Assembly (NCBI GenBank): GCA_004144865.1 | Contig: SEAY01000003.1 | Coordinates: forward strand, 1-64,000 | From: Comamonadaceae bacterium | Lineage (GTDB): Bacteria; Pseudomonadota; Gammaproteobacteria; Burkholderiales; Burkholderiaceae_C | Reading direction: 5' to 3' | Length of the DNA stretch: 64,000 nt | Position numbers and translations under genes: made by a program | Notes under the pieces: generated by a model | The model's database searches: none | What the model saw: the letters and a program-made list of their open reading frames with translations, nothing else | Told to the model about the DNA's origin: nothing | Shown here: positions 1 to 64,000 of the stretch, piece by piece | Numbering within the stretch: the first letter of the stretch is position 1 | Layout: every line of letters begins with the position of its first letter

Positions 1-214
1 CTGCGATGGCCGGTCAGGCGGCCCCACGCGAAGAACTCGTCTGCAGTTGGCCCGCTGCGCGGTCCAACTGCGAACTCGAACAGCTTCGCGAATCAGAGAC
101 GTACGCGCGGCTCGATACGGTCGCTGCGCTCCCTCTCGTAGCCGCGCTGGGCCGCCTGCCCGGCCATCGCAGGCGCCCTGCCTTCATGCGCGCCCCGGCC
201 CGCCCGCACGCGGC
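1..214. repeat. Degraded partial copy of a dispersed intergenic repeat
   Basis: No gene is supported here. Bases 29-90 hold the central module of the repeat (GAAGAACTCGTCTGCAGTT ... AACTGCGAACTCGAACAG). The same module recurs in inverse orientation at about 445-520 and again at 18075-18140. The rest is GC-rich and resembles the arms of the full copies only loosely. Reading frames that cross it are shadows of the repeat: they have low-complexity Arg/Ala-rich translations and no recognisable domain. The element may begin before the window. Confidence 0.6.
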
Positions 215-662
215 TTGGCAGTTGGGCAGCGGTGGTTCAACAAGCCAGCTTGATCAAGCAGAGTGCTTCCCGTCGCCCCAGGCGGTGCGCGGTGTCGGCC
301 CGCATAAGGGGGCGGTGCCTGACCTCCGGGGTCCCCGGGAAAAGGCTTCAGCCTTTTTCGGGGTGGAGGGTGGCTGTTCCCGGCGCCGCAGCGTGGCTAC
401 GAGAGCGTCACGCAGTGACGCATATCGAGCCACGCGACCGTCTCTAGCTCGCGAAGCTGTTCGAGTTCGCAGTTTGGCCGCTCGCGGCCAAACTGCAGAC
501 GAGTTCTTCGCGTGCGGTGCCGGGAACAGCCTTTCAGGTTTGCCGGCGCGCTTGGCGCGCCGGCCACCGCCCCAGCGGGCCGGCACCGCGCACCGCCTGG
601 CGCGGCGTGGGCGCGGAGCCGACGAGCGTCGGGGTTCGGCTTCGCGCTCACCCCCGACCTAC
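215..662 (-). repeat. Quasi-palindromic ~450-bp intergenic element, copy A (inverse of copy B)
   Basis: Read in reverse complement, this stretch follows the element at 17918-18364 almost end to end. Shared blocks include the Gln/Leu-free arm around CTTGATCAAGCAGAG, the GGTGCGCGGTG block, the CTGTTCCCGGCGCCG blocks, the CGAAGCTGTTCGAGTTCG centre and the right terminus ending in CTTCGCGCTCACC...CCTAC at 662. It differs by an insert of about 45 bp near 325-370 that itself forms a hairpin (AAAAGGC-TTCA-GCCTTTT). The element has no coding capacity. Its nested inverted repeats would fold into a large hairpin. The left boundary is approximate. Confidence 0.65.
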
Positions 663-698
663 ATGGGCGGCGGATATTCACCGCTGGCCGAATTTTCC

Positions 699-712
699 TT
701 GCGTCTGATCAA
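699..712 (+). promoter_or_regulatory. Possible anaerobox (FNR-type site) upstream of ccoG
   Basis: TTGCG-TCTG-ATCAA matches the FNR consensus TTGAT-N4-ATCAA at 8 of 10 defined positions, with one half perfect. It lies 42 bp before the ccoG start. A better-matched site in this window (30682-30695) and an fnr gene make FNR control plausible. The match alone is modest. Confidence 0.4.
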
Positions 713-754
713 GGTCAACTGACGCGGCCACCCCCCGCCGCATCATTCCCGGAC

Positions 755-2127
755 ATGAAAGTCATCCCGATCACCCCGGTGCCCGCCGACGGCGACGGCC
801 AGGGGCTGTACGCATCCGAGAAGAAGGTCTATCCCCGTTCCGTCTCCGGCCTGTTCGCCCGCTGGCGCTGGACCTTCGTGTGGCTCACCCAGATCGTGTT
901 CTACGGCCTGCCGTGGCTGCAATGGGGCGAGCGCCAGGCCGTGCTGTTCGACCTGGCCGCGCGGCGCTTCTACATCTTCGGCTACGTCCTGTACCCGCAG
1001 GACTTCATCTACCTCACCGGCCTGCTGGTGATCAGCGCGCTGTCGCTGTTCCTGTTCACCGCCGTGGCCGGGCGCCTGTGGTGCGGCTTCGCCTGCGCAA
1101 GGTCGAGGGCGATCGCAACCAGCGCATGAAGCTGGACCAGGGGCCGCTCAACGTGCAGAAGCTGGGCAAGAAGTCGGTCAAGCACTTCCTGTGGATCTCG
1201 CTGGCGCTCTGGACCGGCTTCACCTTCGTGGGTTACTTCACGCCGGTGCAGACGCTCTGGGCCGAGTCGTTCACGCTGTCGTTCGGGCCCTGGGAATGGT
1301 TCTGGGTGCTGTTCTACGGGTTCGCCACCTACGGCAACGCCGGCTTCATGCGCGAGCAGGTCTGCAAGTACATGTGCCCGTACGCGCGCTTCCAGAGCGC
1401 GATGTTCGACCGCGACACCCTCGTCGTCAGCTACGACACCGCGCGCGGCGACCCGCGCGGCACCCGCGGCCGCAAGGACGACAAGGCGGCCAAGGGCCTG
1501 GGCGACTGCATCGACTGCGGCTTGTGCGTGCAGGTCTGCCCCACCGGCATCGACATCCGCAACGGCCTGCAATACGAGTGCATCAGCTGCGCTGCCTGCG
1601 TGGACGTGTGCGACACGGTGATGGACAAGATGCACTATCCGCAGGGGCTGATCCGCTTCACCACGCAGAACGCGCTGAAGCAGGGCGTGGGCCGCGAAGG
1701 CATCCTCAGGCGCGTGCTGCGCCCGCGCGTGCTGGTGTACAGCGCATTCCTGCTGGCGCTGACGGCGGCCATGATGGCGACGCTCGCCATGCGCATGCCG
1801 CTGAAGGTGGACGTGGTGCGCGACCGCGCCGCGCTGTCGCGCATCGTCGCCGGCGGACGGCTGGAGAACGTGTACCGCTTGCAGGTGATGAACGCCACCG
1901 AGCAGCCGCAACGCTACCGCATCGCGGCCGAGGGCCTGGAAGGGCTCTCGCTCGCCTCGGAGGCCGAGGTCGAGGTCGGCGCGGCTGAATCGCGCTGGGT
2001 CGCCGTGCGCCTGCAGGTGCCCTACGGAGCCGCCGGCCCGGGCTCGCATCCGATCCACTTCGACGTGGGCACGGTCGGCGGCGACGCCCATGTGCGCGAG
2101 AAGTCCGTGTTCCTGGTGCCGCGATGA
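755..2127 (+). pseudogene. ccoG: Cytochrome cbb3 oxidase assembly protein CcoG, broken by an internal deletion/frameshift
   Basis: CcoG (RdxA/FixG family) is an inner-membrane polyferredoxin needed for copper handling during cbb3 cytochrome oxidase maturation. The first part (755 to about 1097) encodes the N-terminus and early membrane segments up to RLWCGFAC. Reading then has to change frame: from about 1096 the other frame continues with RKVEGDRNQRM and runs to 2127. That frame keeps the Fe-S cysteines (CKYMCPYARF, CIDCGLCVQVCP, CISCAACVDVC) and the C-terminal IgA-like domain. Compared with the family, the 13 residues after the FAC cysteine (PQTVYTEIF.WIE type) are missing plus one base, about 40 bp in all, which explains the shift. 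A shortened product could start at ATG 1126. It is either a real pseudogene or a local sequence error. fixH overlaps its stop by 4 bp. Confidence 0.85.
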
Positions 2128-2408
2128 ACGACAAGGAAAAGCCGATGAGCAAAACACAAGCGCAGGCGAAAGCCGCAGCCCCGTGGTGGAAGCACGGCTA
2201 CGTGTGGATGATCCTGGCCGGCCCGGCCGTCGTGGTGGTGGCGGGCATCGCCACCTTCGTCATCGCCGTGCGCACGCCCGATCCCGTGGTCGCCACCGAC
2301 TACTACCGGCGCGGGATCGAGCTCAACAAGACCCTGCGCGCGCACGAGAAGGCCACGCTGCCGGCGGTGCAGGGCCGCAACCACGCGGCGACGCCCAGCC
2401 GTCCGTGA
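2124..2408 (+). CDS. FixH-like membrane protein
   Basis: This 94-residue protein has a single transmembrane segment at about residues 26-48 (VWMILAGPAVVVVAGIATF) and the pattern WW..GY.WMIL.GPA...DYYRRGIELNKTL. That pattern is typical of the short FixH-like proteins encoded beside ccoG in beta-proteobacteria. FixH takes part in copper delivery or assembly of cbb3-type oxidase, probably with a CcoI-type ATPase, in the inner membrane. The start overlaps the ccoG stop (ATGA), which implies translational coupling. If ccoG is truly broken, this gene may also be affected. An in-frame ATG at 2145 is an alternative start. Confidence 0.75.
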   Translation: MNDKEKPMSKTQAQAKAAAPWWKHGYVWMILAGPAVVVVAGIATFVIAVRTPDPVVATDYYRRGIELNKTLRAHEKATLPAVQGRNHAATPSRP

Positions 2409-2444
2409 CGGCGCGAATGCCCAACACTTGAAGAGGAGACCAGC

Positions 2445-2735
2445 ATGGCGCAACGCATGATGTGGATCGCCTGGCCCGCGTTCCTGGCGGCCTGCGGCCT
2501 GGAACTCCTGGTCTTCGCGTTCGTCGATCCGGACGACCTGCACTGGGCCGGCCAGGCCCTCCACTGGTCGCGGCAGGCCGTCTACACGTTCGCCTTCTTT
2601 GCCTTCTGGGCCGTGGCCGCGGGCGCCTGCTGGCTCACCACGCTCCTGCGCCTGACGCCGCTGGAGATCAACCAGTGTCCCTTCGACCCTTCGCAGCGCC
2701 CCGCCGGGTGCCCTGGCGAGGCGGTCACGCGCTGA
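2445..2735 (+). CDS. Small two-helix membrane protein of the cco block
   Basis: This 96-residue protein has two hydrophobic helices (about residues 6-28 and 45-68) separated by an acidic loop, and a short hydrophilic tail ending in QCPFDPSQRPAGCPG. A clear ribosome-binding site (AAGAGGAG) precedes the ATG. Small membrane proteins of this size commonly follow ccoG and fixH in Comamonadaceae, and I know of no assigned function. Its position suggests a role in, or co-expression with, cbb3 oxidase assembly. A rho-independent terminator about 90 bp downstream probably closes the operon. Confidence 0.7.
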   Translation: MAQRMMWIAWPAFLAACGLELLVFAFVDPDDLHWAGQALHWSRQAVYTFAFFAFWAVAAGACWLTTLLRLTPLEINQCPFDPSQRPAGCPGEAVTR

Positions 2736-2823
2736 TCCCGGTACAGCCGGGTTGCGCCCAGCGCGCAAGCCGGCCGCGACCAGCCCCGGGTCACGCGCGG
2801 GAACCTTCTGTTGCGTTACCAAG

Positions 2824-2845
2824 AGTCCCGCCATCGGGACTTTTT
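2824..2845 (+). terminator. Rho-independent terminator after the cco block
   Basis: The stem AGTCCCG / CGGGACT with loop CCAT is followed directly by a T run (TTTTT, then CGG). It lies 88 bp after the stop of the 96-residue membrane protein. Confidence 0.8.
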
Positions 2846-2893
2846 CGGTTACCAAGAACCCGCACGGCTGACATCTTTACATTCCGCTCGCCC

Positions 2894-2916
2894 GCAGCGG
2901 AAGGAAATTCCGCTGC
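2894..2916 (+). other. Perfect hairpin in the leader of the polysaccharide operon
   Basis: GCAGCGGAA and TTCCGCTGC form a 9-bp perfect stem with loop GGAAA. No T run follows, so it does not look like a terminator. It could be a protein-binding inverted repeat or an mRNA structure. Its function is unknown. Confidence 0.4.
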
Positions 2917-2938
2917 CTTATCAACGCGCTGCCTCTGC

Positions 2939-2956
2939 GGTAGGCAGCGTCCTACC
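2939..2956. promoter_or_regulatory. GGTAGG-N6-CCTACC palindrome, possible response-regulator site
   Basis: GGTAGG-CAGCGT-CCTACC is a perfect 6-bp inverted repeat with a 6-bp spacer. Closely matching sites occur at 13919-13934 (before the FimV-like gene) and 20164-20179 (before the PAS/GGDEF/EAL gene). The geometry resembles sites of NarL/FixJ-family regulators such as GacA/UvrY (TGTAAG-N6-CTTACA). Assignment to a particular protein is inference. Confidence 0.5.
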
Positions 2957-3202
2957 CCCGAATGCGGGCGGCACTGTCGAACCGGCTGACCTTACAAACC
3001 CAACATCCCGTTCGAGTTTGAAACACACAGGTTGAAACACCCGCGACGTCGCAATGTCCTCGACAGAGGGAACTCGCGGCGACGGACGAGGCGCCGCCTG
3101 CACCAGCGCCTTCAGACCGTGTGTAAACAGACGTGACCCTGCCCCGGGCCAACCACCCGGAGCACCGTTGAGCAGTTACAGCCGGATAGGACCGGCACGG
3201 AC

Positions 3203-3210
3203 AAGGGAGG
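3203..3210 (+). promoter_or_regulatory. Ribosome-binding site fixing a TTG start
   Basis: AAGGGAGG lies 6 bases before TTG 3217. No ATG or GTG is as well placed, and the protein family begins its Rossmann fold (KRTVGIVCGTRPE) right there. This supports TTG as the real start of the epimerase. Confidence 0.7.
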
Positions 3211-3216
3211 CGGGTT

Positions 3217-4341
3217 TTGGACAAGCGAACTGTCGGGATCGTGTGCGGGACCCGGCCCGAGATCATCAAGCTCGCGCCGGTGTACCACGCGCTGCGCGGG
3301 CACGAATCGCTGCGCGTCCTGTGGGTTCACACGGGACAGCATGGCGACATGGCGGCCGACATGCTGCGCTGCTTCGGCATCGAGCCGGACGTGCAGCTGG
3401 CGCGCACGGGCGCATCGCTGGAGGAATTCAGCATCGGCTGCCGGGCGCAGCTCGATGCGCTGATGGCCGGGCAGCGCTGGGACCTCTGCATCGTGCAGGG
3501 CGACACCGAAAGCGCGTTCCTGGGCGCGCTTTCTGCGTTCTACCGCCGCGTCCCCGTGGGGCACGTCGAGGCGGGGCTGCGCACCTACAACATCGAGCGC
3601 CCTTTCCCGGAAGAAGGCCTGCGGCAGATGATCAGCCGCATCACCAACATGCACTGGGCGCCCACCGAGCGTGCGCGCGCCGCGCTGCTCCGCGAGGGGA
3701 TCGAGCCCGAGAAGATCCAGCTCACCGGCAATACGGTGGTGGACGCGCAGCAATGGATCTGCGATCGCCATGGCATCCGCCGCGAGTCCGGGGCGGACCA
3801 GGGCCACATCCTGGTGACGGCCCACCGCCGCGAGAACTGGGGTGAGGAGATGGAGCAGACCTTCCATGCCGTCGCCGACATCGCGCGCGCGCATCCCTCG
3901 CGCCGCGTGCTGTTCCCGGTGCACCTCAACCCCGTCGTGCAGCGCCCGGCCCACGCGATCCTGCAGGGACTGGCGAACGTCAGCCTGGTCGCGCCGCTGG
4001 ACTACCTGGGCATGCAGCAGGCCCTGGTGAATGCCTGCCTGCTGCTCACCGATTCCGGCGGCCTGCAGGAGGAGGCGCCCACGTTCGGCGTCCCCACGCT
4101 GGTGCTGCGCCATGAGACCGAGCGCCCCGAGGCCGTCGAAGCGGGCTGCGCCCGCCTGGTCGGCCCCCGGCGCGACACGATCGTTCGGGAGGCGGGCCGA
4201 CTGCTCGCCGATGACCAGGCCGCCGAAGCCATGCGCAAGGTGGCCAATCCGTTCGGCGACGGGCAGGCGTCTGCCCGCATCGCCGCCGCCGTCCTGGCGC
4301 GCCTTGCCCTTCCGGCCGCGGCCGAAGAGGTGGCCGCCTGA
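3217..4341 (+). CDS. wecB: UDP-N-acetylglucosamine 2-epimerase (non-hydrolysing)
   Basis: This enzyme interconverts UDP-GlcNAc and UDP-ManNAc in the cytoplasm. The 374 residues match the usual family length. Signature stretches are GTRPEIIKLAPV at the N-terminus, VQGDTESAFLGAL, GHVEAGLRTYNIERPFPEE, TAHRRENWGE and the nucleotide-binding DSGGLQEEAPTFGVP with catalytic-region Asp, Glu and His residues. It is the first gene of the operon and starts at TTG behind a strong Shine-Dalgarno sequence. In E. coli, WecB supplies UDP-ManNAc to the NfrB-dependent polysaccharide. Its presence here next to NfrB- and NfrA-like genes points to a dedicated donor-sugar supply for a ManNAc-containing polymer, though it could also feed a common-antigen or capsule pathway. 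Confidence 0.93.
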   Translation: MDKRTVGIVCGTRPEIIKLAPVYHALRGHESLRVLWVHTGQHGDMAADMLRCFGIEPDVQLARTGASLEEFSIGCRAQLDALMAGQRWDLCIVQGDTESAFLGALSAFYRRVPVGHVEAGLRTYNIERPFPEEGLRQMISRITNMHWAPTERARAALLREGIEPEKIQLTGNTVVDAQQWICDRHGIRRESGADQGHILVTAHRRENWGEEMEQTFHAVADIARAHPSRRVLFPVHLNPVVQRPAHAILQGLANVSLVAPLDYLGMQQALVNACLLLTDSGGLQEEAPTFGVPTLVLRHETERPEAVEAGCARLVGPRRDTIVREAGRLLADDQAAEAMRKVANPFGDGQASARIAAAVLARLALPAAAEEVAA

Positions 4342-4357
4342 CAACCGAGGAATTTCC

Positions 4358-4738
4358 ATGCACCACGCCATCGTCCACCTTGCCGCCGTCGCAGCGCTCG
4401 CCTGCACCGGCGCCGCCTTCGCGCAAGTCACCCCGCCGCCTTTGCCGCCCGGCTCCAACCTCGTGCGGGCCGAGCCCGGCATGAGCGAGCCCGATCGCAA
4501 GCGCCACGTGCGCGCGCACCACCACAAGTTCCACCACAACAAGGACTACACCCGCGACGACAGCGTCCATGGGCACGAAAGTGCCATGGTGCGTACCGGA
4601 ACGCAGGGGGCTGCTCCCGGCGTGGCGCCCCCGGCAGCGGGCAGCGCGGCGCCCGCCGGCGGCGCGGGCACCGGCCCGGCGCGCGAGAAGACCGACCGGG
4701 GCGCCAGTTCCTATTTCCACGGCAACGAGAAGAAGTGA
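4358..4738 (+). CDS. Secreted His-rich small protein of unknown function
   Basis: The 126-residue product starts with a signal peptide (about 1-24, ending AGAAFAQ) and a Pro-rich stretch (VTPPPLPPGSN). A basic, His-rich block follows at about residues 48-66 (KRHVRAHHHKFHHNKDYTRDD), then a low-complexity Gly/Ala/Pro linker and a charged end (SSYFHGNEKK). It lies 16 bp after wecB and 10 bp before the DUF2334 gene, so it is surely in the operon. I do not recognise a family. The His cluster could bind metal or an anionic surface. A link to metal supply for the neighbouring deacetylase-like protein is speculation. Confidence 0.7.
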   Translation: MHHAIVHLAAVAALACTGAAFAQVTPPPLPPGSNLVRAEPGMSEPDRKRHVRAHHHKFHHNKDYTRDDSVHGHESAMVRTGTQGAAPGVAPPAAGSAAPAGGAGTGPAREKTDRGASSYFHGNEKK

Positions 4739-4748
4739 GAGGCCAGCC

Positions 4749-6404
4749 ATGAACTCCCTGCAGAAATTCGTCCTCCCCGTGCTGGCCGTCGCGACCTTCG
4801 CCGGCACGCAGATTCCCGCCCACGCGCAGACCGGAGGCACGACCACGCCGCCGAAGGTGCTGGCGCTGTACGACGCGCCCAGCGGCACGCCGTGGGACAA
4901 GCTCGGTTATGCGTACACCATCATGCTGCGCAACATGCTGGGACACTTCGACGCGCAGGTCGAGCTGCTCCCGGTGCAGCAGTACACGCCCGGCAAGGTG
5001 GAGGGCTACAGCGCCACCTTCTACATCGGCGCCTCGTACGACCACCAGATCCCGGCCGCCTTCCTGAGCGACGCGACCACCACCAGCAAGACGGTGGTCT
5101 GGTTCAAGTACAACCTGTGGCAACTGGCCTGGAACCAGGCCTACAACTTCGGCGCCGTCAAGGGCATCCAGTTCAACGGCCTGCGCGGCCTGAACGAGTC
5201 GCCGTCGGCGGCGAACCCGGAGCCGGGCTTCTTCAACACGGTGAAGTACAAGAACCTGGACTTCGTCAAGTACTACAGCTTCGACAGCGTGCGCGGCGTC
5301 GTGAACGCCGACCCGGACATCGGCCACGTGGCCGTCGCCGATCCGGCCAAGGCGCAGGTGGTGGTGCCGGTGGCCAATCCGAAGACCGGCGAGACGGCTC
5401 CGTACGTCGTGCGCTCGGGCAACTTCTGGTACTTCGCGGACCTGCCCTTCAGCTTCATCGGCCCGCGCGACCGCTACCTGGTGTTCAGCGACCTGCTGCA
5501 CGACATCCTGGCCGTGCCGCACGCCGAGAGCCACAAGGCGCTGGTGCGGCTGGAGGACGTGGGCGCGATGGTTTCCGTCGACGCCATGAAGAAGCTCACC
5601 GACTACATGAAGGGCCGCAACGTGCCGTTCTCGGTGGCCGTGATCCCGCGCTACGTGGACGGCCTCGGCACGTACAACGGCGGCCGGCGCCAGGAGGTGA
5701 ACCTGTCGCAGGCCACCAACCTGCGCACCTCGCTCAACTACGCCAAGGCGCGCGGCGGCGAGATGGTGATGCACGGCTTCACGCACCAGTACGGCACGAT
5801 GAAGAACCCGCACACCGGCGTGAGCGGCGACGACTACGAGTTCTGGAACATCGTCGACAACAAGCCGTTCCCCGAGGACTCGCCGTCCTGGGTGCTCGGC
5901 CGCCTCAACCAGGGCCTGTCGGACATGCGGGCCTGGGGCTTCAACCCGGTGGCCTGGGAAGCGCCGCACTACCACACGTCGGCCATCACGGCCCGCACCG
6001 CGCCGCAGCTGTTCACGACCACCTACCAGCGCGTCGTCTACTACACCGCCGACAAGCCCGACTTCTTCGCGTCCACCGCCAAGGACTTCAGCGTGGGGCA
6101 GTTCTACCCGTACGTCGTGCGCAAGGACTATTACGGCCAGTACGTGCTGCCGGAGAACCTGGGAAACATCGAGTACGACATCCGCACGGTCGACCCGACG
6201 TCGAACTACAACTACACGGCCGACGACCTGCTGCTGAACGCGAAGTACGCCAAGACCATCCGCGACGGCTTCGCCTCGTTCTTCTTCCATCCCTTCTGGC
6301 TCGAACCCAACCTCGGAACGCCCGGCTTCGAGGATTTCAAGAAGACCGTCGAAGGCATCTCCGCGCTCGGCTTCACCTGGGTTGCGCCCAGCACGCTGCG
6401 CTGA
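4749..6404 (+). CDS. DUF2334 polysaccharide-deacetylase-like secreted protein
   Basis: The 551-residue protein has a signal peptide (about 1-27, cleavage near AHAQ). After an N-terminal domain of about 250 residues comes a region resembling the NodB-like fold of DUF2334 proteins: ALVRLEDVGAMVS (metal Asp region) near residue 265, MHGFTHQYG with the HxxxH pair near 345, WEAPHYHTS near 405 and a late FFFHPFWLEP. These residues suggest a metal-dependent de-N-acetylase or esterase acting in the periplasm. In an operon with an epimerase and a glycosyltransferase it probably trims the polymer, as PgaB or PelA do in other systems. Catalysis is inferred and the substrate unknown. The start at 4749 has the signal peptide immediately after it. 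Confidence 0.8.
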   Translation: MNSLQKFVLPVLAVATFAGTQIPAHAQTGGTTTPPKVLALYDAPSGTPWDKLGYAYTIMLRNMLGHFDAQVELLPVQQYTPGKVEGYSATFYIGASYDHQIPAAFLSDATTTSKTVVWFKYNLWQLAWNQAYNFGAVKGIQFNGLRGLNESPSAANPEPGFFNTVKYKNLDFVKYYSFDSVRGVVNADPDIGHVAVADPAKAQVVVPVANPKTGETAPYVVRSGNFWYFADLPFSFIGPRDRYLVFSDLLHDILAVPHAESHKALVRLEDVGAMVSVDAMKKLTDYMKGRNVPFSVAVIPRYVDGLGTYNGGRRQEVNLSQATNLRTSLNYAKARGGEMVMHGFTHQYGTMKNPHTGVSGDDYEFWNIVDNKPFPEDSPSWVLGRLNQGLSDMRAWGFNPVAWEAPHYHTSAITARTAPQLFTTTYQRVVYYTADKPDFFASTAKDFSVGQFYPYVVRKDYYGQYVLPENLGNIEYDIRTVDPTSNYNYTADDLLLNAKYAKTIRDGFASFFFHPFWLEPNLGTPGFEDFKKTVEGISALGFTWVAPSTLR

Positions 6405-6440
6405 GCTGCCGTCGACATGAACATCACAACGAGGTCCAAA

Positions 6441-8531
6441 ATGAAACTTGCCCGTGTCCTGCCCGCCGCCGCGCTGGCGGTGCTCTGCCTGGCCCCCACG
6501 CTGGGCCAGTCGCAACAGCCGACGCTGCGGCCCGCGCAGCAGGTGGTGCCCAGCACGCCTCCGCAGACGTCGGTGTTCCGCCCCGTGGACCCGGCGGCGC
6601 CCAACGGGGCGGCCGCAACCAACGGCGTGGCCACCGCGCCGGCCGCGGCCGATGCCAACGCCGGCGTGTGGGTGCCGCGCACGGTCAGCTTCGCCGACCT
6701 CGGCTTCACCGAGCCGGTGGTGCTGGGCTACCCGGACACCATCCGGGAGATCTACCTGCCGGTCCCGCCCGGGGTGAACCTCTCCGGCGCCGTGTTGCAG
6801 CTGGACGCGAACTTCGTGCGCGCCGACGGCGGCCGCACCACGCTGATCTACGCGATCGACGGGGCGCCCGTGGTGGCCAACGGCATCACCACCGACCGCG
6901 GTGACGCCAGCGCGCAGATCCCGGTGGACGGCAAGCCGCGCCCGAGCGGCTTCGTTCGCCTCAACATCGACTGGCGCACCGCCGTCGCCCGCGAGAACAC
7001 CTGCGCCGACGCCCGCACGCCGGGCAACATCCTGCGCATCGAGCCGACCAGCAAGTTCGTGTTCCGCTACGACGGCTCCGCGGTCCGCGACCTGGCTTCC
7101 GCCTGGAGCGCGCTGCCCTCGGCGCCGACCATCCAGGTGGCGTCCCGTCAGCTTGCGCCCGAGGCCTACGACGCCGCCTGGCGCGTGGGCGTGGCGCTCG
7201 AGCGGGCCGGCAAGCGCCCGAAGATCCGCACCGCCGACGGCGCTGTCGCGAACGTGGACCCCGCCCAGTCCGGCGCTGCCGCCCCGGCAGCGGCCGGCGC
7301 GGCCGAAGCCGACATCATCATCGGCGGCCAGGCCGGCTCCAAGCAGATCGTCCTGCAGCACGTGAACGGCCGTCCGGTGATCGTGGTCGCCCCCGACGCC
7401 GGTGCCCAGGCCGCGGGCATCTTCTCGCAGATCTGGCAGCAGGCCGCCGCCGGTTCGCAGCTCACCGTCTCGGCGGTGGAAATGCCGCGCAGCGATTCCA
7501 ACGCCGTGTCGCTGCAGTACCTGGGCGCCAAGCCCGCCAGCTTCGACGTGCTCGCCCATGCGGACTGGAACGCCAGCTTCGACATCGGCAGCGTCGCGGC
7601 CGACGGCAAGGGCCCCGGCACGCTGGTGATCGACGTCGCCGCCGCGCCCAGCGCAGCGCGCACGCCGCCCGTGGTCTCGGTGTTCATGAACGACGTGCTG
7701 CTGGGCGCCAAGGAGATGGAAGCCAACGGCAAGCGCGAACGCATCGTCGCGCCGGTGCCGCGCTACGCCCTGCAGACGCGCAACGTGATCCGCGTGTCCT
7801 TCGTGCGCCAGCTCGCTTCCGACCGCTGCCGCGAGACGCCCGAGCCGTACCCGGTGTCCGTGCTGGCGTCCAGCCACATGCTGCTCGACACGATCGAAGC
7901 TTCCAGCGACTTCACCGGCCTGATGGCGAAGTTCGCCAACGGCGGCTCGCTGATGGTGCCCCAGTCGCACCTGGCTGATTCGGTGAACACGCTGCCGCGC
8001 GTGATCCGCCTGGCCGCGAGCACCGGCCTGTCGCCCGTGAAGGCGAAGTTCCAGCCCGTGGCCGACGGCCAGCAGGCGAAGGTGGACGGCCCCTACCTCG
8101 CGGTGGACGTGATCCCCGCCGGCTACGCCGAATCCGTGAAGCCGGAGCAGGGCCGCCTGTTCCTGGCCGGCGCCAAGGACCGTCCGCTGCTCGACGTGCG
8201 CGGCCTCAACCGCGTGGGGATGATCGAGGTGACCGGTTCCGGTGACGACATCGGCGCGGTGTACCGCAGCCTGGGCGCGCAGCCGCCGTCGATGGAGAAG
8301 CCGATCCAGCTCTCGGGCGGCAACCTGGCCATCATGGGCAACAACGGCCTGCGCACCGAGGTGAACACGCGGGATCCTTCGGGGCAGGGCGTGATGAGGG
8401 AGGCGCAGCCGGGCCTGTTCGAGCGCGGCTACTGGTGGCTGCTGCCGCTGGTGCTGGTCGCCCTGTTCGTCGGCCTGCTGGTGTTCGCCAGCCGCATGCG
8501 CCGCCGCAAGGCCATGGCGGGCGATCGCTGA
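6441..8531 (+). CDS. BcsB-like periplasmic polysaccharide synthase subunit
   Basis: The 696-residue protein has a signal peptide (MKLARVLPAAALAVLCLAP), a long periplasmic region with alternating beta-rich domains, and a single C-terminal membrane anchor at about residues 660-682 (YWWLLPLVLVALFVGLLVF) followed by RMRRRK. This layout, plus SFADLGFTEPVVLGYPD and the paired jelly-roll-type segments, fits BcsB, the periplasmic partner of cellulose synthase BcsA. No BcsA, BcsC or BcsZ is present, so it presumably serves the NfrB-like synthase encoded next. ATG 6441 has an upstream ACGAGG and is preferred over ATG 6417, which lacks a good ribosome-binding site. In the E. coli Nfr pathway no BcsB homologue is used. 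Confidence 0.75.
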   Translation: MKLARVLPAAALAVLCLAPTLGQSQQPTLRPAQQVVPSTPPQTSVFRPVDPAAPNGAAATNGVATAPAAADANAGVWVPRTVSFADLGFTEPVVLGYPDTIREIYLPVPPGVNLSGAVLQLDANFVRADGGRTTLIYAIDGAPVVANGITTDRGDASAQIPVDGKPRPSGFVRLNIDWRTAVARENTCADARTPGNILRIEPTSKFVFRYDGSAVRDLASAWSALPSAPTIQVASRQLAPEAYDAAWRVGVALERAGKRPKIRTADGAVANVDPAQSGAAAPAAAGAAEADIIIGGQAGSKQIVLQHVNGRPVIVVAPDAGAQAAGIFSQIWQQAAAGSQLTVSAVEMPRSDSNAVSLQYLGAKPASFDVLAHADWNASFDIGSVAADGKGPGTLVIDVAAAPSAARTPPVVSVFMNDVLLGAKEMEANGKRERIVAPVPRYALQTRNVIRVSFVRQLASDRCRETPEPYPVSVLASSHMLLDTIEASSDFTGLMAKFANGGSLMVPQSHLADSVNTLPRVIRLAASTGLSPVKAKFQPVADGQQAKVDGPYLAVDVIPAGYAESVKPEQGRLFLAGAKDRPLLDVRGLNRVGMIEVTGSGDDIGAVYRSLGAQPPSMEKPIQLSGGNLAIMGNNGLRTEVNTRDPSGQGVMREAQPGLFERGYWWLLPLVLVALFVGLLVFASRMRRRKAMAGDR

Positions 8532-8574
8532 CCTCGCAAGTGTCTGACGCCATAACAACCAGGAGCGGGAGCCG

Positions 8575-10752
8575 ATGATGAGCTGGGACCTGATGCTTGC
8601 CGAGTACAACTCCGGCCTGGAGGTGATCGCGGCCATCCTGACACTGGTCATCTTCGTCTCCTCGCTCGACGACCTGTTCATCGATGCGTGGTACTGGACG
8701 CGGCGGATCTTCCGCCGCGCCCGGGTCGAACGCAGCCCGCAGTACCGGCGCCTCTCGGTCGAGCAGCTGCGCGACCGGGAGGAACAGCCGATGGCGATCA
8801 TGGTGCCGGCGTGGCAGGAGAGCGACGTCATCGCCGCGATGATCCAGAACATGGTGGAGGTGCTGGAGTACCGCAACTACCGCGTCTTCGTCGGCACCTA
8901 CCCGAACGACCAGCCGACGATCGACGAAGTCGAACGCATGGCCAAGCGCTACCCGCAGCTGCAGCGCGTGGAGGTGCCGCACCCCGGCCCGACCAGCAAG
9001 GCCGACTGCCTGAACGCGGTGGTCGCGGCGATCTTCGACCACGAGCGCGAGCAGGACGTGGAGTTCGCGGGCGTGGTGCTGCACGACAGCGAGGACGTGC
9101 TGCACCCCCTGGAGCTGAAGTTCTTCAACTACCTGCTGCCGCGGATGGACATGATCCAGCTGCCGGTCGCCTCGCTGGAGCGCGAGTGGTACGAGCTGGT
9201 GGCGGGCACGTACATGGACGAATTCGCGGAGAGCCACGCCAAGGAAATGGTGGTGCGCGAGAGCGTCTCCGGCATGGTGCCGTCGGCCGGCGTCGGCACG
9301 TGCTTCTCGCGCAAGGCGCTGCTGGCGCTGGTGGGATCCACCCGGAACAAGCCCTTCAACATCGACAGCCTCACCGAGGACTACGACGTGGGCATGCGCC
9401 TGGCGCAGCTGAACATGAAGTCGATCTTCGGCGTGTTCCCGGTGACCTTCCACGTCAGCCGCAACTCCTGGGGCAGCAGGAAGCGGCGCGAGCTGCTGAT
9501 GGAGATGCCGCTGTGCGTGCGCGAATACTTCCCGGACAACTTCCGCGCGGCCTACCGCCAGAAGGCGCGCTGGGTGCTGGGCATCGGGCTGCAAGGCTGG
9601 GAGCAGATCCGGTGGCGCGGCCAGTCGCTGGCGGCGCGTTACCTGCTGCTCCACGACCGCAAGGGGGTGGTGACGTCCTTCATCAGCATCGTGGCGTACC
9701 TCCTGGTGCTGCACTTCATCTTCTTCCACGTCGGGCTTGCGACGGGATGGTGGCATGCCTACTACCCTTCGCTGTTCCAGGAGGGGAGCATCTGGCGCGC
9801 GATGATCTACGTCAACGCGATCTTCCTCGCCATCCGAGCGGCGCACCGGGTGTACTTCACCTCCGCGCTGTATGGCTGGGAGCACGGGTTGATGGCGCTG
9901 CCGCGCATGGTGGTGGGCAACTTCGTCAACTGCATGGCGGTGGCCCGCGCCTGGAAGATGTACCTGTCCTACCTGTTCAAGGGCACGCGCCTCGCCTGGG
10001 ACAAGACGGCCCACGAATTCCCGAGCAGCGCGCAGCTGGCGCGCCGCCGCCAGCGCCTGGGCGAACTGCTGCAATCCTGGAACGCGGTGGAGCCGGGCGC
10101 GTTGCAGCGCGCGCTGGAGAAGCAGGCCGGCGCCGACGTGCCGCTGGGCCGCGTGCTCGTGTCCAACGGCTGGCTGGACGAGGAGACGCTGGCCGAAGCC
10201 ATCGCGTACCAGGCCGACCTGCCGCGTGCACTCCTGTCTGCCGACCTGGTGCGCAAGCACGCCGGTGACCTGCCGCTGGACCTGGCGATCCGCCACCGCG
10301 CCGTGAACATGGGGCTGAACAAGCACAACCGCCCGATCCTCGCGGTCACGAGCCCGCTGTCGGAACCGGCACTCGCCGAGATCACGCAGCGCCTGGGGGT
10401 CGAGCCGGTGCAGCGCATCGGCCGCGAGGGCGAACTCGCGGTGGCGCTGCGCCTCCTGCGCGACGCGTCCCACGACGGCAAGTCCGCCACGGTGCCCACC
10501 GGCCCGTTGCTGGGCGACATGCTGATCGAGCGCGGCCTGCTGCGGCGCGACCAGTTCGACGGCGCGATGCAGGACTACCGGCCCGACCAGCACGGCCGCA
10601 TCGGCGACTACCTGGTCGAGCGCGGCGTGATCGCGCGCGAGATGCTGGAGCAGGTGGTGCAGGAGCAGCGCAGCTTCTTCGCCCGGGCCGCCAGCCAGCC
10701 GGACCAACACCAGAGGGGATTCTTCGGCAAGCCGTCTGCACAACCCATCTAG
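8575..10752 (+). CDS. nfrB: NfrB-like inner-membrane glycosyltransferase with MshEN-type C-terminus
   Basis: This is a 725-residue processive-type family 2 glycosyltransferase. It has an N-terminal membrane helix (about 14-34) and a GT2 domain with VLHDSEDVLHPLE (DxD-like), LTEDYDVGMRL (TED) and QKARWVLGIGLQGWEQIRW (QxxRW-like). Several membrane helices follow at about residues 360-470. The C-terminal region carries repeats of the MshEN pattern: PLGRVLVSNGWLDEE...AIAYQ (about 521), LLGDMLIERGLL (about 643) and RIGDYLVERGVI...QEQ (about 674). E. coli NfrB, needed for phage N4 adsorption, has the same architecture. There c-di-GMP binding to this region activates synthesis of a ManNAc-containing polysaccharide. 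The ATG follows AGGAGCGGGAG. Likely role: polymerise and translocate the polymer made from UDP-ManNAc. Confidence 0.85.
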   Translation: MMSWDLMLAEYNSGLEVIAAILTLVIFVSSLDDLFIDAWYWTRRIFRRARVERSPQYRRLSVEQLRDREEQPMAIMVPAWQESDVIAAMIQNMVEVLEYRNYRVFVGTYPNDQPTIDEVERMAKRYPQLQRVEVPHPGPTSKADCLNAVVAAIFDHEREQDVEFAGVVLHDSEDVLHPLELKFFNYLLPRMDMIQLPVASLEREWYELVAGTYMDEFAESHAKEMVVRESVSGMVPSAGVGTCFSRKALLALVGSTRNKPFNIDSLTEDYDVGMRLAQLNMKSIFGVFPVTFHVSRNSWGSRKRRELLMEMPLCVREYFPDNFRAAYRQKARWVLGIGLQGWEQIRWRGQSLAARYLLLHDRKGVVTSFISIVAYLLVLHFIFFHVGLATGWWHAYYPSLFQEGSIWRAMIYVNAIFLAIRAAHRVYFTSALYGWEHGLMALPRMVVGNFVNCMAVARAWKMYLSYLFKGTRLAWDKTAHEFPSSAQLARRRQRLGELLQSWNAVEPGALQRALEKQAGADVPLGRVLVSNGWLDEETLAEAIAYQADLPRALLSADLVRKHAGDLPLDLAIRHRAVNMGLNKHNRPILAVTSPLSEPALAEITQRLGVEPVQRIGREGELAVALRLLRDASHDGKSATVPTGPLLGDMLIERGLLRRDQFDGAMQDYRPDQHGRIGDYLVERGVIAREMLEQVVQEQRSFFARAASQPDQHQRGFFGKPSAQPI

Positions 10753-10770
10753 CGCCTGTCCATAACGACC

Positions 10771-13083
10771 ATGAAACAACAACAACGAAAGGCGCTGGCA
10801 CTCGCCGCCGTGCTCGCGCTTTCTTCCCTGGCAGCGTCGGCACAGACAAGCCCGGGCGCAGCCGCTCGCGGCGCCGGCGCCCGCGGTGCGCAGGCCGCCC
10901 ACGCGGCGGCCGATGCCGGCTACAAGGCCTACGACCGGCGCGACTACGCTGGCGCCATCGCGGCGGCGCAGCGCGCCGTGCAATTGGCCCCGCAGCGGCG
11001 CGACTACTGGCTGCTGCTGGCGCAGTCGCAGCTGGCCTCTGGCCAGCCGGACGCCGCCGAGCAGTCGCTTGCGCGCGCCGCCGCGGCCCGCGGCGACGAC
11101 GCGGCGCTGGCGCGCGGGCGTGCCGACCTGGCGCGCGCCCGCGCCCAGGCGGCGGGCGATGCCATGTACAAGGCGCTGCAGGCCGGCGACGTGAAGGCCG
11201 CCGTGGCGCAGGGCTCCGAAGCAGTGCGCCTGGCGCCGGAGAGCGCCGCCTACCGGCTCGTGCTGGTGCACGCGCTGTTGCGCGACAACCAGAACGCGCA
11301 GGCCGATCGCGTGGCCACCGAGGCCATCGCGCTGCTGCCGGAGAGCGCCGCGCCGCTGGCCATGCGCGGCTACGCACGCCAGGGGCTGGGCCGCGGAGCC
11401 GATGCGGACGCGGACCTCGACCGGGCGCTGCAGCAGAAGGGCCTCTCCTCGGCCGCCCAGCGCGAGATCCGCCTGCTTGCGGCGGACCTGGCGCTGGCGC
11501 AGGGGAACAGCCGGCGCGCCATGGACCTGCTGCAGGCGCTGCCCGCGAGCGACGCCGATGCGACCGCGCGGCGCGAACTCGCGCAGCAGGCGGGCGGGGC
11601 CGCTGCGACCCTGGCGCTGCGCGCACCCGGCATCGACTGCACCAACGTCGCGGCTTCACAGACCTGCACTTTGCAGGCCGCGGGCGTGCCGCCCACGCCC
11701 GGCTTCGTCCATGCGACGGCCGCCTACCGCGCGCTGGAGGAACGCGACGCGCAGCGGGCGCTGGAGCAGGCGCGGCTCGCCACGGCCGCGTCGCCGGCCA
11801 GCCGCGACTGGCACCTGATGCACATGAACGCGGCGCTCGCCGCGGGCCAGCCGGCGGAAGCGCAACGCGCCGCCACTGCGGCGCTCGCCTTGCGCCCGGA
11901 TGCGCAGACGCTGGCGCAGCGCGCCTCCATTCGCCGCCAGGCCGGTGACGAGGTCGGCGCGCGGGCCGATGCCGAAGCCGCGCTGCAGTCCGGCGACCTG
12001 CCCGCCGCCACGCGGGCCGCGCTGCTGGCCGACCTCGGCCGCACGCGAGAGGCGCGCGAACTGCTCGCGAGCGCACCCGCCGGCGCGGCCACGCCGCAGG
12101 GGCGGCTCGACATGGCCTACCTGTCGGCGCGCATCGGCGACGACCAGGCCGCGCGCGCCGCATTCGCGCAGGCCGACGCCGCCGGCGGGCTGCCGCCTTC
12201 GTCGCTGATGGACGCGGGCTATGCGTCCATGCGGGCGAAGCAGGACGACGAGGCGGTGGCGTACTTCAAGCGGGCCGTCGACGCCGTCAACGGGCTGCAG
12301 CTGAAGATGGAGCCGCAGATGCTTTACGACACCCGCCGGCAGATCGCCGAGGTGTCGCGCAAGTGGGGCGTGCTGGCGTCGATCACCAGCCGCAACGGCA
12401 GCGGCGTCGCCCCCGGCTTCGGCGCCGTGGGCGGCGGCTCGCCCGGCCAGCGTGTCGCGCAGGCCGGCGCCGAGGTGTACTACCGCCCCTGGGGGTTCCG
12501 CAACGGCCAGTTCGTGGAAGTGTTCGCCCGCGGCTTCGCCACGCTGGACAGCGACAACGGCGGCGCGACCGGCGGCGACAGCTTCTCGGGCGCCGTCGGC
12601 GCGCGCTGGAAGCCCCTGACGGCGCAGAACCTGGTGCTTTCGCTCAGCCGCACGTTCGGCCCGAACGTCAACGACGACTGGCTCGCGCAGATCGGCTGGT
12701 CGTGGGACCATGGCACCGACCTGCGCGTCGACCGCCGCAGCTGGTGGACCACGCGCCTGTACGCCGAGGCGGGGCGCTACCTGGAGAACGAGATCGACTA
12801 CGGCATCGTCTCGGCCATGCTCGGCCGCAGCTACGTGGCCAGCGCCGACGGCCGCACCGTGCTGTTCCCGCACCTGTTCGTGGGCGCCGAGTACGCCTCC
12901 GATGCGCCGGGGGACAACACCGCGGCCGGCGCCGGCCCGGGCGTGAGCCTGCGCCGCTGGTTCCGCGAGGACACTTACAACGCGCCGCGCTCGTACTGGG
13001 ACGTTACCGTGCAGTACCGGGCGCGCCTGAGCGGCGACGAGCGCATGAAGGGCCTGTTCATCAACGGGCTGCTCTCCTACTGA
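10771..13083 (+). CDS. nfrA: NfrA-like TPR and outer-membrane export protein
   Basis: The 770-residue protein has a signal peptide (about 1-25, ASAQT). A long Ala-rich alpha-helical region with TPR-like repeats covers about residues 40-540, with helix pairs such as GYKAYDRRDYAGAIAAAQRAVQLAP. The C-terminal domain of about 220 residues is beta-rich and ends SGDERMKGLFINGLLSY, as in the bacteriophage N4 adsorption protein A family. Two cysteines (IDCTNVAASQTC) could form a disulfide. In E. coli NfrA is the outer-membrane part of the N4 receptor and the predicted polysaccharide exporter. It starts 18 bp after nfrB. The TPR-plus-barrel layout is shared with BcsC, PgaA and AlgK/AlgE. Confidence 0.83.
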   Translation: MKQQQRKALALAAVLALSSLAASAQTSPGAAARGAGARGAQAAHAAADAGYKAYDRRDYAGAIAAAQRAVQLAPQRRDYWLLLAQSQLASGQPDAAEQSLARAAAARGDDAALARGRADLARARAQAAGDAMYKALQAGDVKAAVAQGSEAVRLAPESAAYRLVLVHALLRDNQNAQADRVATEAIALLPESAAPLAMRGYARQGLGRGADADADLDRALQQKGLSSAAQREIRLLAADLALAQGNSRRAMDLLQALPASDADATARRELAQQAGGAAATLALRAPGIDCTNVAASQTCTLQAAGVPPTPGFVHATAAYRALEERDAQRALEQARLATAASPASRDWHLMHMNAALAAGQPAEAQRAATAALALRPDAQTLAQRASIRRQAGDEVGARADAEAALQSGDLPAATRAALLADLGRTREARELLASAPAGAATPQGRLDMAYLSARIGDDQAARAAFAQADAAGGLPPSSLMDAGYASMRAKQDDEAVAYFKRAVDAVNGLQLKMEPQMLYDTRRQIAEVSRKWGVLASITSRNGSGVAPGFGAVGGGSPGQRVAQAGAEVYYRPWGFRNGQFVEVFARGFATLDSDNGGATGGDSFSGAVGARWKPLTAQNLVLSLSRTFGPNVNDDWLAQIGWSWDHGTDLRVDRRSWWTTRLYAEAGRYLENEIDYGIVSAMLGRSYVASADGRTVLFPHLFVGAEYASDAPGDNTAAGAGPGVSLRRWFREDTYNAPRSYWDVTVQYRARLSGDERMKGLFINGLLSY

Positions 13084-13085
13084 AG

Positions 13086-13922
13086 ATGCGCCGCTACATC
13101 CTGGGGCTGGCCGCGGCCGCCGCCGCGCTGCTGGCCGGTTGCGCCAACCCGGCGGTGCCCCCGATCGAGGGCATCGTCTGGCAGGTCGACAACGAGCACA
13201 CCGAACCGGAAGGCGACTGGCAGCGCCTGGGCGTGCGGCGCCTGCTCGTGCAGTGGACGGTGGTGGACAACCTCGCTTTCGTGCCGGGCACCGATGTGCC
13301 GCCGGGCGCGCGCATGCCCGACTGGCAGCGCATCGCCAGGCAGCCCTGGGCGCAGGAAGTCATCGTGGGGCTGGCGGGCCGCTTCGACGAGCGCGGCGCC
13401 CGCGGCGACCTCGAAGGGTTGGTGGCGCTGTCGGCCAGGGTGGCGCGGACGCCGCCGCCGGTGAACATCGCCGGCTGGTATTTCCCCATCGAGATCGACC
13501 CCACGTGGATGGAGGCCTATCGCCTGCGCACGCTGCTCGACCAGCTGCCGCGGCCGCTGTGGATCAGCGTGTACGACAGCGCCAACGTCGGCCCGGAGGA
13601 ACTTGCCCAGAGCCTGAGCGAGTGGCTGCCGCCCGACGTGGGCGTGTTCTTCCAGGACGGGGTGGGCGTGCACGCGCGCGAGGCCTATGTCGCCCGCCAC
13701 TATGCCAACGTGCTGGTGCGGCGGCTGGGACGGGAACGCGTGCGGCTCATCGCCGAGGCGTTCCGGCCGCAGCCGGGCGGCGGATTCCGTCCGGCGACGG
13801 TGGATGAGCTGCGGCCCCAGCTCGCCACCTACGCGGGTTTCCCCATTTATCTCTTCGAAGGCCCGCGCTACGTGCAGCCCGCGCTCGTGGAGGCCCTTGC
13901 GGCGGGGCAACAGCAGAGGTAG
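13086..13922 (+). CDS. Glycosidase-like lipoprotein (possible DUF4434 type)
   Basis: The 278-residue product has a lipobox (LLAGC, Cys about 19), so it is probably anchored to a membrane on the periplasmic side. The body looks like a TIM-barrel glycoside-hydrolase-like domain: GVRRLLVQWTVVD, GWYFPIEIDPTWMEAYR with an acidic pair, PLWISVYDSANVGPEEL, VGVFFQDGVGVHAREA and ending YAGFPIYLFEGPRYVQP. I recall similar patterns in DUF4434 proteins but cannot confirm it. The gene starts 3 bp after nfrA, so the two are coupled. In synthase-dependent systems a periplasmic hydrolase of this kind often edits or clears polymer. It may be the counterpart of YbcH in the E. coli nfr region, which a comparison could test. 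Confidence 0.7.
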   Translation: MRRYILGLAAAAAALLAGCANPAVPPIEGIVWQVDNEHTEPEGDWQRLGVRRLLVQWTVVDNLAFVPGTDVPPGARMPDWQRIARQPWAQEVIVGLAGRFDERGARGDLEGLVALSARVARTPPPVNIAGWYFPIEIDPTWMEAYRLRTLLDQLPRPLWISVYDSANVGPEELAQSLSEWLPPDVGVFFQDGVGVHAREAYVARHYANVLVRRLGRERVRLIAEAFRPQPGGGFRPATVDELRPQLATYAGFPIYLFEGPRYVQPALVEALAAGQQQR

Positions 13923-13934
13923 TCGCCGTCCTAC
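13919..13934. promoter_or_regulatory. GTAGT-N6-CCTAC site before the FimV-like gene
   Basis: GTAGT-CGCCGT-CCTAC overlaps the stop codon of the lipoprotein gene and matches the GTAGG-N6-CCTAC palindrome at 9 of 10 arm bases. Further TCCTAC and TCTTAC half-sites follow at 13952 and 13978, just before the gene start. The repeated half-sites suggest cooperative binding. Confidence 0.4.
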
Positions 13935-13996
13935 AGCCGGACCGCAGTGTTTCCTACCCGCACGAATCTGCAGAGCTTCTTACAGTGCGTGAGCCC

Positions 13997-15964
13997 ATGA
14001 AAAACTTGCTTACGACTGCACGCATCCTGGCGCTTTTGCTGCTGGGTTCGGGGCCCGCCGCGGGACAGTCGCTGGGCTCGCCCGCCGCCGAGATCTGGAT
14101 GGGCCGCCCGCTGGAGATGACGGTACCGGCACGATTCGCCCCCGGCGACACGGGCGGCGAATGCGTCCACGCGGATGTGTTCTACGGCGACGCGCGGGTG
14201 CCCGCCGACCGGGTGCGCGCCACGGTCGTCGGCGCCGACGCACAGAAGCGCGTGCGCATCGAAGCCAGTGCCGCGGTCAACGAGCCCGTGATCACCGTCT
14301 CGGTGCGCGCCGGCTGCCGCAACACCGTCACGCGCAACTACACCCTGCTGCCGGAGATGCCCTCCGAGACGATGGTTGCGGCGCTGGTGGCGCGCCAGCA
14401 GGCTGCCATTGCCGGCCCCGTGGCCGCGGCGCCGCTGCGCCTGGCGGCCAGCACCTCGCCGTCCGCCGTGCCGCGGGCGCCGCGCGCGTCGGTGGTGCGG
14501 ACCGCGGAAGCGCGCAGCGGCGACGGCCCCGCGCCGCGCACGCGCACCGCTTCGCCCGTTCGCAAGCCGGCCGCGCCGGGGCCACGCCTGCGGCTGGAGC
14601 CGATCGAGATGGAGCAGCAGGCGATGCTGCGCGTGAGCTCGCAGCTCGCGGAGCCGCAGGGCGATGCCGCCCGGCGCGCGACCGCGGCGCTGTTGTGGCA
14701 GGCGATCAATGCCGATCCCCAGGAACTGCTGCGCACCACGGCCATGCTGCAGAAGCTGGAGGGCGACCTGCTGCAGTTGCGGCAGGCGTCCGGGCAGACG
14801 CGCGCCGAACTGGCCGCGCTGCGCCAGCGGCTGGACGCGGTGCAGCACCAGCCCTGGTATGCCTCGGCAGCCGCGATGCAGGTGCTGGCGCTGCTGGTCC
14901 TGGCGGCCGGCGCCGCGGCGGCTTTCGTCTGGTACCGCACGCGCCGGGCCGGCGAGGAGCCTTGGTACGAGGCTCCCGCCCCCCTCACGCCCGCGGCGGC
15001 CAGCCTGCCTTCGGGCGCCGAGGATGCCGAACCGGCGCAGGAGCCTTCCGGGGTCTCCGCGCCGGCGCCGCGCGAGGTGCCTGCGACGGTCGCCGCCGAA
15101 GCGCCCCGCAAGGCGGCGAAGGGTCCTGACGTTCACCGCGGCGTCGACTTCGAGCTGCCCCAGCCCGTCGCCGCGCTGCGCCGCCCGGGCACCGGGGTGC
15201 TGCGGGTGGAGACGCTCACCGCCACTTTCGAGGAAGTCGAGTTCCTCACTTCGCTGGGCCTCTCCCAGGACGCCACCGACGTGCTCAAGGCTTACCTGCA
15301 GGACAGCGCCGCGCCCGCCCCGCTGGCCTGGTTCGAGCTGATGCGCCTGTGCCAGCAGCACGAGGACGCCGCCGCGGTCGCCACGGTGCGCCGCCGCTAC
15401 GCCCATATGTATGGGGCCGATGCGCCCCGCCTCGACAAGCTCGCGGCGCCCTTCGGGCTGGAGAGCGTGCCCGAACTCAGCGCGCGCATCATCGCCGCCT
15501 GGGGGCGGCCCGAGGTGCTGGACGTGATCGAGGAAGCGCTGTTCAAGGTGCCGCAACCGGGCTCCTCCATGACCTTGCAGGCGGGGCGCGACCTGCTGTG
15601 CCTGCATGACCTCGCCCTGCGGCTGGCGGCCGACGCCGCGGCTCCGGACCTGGATGCGGCGCCGCCCGACGAGCACCCGCTCGCCCCCTGGGCGCATCTG
15701 GAAGACCCCGCGGCGGCCCAAGCCGCGGCGCAGGCCGTCGCCGATGCGGAAAGCGGTCGTCACTTCGCGCTGGATGTCGATCTTGGCGCCGAGACCGAGG
15801 TGCTGCCCGAGCAGGTCCCGGAGCCCGATCTCGCGCCGTTGCTGGAGGAGATGCAGGCTGCCGCACGCGAGGCCGCGGCACGCCAGGCCGCGCGCCAGGC
15901 CCAGGACGAAGACGCGTTCAGCGCCGCGATGGCGTCCGAGCGGGTGCCGGTCAGCCGGTTCTAG
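13997..15964 (+). CDS. FimV-like single-pass membrane protein
   Basis: The 655-residue protein has an N-terminal signal sequence or anchor (about 1-22), a periplasmic region with two cysteines (GECVHADV and RAGCRNTV), an Ala/Pro-rich linker, a coiled-coil-like stretch (about 225-285) and a central membrane helix near residues 293-315 (MQVLALLVLAAGAAAAFVWY). The cytoplasmic half is acidic, with TPR-like helices (FEEVEFLTSLGLSQDATDVLKAYL) and a charged tail. This layout resembles FimV/TspA proteins, polar organisers of type IV pili and second-messenger signalling. No LysM motif is evident. GTG 13985 is an alternative start 12 bp upstream. It lies between the polysaccharide operon and an EAL protein, so it may help place or regulate the secretion machine (inference). 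Confidence 0.65.
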   Translation: MKNLLTTARILALLLLGSGPAAGQSLGSPAAEIWMGRPLEMTVPARFAPGDTGGECVHADVFYGDARVPADRVRATVVGADAQKRVRIEASAAVNEPVITVSVRAGCRNTVTRNYTLLPEMPSETMVAALVARQQAAIAGPVAAAPLRLAASTSPSAVPRAPRASVVRTAEARSGDGPAPRTRTASPVRKPAAPGPRLRLEPIEMEQQAMLRVSSQLAEPQGDAARRATAALLWQAINADPQELLRTTAMLQKLEGDLLQLRQASGQTRAELAALRQRLDAVQHQPWYASAAAMQVLALLVLAAGAAAAFVWYRTRRAGEEPWYEAPAPLTPAAASLPSGAEDAEPAQEPSGVSAPAPREVPATVAAEAPRKAAKGPDVHRGVDFELPQPVAALRRPGTGVLRVETLTATFEEVEFLTSLGLSQDATDVLKAYLQDSAAPAPLAWFELMRLCQQHEDAAAVATVRRRYAHMYGADAPRLDKLAAPFGLESVPELSARIIAAWGRPEVLDVIEEALFKVPQPGSSMTLQAGRDLLCLHDLALRLAADAAAPDLDAAPPDEHPLAPWAHLEDPAAAQAAAQAVADAESGRHFALDVDLGAETEVLPEQVPEPDLAPLLEEMQAAAREAAARQAARQAQDEDAFSAAMASERVPVSRF

Positions 15965-15989
15965 GAACACCCCGAAGGAAGGAGGCGCC

Positions 15990-17873
15990 ATGGCGATGGT
16001 GCAGCAACGACCCGTAGCCGAAGCGATAGCGATCCTGGACGACACGCGGCCGCTGATCGAGCGCCTTGCCGGGGCCAGCCGCCCCGCCTGGCTCTACACC
16101 GCCGCCCTGCATCCGGCCGACGAACCGCAGCGCCTCTCGGAACTGCGCTCCTTCGGCATCCTGGACACCGACCCCGACGAGGATTACGACCGGCTGGTGC
16201 AACTGGCCACCGCGCTGTGCGGCGCCCCGATGGGCGCGCTGACCTTCGTGGACTCCGGCCGGCAGTGGTACAAGTCCCGCGTCGGCCTGCCGGTGCAGCA
16301 GGTGGCGCGCGAGAAGTCCTTCTGCGCGCACGCGATCCTGGAAAGCGACCGCGTGCTGGAAATCCCGGACGTGACGCGGCTCGGCTGGGCCGACGCGCAG
16401 CCCTGGGGGCCGCAGGGCCCGCTGCTGCGCTTCTACGCGGGCGTGCCGCTCACGACGCGCGACGGCAGCGCCATCGGCACCCTGTGCGTGATGGACCAGG
16501 TGCCGCGGCGGCTGAGCGAAGCCCAGCGCGACGGCCTGGTGAAGCTCGGAAAGACCGTTTCCGCCTTGCTGAACCTGCGCCGCCAGGTGCGCGTCGCCAC
16601 CCTGACCGACCGCCTGACGGGATTGCCGAACTGGTTCCACTTCGAGGCGGAGTTCGACCAGCGCAAGCCCGACTGCGGCATGGTGTGCTTCGCGCGCTTG
16701 AAGACGATCAACCAGATCAACTCGGCCCACGGCTTCCGCGTGGCCGACGCGTTGATCAAGCAGGCCGCGGACCGCCTGCGCCTGCTCGGCGAGCGCGGCG
16801 CGGTGGTCGGCCGCATCAAGCGCGGCCTGTTCGTGCTGTTCTTCCCCCACGCGAAGCCGGCGGAGTTCGCGCGCGACATGGCGCCCCAGATCGCTGCGAG
16901 CCTGGGCCGCCCCTACGAGGTGAACCACCTGTCGCTGGTCTGTCCGGTGAACATGGGATTCGCCTCGTACCCCGACGACGGGCGCACGCTCGACGAGGTG
17001 GTGAACGCCGCCGACACGGCGCTGCAGGTCGCCATCGAGCGCGAGCAGCCGATGGCGTTCTTCGACCGCTCGGTGGACAACGTCCAGAGCCTGCACTACC
17101 GGCTGGAGCCGCAGTTGCGCCGTGCGCTGGAGAAGAGCGAGTTCGTCAACTACTACCAGCCGAAGGTGGAGCTGGCCACCGGCCGCATCGTCGGCGTCGA
17201 GGCGCTGGTGCGCTGGATGGATCCCGGCCGCGGCCTGGTGCCGCCGGGCGACTTCGTGCCGGCCCTGGAGACCACGGGGCTGATCGGCGAGGTGGCGCAG
17301 AAGATCATGGAGCGGGCCGTCCGGGACTGGTGCAGCTGGCGCGATGCCGGGCTGACGGCGCCGCGCATCGCCGTCAACGTGGCGGCCACGCAGCTGCGCA
17401 ACGACGATTTCGTGCCCTCGCTGCAACGGGCGCTGGAGGCCTTGCACGGCGATCCTTCCGCCCTTGGCATCGAGGTGACCGAGAGCATCCTGATCTCGAA
17501 CATGGATCGCGCCATCGAGGTGCTGAAGCGCGTGCGGGAGCTGGGCGTCCCCGTGGCCATCGACGACTTCGGCACCGGCTACTCGTCGCTTGCGTACATC
17601 GTGACCCTGCCGATCGACGAGCTGAAGATCGACCGTGCCTTCGTCAAGAAGATCACTGCCGACAAGGCGTACGAGGGCATCGTGCGCACCTGCGTCTCGC
17701 TGGCGCAGGGCCTCAACCTGAAGGTGGTGGCCGAGGGCGTCGAGACCGAGTCGCAGGCTGCCAAGCTGCGCGACCTGCAGTGCGACCAGGCCCAGGGCTT
17801 CTTCTACAGCCCGCCGGTGCCGGCGGAGCAGCTGGTGAAGATGCTGGCAGCACAGCCCTTCCGCGCGGCCTGA
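15990..17873 (+). CDS. GAF / degenerate GGDEF / EAL protein, probable c-di-GMP phosphodiesterase
   Basis: The 627-residue cytoplasmic protein has a GAF domain (about 40-185; SELRSFGILDTDPDEDYDRLVQLA, DSGRQWYKSRVGL). A GGDEF-like domain follows (about 200-350), in which the catalytic motif is replaced (GRIKRGLFVL), so cyclase activity is not expected. The EAL domain (about 370-620) keeps GVEALVRW, NVAAT, IEVTESIL, IDDFGTGYSSL, LKIDRAF, AEGVETE and QGFFYSPPV, the full metal and catalytic set of active phosphodiesterases. ATG 15990 follows AAGGAAGGAGG. It lies 25 bp downstream of the FimV-like gene and two genes after the Nfr-type operon, whose synthase has a c-di-GMP-binding type tail, so it is a likely off-switch. 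Confidence 0.88.
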   Translation: MAMVQQRPVAEAIAILDDTRPLIERLAGASRPAWLYTAALHPADEPQRLSELRSFGILDTDPDEDYDRLVQLATALCGAPMGALTFVDSGRQWYKSRVGLPVQQVAREKSFCAHAILESDRVLEIPDVTRLGWADAQPWGPQGPLLRFYAGVPLTTRDGSAIGTLCVMDQVPRRLSEAQRDGLVKLGKTVSALLNLRRQVRVATLTDRLTGLPNWFHFEAEFDQRKPDCGMVCFARLKTINQINSAHGFRVADALIKQAADRLRLLGERGAVVGRIKRGLFVLFFPHAKPAEFARDMAPQIAASLGRPYEVNHLSLVCPVNMGFASYPDDGRTLDEVVNAADTALQVAIEREQPMAFFDRSVDNVQSLHYRLEPQLRRALEKSEFVNYYQPKVELATGRIVGVEALVRWMDPGRGLVPPGDFVPALETTGLIGEVAQKIMERAVRDWCSWRDAGLTAPRIAVNVAATQLRNDDFVPSLQRALEALHGDPSALGIEVTESILISNMDRAIEVLKRVRELGVPVAIDDFGTGYSSLAYIVTLPIDELKIDRAFVKKITADKAYEGIVRTCVSLAQGLNLKVVAEGVETESQAAKLRDLQCDQAQGFFYSPPVPAEQLVKMLAAQPFRAA

Positions 17874-17917
17874 CGTTCTCGCTGCGTCCCCGTGTTCTTT
17901 GGTGCACTGCGGCGTTT

Positions 17918-18364
17918 GTAGGCTGGCGGTGAGCGCGAAGCCCGAATCCCCAGCGTTCTTCGGCACCGCGCCCACGTCGCCCCAGGCGGTGCGCGGTGCC
18001 GGCCCGCTGGGGCGGTGGCCGGCGCGCCAAGCGCGCCGGCAAACCTGAAAGGCTGTTCCCGGCGCCGCACGCGAAGAACTCGTCTGCAGTTGGGCCGCTA
18101 CGCGACCCAACTGCGAACTCGAACAGCTTCGCGAGCATGAGACGGTCGCGTGGCTCGATGCGGTCGCTGCGCTCCCTCTCGTAGCCACGCTGCGGCGCCG
18201 GGAACAGCCTTTCAGGCACCGCCCCCTTATGCGGGCCGGCACCGCGGACCGCCTGGCGCGACGGGAAGCGCTCTGCTTGATCGACAAGTTGAGAGACCAC
18301 CGCTTGGCAGCGGCAGAGCGCCAAAACTCGCTGGGGTTCGCCTTCGCGCTCACCGCCAGCCTAC
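17918..18364 (+). repeat. Quasi-palindromic ~447-bp intergenic element, copy B
   Basis: The ends are imperfect inverted repeats of about 37 bp: left GTAGGCTGGCGGTGAGCGCG (17918-17955), right the reverse complement ending CTCACCGCCAGCCTAC (18329-18364). Nested inside are further inverted pairs: GTGCGCGGTGCCGGCCC with GGGCCGGCACCGCGGAC, AAAGGCTGTTCCCGGCGCCG with its inverse, and a central hairpin around GTTGGGCCGC/GCGACCCAAC. No gene, transposase or target-site duplication is seen. It fills the 520-bp gap between the EAL protein and the kinase-like gene. Copy A in inverse orientation sits at 215-662. Confidence 0.8.
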
Positions 18365-18394
18365 GTGGGCGCGCTCACCACAAGTCCAGGTCCT

Positions 18395-19654
18395 TCAGGC
18401 GACCTTCACCAGCTCGAACAGCACCGTCGGCGGCAGTTCCGCGGCGATCTGGTCGCGGCCGACCTTCGGGGTTTCGAAGCGGTCGAAGCCGCTCAGGTGG
18501 AAGGAGGGCAGGTCGCGCGTGATCTGGACCATCGGGCAATGCTCCTCGCCGCCCAGCACGCTGTTGCGGAAGGCCGCGACCTGGTCGTGGTCCACGTCGT
18601 AGGCGGCGACCAGCACGCTCGGGCGAGCCTGGCCGATCACCGCGCGGGCGTGCGCGGTGTCGCTCGCGGACTTCGCCTCGATCCCCAGTTTCTTCAGGGC
18701 ATCGACCGCCTCGGTGCGCACCGCCTCGTCGCCGGCCAGCACCAGCACCCAGCTCTCGCGCAGCGGCGCGGCGGCTCCGCCGGAGGGGTCGGTGAGTTCC
18801 AGGCACGCCATGCCTTCCGTGCTGAGGAAGGTCTTGGGGAAATCGATCGTGAGCAGCGCGGCGCCGTCCTCGCGCGAGCGGGTCACGTCCAGGCTGGAGG
18901 AGGCGGCGATCTGCCGCAGCAGCATCCAGTGCAGGCCGTCGTTGAGCCGGCGTCCGCGCGGGCGCACGGTCCAGCCCACGCCGTTGGGGTGCACGGGCTG
19001 CGCGGGCGGTGGCGTGGCCACGCGCACCTTTAGCTGCGCGGGCCCCGGCCATTCGGAAGGCACCAGCGTGAAATGGAGCTGCTTGCTGAAGCTCATGCCC
19101 CAGTCGAGGATGCTGTTGAGGAGGCTGATGGCCACCGGCGGATCGAGCAGCACGTCCACGGCCTGCAGGTCGGAGGAGACCGTCACGCCGGCCGCGCCGA
19201 TCTCGGTGCCGCGCTCTTCCAGCACGTGCCGCACCAGTTCGGCCAGGTCCACGCGCTCACGCGCCTGGCGGATCCGGCCGCCGGCCAGCCGGGTGATCTG
19301 CTGCGCGCGCAGGCTGGTGGAGCGCAGCTGGTGCATCGCGTCGCTCAGTGCCTTCGCCTCGCTGCGGCGCAGCCGCCCCGCGCCCACCAGGTAGTTCAGG
19401 GCGCGCAGCAGCAGGTTGCTGCTTTCCACCGCCTGTTCGGACAGCGCGGCCACCAGGTTGGGCCACTGCTGCGACATCGTCCAGGGCGCGTTGGGGTCCA
19501 CCGGCGCGAAGGTCCCCGCGCCGTCCGACCACCGGCGCCCGGTGAGGGGCCCCGTGTGCGGCGGCTGCGAGGGGGCGGCGGGCGCTGCGGGCTGCGCAGG
19601 CTCGATGTCGACCAGCGACAGGCTGGGGAATTCGATGGTGTTCTCGTCGCTCAT
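18395..19654 (-). CDS. Atypical histidine-kinase-like protein with degenerate receiver
   Basis: The 419-residue soluble protein has a Pro-rich N-terminus, a helical segment at about 65-135 resembling a dimerisation domain (SDAMHQLRSTSLRAQQITRL, with one His in the H-box-like position) and an ATPase-like region (DPPVAISLLNSILDWGMSF, ending DGAALLTIDFPK) without clear G-boxes. The C-terminal receiver-like domain (WVLVLAGDEAVRTEAVDALKKLGI ... VLVAAYDVD) lacks the acidic pocket. Kinase activity is doubtful; it may be a scaffold or phosphotransfer partner. It overlaps the upstream receiver gene by 4 bp (TCAT), so the two are translated together. Confidence 0.65.
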   Translation of the reverse strand: MSDENTIEFPSLSLVDIEPAQPAAPAAPSQPPHTGPLTGRRWSDGAGTFAPVDPNAPWTMSQQWPNLVAALSEQAVESSNLLLRALNYLVGAGRLRRSEAKALSDAMHQLRSTSLRAQQITRLAGGRIRQARERVDLAELVRHVLEERGTEIGAAGVTVSSDLQAVDVLLDPPVAISLLNSILDWGMSFSKQLHFTLVPSEWPGPAQLKVRVATPPPAQPVHPNGVGWTVRPRGRRLNDGLHWMLLRQIAASSSLDVTRSREDGAALLTIDFPKTFLSTEGMACLELTDPSGGAAAPLRESWVLVLAGDEAVRTEAVDALKKLGIEAKSASDTAHARAVIGQARPSVLVAAYDVDHDQVAAFRNSVLGGEEHCPMVQITRDLPSFHLSGFDRFETPKVGRDQIAAELPPTVLFELVKVA

Positions 19655-20073
19655 GCGGGACCTCCGGTGGGATGTTCTGGGGCGAGCGCGGCTTGCGCGC
19701 CCAGTTGCGTGCACAGGTGGGAGCAGTAGTCCACCAGGGCATCGATCTCGGTGGACTTGTCGAAGACGGCATCCACCCCGAGTTGCGCGCAGCGCTTGCG
19801 CACGCTGGCATTCACATAGTTGCTGAACACGATGATCTTCTGCTCCGGCCGCGAGCGCTGCACGCGCTGCACGAGCCGCATTCCGCTGCCGCCCTTGAGG
19901 AAGAGGTCCACGATCAGCATGTCCCAAAGGTCGTTGGCGGCGATCCATGCAAGCGCGCCTTCCTCGGTGGCGGTGCCGCCCACCACCTTCACGCAGGTGA
20001 GTTCCTCCAGAGCTCCCACGAGGTTTTCATGGATCTCGGGGTTGTCCTCCACGATGAAAACTGCAAGTTGCAC
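19651..20073 (-). CDS. Single-domain response regulator
   Basis: This 140-residue CheY-like receiver has no output domain. FIVEDNPEIHENL provides the acidic pair, MLIVDLFLKGGSGM the phospho-acceptor Asp (about residue 57), IIVFSNY the Thr/Ser position and VFDKS the conserved Lys. It is co-translated with the kinase-like gene. It probably receives or relays phosphate for this local module, as CheY-type diffusible receivers do. The promoter region is shared with the divergent PAS/GGDEF/EAL gene. Confidence 0.85.
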   Translation of the reverse strand: MQLAVFIVEDNPEIHENLVGALEELTCVKVVGGTATEEGALAWIAANDLWDMLIVDLFLKGGSGMRLVQRVQRSRPEQKIIVFSNYVNASVRKRCAQLGVDAVFDKSTEIDALVDYCSHLCTQLGAQAALAPEHPTGGPA

Positions 20074-20163
20074 GGGAGCTCAATCGGTAAGTGCCGGTTT
20101 CAAGGCGTAAGCCACTCTAGCCCTTCAGCTACGCCTACTGCTCGGATGCGCACCCTTTTGGAT

Positions 20164-20179
20164 GTAGGAGCGTACCTAC
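20164..20179. promoter_or_regulatory. GTAGG-N6-CCTAC palindrome before the PAS/GGDEF/EAL gene
   Basis: GTAGG-AGCGTA-CCTAC is a perfect 5-bp inverted repeat with the same spacer length as the site in the polysaccharide operon leader at 2939-2956. It lies in the divergent promoter region, 51 bp before ATG 20231 and 90 bp before the receiver gene start at 20073. A TAAGAT sequence at 20208-20213 could serve as a -10 box for the forward gene. Confidence 0.5.
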
Positions 20180-20230
20180 GTCGTTCCCGCTGCGGCGGCA
20201 GCACACGTAAGATTCGTGAGAAGGACTTGC

Positions 20231-22708
20231 ATGGACCCGTTGATCGAGCACAACGCAGGCGACTTGCTGCAGCTGGTGGAGAGGAGCGCCTTCGTGGGCT
20301 TCTGGCGGCTCGACGCGCGCGAAGGGCGCCTGTCGTGGTCGGACCAGCTCGCCCGCCTTTGCGGTGCGGCGCCGGGGTACGTCCCCGCCTTCGAAGACGC
20401 CCTGGCGCATTTCGTCGAGGAGCATCGCCCCGAGCTGGAGGCGCGCATGCGGGCCTGCCAGGAGGAGGGCGCGCGCTTCGACGTCGAGGTGCAGGTGCGC
20501 ACGCTGCAGGGCCGGCGCATCTGGGTGCGCTGCGTCGGCGAGCCGCTGCGCGCGCAGGACGGCGGCATCTTCGGGGCGGAGGGCTTCGTGCAGGAGATCG
20601 CGCCGCCGGGCTTCGCCCCGGGAACGCTGATGCGCCACACGGTGAGCATGGGCGGCGCGCTCGGCAGCGCCGAGGCCTTCGTCACCGTGGACCGCCAGGG
20701 CCGCATCAGCTATGCCAATGAGCAGGCGGAGCAGCTGTTCGGCGCCGCCGGCGAATCGGTCTTGGGACGCAAGATCTGGAGCTTCTTCCAGAAGCGGGCC
20801 CGGCTGAAGCTGGAGGAACGCTTCGTGAACGCGCTGGAGAAGCGCGAGCCCCTGGAACTCGAGGAGATGGATGCCCAGGTGAACCACTGGCTGGAGCTGC
20901 GCGGCTTCCCCTTCGGGGCCGGGCTGGCGCTGCACCTGCGCGACGTCTCCGCGCGCCGCCGCTCCCAGCAGCACCTCATGCTGCTGGAGGGCAGCATCGC
21001 CCGCCTGAACGACATCGTGATCATCACCGAGGCGGCGCCTTTCCGCGCGCCCGGGCCGCGCATCGTGTTCGTCAACGAAGCGTTCGAGCGGCGCACGGGC
21101 TACACGCGGGACGAGGTGCTCGGCCGGTCCCCGCGCTTCCTGCAGGGCCCGGATACGCAGCGCCCCCAGCTCGACCGGATCCGCGCCGGCCTGGAGCAGT
21201 GGGAGCGGGTGCGCGTGGACCTGATCAACTACACCAAGGCCGGCGAGCCCTACTGGGTGGACCTCGACGTGTCGCCCGTCTGGGACGACACGCGCCGCCT
21301 CACGCACTGGGTCGCGGTGGGCCGCGACATCACCGAGCGCAAGCGTGACGAGGAGAAGATCCAGTACCTGGCCTTCTACGACCCCCTCACGCAATTGCCG
21401 AATCGCCAGATGCTGATGGACCGCCTGCGCGACGCGGCGGGCGAGAACGGGCCGGGGCGCGACGGCGCGCTGATGTTCATAGACCTCGACAACTTCAAGG
21501 TGCTGAACGACACGCTGGGGCACCAGAAGGGCGACCTGCTGCTGCAGCAGGTGGCGCGGCGGCTACGCAACTGCGTCGCCAAGGGCGACGTCGTGGCCCG
21601 CCTCGGCGGCGACGAGTTCGTGGTGCTGCTGGAGAACACGCCGGAGAAGCCGCTCGACCCGCTGACGGCCGCGCGCGTGGTGAGCCAGCGCATCCTGGAC
21701 GGCCTGGGCGAGCCCTATGTGCTGCCGGGCTACCTCCACCACACGACCTGCAGCATCGGCGTCACCCTGTTCGGGAGGACGGCGTCCACGGTCAACGAAC
21801 TGCTGAAGCAGGCCGACCTCGCCATGTACCAGGCCAAGGCGGCCGGGCGCAATGCCGTGCGCTTCTTCGACCCGGAGATGCAGGCCGTGGCGAGCGCCAA
21901 TGCCGCCCTGGCTTCCGACCTGCGCGAGGCCTGGCGCAGCAACCACCTGAAGATCGAGTACCAGCCGCAGGTGGGCATCGACGGGCGCATGAGTGGCGTG
22001 GAAGCGCTGCTGCGCTGGGAGCATCCCACCCGCGGCATGGTGCAGCCGGACCAGTTCATCCCCACCGCCGAAGAGACCTCGCTCATCATTCCCATCGGGC
22101 ACTGGGTGCTCGAGCATGCCTGCGCGCAGCTCGCCTTGTGGCAGCGCCAGCCCGGCCGCGAGCACCTGAGCATCGCCGTGAACGTGAGCGTGCGCCAGTT
22201 CCGCCATCCCGACTTCATCGACGAGGTGATGACCTGCGTGAAGCGCGCGGGCATCCGCCCCGACCGCCTCAAGCTGGAGCTCACCGAGAGCCTGCTCGCG
22301 GACAACATCGACGCCGCGATCGCGAAGATGCGCAACCTCAAGGACATGGGCGTGCGCCTGTCCGTCGATGATTTCGGGATCGGCTATTCGTCGCTGTCGT
22401 ACCTGAAGCGGTTGCCCATCGACGAGCTGAAGATCGACCGCGGCTTCGTGCGGGACATCCTCACGGACAGCAACGACGCGGCGATCGCGGCCACGATCAT
22501 CGGGCTTTGCCGCAACCTGGGGCTGGAGGTGATTGCGGAGGGGGTGGAAACGGAGGAGCAGCGCGCCTTCCTGGAGCGGCAGGGCTGCATGCGCTACCAG
22601 GGCTACCTGTTCTGCCGTCCGCTGCCGATCGAGCAGCTGGAGGGCTTCATCGGCCGGCTGGACGGCAAGGCCGCCGCTAGACCGCAACCATCTTCAGTGG
22701 GCTCGTGA
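20231..22708 (+). CDS. PAS / GGDEF / EAL dual c-di-GMP enzyme
   Basis: The 825-residue cytoplasmic protein has three PAS-type regions (about 10-110, 135-235, 250-370). The last is LOV-like (GRSPRFLQGPDT) but has Ser-Pro where the flavin-binding Cys (NCRFLQ) would be, so light sensing is unlikely. The GGDEF domain is intact (LMFIDLDNFKVLNDTLGH, ARLGGDEFVVLLE), without an evident RxxD inhibitory site. The EAL domain is intact (GVEALLRWEHP, LELTESLL, VDDFGIGYSSL, AEGVETEEQ, YQGYLFCRPLP). Both synthesis and breakdown of c-di-GMP are possible. ATG 20231 follows AGAAGGA; GTG 20216 is an alternative. It may set the c-di-GMP level that controls the Nfr-type synthase (inference). Confidence 0.9.
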   Translation: MDPLIEHNAGDLLQLVERSAFVGFWRLDAREGRLSWSDQLARLCGAAPGYVPAFEDALAHFVEEHRPELEARMRACQEEGARFDVEVQVRTLQGRRIWVRCVGEPLRAQDGGIFGAEGFVQEIAPPGFAPGTLMRHTVSMGGALGSAEAFVTVDRQGRISYANEQAEQLFGAAGESVLGRKIWSFFQKRARLKLEERFVNALEKREPLELEEMDAQVNHWLELRGFPFGAGLALHLRDVSARRRSQQHLMLLEGSIARLNDIVIITEAAPFRAPGPRIVFVNEAFERRTGYTRDEVLGRSPRFLQGPDTQRPQLDRIRAGLEQWERVRVDLINYTKAGEPYWVDLDVSPVWDDTRRLTHWVAVGRDITERKRDEEKIQYLAFYDPLTQLPNRQMLMDRLRDAAGENGPGRDGALMFIDLDNFKVLNDTLGHQKGDLLLQQVARRLRNCVAKGDVVARLGGDEFVVLLENTPEKPLDPLTAARVVSQRILDGLGEPYVLPGYLHHTTCSIGVTLFGRTASTVNELLKQADLAMYQAKAAGRNAVRFFDPEMQAVASANAALASDLREAWRSNHLKIEYQPQVGIDGRMSGVEALLRWEHPTRGMVQPDQFIPTAEETSLIIPIGHWVLEHACAQLALWQRQPGREHLSIAVNVSVRQFRHPDFIDEVMTCVKRAGIRPDRLKLELTESLLADNIDAAIAKMRNLKDMGVRLSVDDFGIGYSSLSYLKRLPIDELKIDRGFVRDILTDSNDAAIAATIIGLCRNLGLEVIAEGVETEEQRAFLERQGCMRYQGYLFCRPLPIEQLEGFIGRLDGKAAARPQPSSVGS

Positions 22709-23426
22709 CCACCGCGCGGGGCAGGCGCAGGATGATCGCCTGGCCCTTGCGCAGGATCTCCACGTCGTGCTGAACGGCGAGCGCCTGCACTTCCACCCAC
22801 GATAGCGGCGTCTCGCCGGATTCGTGCAGCTGGGTGAAGTTGCCTTCCGGCTGCGGCTGGTACTCGACCGCCACCACGCCGTGCGACGAGGACATCTCGG
22901 TGCGCACGACCACTTCGCCCGGCGCCGGGGCGGCGTCGGTCAGCGTGAGGATCGCGGCGGCGAGCAGGAAGCGGATGCCGCTGCGCGACACCTCGAACTC
23001 GCCGTCGCCGAGTTCGGTGCGCAGGTCGAAGCCGCGGAAGTTGAGGCTGGTCGACAGCAGGCCGACGAGCTCGGAGACGCCCGCGCGCAAGGACGTGGTG
23101 TCGTCCTCCCCCGGCTCCATCCACGTGCACACGTCGAGGCAGCGCGCCACGGCCTGCCGCGAAAGGCGGTTGAGCTTGGACACCGAAGCGGCGAGCACGT
23201 CGGTGTCGGCGGCTCCGCGTTCCACGCGCGCGTTCAGGGCCTCGGCCATCATGCCCAGCGACTGCAGGTGCACCACCATGTCGTGGCGCAACGGCGGCGT
23301 GAGCCGGCGCAGGATGTCCTGCTGCGCGGCGCGCGCGAGGCTGCGCTGGCGCTGCGGCGACGCATCCAGCATGGCTGCCGGCGCGGCGTGCGCGGAAGTG
23401 GCGATGGGGTCTTCGATGGCCAACAC
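22677..23426 (-). CDS. Kinase-like signalling protein, possible atypical histidine kinase
   Basis: The 249-residue soluble protein has a helical region with a His-containing box (LRRLTPPLRHDMVVHLQSLGMMAEAL, about 40-65). The C-terminal part is reminiscent of a degenerate GHKL ATPase fold (SRSGIRFLLAAAILTLTDAAPAPGEVVVRTEM) but lacks recognisable N, G1 and G2 boxes. The architecture resembles the other atypical kinase-like protein at 18395-19654. GTG 23426 is the chosen start; the frame stays open further upstream, but those residues look non-coding. Its 3' end overlaps the convergent PAS/GGDEF/EAL gene by 32 bp. Function is unassigned. Confidence 0.55.
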   Translation of the reverse strand: MLAIEDPIATSAHAAPAAMLDASPQRQRSLARAAQQDILRRLTPPLRHDMVVHLQSLGMMAEALNARVERGAADTDVLAASVSKLNRLSRQAVARCLDVCTWMEPGEDDTTSLRAGVSELVGLLSTSLNFRGFDLRTELGDGEFEVSRSGIRFLLAAAILTLTDAAPAPGEVVVRTEMSSSHGVVAVEYQPQPEGNFTQLHESGETPLSWVEVQALAVQHDVEILRKGQAIILRLPRAVVTSPLKMVAV

Positions 23427-23672
23427 TACAAGGTTCAAAAGGTTCAGGTCAGTGACGCAGTCTGGAGCGCAGGTTCCCCGCGGTATGTCAGGGTCGCCCG
23501 GGCCAGCATGTAGGACTCGGACGGCACTGGCCCGCGGTGTGCGTGCGGTGGTGCGTGCGCAATGCACGCGTGACCACGCCGCGCTTCTCCTACCGGGCCG
23601 GGTGCTGTCCAGACGCCAAGCCTAAACCGCTTCCTACCTGCGAGCGTGCGAACGCTACGTAGGATGGACTTC

Positions 23673-23960
23673 ATGTATCCACACGACCTCCTGCCCTTCG
23701 ATTGCATGCGCGTCGCCGTCGAGCGCGCGAAGACGGTGAACGGCGCCGACGACGGCCCCTGGACGGTGGGCGTGCGCGACGCCGGCGGCGCGCTGCTTGC
23801 CTCGGCCATGCTGGACAGCTATGCGCAGGTGAAGGCGTTCACGGGAGCGATGGAGGACCTGGGCTTCATGCACTCGGTGCTTCCGGCCCAGGAGAACGTC
23901 GGTTGCTGCGACTTCACCTTCCGCCGGCGGCTGGAGGTGGAGCAGCTCCTGCCCGCCTGA
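23673..23960 (+). CDS. Small conserved-looking protein of unknown function
   Basis: The 95-residue product begins MYPHDLLPFDCMRVAVERAK. It reads as a compact alpha/beta domain (WTVGVRDAGGALLASAMLDSYAQVKAFTGAMEDLGF) with three cysteines, two adjacent (GCCDFTF). There is no signal peptide or membrane segment, and I do not recognise the family. A TAGGAT sequence ends only 7 bases before the ATG: it could be either a weak ribosome-binding site (AGGATGG) or a -10 box, in which case the message would be almost leaderless. ATG 23664 is an alternative start. It precedes the two-component pair by 39 bp. Confidence 0.6.
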   Translation: MYPHDLLPFDCMRVAVERAKTVNGADDGPWTVGVRDAGGALLASAMLDSYAQVKAFTGAMEDLGFMHSVLPAQENVGCCDFTFRRRLEVEQLLPA

Positions 23961-23999
23961 GCGGTTGTGCTGTAATTTGCGGGAACGAGGACTCCCGCC

Positions 24000-25058
24000 G
24001 TGCCCCACAACATCCTGACCGACCAGAATGCAGCCGCCCGCCTCTCCGGGCTGCTCGAGTCCGCGATGGACGGAATCATCAGCGTGGACGACGCCCAGAG
24101 GATCGTCCTGTACAACCGGGCCGCCGAAAAGATGTTCGGGTGGACGGCCGACGAGGTGCGCGGCCGCCCGCTGGACCTGCTGATCCCGAACCGCTACCGG
24201 GGCGTGCACGGGCAGCAGGTGCGCCGCTTCGGCGCGACGGGCACCACCTCGCGCCGCATGGGCGACAACACGGTGCTGTACGCGCTGCGCAAGGACGGCA
24301 CCGAGTTCCCGATCGACGCCTCCATCTCCCAGCTCAACGCGCCGGAAGGCAAGCTCTACACGGTGATCCTGCGCGACGTGACCGAGCGCGTGAAGGCGCG
24401 CGAGGATCTGGCCGCCTTCGCCTCCGAGTCCGCCGGCGTGCGCGAGCAGGAGAAATCGCGCATCGCGCGCGAGTTGCACGACGAGCTCGCCCAGATGCTC
24501 ACCGCGCTGAAGATGGACACCATCTGGATGCGCGACCACCTGCCGCGCGAGGACGCCGCGGCGCGCGAGAAGATCACCCAGATGCTGGCGATGCTCGACG
24601 CGGCGGTGGCGTCCACGCGCCGCATCGCCGCCGACCTGCGGCCGCTGGTCCTCGACGACCTCGGCCTGGTGGCCGCCATCGAATGGGCCGCGCAGAACTT
24701 CACGCAACGCACCGGCGTGCCCTGTCGGCTCGAGGTGGACGAGACGCTGGACCTGGGCGAGCCCTACGCCACCGGTGTCTTCCGCATCGTGCAGGAATCG
24801 CTCCAGAACATCGCCAAGCACGCGCGGGCCACGGAGGCCGTGGTCGAGCTCAAGCGCGTCGCCGATGCGTTGGTGCTGCGCGTGCAGGACGACGGCGTGG
24901 GCTTCCGCACCGGCGATCCGCGCAAGCCGCAGTCCCTGGGCCTCGTCGGCCTGCGCGAGCGGGTGCACCTGCTGCGCGGCGAGGTGCGCGTCGACAGCGC
25001 GCCGGGTGCCGGCACGCGCGTGGACGCGCGCATCCCGGTGGCGGAGGGCGCCGCATGA
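24000..25058 (+). CDS. NarL-family PAS sensor histidine kinase
   Basis: The 352-residue cytoplasmic kinase has an N-terminal PAS domain (about 15-125; SAMDGIISVDDAQRIVLYNRAAEKMFGW). The HisKA_3 dimerisation domain has phospho-acceptor His in IARELHDELAQMLTALK (about 160). The HATPase domain carries FRIVQESLQNIAKHARA (N box) and DDGVGFRTGD/LGLVGLRERV (G boxes). There is no membrane segment, so the signal is cytoplasmic. It starts at GTG 24000 and overlaps the response regulator by 4 bp. The pair forms a standard NarX/NarL-type system. The PAS sequence offers no clear cofactor clue. Confidence 0.92.
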   Translation: MPHNILTDQNAAARLSGLLESAMDGIISVDDAQRIVLYNRAAEKMFGWTADEVRGRPLDLLIPNRYRGVHGQQVRRFGATGTTSRRMGDNTVLYALRKDGTEFPIDASISQLNAPEGKLYTVILRDVTERVKAREDLAAFASESAGVREQEKSRIARELHDELAQMLTALKMDTIWMRDHLPREDAAAREKITQMLAMLDAAVASTRRIAADLRPLVLDDLGLVAAIEWAAQNFTQRTGVPCRLEVDETLDLGEPYATGVFRIVQESLQNIAKHARATEAVVELKRVADALVLRVQDDGVGFRTGDPRKPQSLGLVGLRERVHLLRGEVRVDSAPGAGTRVDARIPVAEGAA

Positions 25059-25693
25059 CCCGGATCGTGCTGGCCGACGACCACGCGATCGTGCGCGAGG
25101 GCCTCAAGCGCATCGTCGCCGACGCCGCCGACTTCCAGGTGGTCGGCGAGGCGGCCGACGGCACCGAGGTCATGAAGGCCGTCCGCGAACTCGAGTTCGA
25201 CGTGCTCGTGCTGGACCTGTCCATGCCTGGGCGCAGCGGCATGGAGCTGATCAAGCTGGTGAAGGCCGAGAAGCCGAAGCTGCGCATCCTCGTGTTGAGC
25301 ATGCACCAGGAAACCCAGTACGCCGTGCGCGCCATCAAGTCGGGCGCCAGCGGCTACCTGACCAAGGAAAGCGCGCCCGCGCAGCTGGAAGCGGCCATCC
25401 GCAAGATCGCGGGCGGCGGCGCGTACATCAGCGCCGAGGTGGCCGAGCAGCTCGCCCTGGGGGCGATGCCCGGCGGCGGCGGCGGCCTGCCGCATGAAAG
25501 CCTGTCGGACCGGGAGTTCGAGGTGTTCCGCCTGCTGGTGGCGGGTGAGGCGGTTTCGGACGTCGCCGCCAAGCTGAACCTGTCGGTGAAGACGGTCAGC
25601 ACGCACAAGGCCAACCTGATGCACAAGCTGGGCATGTCCAACCAGACCGACATGGTCCGGTACGCGTTGAGGCACGGGCTGCTGGAGCCCTGA
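25055..25693 (+). CDS. NarL/FixJ-family response regulator (LuxR-type DNA-binding)
   Basis: The 212-residue regulator has a receiver domain (about 1-120; IVLADDHAIVREGL, phospho-acceptor in VLVLDLSMPGRSGM, conserved YLTKES) and a LuxR-type helix-turn-helix (about 148-208; LSDREFEVFRLLVAGEAVSDVAAKLNLSVKTVSTHKANLMHKLG). It is translated with its cognate kinase. Regulators of this family bind short inverted repeats like the GTAGG-N6-CCTAC sites found at 2939, 13919 and 20164, which makes it the nearest candidate to bind them (inference only). Confidence 0.93.
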   Translation: MTRIVLADDHAIVREGLKRIVADAADFQVVGEAADGTEVMKAVRELEFDVLVLDLSMPGRSGMELIKLVKAEKPKLRILVLSMHQETQYAVRAIKSGASGYLTKESAPAQLEAAIRKIAGGGAYISAEVAEQLALGAMPGGGGGLPHESLSDREFEVFRLLVAGEAVSDVAAKLNLSVKTVSTHKANLMHKLGMSNQTDMVRYALRHGLLEP

Positions 25694-25697
25694 AAGG

Positions 25698-25717
25698 GCG
25701 GCGCGGCGCCGCGCCGC
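25698..25717. terminator. 20-bp perfect GC palindrome between convergent genes
   Basis: A perfect self-complementary 20-mer (GCGGCGCGGC and its inverse) directly follows the response regulator stop and faces the convergent DUF2917 gene. There is no T run. It may act as a bidirectional pause or Rho-assisted terminator. Confidence 0.35.
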
Positions 25718-25725
25718 GCGGGACC

Positions 25726-26025
25726 TCAGTCGTCCACCTGGATCTCGAGCACACAATCGCCCCGCAGGGCGTGCACCACCACCCGGTCGCCGCGCAGCAG
25801 GCGATGGCTCTCGGCGGCCTGCAGCACTACGTCTTTCGGGTCGCCATCCTGCGTGAGCCAAGCCTCGCCCTCGCGGCAGTGGACCGTGACGCGTCCGGCC
25901 GGCGGCTCGATGTGCCGCGTGGCGCCGTGCCGCACGCGGGCGGCGAACCAGCGCGTCACGCGCGGGCGGGTGGGAGCGGCGAACAGGCGCGCCAGGAAGG
26001 CCGGAGCGGGCAGGGTGAGCAGCAT
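25726..26025 (-). CDS. DUF2917 domain protein
   Basis: The 99-residue protein has a hydrophobic/basic N-terminus and a small beta-rich, cupin-like domain: GRVTVHCREGEAWLTQDGDPKDVVLQAAESHRL...GDRVVVHALRGDCVLEI. This matches the DUF2917 family widespread in Burkholderiales. The biochemical role is unknown. It stands alone, convergent with the response regulator gene and divergent from the penicillin-binding protein gene. Confidence 0.75.
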   Translation of the reverse strand: MLLTLPAPAFLARLFAAPTRPRVTRWFAARVRHGATRHIEPPAGRVTVHCREGEAWLTQDGDPKDVVLQAAESHRLLRGDRVVVHALRGDCVLEIQVDD

Positions 26026-26252
26026 GGGGGCAGATCATGCTGCGCCTGCGTTCCATGGGCAGCGCCGTCGTGCGCCGCTTGGCGTCGGACAGCCGCCCGC
26101 CGCGCTGTCAGCGCTGCAGGAAGATGCCTTCTGTGCGTCGTCCGCTGGCGCCCTGCAAACCGGGCAAAGCCGCCGATGGCGCGCGCAGCCGTCCTACAGT
26201 CGCGCCACGGGCACCCCCATAGATTGCAGCTCTACCCCAGGGAACCAGGACC

Positions 26253-29027
26253 ATGAAGAGTGCAATCGAGGGAGTGATGGCGCGTGCCGCGGGTGCGGCA
26301 AGGCGTGCAGGCGGCGCGATCCGGCGCCATCCGTGGCGCGCGTTGCTTGCGCTGCCCGCGGCCGCCGTGCTCTACGTCGCCGTGCTGTACCCGTTCACGC
26401 CCAGCATCGGCGACATCCGCAAGTCCAAGCAGGAGCAGCCCTCGGTGGTGCTCTCGGCGGACGGCAAGGAACTCGCGGTGTTCAAGCGCGCGAACCGCGA
26501 CTGGGTGAAGCTGGAGGACATCTCGCCCCGGGTGGTCGATGCGCTGCTGGCCACCGAGGACAGGCGCTTCTACGACCACCATGGCCTCGACTTCATCCGC
26601 ACCGGCAAGGCGGTGGTGAACACGCTGATGGGCGACGTCGAGGGCGGCTCCACGCTCACGCAGCAGCTCGCGCGCAACCTGTATCCCGAGGAGATCGGGC
26701 GCGAGCAGACCGTCACCCGCAAGGTGAAGGAAGCCATCACGGCGCTGAAGATCGAGGCCATCTACAGCAAGGACGAGATCCTGGAGACCTACCTCAACTC
26801 CGTCTCGTTCCTCTACAACGCGTGGGGCATCGAGATGGCCGCGCGCACCTACTTCGACAAGCCGGCCAAGAACCTCAACGAGGTGGAGGCCGCCACGCTC
26901 GTGGGCATGCTCAAGGGCACCAGCTACTACAACCCGGTGATCAATCCCGAGCGGGCCCTGCAGCGGCGCAACACGGTGCTGGCCATGATGGCGGAGGAGA
27001 ACAAGCTGCCCGCCGGCCAGTACGAGCGCCTGAAGGCCCAGCCGATGAAGCTGAACTTCGAGCGCGTGCCCGAGTTCAACGGCACCGCGCCCCACCTGGC
27101 CGAATACCTGCGCAAGTGGCTCATCGACTGGGCCGACCGCAACGACTACAACATCTATGCCGACGGCCTCGTGGTGCGCACGACGATCGACTCGCGCCTG
27201 CAGGAGATGGCCAACCGCGCCGTCGAACGCCAGGCCAAGGCCCTGCAGGCGGTGGCGGACGTGGAGTGGAGCCGCAGCGGCCTGACGGCGCTGGGCAGCG
27301 ACCCGGCCGCCTATGCGTCGCGCGCCTCCGGTGTCCGCGCCTTCGACTACTTCTGGAACAGCAACCCCAAGCTGGTGCGCTCGTGGATCCGCGACTCGGC
27401 CGAGTTCAAGGCCGCGCGCGAGGAAGGCAAGAGCGAGGAAGAGGCCTTGAAGGCGCTGGAAGAGGATGCGGGCTTCATGGCGGACCTGCGCCGGCAGAAG
27501 ACCATGCTGCAGGCCGGCTTCCTCGCGATGGATCCGATGACGGGCGCCGTGAAGGCGTGGGTGGGCAGCCGCGACTACGCCGACGACAAGTTCGACCACG
27601 TGCAGCAGGCGCGCCGCCAGCCGGGCTCCACCTTCAAGCCGTTCGTGTACGGCGCGGCCTTCCAGATGGGCATTCCCGCCAACGAGACCTTGATGGACGC
27701 GCCCGTGTCCATCCAGATCGACAAGAACAAGTTCTGGCGCCCGACCGACGTGGGCGACGGGCCCACCGGCCAGCCCATGACGCTGCGCGACGGCCTCGCG
27801 CGCTCCAAGAACACGATCACCGCGCAGCTGATGATGCGCGTCGGCCCCTCGTCGGTGGCGCGCCTCGCCCGCGCGATGGGCGTGCGCGACAGCAAGCTGG
27901 AGGAAGTGCCCTCGCTCGCGCTGGGCACCAGCCCCGTCACGCTGAAGGAGATGGTCACGGCTTTCGGCACCATCGCCAACGGCGGCAGCTACATGGAGCC
28001 GCAGATCGTGACCGCCGTGGAAGACCGCAGCGGCCGCGCCCTGCAGGCCTTCTCCGGCCCGATGCCGGAAAGCGCGCTGTCCTCGGACGCCGCGGCCACG
28101 TTGCTCGATGTGTTGCGCGGCACGGTGGACGGAGGCACCGCCGCCGGCCTGAAGCCGCGTTTCGGCCTGAGCGGCGACCTGGCCGGCAAGACCGGCACGA
28201 CCCAGGACAACACCGACGGCTGGTTCATCCTGATGCACCCGCGCCTCGTCGCCGGCGCCTGGATGGGCTTCAACGACAACCGCGTGCGCATGCGCAGCGA
28301 ATACTGGGGGCAGGGCGGCCACAACGCGCTGTTCGTGGTGGGCGACTTCATGCAGCAATCGACCAAGGCCGGCCTCGTGGACAGCAAGGCGACCTTCGCG
28401 GCGCCCCGGATGAAGGACATGGAGCAGCCCTTGATGGACCGCATGGGCGACTGGTGGAACAGCGTGTTCAATACCGCCCCCGCGCCGCAAAGCGAGGCCG
28501 AAGTGGCCGCCGTGCCGGAAGTGCCGCTGCCGCAAGTGAACCTCGAGCCGCCCGTGCTGGAGCCGCCGCCGCGCACGCTGGGCGTGCCGCTACCGCCCAC
28601 GGAGGCCGGTACCTTCCCCGTGCGGCCGGATGCGCCGGTGATCGTCGATGCCCCGCCCCAGCGCGTGCCCTCGTTCCCGCGTCCGCTGGAGGCCGCGCGT
28701 CCCGCCGATTCCATTCCCGGCACGCAGGTGTACCGCGCGCCGGAGGCCATGGCGCGCATGCCGGATCCGTCCACCCCGCCGGACGTGGTGCGCGCGCCCT
28801 CGCAGACGGCGCGCGTGGAACCGGCCGTGCGCAGCGAACCCGTGCCGCGCGCCGAACCGTCCGCCACCATGGGCGCGGCCCCCGCGCGTGCTTCCGTGCC
28901 GATCTACGACGCCAGCTCGGAGAGCGGCAGCACGTCGGCGTCCGACGGCAGCGCTTTCCCGTCCTCCGGCAGCAGCGCGCAGCCGGTGGGCGAGGCCACC
29001 GGCAGCGTGTCCGCGCCGGCGCAGTAG
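26253..29027 (+). CDS. Penicillin-binding protein 1A-type peptidoglycan synthase
   Basis: This 924-residue bifunctional class A enzyme polymerises lipid II and cross-links peptidoglycan in the periplasm. It has one N-terminal membrane helix (about 30-52). The family 51 transglycosylase domain has Glu in LLATEDRRFYDHHG (about 100), GGSTLTQQLARNL and LNSVSFLYNAWGIE. The transpeptidase domain has active-site Ser in RQPGSTFKPFVYG (about 457), SKN in LARSKNTITAQL and KTGTTQDNTDGW (about 645). A Pro-rich, probably disordered tail of about 180 residues (from about 745) exceeds the usual length. It is monocistronic with a strong downstream terminator. ATG 26253 follows GGGAACCAGG. Confidence 0.93.
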   Translation: MKSAIEGVMARAAGAARRAGGAIRRHPWRALLALPAAAVLYVAVLYPFTPSIGDIRKSKQEQPSVVLSADGKELAVFKRANRDWVKLEDISPRVVDALLATEDRRFYDHHGLDFIRTGKAVVNTLMGDVEGGSTLTQQLARNLYPEEIGREQTVTRKVKEAITALKIEAIYSKDEILETYLNSVSFLYNAWGIEMAARTYFDKPAKNLNEVEAATLVGMLKGTSYYNPVINPERALQRRNTVLAMMAEENKLPAGQYERLKAQPMKLNFERVPEFNGTAPHLAEYLRKWLIDWADRNDYNIYADGLVVRTTIDSRLQEMANRAVERQAKALQAVADVEWSRSGLTALGSDPAAYASRASGVRAFDYFWNSNPKLVRSWIRDSAEFKAAREEGKSEEEALKALEEDAGFMADLRRQKTMLQAGFLAMDPMTGAVKAWVGSRDYADDKFDHVQQARRQPGSTFKPFVYGAAFQMGIPANETLMDAPVSIQIDKNKFWRPTDVGDGPTGQPMTLRDGLARSKNTITAQLMMRVGPSSVARLARAMGVRDSKLEEVPSLALGTSPVTLKEMVTAFGTIANGGSYMEPQIVTAVEDRSGRALQAFSGPMPESALSSDAAATLLDVLRGTVDGGTAAGLKPRFGLSGDLAGKTGTTQDNTDGWFILMHPRLVAGAWMGFNDNRVRMRSEYWGQGGHNALFVVGDFMQQSTKAGLVDSKATFAAPRMKDMEQPLMDRMGDWWNSVFNTAPAPQSEAEVAAVPEVPLPQVNLEPPVLEPPPRTLGVPLPPTEAGTFPVRPDAPVIVDAPPQRVPSFPRPLEAARPADSIPGTQVYRAPEAMARMPDPSTPPDVVRAPSQTARVEPAVRSEPVPRAEPSATMGAAPARASVPIYDASSESGSTSASDGSAFPSSGSSAQPVGEATGSVSAPAQ

Positions 29028-29042
29028 GCGCGGCCTGCAAGG

Positions 29043-29073
29043 AAAAAGGGCCGGGATTCCCCGGCCCTTTGCC
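29043..29073 (+). terminator. Rho-independent terminator after the penicillin-binding protein gene
   Basis: GGGCCGGG / CCCGGCCC with loop ATTC is flanked by AAAAA on the left and TTT GCC TTT on the right, so it can work in both directions. It also serves the convergent CsbD-like gene. Confidence 0.88.
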
Positions 29074-29092
29074 TTTCTGGCGCGCGCCGCGG

Positions 29093-29308
29093 TCAGATGC
29101 GGCCGCCGCGGGTGTTGCGCCGATCCGCCTCGCGGCTGTCGCGGCGCACCACCTCCTTCGCGTCGCCCAGTCCCTTTTGCAGCTTGCCCTTGGTTTCGCG
29201 GGCCTGGCCGCGTGCCTGCAGGCTGGTGTCGCCGGTGAGCTTGCCCACCTGCTGCTTGACTTCGCCGGTGGCCTGGTTCGCCATGCCCTTGACCTGATGC
29301 TTGTTCAT
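29093..29308 (-). CDS. CsbD-like stress protein
   Basis: The 71-residue hydrophilic protein begins MNKHQVKGMANQATGEVKQ and continues KGKLQKGLGDAKEVV, the standard CsbD pattern. CsbD proteins are abundant, helical, stress-induced and of unclear function. The start at 29308 is fixed by a perfect AAGGAG seven bases upstream. Confidence 0.87.
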   Translation of the reverse strand: MNKHQVKGMANQATGEVKQQVGKLTGDTSLQARGQARETKGKLQKGLGDAKEVVRRDSREADRRNTRGGRI

Positions 29309-29412
29309 GCGATCTCCTTGGATGTCGATGCCTTGGATGTTGGGCCACACCGCGGGCGCGCCCAGCCGCCGCGCGCCCCAATGCGCGTGCTCCCGCTCCT
29401 ACAGCAGAGGAC

Positions 29413-29757
29413 CTACTCGGTGGGTTCGCTGCGCTGGTTCCGCCACCAGGCCAGCAGCGCGCTGAAGTTGCCGTCGAATCCCTGCTTCAACAGCGCCTCG
29501 TAGCCGAAGGAGCAGACCGCCGCGCTGCTGAAGTCCAGCAGCGTCGTTCCGGCCGCCTGGGTGCAGGCATCGAAGATGGCCGCCAGGCAGGGGCGCGGCA
29601 GGCGCTCGTACTGCGCCAGGATGCCGGCGCGGTCGGCGAGCGGATCGGCGCCGGCCGCCGGCAGTTCGCAGGAGGGAGGCGGCTCCGAGGCCGCCGCCGC
29701 GGCGACCACCAATGCGGACGCGCCCGTCGCGAGGCAACGCAGGGTTCGTGCAGGCAT
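29413..29757 (-). CDS. Small secreted Cys-containing protein, function unknown
   Basis: The 114-residue product has a signal peptide (about 1-23, AAAAASEPP). The mature part has four cysteines (SCELP, RPCLAAIFDACTQ, AVCSFGYE) that could form two disulfides, and a Trp-rich helical end (LLAWWRNQR). The start at 29757 is preceded by AAGGAGAAG. I do not recognise the family. It is alone between the CsbD-like gene and fnr. Confidence 0.65.
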   Translation of the reverse strand: MPARTLRCLATGASALVVAAAAASEPPPSCELPAAGADPLADRAGILAQYERLPRPCLAAIFDACTQAAGTTLLDFSSAAVCSFGYEALLKQGFDGNFSALLAWWRNQRSEPTE

Positions 29758-29867
29758 CGGCTTCTCCTTGCGCCGTCTTCCGGCTGCGGGCTAGGATCCT
29801 CCGGCCGCGCCAGGGCGCCATCAGCCGATGGCGACGCGCGGAGTCGGCGCGGAGCCAGTGCCGGATG

Positions 29868-30626
29868 CTAAAACGTGCTGCCCGGCTGCTGCGAGAGCAG
29901 GGCGCGCAGGCGCTCGACGTCGCGGATGCGCACGTGGCGCTGCTGCACCTCGATCAACCCGTCCTCCGCGAAGCGCGAGAAGGTCCGGCTGACGGTCTCC
30001 AGCTTCAGGCCGAGGTAGCTGCCGATCTCCTGGCGCGTCATGCGCAGCACCAGTTCCGAGCGGGAGAAGCCGCGCGCCTGGAGGCGCTGCACGAGGTTGA
30101 GCAGGAAAGCGGCGAGCCGCTCCTCGGCGCGCATCGTCCCCAGCAGCAGCATCACGCCGTGCTCGCGCACGATCTCGCGGCTCATGATGCGATGCAGGTG
30201 GTGCTGCAGCGCCCCGACCTCGCGCGACAGCTCGCCGATGCGGTCGAACGGCAGCACGCAGACTTCCGAGTCCTCCAGCGCCACCGCGTCGCAGGTGTGC
30301 TGGTCGTTGACGATGCCGTCGAGGCCGACGATCTCGCCGGCCATCTGGAAGCCGGTCACCTGGTCGCGGCCGTCCTCCGCCGTCACGCAGGTCTTGAACA
30401 CCCCGGTGCGGATGGCATACAGCGCGTGGAACTGCTCGCCGTTGCGAAAGAGGGCTGTCTTGCGCCGCACCTTGCGGCGCGTGGTGACCATCTGGTCGAT
30501 GCGCGCCATCTCGTCGTCGTTCAGGCCGATCGGGAAGCACAGCTCCCGCAGGTTGCAGTTGGAGCAGGCGACCTTGGCGCCCTCCCGGTTCAGCGGGGCA
30601 AAGGATTCGTCGTTCGTTTCGTTCAT
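29868..30626 (-). CDS. fnr: FNR-type oxygen-sensing transcription factor
   Basis: The 252-residue Crp/Fnr regulator has the N-terminal cluster ligands CSNCNLRELC plus a fourth Cys in NDQHTCDAV, which bind an oxygen-labile 4Fe-4S centre. The effector domain spans about 30-160. The C-terminal HTH (about 190-240; MTRQEIGSYLGLKLETVSRTFSRF) has the E..SR recognition pattern for TTGAT half-sites. The start at 30626 follows AGAGGGAC; ATG 30647 is an alternative. It is divergent from hemN with an anaerobox between them, suggesting autoregulation. It should activate cbb3 oxidase and anaerobic haem synthesis genes when oxygen is low. Confidence 0.92.
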   Translation of the reverse strand: MNETNDESFAPLNREGAKVACSNCNLRELCFPIGLNDDEMARIDQMVTTRRKVRRKTALFRNGEQFHALYAIRTGVFKTCVTAEDGRDQVTGFQMAGEIVGLDGIVNDQHTCDAVALEDSEVCVLPFDRIGELSREVGALQHHLHRIMSREIVREHGVMLLLGTMRAEERLAAFLLNLVQRLQARGFSRSELVLRMTRQEIGSYLGLKLETVSRTFSRFAEDGLIEVQQRHVRIRDVERLRALLSQQPGSTF

Positions 30627-30681
30627 CTCGGGGTGTCCCTCTGACATGGGTCAAATTGTCCCGGCGACCCCCGGCCGCCGG

Positions 30682-30695
30682 TTGACGCAAATCAA
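30682..30695. promoter_or_regulatory. Anaerobox between fnr and hemN
   Basis: TTGAC-GCAA-ATCAA matches the FNR consensus at 9 of 10 positions. It is 55 bp from the fnr start and 49 bp from hemN, so one site can serve both divergent promoters. Confidence 0.85.
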
Positions 30696-30744
30696 CCGGG
30701 ACGGCCTTCCCGCCGGGCACAGTAAGGCCTCGCAGGAAACGAAC

Positions 30745-32130
30745 ATGACCTCACCGATCTCCCCCGAGCTGCTGCGCAAGTACGACGTGCCCGGACCGCG
30801 CTACACCTCCTATCCCACGGCCGACCGCTTTGTCGAGGCCTTCGGGGCGGGCGATTACGGCCAGGCGCTGGCCCAGCGCCGCGACGGGCCGGCCGCGATG
30901 TCCACGCCGCTGTCGCTGTACGTGCACATCCCGTTCTGCGAGTCGCTGTGCTACTACTGCGCCTGCAACAAGATCATCACCAAGCAGAAGAACCGCGCCG
31001 CGACCTACCTGCGCTACCTGAGCCGCGAGGTGGAGCTGCACACCGAGGTGCTGGGCCCCAACCAGCCGGTGAGCCAGCTGCACCTGGGCGGCGGCACGCC
31101 CACCTTCCTGTCCGACGACGAACTGCGCCAGCTGATGCAGATGCTGCGCCGCAACTTCGCCATTGCGCCCGGCGCCGAATGCTCCATCGAGATCGACCCG
31201 CGCACCGTCACGGGCGAGCGGCTGCAGGTGCTGTACGAGCTGGGCTTCAACCGCATCAGCTTCGGCGTGCAGGACTTCGACCCCGACGTGCAGAAGGCCG
31301 TGCACCGCGTGCAGCCCTACGAGCAGGTGGCCGCCCTCATGGAGGACTCCCGCCGCATCGGCTTCGACTCGGTCAACGTCGACCTGATCTACGGCCTGCC
31401 GCGGCAGACGCCGGAATCCTTCGCCCGCACGCTGTCGCAGGTGTCCACGCTGCGCCCCGACCGCATCGCGCTGTATGCCTACGCGCACCTGCCGGAGCGC
31501 TTCAAGCCGCAACGCCGCATCCTCACGGCCGAACTCCCCGGCGGCAGCGCCAAGATCTCCATGCTGTCGCAGGCGCTGGCCGCCTTCATCAGCGCGGGCT
31601 ACGTCTACATCGGCATGGACCACTTCGCGCTGCCGGGCGATGCGCTCGCGGTGGCCAAGCGCCAGGGCCGGCTGCACCGCAACTTCCAGGGCTACAGCAC
31701 GCAGGCCGACTGCGACCTGATCGGGCTGGGCGTGTCGGCGATCGGCAAGGTGGGCGCCACCTACAGCCAGAACGCCAAGACGATGGAGGAGTACTGCGAC
31801 GACCTCGACCAGGGCCGCCTGCCGGTGACGCGCGGCCTGGCGCTGTCGCGCGACGACCTCGCCCGCCGCGCCGTGATCATGGCGCTCATGTGCCAGGGGC
31901 AGGTGGTGTTCGAGTCGATCGAGCTGGCCTGGCTGCTGGACTTCAAGTCCTACTTCGCCGCGGAGATGGAGCAGATGAAGGAACTGCAGGAGCAGGGCAT
32001 GGTGGTGGTGGACGGCACCGGCATCCAGGTCACGGCGCAGGGCTGGTTCTTCGTGCGCGCCGTCGCCATGCAGTTCGACAAGTACCTGCAGGCCGACCGC
32101 AACCGCGCCCGCTTCTCCCGGATCATCTGA
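30745..32130 (+). CDS. hemN: Oxygen-independent coproporphyrinogen III oxidase
   Basis: This 461-residue radical SAM enzyme decarboxylates coproporphyrinogen III to protoporphyrinogen IX without oxygen. The cluster motif CESLCYYCAC (about residues 65-74) follows YVHIPF. LHLGGGTPTFL, IEIDPRTVTGERL, ISFGVQDFD and VDLIYGLPRQT are typical of true HemN rather than the HemW chaperone, as is the full length. It acts in haem supply for cbb3 oxidase and other cytochromes under low oxygen. FNR control is expected from the anaerobox. The SafE-like gene starts 1 bp after its stop. Confidence 0.95.
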   Translation: MTSPISPELLRKYDVPGPRYTSYPTADRFVEAFGAGDYGQALAQRRDGPAAMSTPLSLYVHIPFCESLCYYCACNKIITKQKNRAATYLRYLSREVELHTEVLGPNQPVSQLHLGGGTPTFLSDDELRQLMQMLRRNFAIAPGAECSIEIDPRTVTGERLQVLYELGFNRISFGVQDFDPDVQKAVHRVQPYEQVAALMEDSRRIGFDSVNVDLIYGLPRQTPESFARTLSQVSTLRPDRIALYAYAHLPERFKPQRRILTAELPGGSAKISMLSQALAAFISAGYVYIGMDHFALPGDALAVAKRQGRLHRNFQGYSTQADCDLIGLGVSAIGKVGATYSQNAKTMEEYCDDLDQGRLPVTRGLALSRDDLARRAVIMALMCQGQVVFESIELAWLLDFKSYFAAEMEQMKELQEQGMVVVDGTGIQVTAQGWFFVRAVAMQFDKYLQADRNRARFSRII

Positions 32131-32131
32131 A

Positions 32132-32803
32132 ATGAACCTCGCGCTCGCCGGCACCGCCTTCCTGATGGGACTGGCGGGCGGTCCGCACTGCATCGCGATG
32201 TGCGGCGCCGCCTGCGGCGGCGTCGTGCGCGGCTCCGGGGTGCCGAAGCCCCGTGGCATGTGGACCTTCCAGGGCGGGCGCCTGCTGGGATATTCGATCG
32301 CGGGTGGCGCGGCGGGGCTGGCGGTGCAGAGCTTCGCATGGCTGTCGCAGAACACCGCGGCCCTGCGGCCGGCGTGGACGCTGTTCCACCTGGCCGTGAT
32401 GGCGTGGGGCCTCATGATGCTCGCGCAGGCGCGGCAACCCGCCTGGGTGGAAGTCACCGGGCGCAGGATCTGGTCGCGCGTGCGGCCGCTCACGCAGCGA
32501 CGTGGCGGCCTGGTGGCCACCGGGGCGCTCTGGTCCTTCATGCCCTGCGGGCTTCTGTATTCGGCGCTGCTGGTGTCCTCGCTGTCCGGTGGCGCGCTCG
32601 AAGGCGCGGCCAGCATGGCGCTGTTCGCCATCGGCAGCGGCATCTCGCTGGGGCTGGCCCCCGCCGTGTTCGACAGGCTGCAGGCGCTGGGCAACCGCCT
32701 GCGCAAGGACTGGGGCACGCGCATCGCTGGCCTGCTGCTGGCCGCCACGGCCATCTGGGCGCTGTGGATGGACCTGGCGCCGCGCATCGCGGAGTGGTGC
32801 TGA
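32132..32803 (+). CDS. SafE/DsbD-like membrane protein linked to cbb3 oxidase
   Basis: The 223-residue protein has about six hydrophobic segments and two Cys motifs inside the membrane region: GGPHCIAMCGAACGG at the N-terminus and FMPCGLLYSALL in the middle. This is the UreH/DsbD-like transmembrane family often annotated as sulfite exporter TauE/SafE, which occurs near cco, fnr and hemN genes and is tied to copper or thiol handling during oxidase assembly. It is translationally close to hemN (1-bp gap) and probably shares its FNR-dependent promoter. Confidence 0.82.
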   Translation: MNLALAGTAFLMGLAGGPHCIAMCGAACGGVVRGSGVPKPRGMWTFQGGRLLGYSIAGGAAGLAVQSFAWLSQNTAALRPAWTLFHLAVMAWGLMMLAQARQPAWVEVTGRRIWSRVRPLTQRRGGLVATGALWSFMPCGLLYSALLVSSLSGGALEGAASMALFAIGSGISLGLAPAVFDRLQALGNRLRKDWGTRIAGLLLAATAIWALWMDLAPRIAEWC

Positions 32804-32834
32804 CGGCGTGAGGGGCCAAGGCCCGGGAAGCGCT

Positions 32835-32860
32835 GGATTCCCGCCTCCGCGGGAATGACG
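32835..32860 (-). repeat. Short dispersed hairpin repeat (ATTCCCGC family)
   Basis: TTCCCGC-CTCC-GCGGGAA followed by TGACG. The same unit occurs in the opposite orientation at 35796-35822. This type of extragenic hairpin is common in beta-proteobacteria. Confidence 0.75.
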
Positions 32861-32944
32861 GAGGGGGCGCGCCGAGTCGACTCCGGCGGCGCCCCTAGAA
32901 TCGCTCCAGAAAACATTCCAATCGCTTCGAGGAGGGAGACTCAC

Positions 32945-33385
32945 ATGCGTACGCCCCTGAAAACGGCGGCCAGCTTCGCGCTGCTCGCCATGCTGGCCGG
33001 ATGCGCCATCCAGCAGACCGTCAAGCCCGTCGAGGGCATCCAAGGCCGCGAGATCTGCATCATCGACAACCCCGCGGTGCGTCCGGGGTTCGTGGAAGCC
33101 TACAAGCGCTCCCTGGCGGCCAAGGGCTACGCGGTGCGCCAGCTGCCGGCGACCGCCGCCATCACCCAGTGCGCGGTCACGTCCACGTACACGGCCAAGT
33201 GGCGGTGGGACATGGCGATGTACATGTCCTATGCGGTCCTCAAGGTCTATCACCAGGGCAAGCCCACGGGCGAAGCCGTCTACGACTCGCAGCGCGGCGG
33301 GGCCAACCCGAACAAGTTCATCGACGCCGACCGCAAGGTCGGGGAACTGGTGGACCAGCTGTTCCCGGGCGGCGCGGGGATTTGA
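32945..33385 (+). CDS. Sbal_3080-like lipoprotein
   Basis: The 146-residue lipoprotein has lipobox MLAGC (Cys 20) and the pattern ICIIDNPAVRPGFVEAYKRSLAAKGYAVRQLP...TQCAVTSTYTAKWRWDMAMYMSYA. I associate that pattern with the Sbal_3080 family of small envelope lipoproteins of unknown function. ATG 32945 follows GAGGAGGGAGA. It is a single gene; no partner is evident. Confidence 0.75.
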   Translation: MRTPLKTAASFALLAMLAGCAIQQTVKPVEGIQGREICIIDNPAVRPGFVEAYKRSLAAKGYAVRQLPATAAITQCAVTSTYTAKWRWDMAMYMSYAVLKVYHQGKPTGEAVYDSQRGGANPNKFIDADRKVGELVDQLFPGGAGI

Positions 33386-33450
33386 ACAGCCCGCCGCGCC
33401 TCGCGAAGGAGTCGGGCGCGAGCCCATGCGTGCCGCGCTATCCTCGGCGC

Positions 33451-33912
33451 ATGCATTCGCTCGAACTCCGCGTTCCTCCGCTCGCACTGGTCGTCGTCGC
33501 AGCAGCCCTGATGGCGTTGCTGGCGTGGCTTTTCCCGCGGCCCGCGCTCGTCTTTCCCGCTCCCTACGCACTGGGCGGCGCGCTCGTCGGGCTGGGCGCG
33601 GTCATCGCGATCGCGGGGGTGCTGGCATTCCGCCGCGCCCACACCACGTTCAATCCGATGAAGCCCGGCTCGTCTTCCTCGGTCGTTTCCACCGGCGTCT
33701 ACCGGCTCACGCGCAATCCCATGTACCTGGGCTTCCTGCTGGCGCTGGCCGGCTGGGGCGCGATGCTCGGCAACTTGCTGGGGCTGCTGCCGCTGGCGGC
33801 CTTCGTGGCCTGGATGAACCGCTTCCAGATCGCGCCCGAGGAGCGGGCGCTGCGCGAGAAGTTCGGTGCCGACTTCGAGGACTACATGCACCGCGTTCGC
33901 CGCTGGGTCTGA
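33451..33912 (+). CDS. Isoprenylcysteine-methyltransferase-like membrane protein
   Basis: The 153-residue protein has four hydrophobic segments and the conserved core TTFNPMKPGSSSSVVSTGVYRLTRNPMYLGFLL, then ERALREKFGADFEDYMHRVRRWV. These define the ICMT/PEMT-like methyltransferase family of bacteria, probably acting on a lipid or small molecule; the substrate is unknown. There is no clear ribosome-binding site before ATG 33451. It is close to the downstream TauE gene (17 bp). Confidence 0.82.
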   Translation: MHSLELRVPPLALVVVAAALMALLAWLFPRPALVFPAPYALGGALVGLGAVIAIAGVLAFRRAHTTFNPMKPGSSSSVVSTGVYRLTRNPMYLGFLLALAGWGAMLGNLLGLLPLAAFVAWMNRFQIAPEERALREKFGADFEDYMHRVRRWV

Positions 33913-33929
33913 GCGGCACGGGCGCGGGC

Positions 33930-34652
33930 ATGGAGTACCTCCTCGTCCTTGCCCTCGGCCTCTTCGCCGGCACCCTCGGCGGCGTGGTGGGGACCGGATC
34001 CTCGCTCGTGCTCATGCCCGCGCTGGTGCTGCTGTTCGGCCCGCGCGAGGCGGTGCCCATCATGGCGATCGCGGCGCTGCTCGGCAACCTGGGGCGGGTG
34101 ATCGCCTGGCGGCGGGAGATCCGCTGGCGCAGCGTCCTCGCGTACTGCGCCGGCGCGGTGCCGGCCGCCGCCCTCGGGGCGCGGCTGCTGTTCGCCATCC
34201 CGCCGGGCGTGGCGGAACTCGCCCTCGGCCTGTTCTTCCTTTCGCTGATCCCGCTGCGGCGCTGGCTGGCCCGGCGCTCGTTCACGCTGTCGGCCATCCA
34301 CCTCGCCGTGCTGGGGGTGCCGCTCGGACTGCTCACCGGACTGGTGGTCTCGACGGGTCCGCTCACCGTGCCGTTGTTCACCTTCCACGGCCTGGAGCGG
34401 GGTGCCCTGCTGGGAACGGAGGCTGCGGCTTCCATCGGCATGTACGGCGCCAAGGTCGGGACTTTCCAGGCGCTGGGAGCGCTGCCGTCCGCCGTGGTGG
34501 CCGAAGGCCTGATCGTGGGTCTCACGCTGATGGCGGGTTCCTTCATCGGCCGGGGCATCGTGCTCTCGCTCTCGCCGGGCGCCTACCGCACGCTGATCGA
34601 CGGGCTGATGTTCTGTTCGGGGGGCACGCTGCTGTGGGCGGCGCTGGCCTAG
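33930..34652 (+). CDS. TauE/SafE family anion permease
   Basis: The 240-residue protein has about seven membrane segments, with the paired family motifs GTLGGVVGTGSSLVLMPAL at the N-terminus and GVPLGLLTGLVVSTGPLTVPLF in the second half. The family exports or imports sulfite, sulfonates or related organic anions across the inner membrane. The substrate is not predictable here. It probably shares a transcript with the preceding methyltransferase-like gene. Confidence 0.85.
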   Translation: MEYLLVLALGLFAGTLGGVVGTGSSLVLMPALVLLFGPREAVPIMAIAALLGNLGRVIAWRREIRWRSVLAYCAGAVPAAALGARLLFAIPPGVAELALGLFFLSLIPLRRWLARRSFTLSAIHLAVLGVPLGLLTGLVVSTGPLTVPLFTFHGLERGALLGTEAAASIGMYGAKVGTFQALGALPSAVVAEGLIVGLTLMAGSFIGRGIVLSLSPGAYRTLIDGLMFCSGGTLLWAALA

Positions 34653-34807
34653 CCGCTGCTGACGCGCCGCCACCTGACAAGGCGCTGACCCTGGAGCGAC
34701 GTCCTGGCTCTGCGGCAGCGATACCACACACGATTCCACGGCGGTCCTACAGATTCACCCTGCGCGCGGCAGGAGGATGGCATCACCTCTACCATGGGAA
34801 CACCTGC

Positions 34808-35779
34808 ATGCCTGAAGTGAAGTTCAAGGCCGCCCCGACCACCATGGATGCCGCGCGCAAGTCCGATCCGCCCAAGCCGCCGCTGGATGCGCGCCTCACC
34901 GAGCAGCGCAACCCGCGCAGCATGCGCATCGACCAATTCTCCACGCTGGAGATCGTCGACCTGATCAACGCGGAGGACCGACTGGTCGCCGCCGCCGTGA
35001 GCGACGAGCGCGAGCCGATCGCGCGCGCCATCGACCTGGTGGTGGACTCCCTGCGGCGCGGCGGCCGCCTCATCTACGTGGGCGCCGGCACGTCCGGGCG
35101 CCTGGGCGTGCTCGATGCGTCCGAGATGCCCCCCACCTATCGCACCGAGCCCGAGATGGTGCAGGGCGTGATGGCCGGCGGCTTCGAGGCGCTGCTGCGC
35201 GCGCAGGAAGGCGCCGAGGACCACCCGGAAGACGGCGCCCAGGCGATGGACGACCGCAGCGTCGACGCGCGCGATTTCGTGCTGGGCATCGCCGCCTCGG
35301 GCACCACGCCGTTCGTGCACGGCGCGCTGCGGCGCGCACGCGAACGCGGGGCCCGCACCGGTTTCCTGCTGTGCACCTATCCGTCGGAGGAACTGCTGCA
35401 GTCCCACGACGTGGTGATCGCGCCTCTGGTCGGCCCCGAGGTGGTCACGGGCTCCACCCGCATGAAGGCCGGCACGGCGACGAAGCTGGTGCTCAACACG
35501 ATCAGCACCAGCGCGATGGTGAAGATGGGCAAGGTCTACGGGAACCTGATGGTGGACCTGCAGGTCACCTGCCAGAAGCTGCAGGACCGCGGCGAGCGCA
35601 TCCTGATGGACACGCTGGGCCTGCAACGCGAGGAAGCCGAACGCATGCTCGATGCGGCCGGCGGGCACGTGAAGACCGCCATCGTCATGGCGCGCCTCGG
35701 CGTGGATGCGCAGGAGGCACGGCGCCGGCTGGAAGAGAAGGGCGGCGCGATCGCGGGGCTGGTGGGGAAGCCGCGATAG
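34808..35779 (+). CDS. murQ: N-acetylmuramic acid 6-phosphate etherase
   Basis: The 323-residue SIS-domain enzyme cleaves the lactyl ether of MurNAc-6-phosphate to GlcNAc-6-phosphate and D-lactate in cell-wall recycling. Motifs are LTEQRNPRSMRID, YVGAGTSGRLGVLDASEMPPTY, GIAASGTTPFVHGAL, VTGSTRMKAGTATKLVLN and the C-terminal QREEAERMLDAAGG. The N-terminus is about 30 residues longer than usual before LTEQRN, so a later start is possible, but no better ribosome-binding site is seen. No MurP, AnmK or NagA partner is adjacent. Confidence 0.93.
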   Translation: MPEVKFKAAPTTMDAARKSDPPKPPLDARLTEQRNPRSMRIDQFSTLEIVDLINAEDRLVAAAVSDEREPIARAIDLVVDSLRRGGRLIYVGAGTSGRLGVLDASEMPPTYRTEPEMVQGVMAGGFEALLRAQEGAEDHPEDGAQAMDDRSVDARDFVLGIAASGTTPFVHGALRRARERGARTGFLLCTYPSEELLQSHDVVIAPLVGPEVVTGSTRMKAGTATKLVLNTISTSAMVKMGKVYGNLMVDLQVTCQKLQDRGERILMDTLGLQREEAERMLDAAGGHVKTAIVMARLGVDAQEARRRLEEKGGAIAGLVGKPR

Positions 35780-35795
35780 TTCCGTCGTTCCCGTC

Positions 35796-35822
35796 CGTCA
35801 TTCCCGCGCAGGCGGGAATCCA
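35796..35822 (+). repeat. Short dispersed hairpin repeat (ATTCCCGC family), second copy
   Basis: CGTCA-TTCCCGC-GCAG-GCGGGAA-TCCAG is the inverse-orientation partner of the unit at 32835-32860. It lies between the convergent murQ and aldo/keto reductase genes and may help terminate both. Confidence 0.78.
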
Positions 35823-35849
35823 GGGCGTCCAGTAGCCAGGCGGCGGCTG

Positions 35850-36977
<1,128 letters not shown>

Positions 36978-38066
36978 TCAGGCTGCGGACCAGTCCTGCA
37001 GCCAGAAGTGATACGGTGTCGGCAGCACTTGCCTTTCAACACCGAGCTCCCGCGCCGCGGCGTGCGGCCAGTGCGGGTTGTCGAGCAGGCGGCGGGCGAA
37101 CATGAAGAAGTCGACCTGTCCTTCGCGCACGAAGCGGTCTGCTTCCTTCGCGCTGGTCACCAGCCAGCTGGTGGTCACCGGCAGCCCGGTTTCCTTGCGC
37201 ACGTGATTGGCAGCCTGCACCAGCATGTTCGGCGCCCAGGGCACGGGGGACAGGGTGGAGAAGCCGAGGCCGACGTCGACCAGGTCGAGGCCGGCAGCCT
37301 TCATGCGCTGGAGCGCCTCGACCGCCTCGGCCAGGTTCACCGCGTCGTTGCCGTCGAATTCGAGGACCCCCAACCGTGCGGTGAGGGGGAACTCTGCGGG
37401 CCAGACACTGCGCACCGCAGCGACCGTTTCGACGAGGAAGCGGGCGCGGTTCTCCAGGCTGCCGCCGTAGGCGTCTTCGCGCAGGTTGGAGTGCTTCGAC
37501 AGGAAGCTCTGCGCCAGGAAGCCATGTGCGAAGTGCAGTTCGAGCCACAGGAAGCCCGCTTCGCGGGCCCGCCGGGCGGCGTCCACGAAGTCTTCTTGCA
37601 CGCGGCGGATGTCGGCAACCGCCACCGCGCGTGGTACGTGGGGCTGCTCCGGAACCAGGGGCACGGCCGAGGGCGCGATCGGCTGCCAGGCCTGCGGGTC
37701 GCCCGGACGCAGCGGTGCGCCGCCTTCCCAAGGCGGCCTGCAACCTGCCTTGCGACCGGCGTGCGCAAGCTGGATGCCCGGCACCGCACCCGCGTCCGCG
37801 ATCGCCGCGGCGACGCGTGACAGGCCCGGCACGTGCGCATCGCTCCACAAGCCGAGATCTCCCAGCGTGATGCGTCCTTCCGGCGACACCGAGGTCGCTT
37901 CGACGACCACCAGCCCCGCGCCGCCACGCGCGAGCGCGGCGTAGTGCGGCTGGTGCCAGTCGGTCACGAGGCCGTCCTTCGCCATGTACTGGCACATCGG
38001 GGAGGCCGCAATGCGGTTGCGCAGCGTGATTCCCTTGAGCGTGTAGCTGTCGAGCAGTCCGGGCAT
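36978..38066 (-). CDS. Old Yellow Enzyme-family NADPH:flavin oxidoreductase (XenA/YqjM-like)
   Basis: The 362-residue FMN enzyme reduces activated C=C bonds. Motifs are RNRIAASPMCQYMAKDG (Cys about 26, redox-tuning in the YqjM/XenA subclass), GIQLAHAGRKAGC, the substrate-anchoring HFAHGFLAQSFLSKHSN and DAYGGSLENRARFL, and the FMN-phosphate site VDFFMFARRLLDNPHWP. The start at 38066 follows AAGGAGATATC. It is divergent from a LysR gene, its likely regulator, and followed by the aldo/keto reductase. Together they look like a small reductive detoxification set for electrophiles. Confidence 0.92.
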   Translation of the reverse strand: MPGLLDSYTLKGITLRNRIAASPMCQYMAKDGLVTDWHQPHYAALARGGAGLVVVEATSVSPEGRITLGDLGLWSDAHVPGLSRVAAAIADAGAVPGIQLAHAGRKAGCRPPWEGGAPLRPGDPQAWQPIAPSAVPLVPEQPHVPRAVAVADIRRVQEDFVDAARRAREAGFLWLELHFAHGFLAQSFLSKHSNLREDAYGGSLENRARFLVETVAAVRSVWPAEFPLTARLGVLEFDGNDAVNLAEAVEALQRMKAAGLDLVDVGLGFSTLSPVPWAPNMLVQAANHVRKETGLPVTTSWLVTSAKEADRFVREGQVDFFMFARRLLDNPHWPHAAARELGVERQVLPTPYHFWLQDWSAA

Positions 38067-38159
38067 CGATATCTCCTTCGTCGGCATCGAATGTAGGGAC
38101 CGCGGTCGAAAAGAAAAACCGCCCAATGCTCCATGCCGCGTGAAGGTAAGCTTCACGGT

Positions 38160-39053
38160 GTGAAGCTCAACCAACTCGACGGACTGATGGCCTTCTGGAA
38201 GGTGGCGGAGCACCGCGGCTTCACCAAAGCCGCCGCGGAACTGGAGGTTTCGGCCTCGGCCCTGAGCCAGGCGATACGCCAGCTGGAGGCCCGCTTGGGC
38301 GTGCAGCTCCTGCACCGCACCACGCGCAGCGTCAGCCTGACGGAGGCCGGCGAGGCCTACCTCGCGCGCGTGGGCCCCGCGCTGGGCCAGGTCGTGGAGG
38401 CGGGCGAGGACCTCAACGCCCTGCAGGGCCGGCCGGCCGGCACCCTGCGCCTGAACGCGGCGCGCATTTCCACGGCGATGGTCCTGCAGCCGATGCTGGC
38501 GGGTTTCCTGCAGGAGAATCCGCACGTACACCTGGAGCTGGCGAACGACGAAGGCTTCGTCGACATCGTCGAACGCGGCTTCGATGCCGGCGTGCGGATG
38601 GGGGAGAGCCTGCACAAGGACATGATTGCCGTCCCGCTGGGAGGGCCCGTCACGGTCGCAGTCGTTGCTTCCCCGGAGTACCTGCAGCGATTTCCCGCTC
38701 CGCGGCATCCGGACGACCTGGACCGGCATAACTGCGTGCGCTTCCGGTTCGCGGGCACCGGCGCCATCTACAAGTGGGAGTTCGAGGTGAGCGGCCGGGC
38801 GGTGGAATACGAGATCAACGGCAATCTCACCATCAGCGACACGATCTTCAGCGTGGACGCCGCCCTCGAGGGCATCGGGCTGGCGTACACGTTCGAGCCG
38901 CTCGTGAGGCAGCACCTCAAGGACAAGCGCCTCAAGCGTGTCCTCGCGTCCTTCTCGCCGACCTTTCCTGGCTTCTACCTTTACTACCCGAGTCGCCGCA
39001 ACCAGTCGACGAAGCTCCGGGCTTTCATCGACTACGCGAGCGGTCGCCGGTGA
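38160..39053 (+). CDS. LysR-family regulator, divergent to the Old Yellow Enzyme gene
   Basis: The 297-residue protein has an N-terminal winged HTH (MKLNQLDGLMAFWKVAEHRGFTKAAAELEVSASALSQAIRQLEARLG) and a type 2 periplasmic-binding effector domain. GTG 38160 gives the family-typical start; ATG 38133 would add nine residues and has no better ribosome-binding site. Its position, divergent from the flavin oxidoreductase with 93 bp between, suggests control of that gene and its own. The 3' end overlaps the convergent 2-hydroxyacid oxidase by 22 bp. Confidence 0.88.
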   Translation: MKLNQLDGLMAFWKVAEHRGFTKAAAELEVSASALSQAIRQLEARLGVQLLHRTTRSVSLTEAGEAYLARVGPALGQVVEAGEDLNALQGRPAGTLRLNAARISTAMVLQPMLAGFLQENPHVHLELANDEGFVDIVERGFDAGVRMGESLHKDMIAVPLGGPVTVAVVASPEYLQRFPAPRHPDDLDRHNCVRFRFAGTGAIYKWEFEVSGRAVEYEINGNLTISDTIFSVDAALEGIGLAYTFEPLVRQHLKDKRLKRVLASFSPTFPGFYLYYPSRRNQSTKLRAFIDYASGRR

Positions 39054-40303
39054 GCGGGATCGCCGGGCCAGGTCTTGAGCAGGTAGCTCTCGTCCAGTTC
39101 CGACGGCGAGGTGACGCCCAGCATGGCCATGTTGCGCGATACCTCTTCGCGCAGCAGGGCAACGGCCTTGCGCACGCCCGCCTCGCCGGCGACCGAAGCC
39201 GCGTAGTTGAACGGGCGGCCGATGAAGACGAACTTCGCGCCCAGCGCCAGCGCCTTGATGACGTCGGTGCCGCGGCGGAAGCCGCTGTCGATCATGACCG
39301 GCACTTCGGGGCAGGCCTCGACGATGCCGGGCAGCACGCGCAACGGGGCCACCGTGCCATCCAGCTGGCGGCCGCCGTGGTTGGAGACGATGATGCCGTC
39401 GGCGCCGTTCTCCACCGCCAGGCGCGCGTCGCGCACGTCGAGGATGCCCTTGAGCACCAGCTGGCCCGGCCACATGCGCCGGATCATGCGCAGGTGGTCC
39501 CAGTTCAGGTGCCCGCGGTCCGAGAAGTCGCGCAGCACGCTGGACGACAGGATGGGCGCGCCGCGGCGCGCATAGTTGTTCTCGAAGTGCGGCATGCCGT
39601 GCCGCGCGATGGTCTTGAGGAAGGTGCCGAACAGCCAGCGCGGGTGGGTGAGGCCCTCCCAGGCCAGCCGCACGCTCGGTCGCAGCGGCGTGGAGAAGCC
39701 GGCGCGGATGTTGTTTTCGCGGTTGGAGGCGATGGACGCATCCACCGTGACCACCAGCGTGCGGTAGCCGGCAGCCTTCACGCGTTCGACCAGCGCCACG
39801 ATCTCGTGTTCGGCGCCCGGCAGGTAGGCCTGGAACCAGGCGTCCGGGTTGGCCTGCACGATCTCCTCCAGGCGGATCAACGAGGAGCCGCTCATGATCA
39901 TCGGCACGTTCTCGCGCGCGGCGCCTTGCGCCAGCACGAGGTCGCCGCGGTAGGCGGAGAGGGCGCTGATGCCCATGGGCGCCATGCCGAAGGGGGCGGA
40001 CCAGCGCTTGCCCAGCAGGGTGGTGGCCGTCGTGCGGCGCGACATGTCGATCAGCACGCGCGTGACGAACTCGTACTGCTCGAAGGAGCGGGCGTTGGCG
40101 CGCAGCGAGGCGTTGCGCTCCACCGCGCCGGAGATGTAGGCGAACACCGGGCCGGGCAGGTGGCGGCGCGCGGCCACCTCGAAGTCGTCGAGGCTGAGGA
40201 TGTGGCCCAGCCGCGCGGGCAGGGCGACGGTTTCCGGCGCGGCCGGGATGGTGTGGGGGGCGGACGCCGCGGCCGTGCCGCCGGCGGAGGGGTCGAGTTG
40301 CAT
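39032..40303 (-). CDS. FMN-dependent alpha-hydroxyacid oxidase/dehydrogenase
   Basis: The 423-residue enzyme of the glycolate oxidase/L-lactate dehydrogenase (LldD) family oxidises L-2-hydroxyacids to 2-oxoacids. It has the barrel start GHILSLDDFEVAARRHLPGPVFAYI, APMGISALSAYRGD, FQAYLPG, TLVVTVDAS and VLKGILDVRDA. The catalytic region is VSNHGGRQLDGTVAPL (His base), then DSGFRRGTDVIKALALGAKFVFIGRP. Its promoter carries the same operator/-10 block as the Bug-protein gene at 41378, so both are probably controlled by the LysR protein encoded between them. The substrate may be an acid sugar or hydroxyacid of that regulon (inference). Confidence 0.88.
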   Translation of the reverse strand: MQLDPSAGGTAAASAPHTIPAAPETVALPARLGHILSLDDFEVAARRHLPGPVFAYISGAVERNASLRANARSFEQYEFVTRVLIDMSRRTTATTLLGKRWSAPFGMAPMGISALSAYRGDLVLAQGAARENVPMIMSGSSLIRLEEIVQANPDAWFQAYLPGAEHEIVALVERVKAAGYRTLVVTVDASIASNRENNIRAGFSTPLRPSVRLAWEGLTHPRWLFGTFLKTIARHGMPHFENNYARRGAPILSSSVLRDFSDRGHLNWDHLRMIRRMWPGQLVLKGILDVRDARLAVENGADGIIVSNHGGRQLDGTVAPLRVLPGIVEACPEVPVMIDSGFRRGTDVIKALALGAKFVFIGRPFNYAASVAGEAGVRKAVALLREEVSRNMAMLGVTSPSELDESYLLKTWPGDPAHRRPLA

Positions 40304-40333
40304 CGGTTGCGAGTGTCGCCGCGCCGCAGCGAT

Positions 40334-40378
40334 GCGTCCAATACATAATCGGTGCGACTTTGATGCCGAGCCGGCATC
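40334..40378 (-). promoter_or_regulatory. LysR operator and promoter block, copy 1
   Basis: Read on the minus strand: GATGCCG-GCT-CGGCATC (40362-40378), then 12 bp, then ATTATGTATTGGACGC (40334-40349). It repeats at 41280-41324 with identical spacing. The palindrome ends 6 bp before the LysR start codon, so binding would also repress that gene. TATGTAT probably forms the -10 box for the oxidase gene. Confidence 0.75.
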
Positions 40379-40384
40379 GACGAC

Positions 40385-41281
40385 ATGATCGACATCCGCC
40401 AGCTGCGCTACTTCCAGGCCGTCGCCGAGGAACTCCACTTCGGCCGCGCCGCCGCGCGCCTGGCCATCGCGCAGCCCGCGCTGTCGCGCCAGATCCAGCA
40501 GATCGAGCAGGAGCTGGGCACGCCGCTGCTGCGGCGCACGCAGCGCCGGGTGGAACTGCTGCCGGCCGGCGAGCTGCTGCTGGAGCGGGCGCGTGCCATC
40601 CAGCAGGAGCTGGAGCGGGCGGTGACCGACACGCGCCGCACCGGCACCGGCGAGCTCGGGCGGCTGGCCGTGGGCTTCATCCACTCCTCCACCTACGGCC
40701 TGCTGCCTTCCATCATCGGCCGCTTCCGCCAGCTCTTTCCCGGCATCGAGCTGGAGCTGCACGAACTGCCGATCACGGCGCAGCACGCGGCCCTGCTGCG
40801 CGGCACGATAGACGTCGGCCTGCTGCGGGTGCAGGCGGCTCCGCCCGAACTGGAAGTGGTGCCCGTGCTGCCGGATCCCTTCGTGCTGGCGGTCCCGGCG
40901 AAGCATCCGCTGGCCGGCCGCAGCCGCGTGCGGCTCAAGGCGGTCGCGGGCGATCCTTTCGTGATGTTCACGCGCGACGGGGCGCCGCTGTTCCATGCGC
41001 GGGTGCAGGCACTGTGCGAACAGGCCGGCTTCGCGCCGCACGTGGTGCAGCACGCCACGCAGATCCACACCGTGATCGGCCTCGTGGGCGCGGGGCTCGG
41101 CGTGGCCGTAGTGCCTTCCAGCGGCCGCAACCTGCACCCGCGCAACGTGCGCTTCGTGCAGATCGCGGACAAGGCGGAGCCGGTGCACATCGCGCTGGCC
41201 TGGCGGCGCGGCCACGAGACGCCGGCCGCGCGCTCCTTCCGCAAGGTCACGCAGGAGGTGATCGCTGCGCTGGCCACCTGA
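40385..41281 (+). CDS. LysR-family regulator of the acid-sugar/hydroxyacid genes
   Basis: The 298-residue regulator has HTH MIDIRQLRYFQAVAEELHFGRAAARLAIAQPALSRQIQQIEQELG and an effector domain with VGFIHSSTYGLLPSIIGRFR, of the CatR/BenM-like group. It sits between two identical operator blocks: one before the divergent oxidase and one overlapping its own stop codon before the downstream Bug-protein gene. This arrangement makes it the evident regulator of both. The ligand is unknown; a hydroxylated carboxylate is likely from the target genes. Confidence 0.9.
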   Translation: MIDIRQLRYFQAVAEELHFGRAAARLAIAQPALSRQIQQIEQELGTPLLRRTQRRVELLPAGELLLERARAIQQELERAVTDTRRTGTGELGRLAVGFIHSSTYGLLPSIIGRFRQLFPGIELELHELPITAQHAALLRGTIDVGLLRVQAAPPELEVVPVLPDPFVLAVPAKHPLAGRSRVRLKAVAGDPFVMFTRDGAPLFHARVQALCEQAGFAPHVVQHATQIHTVIGLVGAGLGVAVVPSSGRNLHPRNVRFVQIADKAEPVHIALAWRRGHETPAARSFRKVTQEVIAALAT

Positions 41282-41324
41282 TGCCGCGCCGGCATCAATG
41301 CGCGCGCAATTATGTATTGGACGC
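41280..41324 (+). promoter_or_regulatory. LysR operator and promoter block, copy 2
   Basis: GATGCCG-CGC-CGGCATC (41280-41296) overlaps the LysR stop codon. It is followed after 12 bp by ATTATGTATTGGACGC (41309-41324), identical to the block upstream of the oxidase gene. The start of the Bug-protein gene is 53 bp further on. Confidence 0.75.
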
Positions 41325-41377
41325 GACCCCGGCCCCGGCCGGACACTCGCGCACGCCTACGAACAAACGGAGACATC

Positions 41378-42325
41378 ATGACGCTGAACCGCCGCCAGGC
41401 CACCCTGGGCCTTCTTGCCGCCGCCGCGGCGCCCGCCTGGGCGCAGGAGTGGACGCCCGCGCAGCCCATCACCATCCTGGTGGGCTTCGCGCCCGGCGGC
41501 TCCGCCGACCAGATCGCGCGCCAGCTCTCCTTCGCGGCCAAGGGGATCTTCCCGGTGCCGGTGGTGGTGGTGAACAAGGCCGGCGCCGCCGGCACCATCG
41601 CCGCGCAGCAGGTGGCCGAAGCGAAGGCGGACGGCTACACGCTGTTCGTGGGCGGCGGCAGCGAGACGACCTCCGTCGGCCACTTCAAGCCGCTGCCCTA
41701 CGACCCGCGCAAGTCCTTCACGCCGGTGATCAAGGTGTCGCGCGCGCCGAGCATCCTGGCGGTGAAGGCGGACTCGAAGTTCGCCGACATGAAGGCGCTG
41801 CTGGCCGAGGCGAAGTCCGCGCCGGAGAAGGTTTCCTACGGTTCGACCGGGGAAGGCGGCATCTTCCACGCCACGGGGCTGGTGCTGGAGAAACAGGCGG
41901 GCCTGAAGCTGCTGCACGTGCCGTACAAGGGCGCGGCCGATTCCATGAACGCGTTGCTGGGCGGCCAGGTGGATTCGGCCTTCGGCGCCTACGAGGAGAT
42001 GAAGGCGATGATCGACGCGGGACGCGTGCGCCCGCTGGCGCTGTTCTCGCGCAGCCGCCTGCCGGCCCTGCCGAACACGCCCACGATGCTGGAACTGGGC
42101 GTGCCCGTGGCCCTGGACAACATGAAGGGCCTGATGGCGCCCGCGGGCCTGCCGCAGCCGGTGGCCCGTGCGCTGCACGACGGCTTCCGCAAGGCGATGC
42201 AGACGCCCGGGTGGAAGGAGTACGTCGCCAAGTCCGGCCTCACGGAGGACTATGCGGAAGGTCCCGCGTTCCAGAAGGAAGTCGTGGAGGCCTATGACCT
42301 GATCGGGAAGGCGCTCGCGAAATGA
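41378..42325 (+). CDS. Bug-type TTT substrate-binding protein (1)
   Basis: The 315-residue periplasmic binding protein has signal sequence NRRQATLGLLAAAAAPAWAQ (Tat-like RRQ). Family motifs are PITILVGFAPGGSADQIARQLS, VVVVNKAGAAGTIAAQQVAEAKADGYTL, YGSTGEGGIFHATG and VPYKGAADSMNALLGGQVD. Bug proteins bind carboxylates for tripartite tricarboxylate transporters. No TctA/TctB gene is adjacent. It is followed with a 4-bp overlap by an LtnD-like dehydrogenase, so the ligand is probably a sugar acid or hydroxyacid. ATG 41378 follows ACGGAGA. Confidence 0.9.
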   Translation: MTLNRRQATLGLLAAAAAPAWAQEWTPAQPITILVGFAPGGSADQIARQLSFAAKGIFPVPVVVVNKAGAAGTIAAQQVAEAKADGYTLFVGGGSETTSVGHFKPLPYDPRKSFTPVIKVSRAPSILAVKADSKFADMKALLAEAKSAPEKVSYGSTGEGGIFHATGLVLEKQAGLKLLHVPYKGAADSMNALLGGQVDSAFGAYEEMKAMIDAGRVRPLALFSRSRLPALPNTPTMLELGVPVALDNMKGLMAPAGLPQPVARALHDGFRKAMQTPGWKEYVAKSGLTEDYAEGPAFQKEVVEAYDLIGKALAK

Positions 42326-43212
42326 CGTTCGGCAAGGACACGCCCGTCGGTTTCATCGGGCTGGGCGTCATGGGCGCCGGCATGGCGCATTGCCTGCTGC
42401 GGCAGGGGTTCGCGCTGCACGTGTACGGCCGCCGGGCGGAGGCGACGCAGCCTTTCGTGGCGGCCGGAGCGCGAGCGGCGGCCACGCCCGCGGCACTGGG
42501 TCGGGCGTGCAGGTTGGTGGTCCTGTGCCTGTCCGACGATGCGGCAGTGGAAGACGTGCTGTTCGGCCGCGAAGGCCTCGCCGAGGGCTTGGCCGCGGAT
42601 AGCTGCGTGATCGACACCAGCACCATCGCCGCTTCGTCGGCGCGCGCCTTCGGCGAGCGCTTGCGGCAGCGCGGCGTGCAGTTCCTCGATGCGCCCATCA
42701 GCGGTGGCCAGCAGGGCGCGGAGACCGGCACGCTCAACACGATGGTGGGCGGGCCGGCCGACGTGCTGGAGGCGTGCAGGCCGGTGCTGTCCGCGTTCTG
42801 CAAGACGATCACGCACGTGGGCGCGGTCGGGGCGGGGCAGACGGTGAAGGCGTGCAACCAGGTCGCTGTGGCCGGCGCCTTGCTGGGCGTGGCTGACGCG
42901 ATCGCGCTGGCGAAGTCGCAGGGCGTGGATCCGGCCGTGATGCGCGACGTGCTCCTGAACGGCACCGCGCGCAGCTTCGTGCTGGAGAAGCATGGCCAGC
43001 GCGTGATCGCGGGTGATTTCAAGCCGGGCTTCCGCGTGAACCTGATGCGCAAGGATTTGCGCATCGCGCTGAAGACGGCAAAGGACGCGGGTGCGGCGCT
43101 GGCCGGAGCTCCGGTCGCCGAGGCGCTGCTCGACGAACTGGTGCGCGATGGGCGCGGCGAGCTCGATTGGGCCGTGCTGGGGCTGCGGGTGCAGGAGAAG
43201 CGGTCGGCGTAG
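42322..43212 (+). CDS. ltnD: 3-hydroxyisobutyrate-dehydrogenase-family oxidoreductase, probably L-threonate dehydrogenase-like
   Basis: The 296-residue NAD(P)-dependent enzyme begins with a Rossmann motif (GFIGLGVMGAGMAHCLL). It has the family signature FLDAPISGGQQGAETGTL, catalytic-region GQTVKACNQVAVA and the conserved Lys block VNLMRKDLRIALKTA. The family oxidises 3-hydroxyisobutyrate, tartronate semialdehyde or L-threonate. Convergent OtnC/OtnK-like genes favour the L-threonate type (LtnD), which gives 2-oxo-tetronate. It is co-translated with the Bug protein (ATGA overlap). Substrate assignment rests on context. Confidence 0.75.
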   Translation: MTFGKDTPVGFIGLGVMGAGMAHCLLRQGFALHVYGRRAEATQPFVAAGARAAATPAALGRACRLVVLCLSDDAAVEDVLFGREGLAEGLAADSCVIDTSTIAASSARAFGERLRQRGVQFLDAPISGGQQGAETGTLNTMVGGPADVLEACRPVLSAFCKTITHVGAVGAGQTVKACNQVAVAGALLGVADAIALAKSQGVDPAVMRDVLLNGTARSFVLEKHGQRVIAGDFKPGFRVNLMRKDLRIALKTAKDAGAALAGAPVAEALLDELVRDGRGELDWAVLGLRVQEKRSA

Positions 43213-43240
43213 TGTTCAGTCGCTTGGGCGCCGGCGCATC

Positions 43241-43269
43241 GCTGGGGTGGCTTCGCCAACCCAGCCTAC
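43241..43269. repeat. REP-like hairpin between convergent genes
   Basis: GCTGGGGTGGC-TTC-GCCAACCCAGC, followed by CTACG, is a strong stem with a UUCG-like loop and one mismatch. It shares the CCAGCCTAC terminus with the repeat at 47970-48043 and with the long elements. It probably also works as a bidirectional terminator. Confidence 0.7.
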
Positions 43270-43279
43270 GAAAGACCAG

Positions 43280-43942
43280 CTACCACCGGCAGCCGAAAGC
43301 CTGTTCCAGATCCTTCAACGCCTGCGCCGACAAGGGCTGCGGCGTCTCGCGCGCCAGCAGCCACAGCTTCGCGGTCTCCTCCAGCTCCTCCAGCACCGCC
43401 ATCGCCTGCGCCGGCGAGTCGTGCCAGACGTTGGGGCCGAGGCGCGACAACATCACGGCGCGCAGGCGCGTGCCCTGTGCGGCATACCGGGCGATGAGGT
43501 CGGCGACCAGGCTCGCGACTTCGGGCGCTCCGGGACGGTGGTAGGGCACCACCGGCACGTGGCCGACCTTCATCACGAAATACGGCGTCACCGGCGGCAG
43601 CAGTTCGCCGGCCGGCTCGGCCAGCGTGAGCGCCACGCAGTGGGTGCTGTGCGTATGGATCACGCAGCGCGGCACGTTGCCCAAGGTTGCATGCGCTTCA
43701 TAGATGCGGCGGTGCAGCGCCAGCGTCTTGCTCGCGGGGGCGCCGCCGGTCTGGCGGCCCTGCAGGTCCATGCGGGACAGCTGCGCCGGATCCAGGAAGC
43801 CCAGACACGCGTCCGTGGGCGTGATGAGGAAGCCGTCGTCCAGCCGCACGCTGATGTTGCCGGCGGTGGCGTGCACGTAGCCGCGCCCGAACAGGCTGCG
43901 GCCGATGCGGCAGATCCCCTCGCGCGCCTGGATCTCGTTCAT
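43280..43942 (-). CDS. otnC: Class II aldolase-family 3-oxo-tetronate 4-phosphate decarboxylase
   Basis: The 220-residue protein has the class II aldolase/adducin fold: GYVHATAGNISVRLDDGFLITPTDACLGFL, metal ligands in IHTHSTHCVAL and a third His/catalytic region around PYHRPGAPEVA. In OtnC the aldolase fold decarboxylates 3-oxo-tetronate 4-phosphate to dihydroxyacetone phosphate. Direct coupling to the DUF1537 kinase (4-bp overlap) is the usual otnK-otnC arrangement and supports this over fuculose-phosphate aldolase. Confidence 0.88.
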   Translation of the reverse strand: MNEIQAREGICRIGRSLFGRGYVHATAGNISVRLDDGFLITPTDACLGFLDPAQLSRMDLQGRQTGGAPASKTLALHRRIYEAHATLGNVPRCVIHTHSTHCVALTLAEPAGELLPPVTPYFVMKVGHVPVVPYHRPGAPEVASLVADLIARYAAQGTRLRAVMLSRLGPNVWHDSPAQAMAVLEELEETAKLWLLARETPQPLSAQALKDLEQAFGCRW

Positions 43943-45216
43943 GCGTTGCGACCGAAGGCCTTGCTGAAGAAATCCGGGCTGCCGAAATTGCCGGACTTCA
44001 AGGCCAGGTGCACGCTGCGCCCGCAGGCCGTGGCCTCGGCATGGCACCAGGGCACGCCCGGATCGATCTGCGGGCCGATGCGCATCAGCTGCACGCCCAG
44101 CGCCTGCACGGCGGCGCCCGAGGTTTCGCCGCCTGCCACGACCAGCTCGCCCACGCCGCGTTCCACCAGCCCGCGTGCGATGGCGGCCAGCGTGCGCTCC
44201 ACCATCGCGCCGGCTTCGCCCGCACCGAGCCGCTGCTGGACGCCGCGCACCATGTCCGGCTCGGCGCTGGAATAGACCAGGACCGGCGCGGCCCCGAGGC
44301 GCAGCGTCGCCCACGCCAGGGCGTCCGCCGCGACGTCGCGGCCGGTGGCGATGTCCAGGGGGTCCACCACGAACGCCTCGCCGCCGCGCGCGATGAAATC
44401 GGCCACCTGCCGGTTGGTCGCCTCCGAGCAGCTGCCGGAGACGATCGCGCGCGCCCCTTGCGCCGGCGGCAGGGCGGCCGCGGCGCTGGAAGGCTGCAGG
44501 TCGTGGTTCTGCGGCAGGCCGATCGCGACGCCCGAGCCCGCCACCACCAGCGGCGCGCCGGCCAGGGCGCGGCCCAGGTGCATCAGGTCGTCGTTGGCGA
44601 TGGCGTCGACGATCGCGAAGCGCAGCCCCTGCGCCTGCAGCTGCTGGATGCGCGCGTGGATCGGGGCGGCGCCGCCGCGAACGATCTCGTGCGGAACCAG
44701 GCCCACGCGGCCGCGCGACTGCGCCTGCAGCACGCGCACCAGGTTCGCGTCCGTCATCGGCGTCAGGGGGTGGTTGCGCATGCCCGAGTCGCTGAGCAGC
44801 ACGTCCCCGACGAACAGGTGGCCCTTGTAGACCGTGCGGCCGTTCTCGGGGAACGCCGGCGTCACGCAGCAGAAGGGCGCGTCCAGTTCCTCGAGCAGCG
44901 CTTCGGCGACGGGACCGATGTTGCCGGCGGCCGTCGAATCGAAGGTGGAGCAGACCTTGAAGTAGAACTGGCCGCAGCCCTGCGACCGCAGCCAGCGGAG
45001 CGCGGCCAGCGACTGCTCCACGGCCTCCGCCGCCGGGATGGTGCGCGACTTGAGCGCGACCACCACCGCATCCGCATCCGGCACCGGGGAAGAGGGAACG
45101 CCGATTGCCTGCACCACGCGCATGCCGGCGCGCACCAGGTTGTTGGCCAGGTCGGTGGCGCCGGTGAAATCATCGGCGATGCAGCCCAGGAGCAGGGCGG
45201 GGGGCGCTTGGGTCAT
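43939..45216 (-). CDS. otnK: 3-oxo-tetronate kinase (DUF1537 four-carbon acid sugar kinase)
   Basis: The 425-residue kinase phosphorylates 3-oxo-tetronate at C4 using ATP. The N-terminal substrate domain has IADDFTGATDLANNLVRAGMR, FYFKVCSTFDSTAAGNIGPV, CVTPAFPENGRTVYKGHLFV and HPLTPMTDANLV. The C-terminal nucleotide domain (YrbL_C type) has IVSGSCSEATNRQV, LVVAGGETSGAAVQALGV and a Gly-rich end, GPQIDPGVPW. It forms a two-gene unit with otnC, converging on the Bug protein/LtnD-like pair. The isomerase OtnI expected for the full pathway is not seen in the window. Confidence 0.92.
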   Translation of the reverse strand: MTQAPPALLLGCIADDFTGATDLANNLVRAGMRVVQAIGVPSSPVPDADAVVVALKSRTIPAAEAVEQSLAALRWLRSQGCGQFYFKVCSTFDSTAAGNIGPVAEALLEELDAPFCCVTPAFPENGRTVYKGHLFVGDVLLSDSGMRNHPLTPMTDANLVRVLQAQSRGRVGLVPHEIVRGGAAPIHARIQQLQAQGLRFAIVDAIANDDLMHLGRALAGAPLVVAGSGVAIGLPQNHDLQPSSAAAALPPAQGARAIVSGSCSEATNRQVADFIARGGEAFVVDPLDIATGRDVAADALAWATLRLGAAPVLVYSSAEPDMVRGVQQRLGAGEAGAMVERTLAAIARGLVERGVGELVVAGGETSGAAVQALGVQLMRIGPQIDPGVPWCHAEATACGRSVHLALKSGNFGSPDFFSKAFGRNA

Positions 45217-45229
45217 GGGTGGTGTCGGT

Positions 45230-47458
45230 TCATGCGGGCTTCAGTCCCTGCTGGATCGCCTCCAGCAGCGCCTCGGGGCGCGCGGGTTTCACCAGGTGCG
45301 TGCCGAAGCCGGCCTGCCGTGCCTGCGCGATATCCGCGGCGGTGCCGTAGCCCGTCAGCGCGACAAGATAGCAGGTCCTGCCGTTGCGGTGCGCCCGCAC
45401 GCGCGCGGCGAGTTCGTAGCCGCTCATGCCGGGCAGGCCGATGTCCAGCACGGCGACGTCGGGCCTGAACGCGTCGAGGATGTTCAGCGCCACGCCCGGA
45501 TCGTAGGCCGTGCGCACGTCGTAGCCCGAGAGCTGCAGCAGCGCGCCCGCGGTGTCGGCCGCGTCCTGGTTGTCGTCCACCAGCAGCACGCGGGCCAGGT
45601 CCCCTTCGAGCGCCGCCGGCGTCGAGGTGTCGGGCGCGTCCGCCGGGCCGTCCACGGCGGGCAGGCGCACGATGAAGGTGGAGCCCTGGCCTTCGCCCGC
45701 GCTCTCGGCGCGTACCGTGCCGCCGTGCATCTCCACCAGGCTGCGCGAGATGGCCAGGCCGAGGCCGAGGCCGCCGCGCGAACGGTCCGCGCCCTGCGGC
45801 GCCTGGTAGAACAGGTCGAAGACATGCGCCAGCACGTCCGGGGACATCCCCATGCCGGTGTCGCTGACGGTGATTTCGGCCGCGCCGTCCACGCCGCGCA
45901 GGCGCAGGTGGATCGTGCCCTCCGGGCCCGTGAACTTGACCGCGTTGCCCAGCAGGTTGTTCAGCACCTGGCCCAGCCGCACCTCGTCGCCGGACACCCA
46001 CAGGTCCTCCGCGCCCGGCGCGATCTCCAGTTCGAGGCGGCGCAGGCCCAGCACCGGCTGCACCGCCTGGCCGGCGTGCCGCACCAGGTCGGCGATGCGC
46101 AGCGGCTGCATCCGCATCTCGAGCCGCTTGCCCGTGATGCGCGAGACGTCCAGCAGGTCGTCCACCAGCCGCTTCATGTGGGAGACCTGGCGTTCCATCA
46201 CCTCGCGTTCCAGCCGCATGCCGGGGTCGCCCTTGCGGGCCATCAGGTGCAGGGCGGTCGCCATCGGCGCGAGAGGATTGCGCAGCTCGTGCCCCAGCAT
46301 AGCCAGGAATTCGTCCTTGCTGCGGCCGGCTTCCTCCGCGCGTTGCAGTGCCTCGGTGGCGCGCACCAGCAGCGTCTCGCGTTCGGCTTCGGCCGCCAGC
46401 CTTTCCGCGGTCACCCGCTCGCGTTCTTCCGAGGCCTGCTGCAGCGCGGCGCCCACCTCCTGCAGTTCGGCGACGTCGAGGGGAGCGAGCTGCACCGGGT
46501 CGCCGCGCCCGAGGGCAGCGGCCGCGGCCTTGAGGTGGTCGATCGGGTCGGTGACGTCGCGGGAGAAGTGCCAGGCCAGGATCGCGGCGAGCGCGAGCGA
46601 CGCGAGCAGGCCCGCACCCACCGCGCCCAGCACCCCGTAGAAGCTGCGGTCGGTTTCCTGCAGGGACATGGCGGTGGCGACCACCCAGCCGGACGCAGGC
46701 AGCCGCACGTAGCCCGTGTGGCTGCGCACGCCTTCCAGGGTCACGGTGGTGCCCACCCCCTCCGCGTCGCCACGGGAGAGCAGCGCCAGCAGCGAAGACG
46801 ACGGGCCGGGCGCCAGGTGCTGCGGCACCCGCGCCACGCGGTGGTAATTCTGGTCGAACACGGCGGCCACCGAGGTGGGGGGCATCCTCTGGCGCAGCAG
46901 CACTTCGCGGATGCGTTCCCCGGGGAGCACGGCCGACAGCACGTAGGCGAGGCGTCCGGCGCGCTCGACCGGCACGCGCACGGCGAAGGCCGGTCCCTGG
47001 CGCTGCGGGCCCTCGGCCACGGGGCCCACCACGGGCCGGCGCTGCACGATGGCGCGCTGCAGGCTGTCGTACTCGACGGCTTGCGCGCCCGGGTCGCCGT
47101 AAGGCCGTGCCGAACTCAGGAGCACGCGGCCGTCCGGGTCGGCAACCACGACGGCGCGCCAGCCCAGCCGGGACGCCAGCCGGCTCGTCATCGCATGGAA
47201 GTCGGCCAGTCGCTGGGGCTGCAGTTCGTCGGCGACGGCCAGGCTCTCGAGCACGCCGATGGTGGCGCGCAGCTCGGTGTCCACGGCCGAAGCCATGGCG
47301 CGCGAGATGGCCAGCGACGCCTGCTCGGCATCGCGCTCGCGCTCGCCGGTCAGGAAGGCGAGCACCACGCCCGCGACGATGGCCAGCGGCAGCAGCCCGC
47401 TGGCCGCCAGCAGGAACAGGCGGAAGCGCAGCGGCCGGCCGAGGGCCCGTGCATTCAT
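45230..47458 (-). CDS. Membrane hybrid histidine kinase
   Basis: The 742-residue kinase has membrane helices at about 12-34 and 285-310 enclosing a dCACHE-like periplasmic sensor of about 250 residues. Then follow HAMP (about 310-360), a coiled coil, HisKA with His in [13 protein letters not shown] (about 405), HATPase ([42 protein letters not shown]) and a C-terminal receiver ([12 protein letters not shown]; Asp in [13 protein letters not shown]; Lys in LVKPARP). There is no DNA-binding output, so a phosphorelay partner lies elsewhere. It is co-translated with the upstream acetyltransferase gene (4-bp overlap) and lies 13 bp upstream of otnK. Confidence 0.92.
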
Positions 47459-47925
47459 CTCTGGCGGATCACGTAGCGGACGAAACCGTCCGCCTGCGTG
47501 AAGCGGTCATACAGGCGCCGGGCCTCCACGTTGTCCGCCTGCGTCATCCAGTAAAGGCGCGCCCAGCCCTCGGCGCGCATGGCGTTGCGCAGCCATTCGA
47601 TGAGCGCGCCGCCGATGCCCTGCCCGCGGGCGGCCGGCGCCACGAACAGGTCCTCGAGGTAGCACACGGCCTGGGTTTCCCAGGTGTTCTCGTGCACCAC
47701 GCAGTTCGCGAATCCGACCACCTGCCCCTCGACCTCGGCCACCACGCACATCACGGAGGAGTCCGGGTCGAGGATGCGCTTCCAGGTGCGGTGGGTGACC
47801 TCGTCGGCAAGCCGCGCGCGATAGAAGTCGCAGTAGCCCCGCCAGAGCTCGCGCCACGTGCTTTCGTCGGAGGGGAGGGCGGCACGGATGAGGCAGGCGG
47901 GGGCGGTCACCATGGGATTGTGCAT
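47455..47925 (-). CDS. GNAT-family N-acetyltransferase
   Basis: The 156-residue GNAT protein has a core of CVVAEVEGQVVGFANCVVHENTW, strand 4 in AVCYLEDLFVAPAARGQGIGGALIEWL (acetyl-CoA loop RGQGIGG) and a C-terminal W.TQADNVEARRLYDRF. The pattern is like the amino-group acetylating GNAT enzymes; the substrate is unknown. It starts at 47925 or internally at 47913, and neither start has a clear ribosome-binding site. It is the first gene of the acetyltransferase-kinase pair. Confidence 0.88.
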   Translation of the reverse strand: MHNPMVTAPACLIRAALPSDESTWRELWRGYCDFYRARLADEVTHRTWKRILDPDSSVMCVVAEVEGQVVGFANCVVHENTWETQAVCYLEDLFVAPAARGQGIGGALIEWLRNAMRAEGWARLYWMTQADNVEARRLYDRFTQADGFVRYVIRQR

Positions 47926-47969
47926 GGCCGAGGGGCGGCGTAGGGGTGCGGATCGGGCCTCGGTGCCCC

Positions 47970-48043
47970 GTAGGCTGGGTTCGGCGCAGCCGACCCCAGC
48001 TTTCGCGGCGCATCGCTGGGGTCGCTGCGCGAACCCAGCCTAC
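47970..48043. repeat. 74-bp REP-like inverted repeat with GTAGGCTGG termini
   Basis: Left arm GTAGGCTGGGTTCGGCGCAG (47970-47990) pairs with right arm GCTGCGCGAACCCAGCCTAC (48024-48043), and inner CCCCAGC pairs with GCTGGGG. It shares its terminal GTAGGCTGG and CCCCAGC blocks with the ~450-bp elements and with 43241-43269, so all may belong to one repeat superfamily. Confidence 0.82.
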
Positions 48044-48053
48044 GACCCACCGG

Positions 48054-51000
48054 TCAGGGATGCAGCTGCCGCGCCAGCAGCACCGCCGCGTGGATCGCCT
48101 CGCGCTGCGCGCCATCGTGGATCTGGTGCCGGCAGCTGGTGCCATCGGCCACCACGATGGCGTCCGGTGCGGAGCGTACGGCGGGCAGCAGGCTCAGCTC
48201 GGCCATCTGCATCGACACCGCGTGGTGCTTCGCCTCGTAGCCGAAGCTGCCGGCCATGCCGCAGCAGCTCGACTCGATCAGCTGCGGCTGCACGCCCGGC
48301 ACCAGCTTCAGCACCTCCAGCACCGGCGACACCGCGCCGAAGGCCTTCTGGTGGCAGTGGCCGTGCACGAGCACGGGCTGGTCCAGCCGGCGCAGCCTGG
48401 CGCGCAGCGTGTCCAGCCGGCCCGTGGCCGCCTCGCGGGCCAGGAACTCCTCCAGCAGCAGCGACTGCTTCGCCAGCGCCTGGGCGCGCGCACCGAACCC
48501 CATGGCCGTCATCTCGTCGCGCAGGGTGAGCAGGCAGGAGGGCTCCAGGCCCACCACGGCGATGTCCCTGGCCACGAAGGGTTCCAGCGCATCCAGCAGT
48601 TCGCCCGCCTTCGCGCGTGCCTGGTCCACCATGCCGCCGGCGAGATAGGTGCGGCCGCAGCACAGGTGCTTGCCGTCGCCGCCTTGCTTGGCGGCGATGT
48701 GCACCGTGTAGCCCGCGGCCTGCAGCACCTGGAAGGCCGCATGCGCGTTGGCCGATTCGAAGAACCCGTTGAAGGTGTCGACGAACAGGACCACCGGGCG
48801 CTCCGCGGCCAGGGTCTCCTCGCGCGTGGCGCCGCGCACGCCGCTGTTGAAGAAGTGCGCGGACTGCCATTCCGGCAGGCTGCGCCTGGCGGAGAACCCC
48901 AGCAGCTTCTCGCCCAGCGCCGCCAGCGCGTCGCTGCGATTGCGCAGGTTCAGCAGGCCGGCGAAGCGGCTCGCGGCGGCCGCGTAGTCCGGCAGCTTCG
49001 CGATCAGCCTGTCCTTGAGCGACCAGCCGTTCTTCTGCCGGTCCGCGTGCAGGAACTCGATCTTCATGCGGGCCATGTCGACGCCGGTGGGGCAGTCGCG
49101 CTTGCAGCCCTTGCAGCTCACGCACAGGTCCAGCGCTTCCCGCACCGCCTCGCTGGCCAGGCCGTCGGGCCCGAGCTGGCCGCTCACCGCCAGGCGCAGC
49201 GTGTTGGCGCGGCCGCGCGTGAGGTGCTGCTCGTCGCGCGTCACGCGGTAGCTGGGGCACATCGTGCCGGCGTCGAACTTGCGGCAGTGGCCGTTGTTGT
49301 TGCACATCTCCACGGCCTTGGCGAAGCCTTGGGCGGGATCGCCTCCCGTACCCGGCGCGGTGGTGCGCTCGGTGGCCGGGTCGTTCTGCACGTCCCAGCC
49401 GCTCCAGTCCAGCGCCGGCTGCAGCGGGATCACCTTGTACGTGGGCGGGAAGCGCATCAGGCGCGTGTCGTCCATGCGCGGCGGATCCACGATGCGCTTG
49501 GGCGAGAGCAGGCCGATGGGATCGAACATGCGCTTGATCTCGCCGAAGGCGGCATCGATCGCCGGGCCGAATTGCCAGCCGATCCACTCGCCGCGGCACA
49601 GGCCGTCGCCGTGCTCGCCGCTGTACGCGCCCTTGTACTTGCGCACCAGCGCCGACGCCTCTTCCGCGATGCGCCGCATCTCGGGCGCGCCGTTGCGCCG
49701 CATGTCCAGGATGGGCCGCACGTGCAGCGTGCCGACCGAGGCGTGGGCGTACCAGGTGCCCTTGGTGCCGTGCTTGCGGAACACCTGCGTCAGGGCGTCG
49801 GTGTATTCGGCCAGGTGCTCCAGGGGCACCGCGCAGTCCTCGATGAAGGACACCGGCTTGCCGTCGCCCTTGAGGCTCATCATGATGTTGAGGCCGGCCT
49901 TGCGCACTTCCCACAAAGCTTTCTGCGGGATCTCGTCGGGCATCAGCACCACCGAGCGCGGCAGGCCGAGGTCGCCCATGAGCTCTTCGAGCTCGCCCAG
50001 CTTGCGCAACAGCGCGGCCTTGTCGGCACCCGCGAACTCCACCAGCAGCAGGGCGTCGGGCGAGCCGATGAGGGCGCTGCGCACGGTGGACGCGAAGGCC
50101 GGGTTCTGCAGCGACAGCTCGATCATCGTGCGGTCGACCAGTTCCACCGCGGTGAGCGTGCCGTCCGAGCCCAGCTTCACGATGTGCTGCGCCGAGTCCA
50201 TCGCCTGGTAGAAGGTGGGGAAGTTCACCACGCCCAGCACCTTGTGCTTCGGGAGTTCGGCAAGCTGCAGCGTCAGGCTCTTCGTGAGGGCCAGGGTGCC
50301 TTCGCTGCCAATGAGCAGGTGGGCCAGGTTGACGCTGCCGTCGCTCGTGTAGGGTTTCTCGTTCTGGTTGTGGAAGACGTCCAGGTTGTACCCGGCCACC
50401 CGGCGCAGCACCTTGGGCCAGCGCGCCTCGATCTCGGGGCGCAGGTTCCAGGCCAGTTCGCGCACCCGCTCGCCGAATGCGCGGGCGGCCCCGCTGCTGT
50501 CGTCGAAACGGCCGAAGGTGTGCAGCTGGCCGTCGGACGTCCAGGCTTGCGCGCCCAGCACGTTGTGCACCATGTTGCCGTACGCGATGCTGCGGCTGCC
50601 GCAGGAGTTGTTGCCCGCCATGCCGCCCAGCGTGGCCTGCGCCGCGGTGGAGACGTCCACCGGATACCAGAGGCCGGTCTTCTTCAGGTGCGCGTTGAGG
50701 TGGTCCAGCACGATGCCGGGCTCCACGGTCACGGTGCGGTTGGCGGCATCCACCTCCAGAACGTTGCGCACGTGCTTGGAGAAATCGATGACGAGGCCGG
50801 CGCCCACGGTCTGGCCGCACTGGCTGGTGCCGCCGCCCCGGGGGACGATGGGCACCTGCAGGTCGCGGCAGATGTCCAGGGCGATGCGCGCGTCTTCGCT
50901 CGTCTTCGGCACGAACACGCCGACGGGCATCACCTGGTAGATGGAGGCGTCGGTGGCGTAGCGGCCGCGGTCGGCCGGGGAGAACAGCACCTCGCCCTGC

Positions 51001-51119
51001 GTTTCGGCGGCCAGGCGCTGCGCGAGCCGGCCGGCCACCTCGTTGCTGGCAGAAGCGACCTGTTCGTAGGCTTGGCCGGCAGCCTCGCGGGCGACCTTCA
51101 GCGGCAGAGGGGCGTTCAC
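48054..51119 (-). CDS. FAD-linked 2-hydroxyacid dehydrogenase fused to Fe-S/CCG subunit (GlcD-GlcF type)
   Basis: The 1021-residue fusion has a PCMH-type FAD domain (about 45-260; PRGGGTSQCGQTVGAG, STAAQATLGGMAGNNSCGSRS) and an FAD-oxidase C-terminal domain with metal-ligand-like HASVGTLHVRP and YSGEHGDGLCRGEW. Two 4Fe-4S motifs follow (CNNNGHCRKFDAGTMCPSYR; CVSCKGCKRDCPTGVDM), then paired CCG domains (HLCCGRTYLAGG; SSCCGMAGSFGYEAK). It resembles single-chain D-2-hydroxyacid dehydrogenases that pass electrons to quinone. The likely substrate is glycolate, D-lactate or a related 2-hydroxyacid. GTG 51119 follows AAGGGGG and overlaps the GntR stop, so the two are co-translated. Confidence 0.88.
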   Translation of the reverse strand: MNAPLPLKVAREAAGQAYEQVASASNEVAGRLAQRLAAETQGEVLFSPADRGRYATDASIYQVMPVGVFVPKTSEDARIALDICRDLQVPIVPRGGGTSQCGQTVGAGLVIDFSKHVRNVLEVDAANRTVTVEPGIVLDHLNAHLKKTGLWYPVDVSTAAQATLGGMAGNNSCGSRSIAYGNMVHNVLGAQAWTSDGQLHTFGRFDDSSGAARAFGERVRELAWNLRPEIEARWPKVLRRVAGYNLDVFHNQNEKPYTSDGSVNLAHLLIGSEGTLALTKSLTLQLAELPKHKVLGVVNFPTFYQAMDSAQHIVKLGSDGTLTAVELVDRTMIELSLQNPAFASTVRSALIGSPDALLLVEFAGADKAALLRKLGELEELMGDLGLPRSVVLMPDEIPQKALWEVRKAGLNIMMSLKGDGKPVSFIEDCAVPLEHLAEYTDALTQVFRKHGTKGTWYAHASVGTLHVRPILDMRRNGAPEMRRIAEEASALVRKYKGAYSGEHGDGLCRGEWIGWQFGPAIDAAFGEIKRMFDPIGLLSPKRIVDPPRMDDTRLMRFPPTYKVIPLQPALDWSGWDVQNDPATERTTAPGTGGDPAQGFAKAVEMCNNNGHCRKFDAGTMCPSYRVTRDEQHLTRGRANTLRLAVSGQLGPDGLASEAVREALDLCVSCKGCKRDCPTGVDMARMKIEFLHADRQKNGWSLKDRLIAKLPDYAAAASRFAGLLNLRNRSDALAALGEKLLGFSARRSLPEWQSAHFFNSGVRGATREETLAAERPVVLFVDTFNGFFESANAHAAFQVLQAAGYTVHIAAKQGGDGKHLCCGRTYLAGGMVDQARAKAGELLDALEPFVARDIAVVGLEPSCLLTLRDEMTAMGFGARAQALAKQSLLLEEFLAREAATGRLDTLRARLRRLDQPVLVHGHCHQKAFGAVSPVLEVLKLVPGVQPQLIESSCCGMAGSFGYEAKHHAVSMQMAELSLLPAVRSAPDAIVVADGTSCRHQIHDGAQREAIHAAVLLARQLHP

Positions 51120-51808
51120 GCGGCCCCCTTGCTGGCCTGCGCGGCGGCGGCGCGCAACTGCTCCAGCACCACGTCGCGCTTGTTGTTCAGGTGGGCGACC
51201 AGCACCTCCCGCATGCCGGCGGCATCGCGCGCGGAGAGCGCCTCGATCATTTTCTCGTGTTCCTTCACGGCGGCCTTCCACTTCTCTCCGTCCTGGTTGG
51301 AGCGGAAGCGCAGGGCCTGCAGGCGCGCGTTGACCTGGTTGTAGACGGTGAGCAGCACGGGGTTCTTGGCGGCGGCGTTGATGGCGCGGTGGATGCGCGC
51401 GTTGATGGCGTAGTAGGTGGAGAGGTCGCGGCGGGTATAGGCGGCCATCATCTCGAACTGCATGGCCTGGATCTCGGCCAGTTCCGCGGGCGTGATGCGC
51501 TGCGCGGCCAGCTCGCCGGACAGGCCCTCGAGGCCGGCCATCACCTCGAAGGTGTTCAGCACGTCCCCTTCCGTCAGGGAAACCGCTATCGCGCCGCGGT
51601 TCGGCAGCAGTTCCACTAGCCCCTCGGCGGCCAGCATCTTGATGGCTTCGCGCAAGGGGGTGCGGGAGACGTTCAGCAGTTCGGCGAGTTCGCGCTCGTT
51701 GAGCTTGGCGCCCGGGGCGATGGCGCCTTCCACCAGCATCTGGCGGAGGCGGTGCGCCACCTGCTCGTGCAGGGCGGCGCGCGGGATGGCAATGACTTCG
51801 GCAGACAT
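51116..51808 (-). CDS. GntR-family (FadR subgroup) regulator
   Basis: The 230-residue regulator has a winged HTH (LHEQVAHRLRQMLVEGAIAPGAKLNERELAELLNVSRTPLREAIKMLAAEGLV) and a helical FCD ligand-binding domain (IHRAINAAAKNPVL metal-site His). FadR-subgroup regulators respond to carboxylates. Two copies of TTTTG-TATG-CAAAA lie between this gene and the divergent aminotransferase, one near each promoter. It probably represses both directions until a hydroxyacid or glyoxylate-like ligand binds. Confidence 0.92.
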   Translation of the reverse strand: MSAEVIAIPRAALHEQVAHRLRQMLVEGAIAPGAKLNERELAELLNVSRTPLREAIKMLAAEGLVELLPNRGAIAVSLTEGDVLNTFEVMAGLEGLSGELAAQRITPAELAEIQAMQFEMMAAYTRRDLSTYYAINARIHRAINAAAKNPVLLTVYNQVNARLQALRFRSNQDGEKWKAAVKEHEKMIEALSARDAAGMREVLVAHLNNKRDVVLEQLRAAAAQASKGAA

Positions 51809-51817
51809 GGGGACACA

Positions 51818-51831
51818 TTTTGTATGCAAAA
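51818..51831. promoter_or_regulatory. GntR operator 1
   Basis: TTTTG-TATG-CAAAA, a 5-bp inverted repeat 10 bp upstream of the GntR start. An identical copy lies at 51882-51895, centre to centre 64 bp, about six helical turns. Confidence 0.8.
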
Positions 51832-51881
51832 CAATCTCGGTGCAAACCCCTACGGCTGACTCGGAGGCATTGACAGTCGCA

Positions 51882-51895
51882 TTTTGTATGCAAAA
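51882..51895. promoter_or_regulatory. GntR operator 2
   Basis: TTTTG-TATG-CAAAA, identical to operator 1 and with the same flanking bases (CATTTTG... on the left). It contains ATG 51888 and abuts ATG 51897, both in frame with the aminotransferase gene, so it sits at or just before the translation start. Confidence 0.8.
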
Positions 51896-51923
51896 AATGG
51901 CGCACCTCCAACCACGCACTGCC

Positions 51924-53153
51924 ATGGTCACCCTCGACTTCCATCCCACCGGCCGCCACTTCCTGCAGATTCCCGGGCCGTCGCCCGTGCCGGACCGCAT
52001 CCTGCGGGCCATGAGCCTGCCCACCATCGACCACCGCGGCCCCGAATTCGGCGCCCTGGGCCTGCGCGTGCTCAAGGGCATCCAGCAGGTCTTCCAGACG
52101 AAGCACCCGGTGGTGATCTACCCGGCGTCGGGCACCGGCGCCTGGGAAGCGGCGCTCGCCAACACCATGAGCCCCGGCGACCACGTGCTGATGTACGAGA
52201 CCGGCCACTTCGCCACCCTGTGGCAGAAGATGGCCACCCGCCTGGGCCTGAAGACGGAGTTCCTGGGCCTGCCTGGCGTCGAGGGCTGGCGCAAGGGCGT
52301 GCAGGCGCACCTGATCGAGGAGCGCCTGAAGGCCGACAAGGAGCACGCCATCAAGGCCGTGTGCGTGGTGCACAACGAGACCTCCACCGGCGCCACCAGC
52401 AACATCCTGGCCGTGCGCCGCGCGATCGACGCGGCCAAGCACCCGGCGCTGCTGCTGGTCGACAGCATCTCCGGCCTGGCTTCCGCGGAGTACAAGCACG
52501 ACGAGTGGGGCGTGGACGTCACCGTCAGCGGCTCGCAGAAGGGCCTGATGCTGCCCCCGGGCATCAGCTTCAACGCGCTGTCGCCCAAGGCGCTCGCCGC
52601 CAGCAAGGCCGCGAAGCTGCCCAAGGCCTTCTGGGCCTGGGACGAGATCGTGGAGATGAACAAGACGGGCTACTGGCCCTACACGCCCAACACCAACCTG
52701 CTGTACGGCCTGGCCGAGGCGATCGACATGCTGCTCGACCCGCACTTCGGCGGCCTGGAAGGCGTGTTCGCCCGCCATCGCCGCTGGGGCGAGGGCGTGC
52801 GCGCCGGCGTCAAGGCCTGGGGCCTGGAGGTGCAGTGCACCGAGGCCGCGAGCCAGTCGCCCGTGCTCACCGGCGTGGTGATGCCCGAAGGCATCGACGC
52901 CGACGTGGTGCGCAAGCTCATTTACGAACGCTTCGACCTGTCGCTCGGCACGGGCCTCGGCAAGGTCAAGGGCCGCATGTTCCGCATCGGCCACCTCGGC
53001 GACTGCAACGACCTCACCCTGATGGCGGCGCTTTCCGGCTGCGAGATGGGCATGAAGCTCGCGGGCGTGAAGCTCGCCGGCTCCGGCGTCGCGGCGGCCA
53101 TGGAGTACTTCGCCGGCCATCCGGCGCCAGTCGCCCTGCAGAAGGCGGCATAA
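51924..53153 (+). CDS. Serine-glyoxylate aminotransferase-like class V aminotransferase
   Basis: The 409-residue PLP enzyme begins like the alanine/serine-glyoxylate aminotransferase family (HFLQIPGPSPVPDRILRAM). It has YPASGTGAWEAALANTMSPGD, CVVHNETSTGATSN, LLVDSISGLASAEYKHDEWGVDV and PLP-lysine in VSGSQKGLMLPPGIS. The family transfers amino groups to glyoxylate, typically from serine to give glycine and hydroxypyruvate. It is divergent from GntR and the FAD/Fe-S 2-hydroxyacid dehydrogenase, which could produce glyoxylate from glycolate. In-frame ATGs at 51888 and 51897 are alternative starts; none has a clear ribosome-binding site, so a leaderless message is possible. Confidence 0.87.
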   Translation: MVTLDFHPTGRHFLQIPGPSPVPDRILRAMSLPTIDHRGPEFGALGLRVLKGIQQVFQTKHPVVIYPASGTGAWEAALANTMSPGDHVLMYETGHFATLWQKMATRLGLKTEFLGLPGVEGWRKGVQAHLIEERLKADKEHAIKAVCVVHNETSTGATSNILAVRRAIDAAKHPALLLVDSISGLASAEYKHDEWGVDVTVSGSQKGLMLPPGISFNALSPKALAASKAAKLPKAFWAWDEIVEMNKTGYWPYTPNTNLLYGLAEAIDMLLDPHFGGLEGVFARHRRWGEGVRAGVKAWGLEVQCTEAASQSPVLTGVVMPEGIDADVVRKLIYERFDLSLGTGLGKVKGRMFRIGHLGDCNDLTLMAALSGCEMGMKLAGVKLAGSGVAAAMEYFAGHPAPVALQKAA

Positions 53154-53225
53154 GTCACAGGAATCACGCTCCGGAAAGAGAGCGGATTGCGTACGCTTTC
53201 ACACAAGCCCACCCAAGGAGACAAC

Positions 53226-54197
53226 ATGCAACGTAGAACCTTCGTGACCGGCGTCGCCGCATCCATCGCCCTGCCGATGGCGCGCGCGCAGGCCAGCCTG
53301 CCCACCGGGCCGATCCGCATCGTCGTGGGCTTCGCCCCCGGCGGCGGCACCGACGCGCTCGCCCGCGTCATGGCGCAGAAGCTCGCGCCGCTGTGGAACA
53401 CCCAGGTGATCGTGGAGAACAAGGCCGGCGCGTCCGGCATGATCGCCGCCGAATACGTGGCGCGGCAGCCGAGCGACGGCACGACGCTGCACATGGCCCA
53501 CATCAACAGCCACGCGCTCGCGCCCGCGCTGGGCATGAAGATGGGTTACCAGCCCGATCGCGACTTCACGCCGATCATGCTGGTGGGCGTCACGCCCAAC
53601 CTGCTGATCTGCAACGAGGCCCAGCCCGCCAAGACGGTGAAGGACCTGGTGGAGCTGTGCAAGAAGAACCCGGGCAAGATCAGCTTCGGTTCCGCCGGCA
53701 ACGGCTCGGCGCAGCACCTGGCGCTGGAGATGTTCAAGCTGCGCGCCAAGATCGACGCGATCCACGTGCCGTACAAGGGCTCCGGCCCGATGCTCACCGA
53801 CCTGATCGGCGGGCAGATCCAGTACAGCTTCGACACGATGACGGCCGCCACGCCGCACGTGAAGAGCGGCAAGGCGATCGCCTTCGCGCAGACGCGCCTG
53901 AAGCGCGCCAAGAGCTACCCGAACGTGCCGACCATGCACGAGAGCGGCTTCCCGGGCTTCGAGGCCACCACCTGGTACGGCCTGGTCGGCCCCGGCAAGC
54001 TGCCCACGGCGATCGCGCAACGCATGAACGAGGACATGAACAAGGTCTTCGCGATGGCGGACGTGCAGGAGAAGTTCGAGCAGTTCGGCGCCGAGGACGG
54101 CGGCGGCTCGCGCGAGAAGTTCGCCCAGTTCATGAAGGACGAGCTGAAGACCTGGTCCAAGGTGGTCAAGGACGCCGGTGTCAAGGTCGAAGGCTAG
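53226..54197 (+). CDS. Bug-type TTT substrate-binding protein (2)
   Basis: The 323-residue periplasmic binding protein has signal MQRRTFVTGVAASIALPMARAQ (RR motif). Family blocks are PIRIVVGFAPGGGTDALARVMA, VIVENKAGASGMIAAEYVARQPSDGTTL, SFGSAGNGSAQHLALEMF and VPYKGSGPMLTDLIGGQI. ATG 53226 follows CAAGGAGA. It lies 72 bp downstream of the aminotransferase and is probably in the GntR regulon, which points to a hydroxyacid or amino/keto-acid ligand. No TctA/TctB is adjacent. Confidence 0.9.
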   Translation: MQRRTFVTGVAASIALPMARAQASLPTGPIRIVVGFAPGGGTDALARVMAQKLAPLWNTQVIVENKAGASGMIAAEYVARQPSDGTTLHMAHINSHALAPALGMKMGYQPDRDFTPIMLVGVTPNLLICNEAQPAKTVKDLVELCKKNPGKISFGSAGNGSAQHLALEMFKLRAKIDAIHVPYKGSGPMLTDLIGGQIQYSFDTMTAATPHVKSGKAIAFAQTRLKRAKSYPNVPTMHESGFPGFEATTWYGLVGPGKLPTAIAQRMNEDMNKVFAMADVQEKFEQFGAEDGGGSREKFAQFMKDELKTWSKVVKDAGVKVEG

Positions 54198-54203
54198 GAA
54201 TTG

Positions 54204-54290
54204 ACTCCCCCCCGAAGCGGCCTGCGGCCGCCTCCCCCTCGAGGGGGCGCCACCAGCGGCCCGGCAAAGCCGGTTCCGCGGTGGCACGCG
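54204..54290. repeat. Comamonadaceae-type intergenic repeat
   Basis: GC-rich block with nested inverted repeats: GCGGCCTGCGGCCGC, CCCCCTCGAGGGGG and CCGGCAAAGCCGG. Similar strings are familiar from intergenic regions of this family. Only one copy is in this window. Confidence 0.55.
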
Positions 54291-54297
54291 AAAGGGA

Positions 54298-55083
54298 ATG
54301 CATTTGACTGAACAAGGCCAGGTGCACTTCTCCACGGACGGGGGCATCGCCTCCGTCACCTTCGATCGCCCGGCCGCGCGCAACGCGATGACCTGGGCCA
54401 TGTACGAGCGGCTGCGCGCAATCTGCGAGCAGCTGCGGGAAGACCGCTCCGTGCGCGTGGTGCGCTTCCAGGGCGCCGGCGGCGAGGCCTTCGTGGCCGG
54501 GACCGACATTGCACAGTTCCTCGATTTCAAGGATGGCGAAGCCGGCGTGCAGTACGAGCGCCGCATCGACGCCACCATCTCCCTCGTCGCATCCCTGCCC
54601 ATGCCCACCGTGGCCGTCGTGCAGGGTTGGTGCATAGGCGGCGGCCTCGCCATCGCGAGCGCCTGCGATTTCCGCCTGGCCACGCCGGGCAGCAAGTTCG
54701 GCGTGCCGATCGCGCGCACGCTGGGCAACTGCCTGTCGATCGCCAACGTGGCCGGGCTGGTGGCCGCGTTCGGGCGCCCGCGCGTGCAGCGGCTGCTGCT
54801 GCTGGCCGACATGGTCGAGGCCGAGGAGGCGCAGGTTTGCGGCTACGTGCTGGGAGTGGTGCCCGCCGAAGGCCTGGAAGCGGCGGCGCAGAAGCTCTGC
54901 GCGAAGCTCGCCGGCCTGGCGCCCGTCACCCAGCAGGTGAGCAAGGAAGCGCTCAACCGTCTGCTCAGGCACCAGCTGCCCGAAGCCGAAGACCTGATCC
55001 GCCGCACCTACGGCAGCGAGGATTTCCGCGAGGGCGTGCAGGCCTTCGTGGCGAAGCGTCCGCCGGTCTGGAAGGGCCGCTAG
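54298..55083 (+). CDS. Enoyl-CoA hydratase/isomerase family protein
   Basis: The 261-residue crotonase-fold protein has FDRPAARNAMTWAMYERL, first oxyanion-hole segment FVAGTDIAQFLDF and second GWCIGGGLAIASACDFRLAT. The catalytic Glu of classical hydratases is not obvious at its usual place (the segment reads VPIARTLGNCLS), so another crotonase reaction is possible. The start is at 54298, with AAAGGGA only a few bases upstream. It is separated from the Bug protein by the intergenic repeat, so co-transcription is uncertain. Confidence 0.87.
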   Translation: MHLTEQGQVHFSTDGGIASVTFDRPAARNAMTWAMYERLRAICEQLREDRSVRVVRFQGAGGEAFVAGTDIAQFLDFKDGEAGVQYERRIDATISLVASLPMPTVAVVQGWCIGGGLAIASACDFRLATPGSKFGVPIARTLGNCLSIANVAGLVAAFGRPRVQRLLLLADMVEAEEAQVCGYVLGVVPAEGLEAAAQKLCAKLAGLAPVTQQVSKEALNRLLRHQLPEAEDLIRRTYGSEDFREGVQAFVAKRPPVWKGR

Positions 55084-55147
55084 CTCCTGTCCTACGCCGG
55101 CGCGCCACGGCCGTGCCTACGATGGGCCGGACACTGGAGGACAGCAC

Positions 55148-55450
55148 ATGGCCGGCAAGCAGAACGACATCGCGTCCGGATCCCGGGCGCCCGCGCGGCC
55201 CGGCGATCCGATCGACCTGGAGAGCTCGGTGGCGGGCGAAGAGGACCCGGGCGCATCGATCGAACTCGCCAACGTGCGCAACATCGGCGCCCAGCCACCG
55301 ATGGCGCCCGGCGACGAAGCGCCCGCGGGCACACCCAGCACCGGCGAGAACGTCTGCCCGCAATGCGGCGGCAGCGGCAGGCTCGGCGCCTCGGCGTGTC
55401 CCAACTGCGAAGGCACGGGCAAGGTGATCGTCGGCATAGGCGGGGCCTGA
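55148..55450 (+). CDS. Small protein with DnaJ-type zinc-ribbon repeats
   Basis: The 100-residue protein has an acidic, probably disordered N-terminal half. Two CxxCxGxG-type motifs (CPQCGGSGRLGASA, then CPNCEGTGKV) form a single DnaJ-like zinc centre at residues 69-92. There is no J domain. It may be a zinc-dependent chaperone accessory or RNA-binding protein, but no specific role is known. GGAGG precedes the ATG. A TCCTAC element and TACGAT (-10-like) lie upstream. Confidence 0.72.
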   Translation: MAGKQNDIASGSRAPARPGDPIDLESSVAGEEDPGASIELANVRNIGAQPPMAPGDEAPAGTPSTGENVCPQCGGSGRLGASACPNCEGTGKVIVGIGGA

Positions 55451-55463
55451 ACCCACCCTGCGC

Positions 55464-56249
55464 ATGCAACATTTCGTCGCGGAACGCTCAGGCGTGCTGC
55501 CGCCCATCCGCGCCCTGCAGACGCGCAGCGGCCGCGTGGGCTTCATGCTGTCCGGCAGCGGGCCGTCGACCATCCTCCTGTTCAGCGGCGCCGGCATGAG
55601 CCTGCAGGGCTGGGAGCCGCTGTACCCGCAGATCGAACGCCTGGGCACCGTGTTCGGCTGGAATCGCCCGGGCATGCAGGGCAGCGATCCGCCGCGCGAG
55701 CGGCAGACCGGCGCGGTGGTGCTGGCGCAACTGCGCGAGTTGGTCGGCTACACCGGGCTGGAGCCGCCTTTCGTGCTGGTGGCCCATTCGCTCGGCGGGC
55801 TGTACGCCAACCTGTTCGCTCGCCAGTATCCGGACGAGGTGGCCGGGGTGCTGTTCCTCGAGGCGACGCACCCGGCCGACCACGAAGTGCTGAAGAAGCA
55901 CGAGACGCACCTCACCCGTGCGCTCGGCAAGGTGCTCGCGCTGCCGCAGGTGTTCTTCAGGCCGAACCTGCAAAGCGAGCTGGCCTGCGTGGAGGACACC
56001 GTGCGCGAGATCGAGGCCGCCGGGCCGTTCCCGCAGGTGCCGCTGCGCGTCGTGACCGGCGGGCTCACGCCCCGGGGCTGGGTGATGTCACCCGCCGCGG
56101 TCGCCGCCAGGCGAGCCAACCAGCAGGAACTGGTGCGCCTATCGCCGCTGGGCGAGCAGGTGCTCGCACAGAAGAGCGGTCATTTCCCGCAGATGACGCA
56201 GCCCGAGCTGGTGCTGCGGGTGCTGGCGGAGCTGGTGGCGATTTCCTGA
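55464..56249 (+). CDS. Alpha/beta hydrolase (1)
   Basis: The 261-residue alpha/beta hydrolase has oxyanion region LLFSGAGMSLQGWEPL, nucleophile elbow in FVLVAHSLGGLYANLFARQYP (Ser) and C-terminal His in KSGHFPQMTQPE. The acid residue is probably in the region of FLEATHPAD. There is no signal peptide, and the substrate is unknown. It follows the zinc-ribbon protein by 13 bp, so it is probably in the same transcript. Confidence 0.87.
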   Translation: MQHFVAERSGVLPPIRALQTRSGRVGFMLSGSGPSTILLFSGAGMSLQGWEPLYPQIERLGTVFGWNRPGMQGSDPPRERQTGAVVLAQLRELVGYTGLEPPFVLVAHSLGGLYANLFARQYPDEVAGVLFLEATHPADHEVLKKHETHLTRALGKVLALPQVFFRPNLQSELACVEDTVREIEAAGPFPQVPLRVVTGGLTPRGWVMSPAAVAARRANQQELVRLSPLGEQVLAQKSGHFPQMTQPELVLRVLAELVAIS

Positions 56250-56263
56250 CGCCGGCCGCCCGG

Positions 56264-56470
56264 CTACTCGAGGGTGAAGCCCACCTTCAGCGTCACCTGC
56301 CAGTGCGCCACCTTGCCGTCCACGATGTGGCCGCGCGTCTCTATCACTTCGAACCATTGCATGTTGCGAACGCTCTCGTGCGCCTTGGCAATGGCGGTGC
56401 CCACGGCGTCCTCGATGCCGGTGGGCGAGGACCCGGTGAGTTCGAGCGTCTTGTAGACATGGTTGGTCAT
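56264..56470 (-). CDS. Dodecin
   Basis: The 68-residue protein matches the dodecin family end to end: [49 protein letters not shown] and [15 protein letters not shown]. Dodecins form hollow dodecamers that store and protect flavins; the Trp in MQWFEV stacks on the isoalloxazine ring. It is monocistronic and convergent with the hydrolase gene. Confidence 0.93.
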
Positions 56471-56513
56471 GGTGGCTCCAGGAGTGGCGTGGAGCATTCT
56501 CCTCCTGCGCGTC

Positions 56514-56615
56514 TCAGTCCGTGAAGCGGCAGCCGCGGCGGCGCCGCGCACGCCGGGCCAGCATCGCCACGACGGAGAGCAGGAAGAAGGAGGTGCGAGA
56601 GGAGGGCGTCTGCAT
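56514..56615 (-). CDS. Possible 33-residue membrane peptide
   Basis: A short frame encodes one hydrophobic helix ([14 protein letters not shown]) followed by a basic tail ([10 protein letters not shown]). A GGAG lies 13 bases upstream, which is distant. It could be a real small membrane protein or chance; nothing else supports it. Confidence 0.25.
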
Positions 56616-56733
56616 GGCGCCCAGCTTGCTCCGCCATCCCGGAGTGCCTTGGAAGCCTGCACGAAGCGCGCGTGAAGTCCGTATGAACCGGGCAGCGCCG
56701 GTCCCGGCACGGCGCGGCGGTCTCCCGCACCGC

Positions 56734-57687
56734 TCAGCGCGCGGTGCGCACCGCCGGCCCCGCCTTCGCACGCAGGAACTCAGCGGCCTTGCGCGCTGCC
56801 TCTCCCGGGCTGCCCTGCGGTTGGAGGATCCCGATCGGATCCAGGCGCACGGTGTGCGTGAGCCGCAGCTCGACGAGATCCCCGGAATCCAGCAGGGGCC
56901 GGGCGAGGTTCAGGGGCAGCAGGGCCAGCAGGTCGCGTTGCAGCAGCAGGCGCCAGACCATGGGCAGCGAGCGCGTGACAACCGGGCAGGTGGCGGGAGG
57001 CTGCGGGAAGTCCGCGGACATCTCGTCGAAATGCGTCCGCGCGGCCAGTCCCGCGGGCAGTAGAAGCCAGGTCTCGGCGGCGGCGCGCGCGCGGCTGAAA
57101 ACACGCTTGCCGGCGAGCGGATGCTGCGCGCGGCACGCGACGACGAGGCGGTCTTCGCGCACCGGATGGAACTCCCAGCCTTCCGGAATCACGGCAGGCC
57201 GCCGGCAGACGACCAAGTCCACTTCGCCCCGCGCGATGGCGAGCAGCTGGTCTTCGCCGTCCGCTTCGCGAAGTTGCACCTGGATGCCGGGAAAGCGGTC
57301 GGCGAATTCGGGCAGGGCGTCCACCAGCAGGCCGTTGATTGCCGAAGCCGATCCGATCATGCGCACCGTTCCCTCGCCCTGCCTCTGCCGCGCCGCGACC
57401 ACCTCCGCGCTGCCCGCGACGCCCAGCATCAGCTGGCGCGCCAGCGGCAGCAGGTCGGTGCACGCCGGCGTGGGCCGCACCCCCCGCGCATGTCGCTCGA
57501 AGAGCCGCAGGCCCAACAGGTCTTCCAGGTACGCCAGCGTCTGCGTGACGGAGGACTGCGTCATGCCGATGGCGTCGGCCGTGCGCTGCACGCTGCCCAG
57601 CTCGGCGAGGTGGAGCAGGATCTGCACGTGGCGGAACTTGCCGCGGGCGAGCAGGCGGTTGAGGAGGGCGGAGGCCGAGTGCTGCAC
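56734..57687 (-). CDS. LysR-family regulator, divergent to Bug protein (3)
   Basis: The 317-residue regulator has [46 protein letters not shown] and an effector domain ([21 protein letters not shown]). The HTH with V-T-Q-T resembles the GbpR/CbbR-like LysR subgroup used for aromatic or carboxylate pathways. The 107-bp divergent intergenic region holds an AATTAATT core (57719-57726) that could be part of its site. It likely controls the Bug protein and hydrolase genes. Confidence 0.9.
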
Positions 57688-57794
57688 GGTATCGGAAAGT
57701 CTAATGGCAGGCCGGCCGAATTAATTTGGCAGCGATGGCGGGCCCCGGGAAGATGCGAGCTCGCCGGCCCAGACCGGCGCCTGAAGGAGACAAC

Positions 57795-58778
57795 GTGACC
57801 GCCCTGAACCGCTTCCTCGCCCTGGCCGCAGCGGCCGCCGCCGGCCTGGCCATGGCCACCGCCGCCCATGCCCAGGGGACGGACTGGCCTTCGCGCCCCA
57901 TCCGCATCATCGTTCCCGCACCCGCAGGCGGCCCTTTCGACCGCACCATCCGGCCGCTCGCGCAGCACATGGCGCGGACCCTCAAGCAGTCGGTCGTGGT
58001 CGACAACCGGCCGAGCGCGGGCAACATCGTGGGCACCCAGGCCGGCGCAACGGCCGCGCCCGACGGCTACACGATCACCATGACCGGCATGCTGAACACG
58101 ATCGCGCAGGGCATGTACGACAACGTGCCGTTCGACATCGTCAAGGACTTCGAGCACATCGGCGCCATCGGCGAAGGCGCCCAGTGGCTGGTGGTGCGCA
58201 GCGATGCCGGCATCGGCAGCTTCCAGGACCTGCTGCAGCAGGCCCGCAAGGAGCCAGGCCGGATCAACTACGCCAGCTCCGGCGCCGGCAGCACGGGCCA
58301 CCTCGTGATGGAGCAGCTGCAGCGCGCGGCCGGCGTCCAGCTCACGCACGTGCCGTACAAGGGCGGCGCGCCGGCGCTGCAGGACGTGCTGGCCGGCGTG
58401 GTGTCGGTGATCGTGATCCCGCAGAACGCGGCACTGCCGTCCGTGCAGTCCGGCAAGCTGAAGGTGCTGGCGGTGTCCAGCGCGCAGCGCAGCCCCGCGG
58501 CGGCGGAGGTGCCCACGTTCGCCGAGCTGGGCTACGAGCAGCTCACCGTCAGCTCGTGGGTGGGCCTCTCGGCGCCCAAGGGGACGCCCGCGCCCGTCGT
58601 GCGCAGGATCCACGAAGCACTGGCTGCGGCGTTGAAGGACGGCCCCTTGCTTCGGCAGCTGGAAGCCGAAGGCATGACCGCGCTGCCGTCGTCGCCCGAG
58701 CACTACGCGCAGATGGTGCGCAGCGACGCCGAGCGCTGGGGGCAGCTGGTGCGCAGCCTCAAGCTCAAGGCGAACTGA
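57795..58778 (+). CDS. Bug-type TTT substrate-binding protein (3)
   Basis: The 327-residue periplasmic binding protein has a Sec signal (about 1-26, ATAAHAQ), PIRIIVPAPAGGPFDRTIRPLAQ, VVVDNRPSAGNIVGTQAGATAAPDGYT, YASSGAGSTGHLVMEQL and VPYKGGAPALQDVLAGVV. GTG 57795 follows a perfect GAAGGAGA. It is the first gene of a pair with an alpha/beta hydrolase, divergent from LysR. The ligand may be the substrate or product of that hydrolase, for example an ester, lactone or aromatic ring-cleavage product (inference). Confidence 0.9.
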   Translation: MTALNRFLALAAAAAAGLAMATAAHAQGTDWPSRPIRIIVPAPAGGPFDRTIRPLAQHMARTLKQSVVVDNRPSAGNIVGTQAGATAAPDGYTITMTGMLNTIAQGMYDNVPFDIVKDFEHIGAIGEGAQWLVVRSDAGIGSFQDLLQQARKEPGRINYASSGAGSTGHLVMEQLQRAAGVQLTHVPYKGGAPALQDVLAGVVSVIVIPQNAALPSVQSGKLKVLAVSSAQRSPAAAEVPTFAELGYEQLTVSSWVGLSAPKGTPAPVVRRIHEALAAALKDGPLLRQLEAEGMTALPSSPEHYAQMVRSDAERWGQLVRSLKLKAN

Positions 58779-58789
58779 AGGAACACCGC

Positions 58790-59593
58790 ATGCCTTTCGC
58801 GCAGTCCCATGGCCGCGGCATCTATTACGAACGGCAAGGCGAAGGTCCGGCCGTCCTCTTCTGCCATGGCGCCGGCTCGAACGCGGCCACCTGGTGGCAG
58901 CAGCTGCCGGCCTTCGCCGCGCGCCACACGTGCCTGACGATGGACATCCGCTGCTTCGGCCGTTCGGTCGCGCCGACGGCGGAGTTCTCGCTCGAGAATT
59001 TCGTCGACGACGTGCTGGCGATCCTGCAGCAGGAGGGCATCGGGCGGGTCACGCTGGTGGGCCAGTCGCTGGGCGGCATGATCGGCCTGAAGCTGGCGTT
59101 GACGCATCCGGCGCGCGTGGCGGCCTTCGTCGCCTGCGACTCGTCGCTGGCGATCGACCATCCGGTGCTGCTCGACATCATCGCCACGCGGCAGCTCACC
59201 CACCGCGCCGCCACCATCGAGCAGCGCTCATTGGGACGATGGTTCCTGGAGAACCACCCGGACAGGGCTGCCCTGTACGCGCAGATCAACCACTTCAATC
59301 CCAGCGCGCACTCCATCCCCGCCGCCGAGTGGGGCGCCGCGATCACGGGGCTGATGCGGCCAGAACGGCTGATCCCGCGGGATGCGCTGCGCTCGCTCGC
59401 CTGTCCGGCGCTGTTCCTCGTGGGCAGCGAAGATCCCATCGTGCCGGTCGCCGTGATGCGCGAAGTCTCCGGGCTCGCGCGTGACAGCGAGGTGCTGGTG
59501 ATCGAGGAGGCGGGACACTCCGCCTACTTCGAGCAGCCCGCCGAATTCAACCGCCACGTGCTGGACTTCATCCAGCGGCGCGCGGCGTACTGA
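58790..59593 (+). CDS. Alpha/beta hydrolase (2), catabolic type
   Basis: The 267-residue hydrolase resembles enol-lactonase/meta-cleavage hydrolases: LLFCHGAGSNAATWW-type oxyanion loop, MDIRCFGRSVAP, nucleophile VTLVGQSLGGMIGLKLA (Ser), Asp in LVGSEDPIVPV and His in EEAGHSAYFEQP. It lies 11 bp after the Bug protein gene, with GAAGGAA upstream. It probably hydrolyses a lactone, ester or ring-cleavage product taken up with the help of the Bug protein; the exact substrate is not readable. Confidence 0.88.
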   Translation: MPFAQSHGRGIYYERQGEGPAVLFCHGAGSNAATWWQQLPAFAARHTCLTMDIRCFGRSVAPTAEFSLENFVDDVLAILQQEGIGRVTLVGQSLGGMIGLKLALTHPARVAAFVACDSSLAIDHPVLLDIIATRQLTHRAATIEQRSLGRWFLENHPDRAALYAQINHFNPSAHSIPAAEWGAAITGLMRPERLIPRDALRSLACPALFLVGSEDPIVPVAVMREVSGLARDSEVLVIEEAGHSAYFEQPAEFNRHVLDFIQRRAAY

Positions 59594-59614
59594 GGCCCTC
59601 GACAGGACCTCGCG

Positions 59615-59634
59615 CGCGGGTCAGTCGACCCGCG
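59615..59634. terminator. Hairpin between convergent genes
   Basis: CGCGGGTC / GACCCGCG with loop AGTC is a perfect 8-bp stem overlapping the stop codon of the dipeptidase gene. It has no T run. It may stop transcription from both sides. Confidence 0.5.
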
Positions 59635-60226
59635 TGAAATGCTGCCGCACGTGCTGCCGGTCGAGCATGTCGAAGTGCCACCACTCGTTGTCGACGCCCT
59701 GGAAACCGCCGCGCACCAGGACCCTGCGCAACAGCTCGCGATGGCGCACCTGCTCCGGCGTGAGTTCGCCGCTCGCCAGGTGCCGCGCCTCCAGCCGCGG
59801 GTGCGACCGCTCGGTCATTTCGTCGAAGCCGCTGCCCATGTCCAGTTCGCGGCCACGGGGGTCCAGCAGCGTCACGTCGAGCGCCATGCCGAAGGAGTGG
59901 ATGGACCCGCGCGCGGGGTCGGCCACGTATTGCCGCAGGTCCGTGCCTTCGAGGTGGTCCCACAGCTGCACCTGCACGCGGTGCGGCCGCAGCGCATCGA
60001 GCACCAGGAGGCGATGGCCGGGTGCCTCGCGGGCCAGCAGTGCCGCGGCCAGCCCCAGCCCCGTGGCGGCAAGGCGATGCAGCCACGCGCAGTCGAGGGA
60101 GCCGTACAGGTCGCGGCCGACGAAGTTGTCCACGCCCGCATAGCGCAGGTCGACCGCGATGCCTTCCAGGGCCGACAGGTGCAGGAATTCCGGGCGGGAG
60201 GCGATGTCCTCGCAGCGTACCGTCAT
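59621..60226 (-). CDS. D-alanyl-D-alanine dipeptidase (VanX/DdpX family, peptidase M15)
   Basis: The 201-residue protein has the zinc-peptidase signature GSIHSFGMALDVTLLD (His and Asp ligands) and the third ligand with the catalytic Glu in DNEWWHFDM. VLDALRPHRVQ supplies the substrate-binding Arg typical of VanX. It would cleave D-Ala-D-Ala. There is no signal peptide, so it is probably cytoplasmic, with a role in D-Ala-D-Ala turnover or nutrient use rather than vancomycin resistance, since no VanH/VanA is near. The SEC-C protein gene lies 3 bp upstream in the same direction. Confidence 0.9.
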   Translation of the reverse strand: MTVRCEDIASRPEFLHLSALEGIAVDLRYAGVDNFVGRDLYGSLDCAWLHRLAATGLGLAAALLAREAPGHRLLVLDALRPHRVQVQLWDHLEGTDLRQYVADPARGSIHSFGMALDVTLLDPRGRELDMGSGFDEMTERSHPRLEARHLASGELTPEQVRHRELLRRVLVRGGFQGVDNEWWHFDMLDRQHVRQHFTRVD

Positions 60227-60229
60227 GCT

Positions 60230-60997
60230 TCAGGCCGCTCCATGGCACTTCTTGTATTTCTTGCCGCTGCCGCAGGGGCACGGATCGTTGCGTCCCGGCT
60301 CCGGGGCCTTGCGCACCGGCTCCACGCGCGGGCCCAGGCTTCGCCACAGCTGGCGCAGCGCGTACACCGCCCAGATGCCGGCGGCGAGGGCGTCGAGGCG
60401 CTCGTTGCTCACGCTGGGCGGGCCGTCCTCGGCGTACATCGAAACCGCGGGCTCGCCGGTGTCGGCTTCCGTCAGGGCGACGATGTCCTCCAGCGCCCCA
60501 TCGAGCATCTCCGCGGCTTCGTCGTCGCGCGGCGGCTCCCAGTCCTCGGGCCAGCTCTCCACCGCGTACATGAAGCCCAGCGCCCACACCTGCGCGTAGG
60601 CGGGCAGGTTGGCCAGGTCGCCCTCGAAACGCTCCTCGGGCGGCAGGCTCAGGATGGCGCCCTTCGTGTCGAGCGCCTCGGGATGGTAGGTGCGCTCGTC
60701 TTCCAGCACTTCCACCGGCTGGTCCAGCGCGAAGGCGATCTCCTGCCAGCGGCGGCGCCAGCGCCAGGCGAACTCCATGTGCTCCATCGGCCGGAAGTCT
60801 TCGCCCAGCAGCACGGGCCAGTACTCCTCGGCAGGCACCTCGCGGCGCATGCACACGAGCGCGGCCAGGAAACCTTCGCAGAACTCCCACTGGGGGATTT
60901 CGTCGTCCTGCTCGCGCAGCAGGTCGAGTTCGGCGTCCAGGGCGTCGAAGTCTTCGGGGGTGAGCGGGCCGGGGCCGTTGGCAGTGGAGGCGGTCAA
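60230..60997 (-). CDS. UPF0149/YecA-type protein with SEC-C zinc motif
   Basis: The 255-residue protein has an N-terminal helical UPF0149 domain ([40 protein letters not shown]). The C-terminal SEC-C motif [17 protein letters not shown] binds zinc and resembles the tail of SecA, which contacts SecB and ribosomes. YecA-like proteins bind metal and associate with ribosomes or SecA, but their exact role is unclear. The start is a TTG at 60997 without a good ribosome-binding site; no nearby ATG or GTG is better, so the start is uncertain. It is probably co-transcribed with the dipeptidase. Confidence 0.82.
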
Positions 60998-61075
60998 GGA
61001 GGGCGGGGCGGGAAGAGCGGAAGCGGGAATTATCCGCCGCGCCGCTGCCTCAGGCAGCGCGTCCCGCCAATGTCC

Positions 61076-61687
61076 TCACGCGCGCGGGCCGGTGCGGACC
61101 AGCGCCAGGTACTCGGCGCGGGTCTGCGGCAGCACCGCCGACAGCAACTGGTCGTACGAAGTGCGATGGCGCGAGAGCATGCGCGCGGAGGCGACCAGCC
61201 TCGATTTGCAGAACCAGTGGCAGGTGTGCTGCAGCAGCAGCAGTTCGGCCGAGATCGCGAAGGCCCGGTCGCGGGCCGAGGCGGAGTCGCTGGCCTCGAT
61301 GGCCCGGCGGATGCCGCGCGCGTGGATCGCGAGCGCCTCGCGCATGTCGAAGGACGGCAGCAAGCTGGAAGCGAAGGGCGCCCACACCGGCAGCTTGCTC
61401 ACGCGGGCCAGCTTCGGGTCGGCCGAGGCGAAATCCTCGGCCAGCCGGCTGACATGGGCGCTCAGCTCCCGCTCCGAGCCGGCCAGCACCGCCCAGACCT
61501 GCTGCTGGCGCGCCGGATCCGCTTCGCCGAGCGCGCGCAGGTAGCCCTGCGTGACCGTCTCCATGTTCTTCTCGATGCGGTAGCGGGACAGGAAGTGGCC
61601 GAGCAGGGCGACGCGCGCGCGCTGCTGCCGGGCTTTGAGCATCCAGCCGGCGGCGAATGAAACTGCGATGGGGAGGAAGGGATCCAT
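61076..61687 (-). CDS. Hypothetical protein with N-terminal membrane anchor
   Basis: The 203-residue protein begins MDPFLPIAVSFAAGWMLKARQQR, a short hydrophobic segment with basic residues after it, and continues as a soluble helical domain (FLSRYRIEKNMETVTQGYLRALG...LPSFDMREALAIHARGI...LLLLQHTCHWFCKSRLVASARML). I do not recognise a family. It is divergent from the FAD monooxygenase with the palindrome at 61751 between, but nothing ties it functionally to that gene. No ribosome-binding site is evident. Confidence 0.6.
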   Translation of the reverse strand: MDPFLPIAVSFAAGWMLKARQQRARVALLGHFLSRYRIEKNMETVTQGYLRALGEADPARQQQVWAVLAGSERELSAHVSRLAEDFASADPKLARVSKLPVWAPFASSLLPSFDMREALAIHARGIRRAIEASDSASARDRAFAISAELLLLQHTCHWFCKSRLVASARMLSRHRTSYDQLLSAVLPQTRAEYLALVRTGPRA

Positions 61688-61750
61688 GGGGGAGGGCTCG
61701 CGGGGAGGCGGCAGGATAGCCGAATCGCCGCGCGGCTCCTGTCGAGTTGG

Positions 61751-61768
61751 ATGCATATTAATATGCAT
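61751..61768. promoter_or_regulatory. 18-bp perfect palindrome, probable repressor operator
   Basis: ATGCATATT / AATATGCAT is self-complementary over all 18 bases and stands out as AT-rich in GC-rich DNA. A further ATACATACGATATC follows. It lies 60 bp before the FAD monooxygenase start. In Comamonas testosteroni the mobA hydroxylase gene is repressed by the MarR-type MobR; a similar repressor is a reasonable candidate, though none is encoded in the window. Confidence 0.6.
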
Positions 61769-61827
61769 ACATACGATATCATCCGCGCCGGACATCCCGT
61801 GTCCCCCCACGCACGAGAGGAAAAGCG

Positions 61828-63750
61828 ATGCAATTCCACCTGAATGGCTTCCGGCCCGGCGATCCCCACGTGGCCGACGCGTCGGCGCAGGCGGCGCCCC
61901 ACACCGATGCGGCGCCCGCGCAGGTCGACGTGTTGATCGTCGGCAGCGGCCCGGCCGGCCTCACGCTCGCCGCGCAGCTGGCGGCGTTCCCCGGCATCCG
62001 CACCTGCATCGTGGAGCAGAAGGACGGCCCGCTGCAGCTGGGGCAGGCCGACGGCATCGCCTGCCGCACCATGGAGATGTTCGAGGCCTTCGGCTTCAGC
62101 GAGCGCGTGCTCAAGGAGGCCTGCTGGATCAACGAGGTGACCTTCTGGAAGCCCGACGAGAAGGAGCCGGGCCGCATCGTGCGCCACGGCCGCGTGCAGG
62201 ACACGGAAGACGGCTTGTCGGAGTTTCCGCATGTGGTGCTCAACCAGGCGCGCGTGCATGACTTCTACCTCGACCTCATGCGCAACTCGCCCAGCCGGCT
62301 CGAGCCGCACTATGCGCGGCGCCTGCTGGATGTGGCGGTGGACCGCGACGGCGGCGAATACCCGGTCACCGTGCGGCTGGAGCGCACGGACGCGGCGCAC
62401 GCGGGGCAGGTGGAAACGGTGCGGGCGCGCTACGTCGTCGGCTGCGACGGCGCGCGCAGCGCGGTGCGCAAGTCCATCGGCCGGCAGCTGGTGGGCGACT
62501 CCGCCAACCAGGCCTGGGGCGTGATGGACGTGCTTGCGGTGACCGACTTCCCGGACATCCGCTACAAGGCGGCCGTGCAATCCGCCGAAGGCAACCTGCT
62601 GGTCATCCCGCGCGAGGGCGGCTACCTGGTGCGCCTGTACGTCGAGATGGACAAGCTGGGCGAGGAGGAGCGCGTCGCCAATCGCGGCATCACGCTGGAA
62701 CAGCTCATCGCCGCGGCGCAGCGCATCCTGCATCCCTACATGCTGGACGTGAAGGAAGTGCCCTGGTGGTCGGTCTACGAGATCGGCCAGCGGATCTGCG
62801 ACAAGTACGACGACGTCGATGCGCAGGGGACCGGCGCGCCGCTGCCGCGCGTGTTCATCGCGGGCGACGCCTGCCACACGCACAGCCCCAAGGCGGGCCA
62901 GGGCATGAACTTCTCCATGCAGGACACCTTCAACCTCGGGTGGAAGCTGGCCGCGGTGCTGCAGGGGCGGTGCGCGCCGGAGCTGCTGCACACGTACTCG
63001 GAGGAGCGCCAGGTCGTCGCGCAGCAGCTGATCGACTTCGACCGCGAGTGGGCGAAGATGTTCAGCGACCGCGCGAAGCAGGCCGCCGCCGGCGACACGG
63101 AAGGCGTGGATCCGAAGGAGTTCCAGAAGTACTTCGAACAACACGGGCGCTTCACCGCCGGCATGGGCACGCATTACCGTCCTTCGGTGATCTGCGGCGA
63201 AGCCACGCACCAGCAGCTGGCCAAGAGCTTCGTGATCGGCACGCGCTTCCATTCCGCGCCCGTGGTCCGCATCACGGATGCGAAGCCCTTCCACCTGGGC
63301 CATGCCGGCAAGGCGGATGGCCGCTGGCGCCTGTATGCGTTTGCCGGCGCGAACGACCACCTGGACGCGGGGGCGGGCGTGCGCGCGCTGTGCAAGTTCC
63401 TGGAGGAGTCGCCGGACTCGCCGGTGCGCAGGTACACGCGCGCGGGCGAGGACATCGATGCGGTGTTCGACCTGCGGGCGATCTTCCAGCAGGACCACCG
63501 CGAGCTGGCGATCGAAGCCATGCCGCCCCTGCTGCTGCCGCGCAAGGGGCGCCATGGCTTGCGCGACTACGAGAAGGTGTTCTGCCCGGACCTGAAGAAC
63601 GGGCCGGACATCTTCGACCTGCGCGGGGTGGATCGCCAGCAGGGTGCGCTGGTCGTGGTGCGCCCCGACCAGTACGTCGCGCACGTGCTGCCGCTGGGGG
63701 CGCACGAAGCGCTCGCGAAGTTCTTCGCGGGCTTCATGCTGCCGGCCTGA
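61828..63750 (+). CDS. FAD-dependent aromatic monooxygenase, MobA-like (3-hydroxybenzoate 4-monooxygenase / phenol 2-monooxygenase family)
   Basis: This 640-residue flavoprotein hydroxylase has the dinucleotide motif VDVLIVGSGPAGLTLAAQL, FAD/NADPH DG motif VVGCDGARSAVRKSIG and second FAD motif FIAGDACHTHSPKAGQGMNFSMQD. The C-terminal thioredoxin-like domain (about 450-640) is typical of phenol hydroxylases. Length and sequence feel match Comamonas MobA, which turns 3-hydroxybenzoate into protocatechuate; phenol 2-monooxygenase is the alternative. AGAGGAAA precedes the ATG, and a perfect palindrome lies upstream. It is alone, with no ring-cleavage genes in the window. Confidence 0.88.
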   Translation: MQFHLNGFRPGDPHVADASAQAAPHTDAAPAQVDVLIVGSGPAGLTLAAQLAAFPGIRTCIVEQKDGPLQLGQADGIACRTMEMFEAFGFSERVLKEACWINEVTFWKPDEKEPGRIVRHGRVQDTEDGLSEFPHVVLNQARVHDFYLDLMRNSPSRLEPHYARRLLDVAVDRDGGEYPVTVRLERTDAAHAGQVETVRARYVVGCDGARSAVRKSIGRQLVGDSANQAWGVMDVLAVTDFPDIRYKAAVQSAEGNLLVIPREGGYLVRLYVEMDKLGEEERVANRGITLEQLIAAAQRILHPYMLDVKEVPWWSVYEIGQRICDKYDDVDAQGTGAPLPRVFIAGDACHTHSPKAGQGMNFSMQDTFNLGWKLAAVLQGRCAPELLHTYSEERQVVAQQLIDFDREWAKMFSDRAKQAAAGDTEGVDPKEFQKYFEQHGRFTAGMGTHYRPSVICGEATHQQLAKSFVIGTRFHSAPVVRITDAKPFHLGHAGKADGRWRLYAFAGANDHLDAGAGVRALCKFLEESPDSPVRRYTRAGEDIDAVFDLRAIFQQDHRELAIEAMPPLLLPRKGRHGLRDYEKVFCPDLKNGPDIFDLRGVDRQQGALVVVRPDQYVAHVLPLGAHEALAKFFAGFMLPA

Positions 63751-63766
63751 GCGGCCCGGACTTCCC

Positions 63767-64000
63767 CTACAGCGCCGGCTCCCCGAGCCTGCGCAGCAAC
63801 TGCCCGCCGCCGAAGCTCACCTGCTCCGGCGGCGTACCGCCGGCGGTGACGCGGATCGCGCAGTATTTCAGTTCGGGGATCTTCGCCACCGGGTCGAGCG
63901 CGTCGTTCGTCACGCGGTTGACTGCTGCCTCGTAGTAGCAGAAGGGCACGAACACGGCGCCGCGCGGCGAGCTCTCGTCGGCGCGGCCGTAGAGGCTCAC
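63767..64000 (-). CDS. C-terminal end of a formate dehydrogenase-like molybdopterin oxidoreductase (partial)
   Basis: The frame is open at the window edge, so the 5' part lies beyond 64000. The visible 77 residues (GAVFVPFCYYEAAVNRVTNDALDPVAKIPELKYCAIRVT) match the molydopterin-dinucleotide-binding C-terminus of formate dehydrogenase alpha subunits (FdhF/FdsA type), where F.PFCY.EAA.N.LTN..LDP..KIPE is conserved. The enzyme oxidises formate to CO2. The tail GGGQLLRRLGEPAL is of no known role. Confidence 0.82.
   Translation of the reverse strand: MSLYGRADESSPRGAVFVPFCYYEAAVNRVTNDALDPVAKIPELKYCAIRVTAGGTPPEQVSFGGGQLLRRLGEPAL

Follow-up and report, generated by a model that had tools for sequence, protein, structure and literature searches.

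The operon at positions 3217–13922 of the window, i.e. the whole 64,000-nucleotide stretch of DNA analysed here, raises the question of whether it encodes a known type of exopolysaccharide system and what its DUF2334 protein contributes. Its seven genes lie on the + strand with intergenic gaps of 2–43 bp, and we recovered them with the coordinates reported in the earlier note. Genes for a FimV-like and a GAF-GGDEF-EAL protein were added here, which extends the set to nine co-directional genes (3217–17873; gaps of 2–62 bp). The host genome is a 4.35-Mb assembly of 243 contigs, of which C185 contains the window, and the nearest named relatives of its NfrB are from Ramlibacter and close kin (74–89% identity), on which grounds we take the host to be a Ramlibacter. 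Scans of the window against Rfam (gathering threshold) and for tRNAs returned nothing, and five of the locus's proteins gave no match to a defence-system library. On both sides, the operon is flanked by a long repeat with inverted internal parts (window 1–700 and 17917–18282). It has 104 partial matches in the genome, two others being near full length and many corresponding to a ~35-bp core, and it thus probably represents a multi-copy palindromic repeat family.

The core genes point to an Nfr system. The first gene, wecB (3217–4341, TTG start), codes for a non-hydrolysing UDP-GlcNAc 2-epimerase (PF02350, 1.9e-97; TIGR00236, 390 bits with a cut-off of 210), the expected supplier of UDP-ManNAc. 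The fifth gene, nfrB (8575–10752), encodes a membrane GT2 synthase scoring 1050 bits with PRK15489 and 629 bits with the NfrB model, the latter below that model's cut-off of 1170. It retains the GT2 motifs TED and QKARW (QxxRW) and carries an MshEN-type c-di-GMP motif domain (2.2e-23), with matches to the motif model in two stretches. In E. coli NfrB, D169, D267 and W330 are described as glycosyltransferase residues and L490, G491, G519 and L537 as c-di-GMP residues (PMC8669469, PMC8669472); their counterparts are all kept here, except that L537 is replaced by I. The product of nfrA (10771–13083), a TPR protein with a C-terminal outer-membrane export part, matches NfrA_C (PF13283, 4.1e-44) and TPR_19 (5.1e-10). 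That is, the marks of an Nfr system of the NGR type are present: a GT2 synthase with MshEN, NfrA in the same operon and WecB beside nfrB. Two Epimerase_2 genes were found in the genome, each located just upstream of an nfrB, which agrees with the published observation that wecB adjoins nfrB when the gene has no other copy (PMC8669469). The second of these nfr loci (L040; G000:C227:112875-115564) comprises wecB, nfrA and a shorter nfrB matching only residues 7–508 of the fifth gene's product; profile searches of it yielded no BcsB, DUF2334 or DUF4434, and the gene upstream looks LuxR-type by eye.

The fourth gene encodes a BcsB-like periplasmic subunit with a C-terminal hydrophobic helix. Its match to PF03170 is marginal (2.8e-5; 23.1 bits as compared to a cut-off of 21), and its predicted structure has the BcsB fold. 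The identity proposed in the earlier note therefore stands. The start may lie at 6441, as placed there, or at 6417, the latter giving a gene of 6417–8531. The alignment used 48 of 74 sequences, and PDB sequence searches with this profile or the single sequence produced nothing relevant. To see how usual such a gene set is, we surveyed GTDB genomes, in which 327 NfrB stretches were confirmed, and kept the best 80, i.e. those nearest to the window's NfrB. Profiles were built from the window proteins, the proteins of four plasmid records and their matches, and same-strand matches of at least 40 bits were counted in an interval reaching 8.5 kb upstream and 10 kb downstream of nfrB. Among these best 80 of 327 loci, BcsB was found in 77, a share that owing to nearest-kin sampling is not that of all nfr loci, together with wecB in 65, NfrA in 79, DUF4434 in 64, AlgF-like genes in 26, AlgI- and AlgJ-like genes in 12 and DUF2334 in 12. 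The 59 full-flank loci among the 80 gave 57 with BcsB, 54 with wecB, 59 with NfrA, 55 with DUF4434, 20 with AlgF-like, seven with AlgI/AlgJ-like genes and seven with DUF2334. Genes of the operon thus occur together outside this genome, as the earlier note had required. Its statement that no described system has exactly this composition proved mostly wrong, as the survey and the published Achromobacter and Acinetobacter loci (PMC8669472, PMC12507263) rule out a unique Nfr/Bcs hybrid; the exception is DUF2334, which the text consulted on these loci does not mention. Rows of the BcsB type group into one clade in the NfrB tree of 59 chosen loci (37 rows, support 100/100); within it, four Ramlibacter loci, three of them second copies, have no BcsB. 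Fifteen other NfrB-positive genomes of the order sample (L074–L088) include six with BcsB, eight with none and one cut by its contig end, and a BcsB-like gene is found outside the clade, in the distant locus L227 (32 bits; label set by hand). Two side observations concern further nfr loci. In Ramlibacter terrae (L123 / L057), the locus is broken throughout into numerous short frames, by either decay or sequencing error, and was counted as fragments. On plasmid records of Paraburkholderia dioscoreae (L035) and Zymomonas (L039), wecB, nfrB and nfrA are present, and hence such surface-polymer systems can be plasmid-borne.

The third gene (4749–6404) codes for a long DUF2334 protein with a signal peptide (by eye), an N-terminal alpha/beta part and a C-terminal domain matching PF10096 (1.4e-44, residues 263–525). 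The structure predicted for this domain is a CE4-like deacetylase fold with the CE4 (beta/alpha) barrel, in line with the deacetylase-like assignment made earlier. D270, H342 and H346 are invariant in the alignments, with HxxxH spacing, which we take to be a metal-dependent Asp-His-His site of the CE4 type. In CE4 enzymes, a catalytic Asp stands just ahead of the metal Asp (DD). Here, an invariant E-D occupies this position, the catalytic Asp being absent, for which reason we term the protein CE4-like. A pattern check of four motifs in 42 distinct DUF2334 proteins or pieces located them in 37, 39, 38 and 35, respectively, and all four in 31; the remaining 11 are mostly cut or split frames, yet three apparently complete standalone copies (L199, L202, L204) do not match the last motif pattern. 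PDB sequence searches with the DUF2334 profiles returned CE4-type best matches that were weak (7ax7, E 0.03 and 0.015), and fold comparison with PelA gave a loose alignment over 356 residues. The alternative that DUF2334 is a GH57-like barrel hydrolase cutting the chain instead of deacetylating it appears very improbable, since deacetylases rank above the GH57-like hydrolases among the fold matches and the D270-H342-H346 arrangement fits the metal-dependent site. We regard DUF2334 as a probable deacetylase of the Nfr polymer, the acetyl group removed being presumably N- rather than O-linked. We also considered DUF2334 and DUF4434 as separate halves of PgaB; no sequence similarity to PgaB was found for either.

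Is the DUF2334 protein then part of the system? It could be a passenger with another substrate in an otherwise ordinary, published BcsB-type Nfr/PGR system, as would suit the 77 BcsB-bearing loci among the best 80 and the Achromobacter and Acinetobacter literature. Moreover, most sampled nfr genomes have no DUF2334. The 12 DUF2334 loci of the 80 all belong to Ramlibacter, Caenimonas or one Burkholderiales record, and the Herbaspirillum, Paraburkholderia, Ralstonia and Pseudomonas loci share the same core without it. A long DUF2334 was present in two of 16 NfrB-positive genomes of the order sample and in none of the 24 tested from the phylum sample, making it an accessory that only a minority of nfr loci possess. 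Nor is it exclusive to them: a genus sample of 60 genomes contained 27 DUF2334 matches above 130 bits, 16 in nfr loci (two assigned through contig pieces of wecB, the small gene or BcsB), eight standalone and three at contig ends, and the standalone copies are interspersed among the nfr-linked ones in the tree. The eight standalone genes, all from Ramlibacter (L198–L204, L206), have no nfr genes nearby, and several of their products look by eye like lipoproteins with Gly/Ser-rich linkers. Against a passenger role, DUF2334 is positioned within the operon, 10 and 12 bp from its neighbours, and its linkage to nfr genes recurs in separate lineages with differing gene orders.

This recurrence was seen in samples of increasing breadth. 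Across the 399 genomes of the order sample, 67 have a DUF2334 match of some kind at E 0.001, in most cases a short or weak one; scores above 150 bits occur only in this genome and in G391, the next being 99.9 bits, and both high-scoring genes adjoin nfrB. In the class sample of 369 genomes, NfrB (1e-60) was detected in seven, this genome included, and DUF2334 (at least 120 bits) in seven of 258. Four of the latter carry NfrB on the same contig, namely this genome, G1014 (DUF2334-DUF2334-wecB-nfrB-nfrA-DUF4434), G975 (nfrB-nfrA-DUF4434-DUF2334) and G965 (BcsB-wecB-nfrA-nfrB, with a divergent DUF2334 beyond another gene). In G946, NfrA- and DUF4434-like genes share the 4.6-kb contig of DUF2334; near the DUF2334 genes of G855 and G929, on short or cut contigs, no nfr gene was found. 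Fisher's test on the class genomes gave p 6.6e-6, with all seven NfrB-positive genomes counted within the 258, three of them by assumption. G391, G1014, G975, G965 and G946 bear five different family labels, and five changes of the DUF2334 label are required on the NfrB tree of 59 loci. Identity to the window's protein is 33–49% for the nfr-linked DUF2334 proteins of L084, L227, L228 and L229, which fall into separate lineages of a DUF2334 tree from which seven short rows were left out and in which several branches are long and unsure. Tandem DUF2334 pairs were noted in single nfr loci of a Ramlibacter MAG (L105, also L054) and of G1014 (L229). On balance, we regard the passenger explanation as unlikely and retain a deacetylase that serves the Nfr polymer.

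A different reading concerns the bond that is cleaved. DUF2334 could act as an esterase (O-deacetylase) and as such be the counterpart to the AlgF/AlgI/AlgJ-like O-acetylation genes of sister loci, given that acetylxylan esterases are among its fold matches and that AlgF-like genes are present in none of 12 DUF2334 loci as compared to 26 of 68 others. This exclusion comes from related genomes, and with full flanks the counts are 0 of 7 versus 20 of 52 (p 0.08; rows related), so that mutual exclusion of O-acetylation genes and DUF2334 is suggestive. In addition, no O-acetylation genes whose product the enzyme could act on were seen in the DUF2334 loci. We thus consider the esterase decidedly improbable and continue with N-deacetylation.

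The remaining genes may assist synthesis and modification. The second gene (4358–4738) encodes a small, secreted-looking His-rich protein of 126 aa (signal peptide by eye), for which a scan of 4451–4738 gave no family match. It contains RAHH in 12 of 13 sequences and RAHHHK in ten; next comes a stretch of basic and acidic residues such as KDYTRDDS. All seven full-flank DUF2334 loci have it, two of the eight standalone copies of DUF2334 also have a match to its profile nearby (L204, 76 bits; L206, 96 bits), and one DUF2334 of L229 bears a His/Lys-rich stretch at its own N-terminus. As a guess from sequence, the small protein is a candidate metal-binding or metal-delivery partner of DUF2334; it also precedes DUF2334 in the BcsB-less locus L058, where the loss of most His residues speaks against a strict metal-delivery role. 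The DUF4434 lipoprotein (13086–13922; lipobox LLAGC by eye) matches PF14488 (6.7e-8), annotated as the family of YbcH and matched by all members of a selected alignment of 29. A PDB sequence search with its profile retrieved only weak, unrelated matches, and the protein may be glycosidase-like. Downstream, the FimV-like gene (13985–15964; FimV_N E 0.026, below cut-off) and the GAF-GGDEF-EAL gene (15990–17873; EAL 3.9e-70, GGDEF 1.6e-19) both occur in all seven full-flank DUF2334 loci of the 80 named loci. The GAF-GGDEF-EAL protein keeps the EAL motifs and has no GGDEF motif; it is a probable c-di-GMP phosphodiesterase and, with this combination, may lower c-di-GMP near NfrB.

Taken together, the gene set, the predicted folds, the conserved active-site residues and the recurrent linkage make us favour, with some confidence, a synthase-dependent exopolysaccharide system of the BcsB-type Nfr (NGR/PGR-like) kind that has a deacetylase of its own. 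The operon probably makes, trims and exports a ManNAc polymer of the phage N4 receptor kind. By analogy with E. coli, Acinetobacter, Pel and PNAG, from which the sugar, the linkage attacked, the order of events and the regulation are borrowed, WecB would produce UDP-ManNAc, and c-di-GMP-activated NfrB would polymerise ManNAc and translocate the polymer through the inner membrane. In the periplasm, the BcsB-like subunit would take over the chain, secreted DUF2334, possibly aided by the small protein, would remove part of the N-acetyl groups at its metal-dependent CE4-like site, and the DUF4434 lipoprotein would bind or trim the chain before export via NfrA; local c-di-GMP might be adjusted by the EAL protein encoded downstream. 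In Ramlibacter, a ManNAc product, its deacetylation and a role as phage receptor would follow. More tentatively, and less likely than not, long DUF2334 proteins might constitute a so far undescribed N-deacetylase class with a PelA/NDST-like two-domain core that acts on Nfr polymers across several families of proteobacteria. The polymer formed would be a cationic, partly deacetylated ManNAc/ManN chain, the mannosamine counterpart of dPNAG; the extent of its deacetylation would modulate biofilm adhesion and phage binding, and the small His-rich protein would hand metal to the enzyme. A deacetylase-like gene recurring beside the synthase predicts free amines on the ManNAc chain and suggests a first class of substrates for long DUF2334 proteins. 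The presence of DUF2334 may also mark, within one synthase family, the deacetylating branches as opposed to the O-acetylating ones. On the host side, DUF2334 could correspond to the glycan deacetylase tailspikes that have been described for phages needing the Nfr pathway (PMC8669472).

Several known systems resemble the locus in part. The E. coli Bcs cellulose system has the BcsB fold in common with it; here, in contrast, the synthase is NfrB with MshEN rather than a BcsA with PilZ, no PilZ domain appearing in hmmscan of NfrB to E 1, and the outer-membrane part is NfrA. PelA (Pel) and PgaB (PNAG) are periplasmic deacetylases of synthase-dependent systems and combine hydrolase and deacetylase in one protein. 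The pairing of a deacetylase with such a system is shared, and PelA aligns loosely in fold, but hydrolase-like and deacetylase-like functions lie in separate genes here. No report connecting DUF2334 with exopolysaccharide or a deacetylase was found in the literature searched, which covered running text rather than figures and supplements. In the text of PMC8669472, PMC12507263 and PMC8669469, as far as available, DUF2334 does not appear, a drawn but unlabelled gene being possible. E. coli NGR (nfrBA-ybcH plus wecB) likewise has WecB, NfrB with MshEN, NfrA and YbcH/DUF4434; its wecB, however, lies in the ECA operon, and the available text reports neither BcsB nor a deacetylase (PMC8669469, PMC8669472). 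Both the NGR and the PGR polymer act as phage receptors, and their chemistry is called unknown in the consulted parts of these papers. In the A. baumannii PGR locus, genes resembling nfrB, wecB and bcsB are accompanied by those for an outer-membrane porin and a PgaB-C-like protein, and a ManNAc polymer has been proposed for it; its main text contains neither 'deacetylase' nor 'DUF' (PMC12507263). Phage-adsorption genetics of this locus show that PgrD (BcsB homologue) and PgrF (WecB homologue) are needed for phage StAb3, whose adsorption is lost in a pgrD deletion (PMC12507263). Similar to the window, the Achromobacter xylosoxidans cluster unites nfrA, nfrB, wecB and a BcsB homologue; unlike it, that cluster carries O-acetyltransferase homologues, with no deacetylase named in the text consulted (PMC8669472). 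The deacetylase-like partner is what appears to be new here; the rest of the gene set has mostly been described already.
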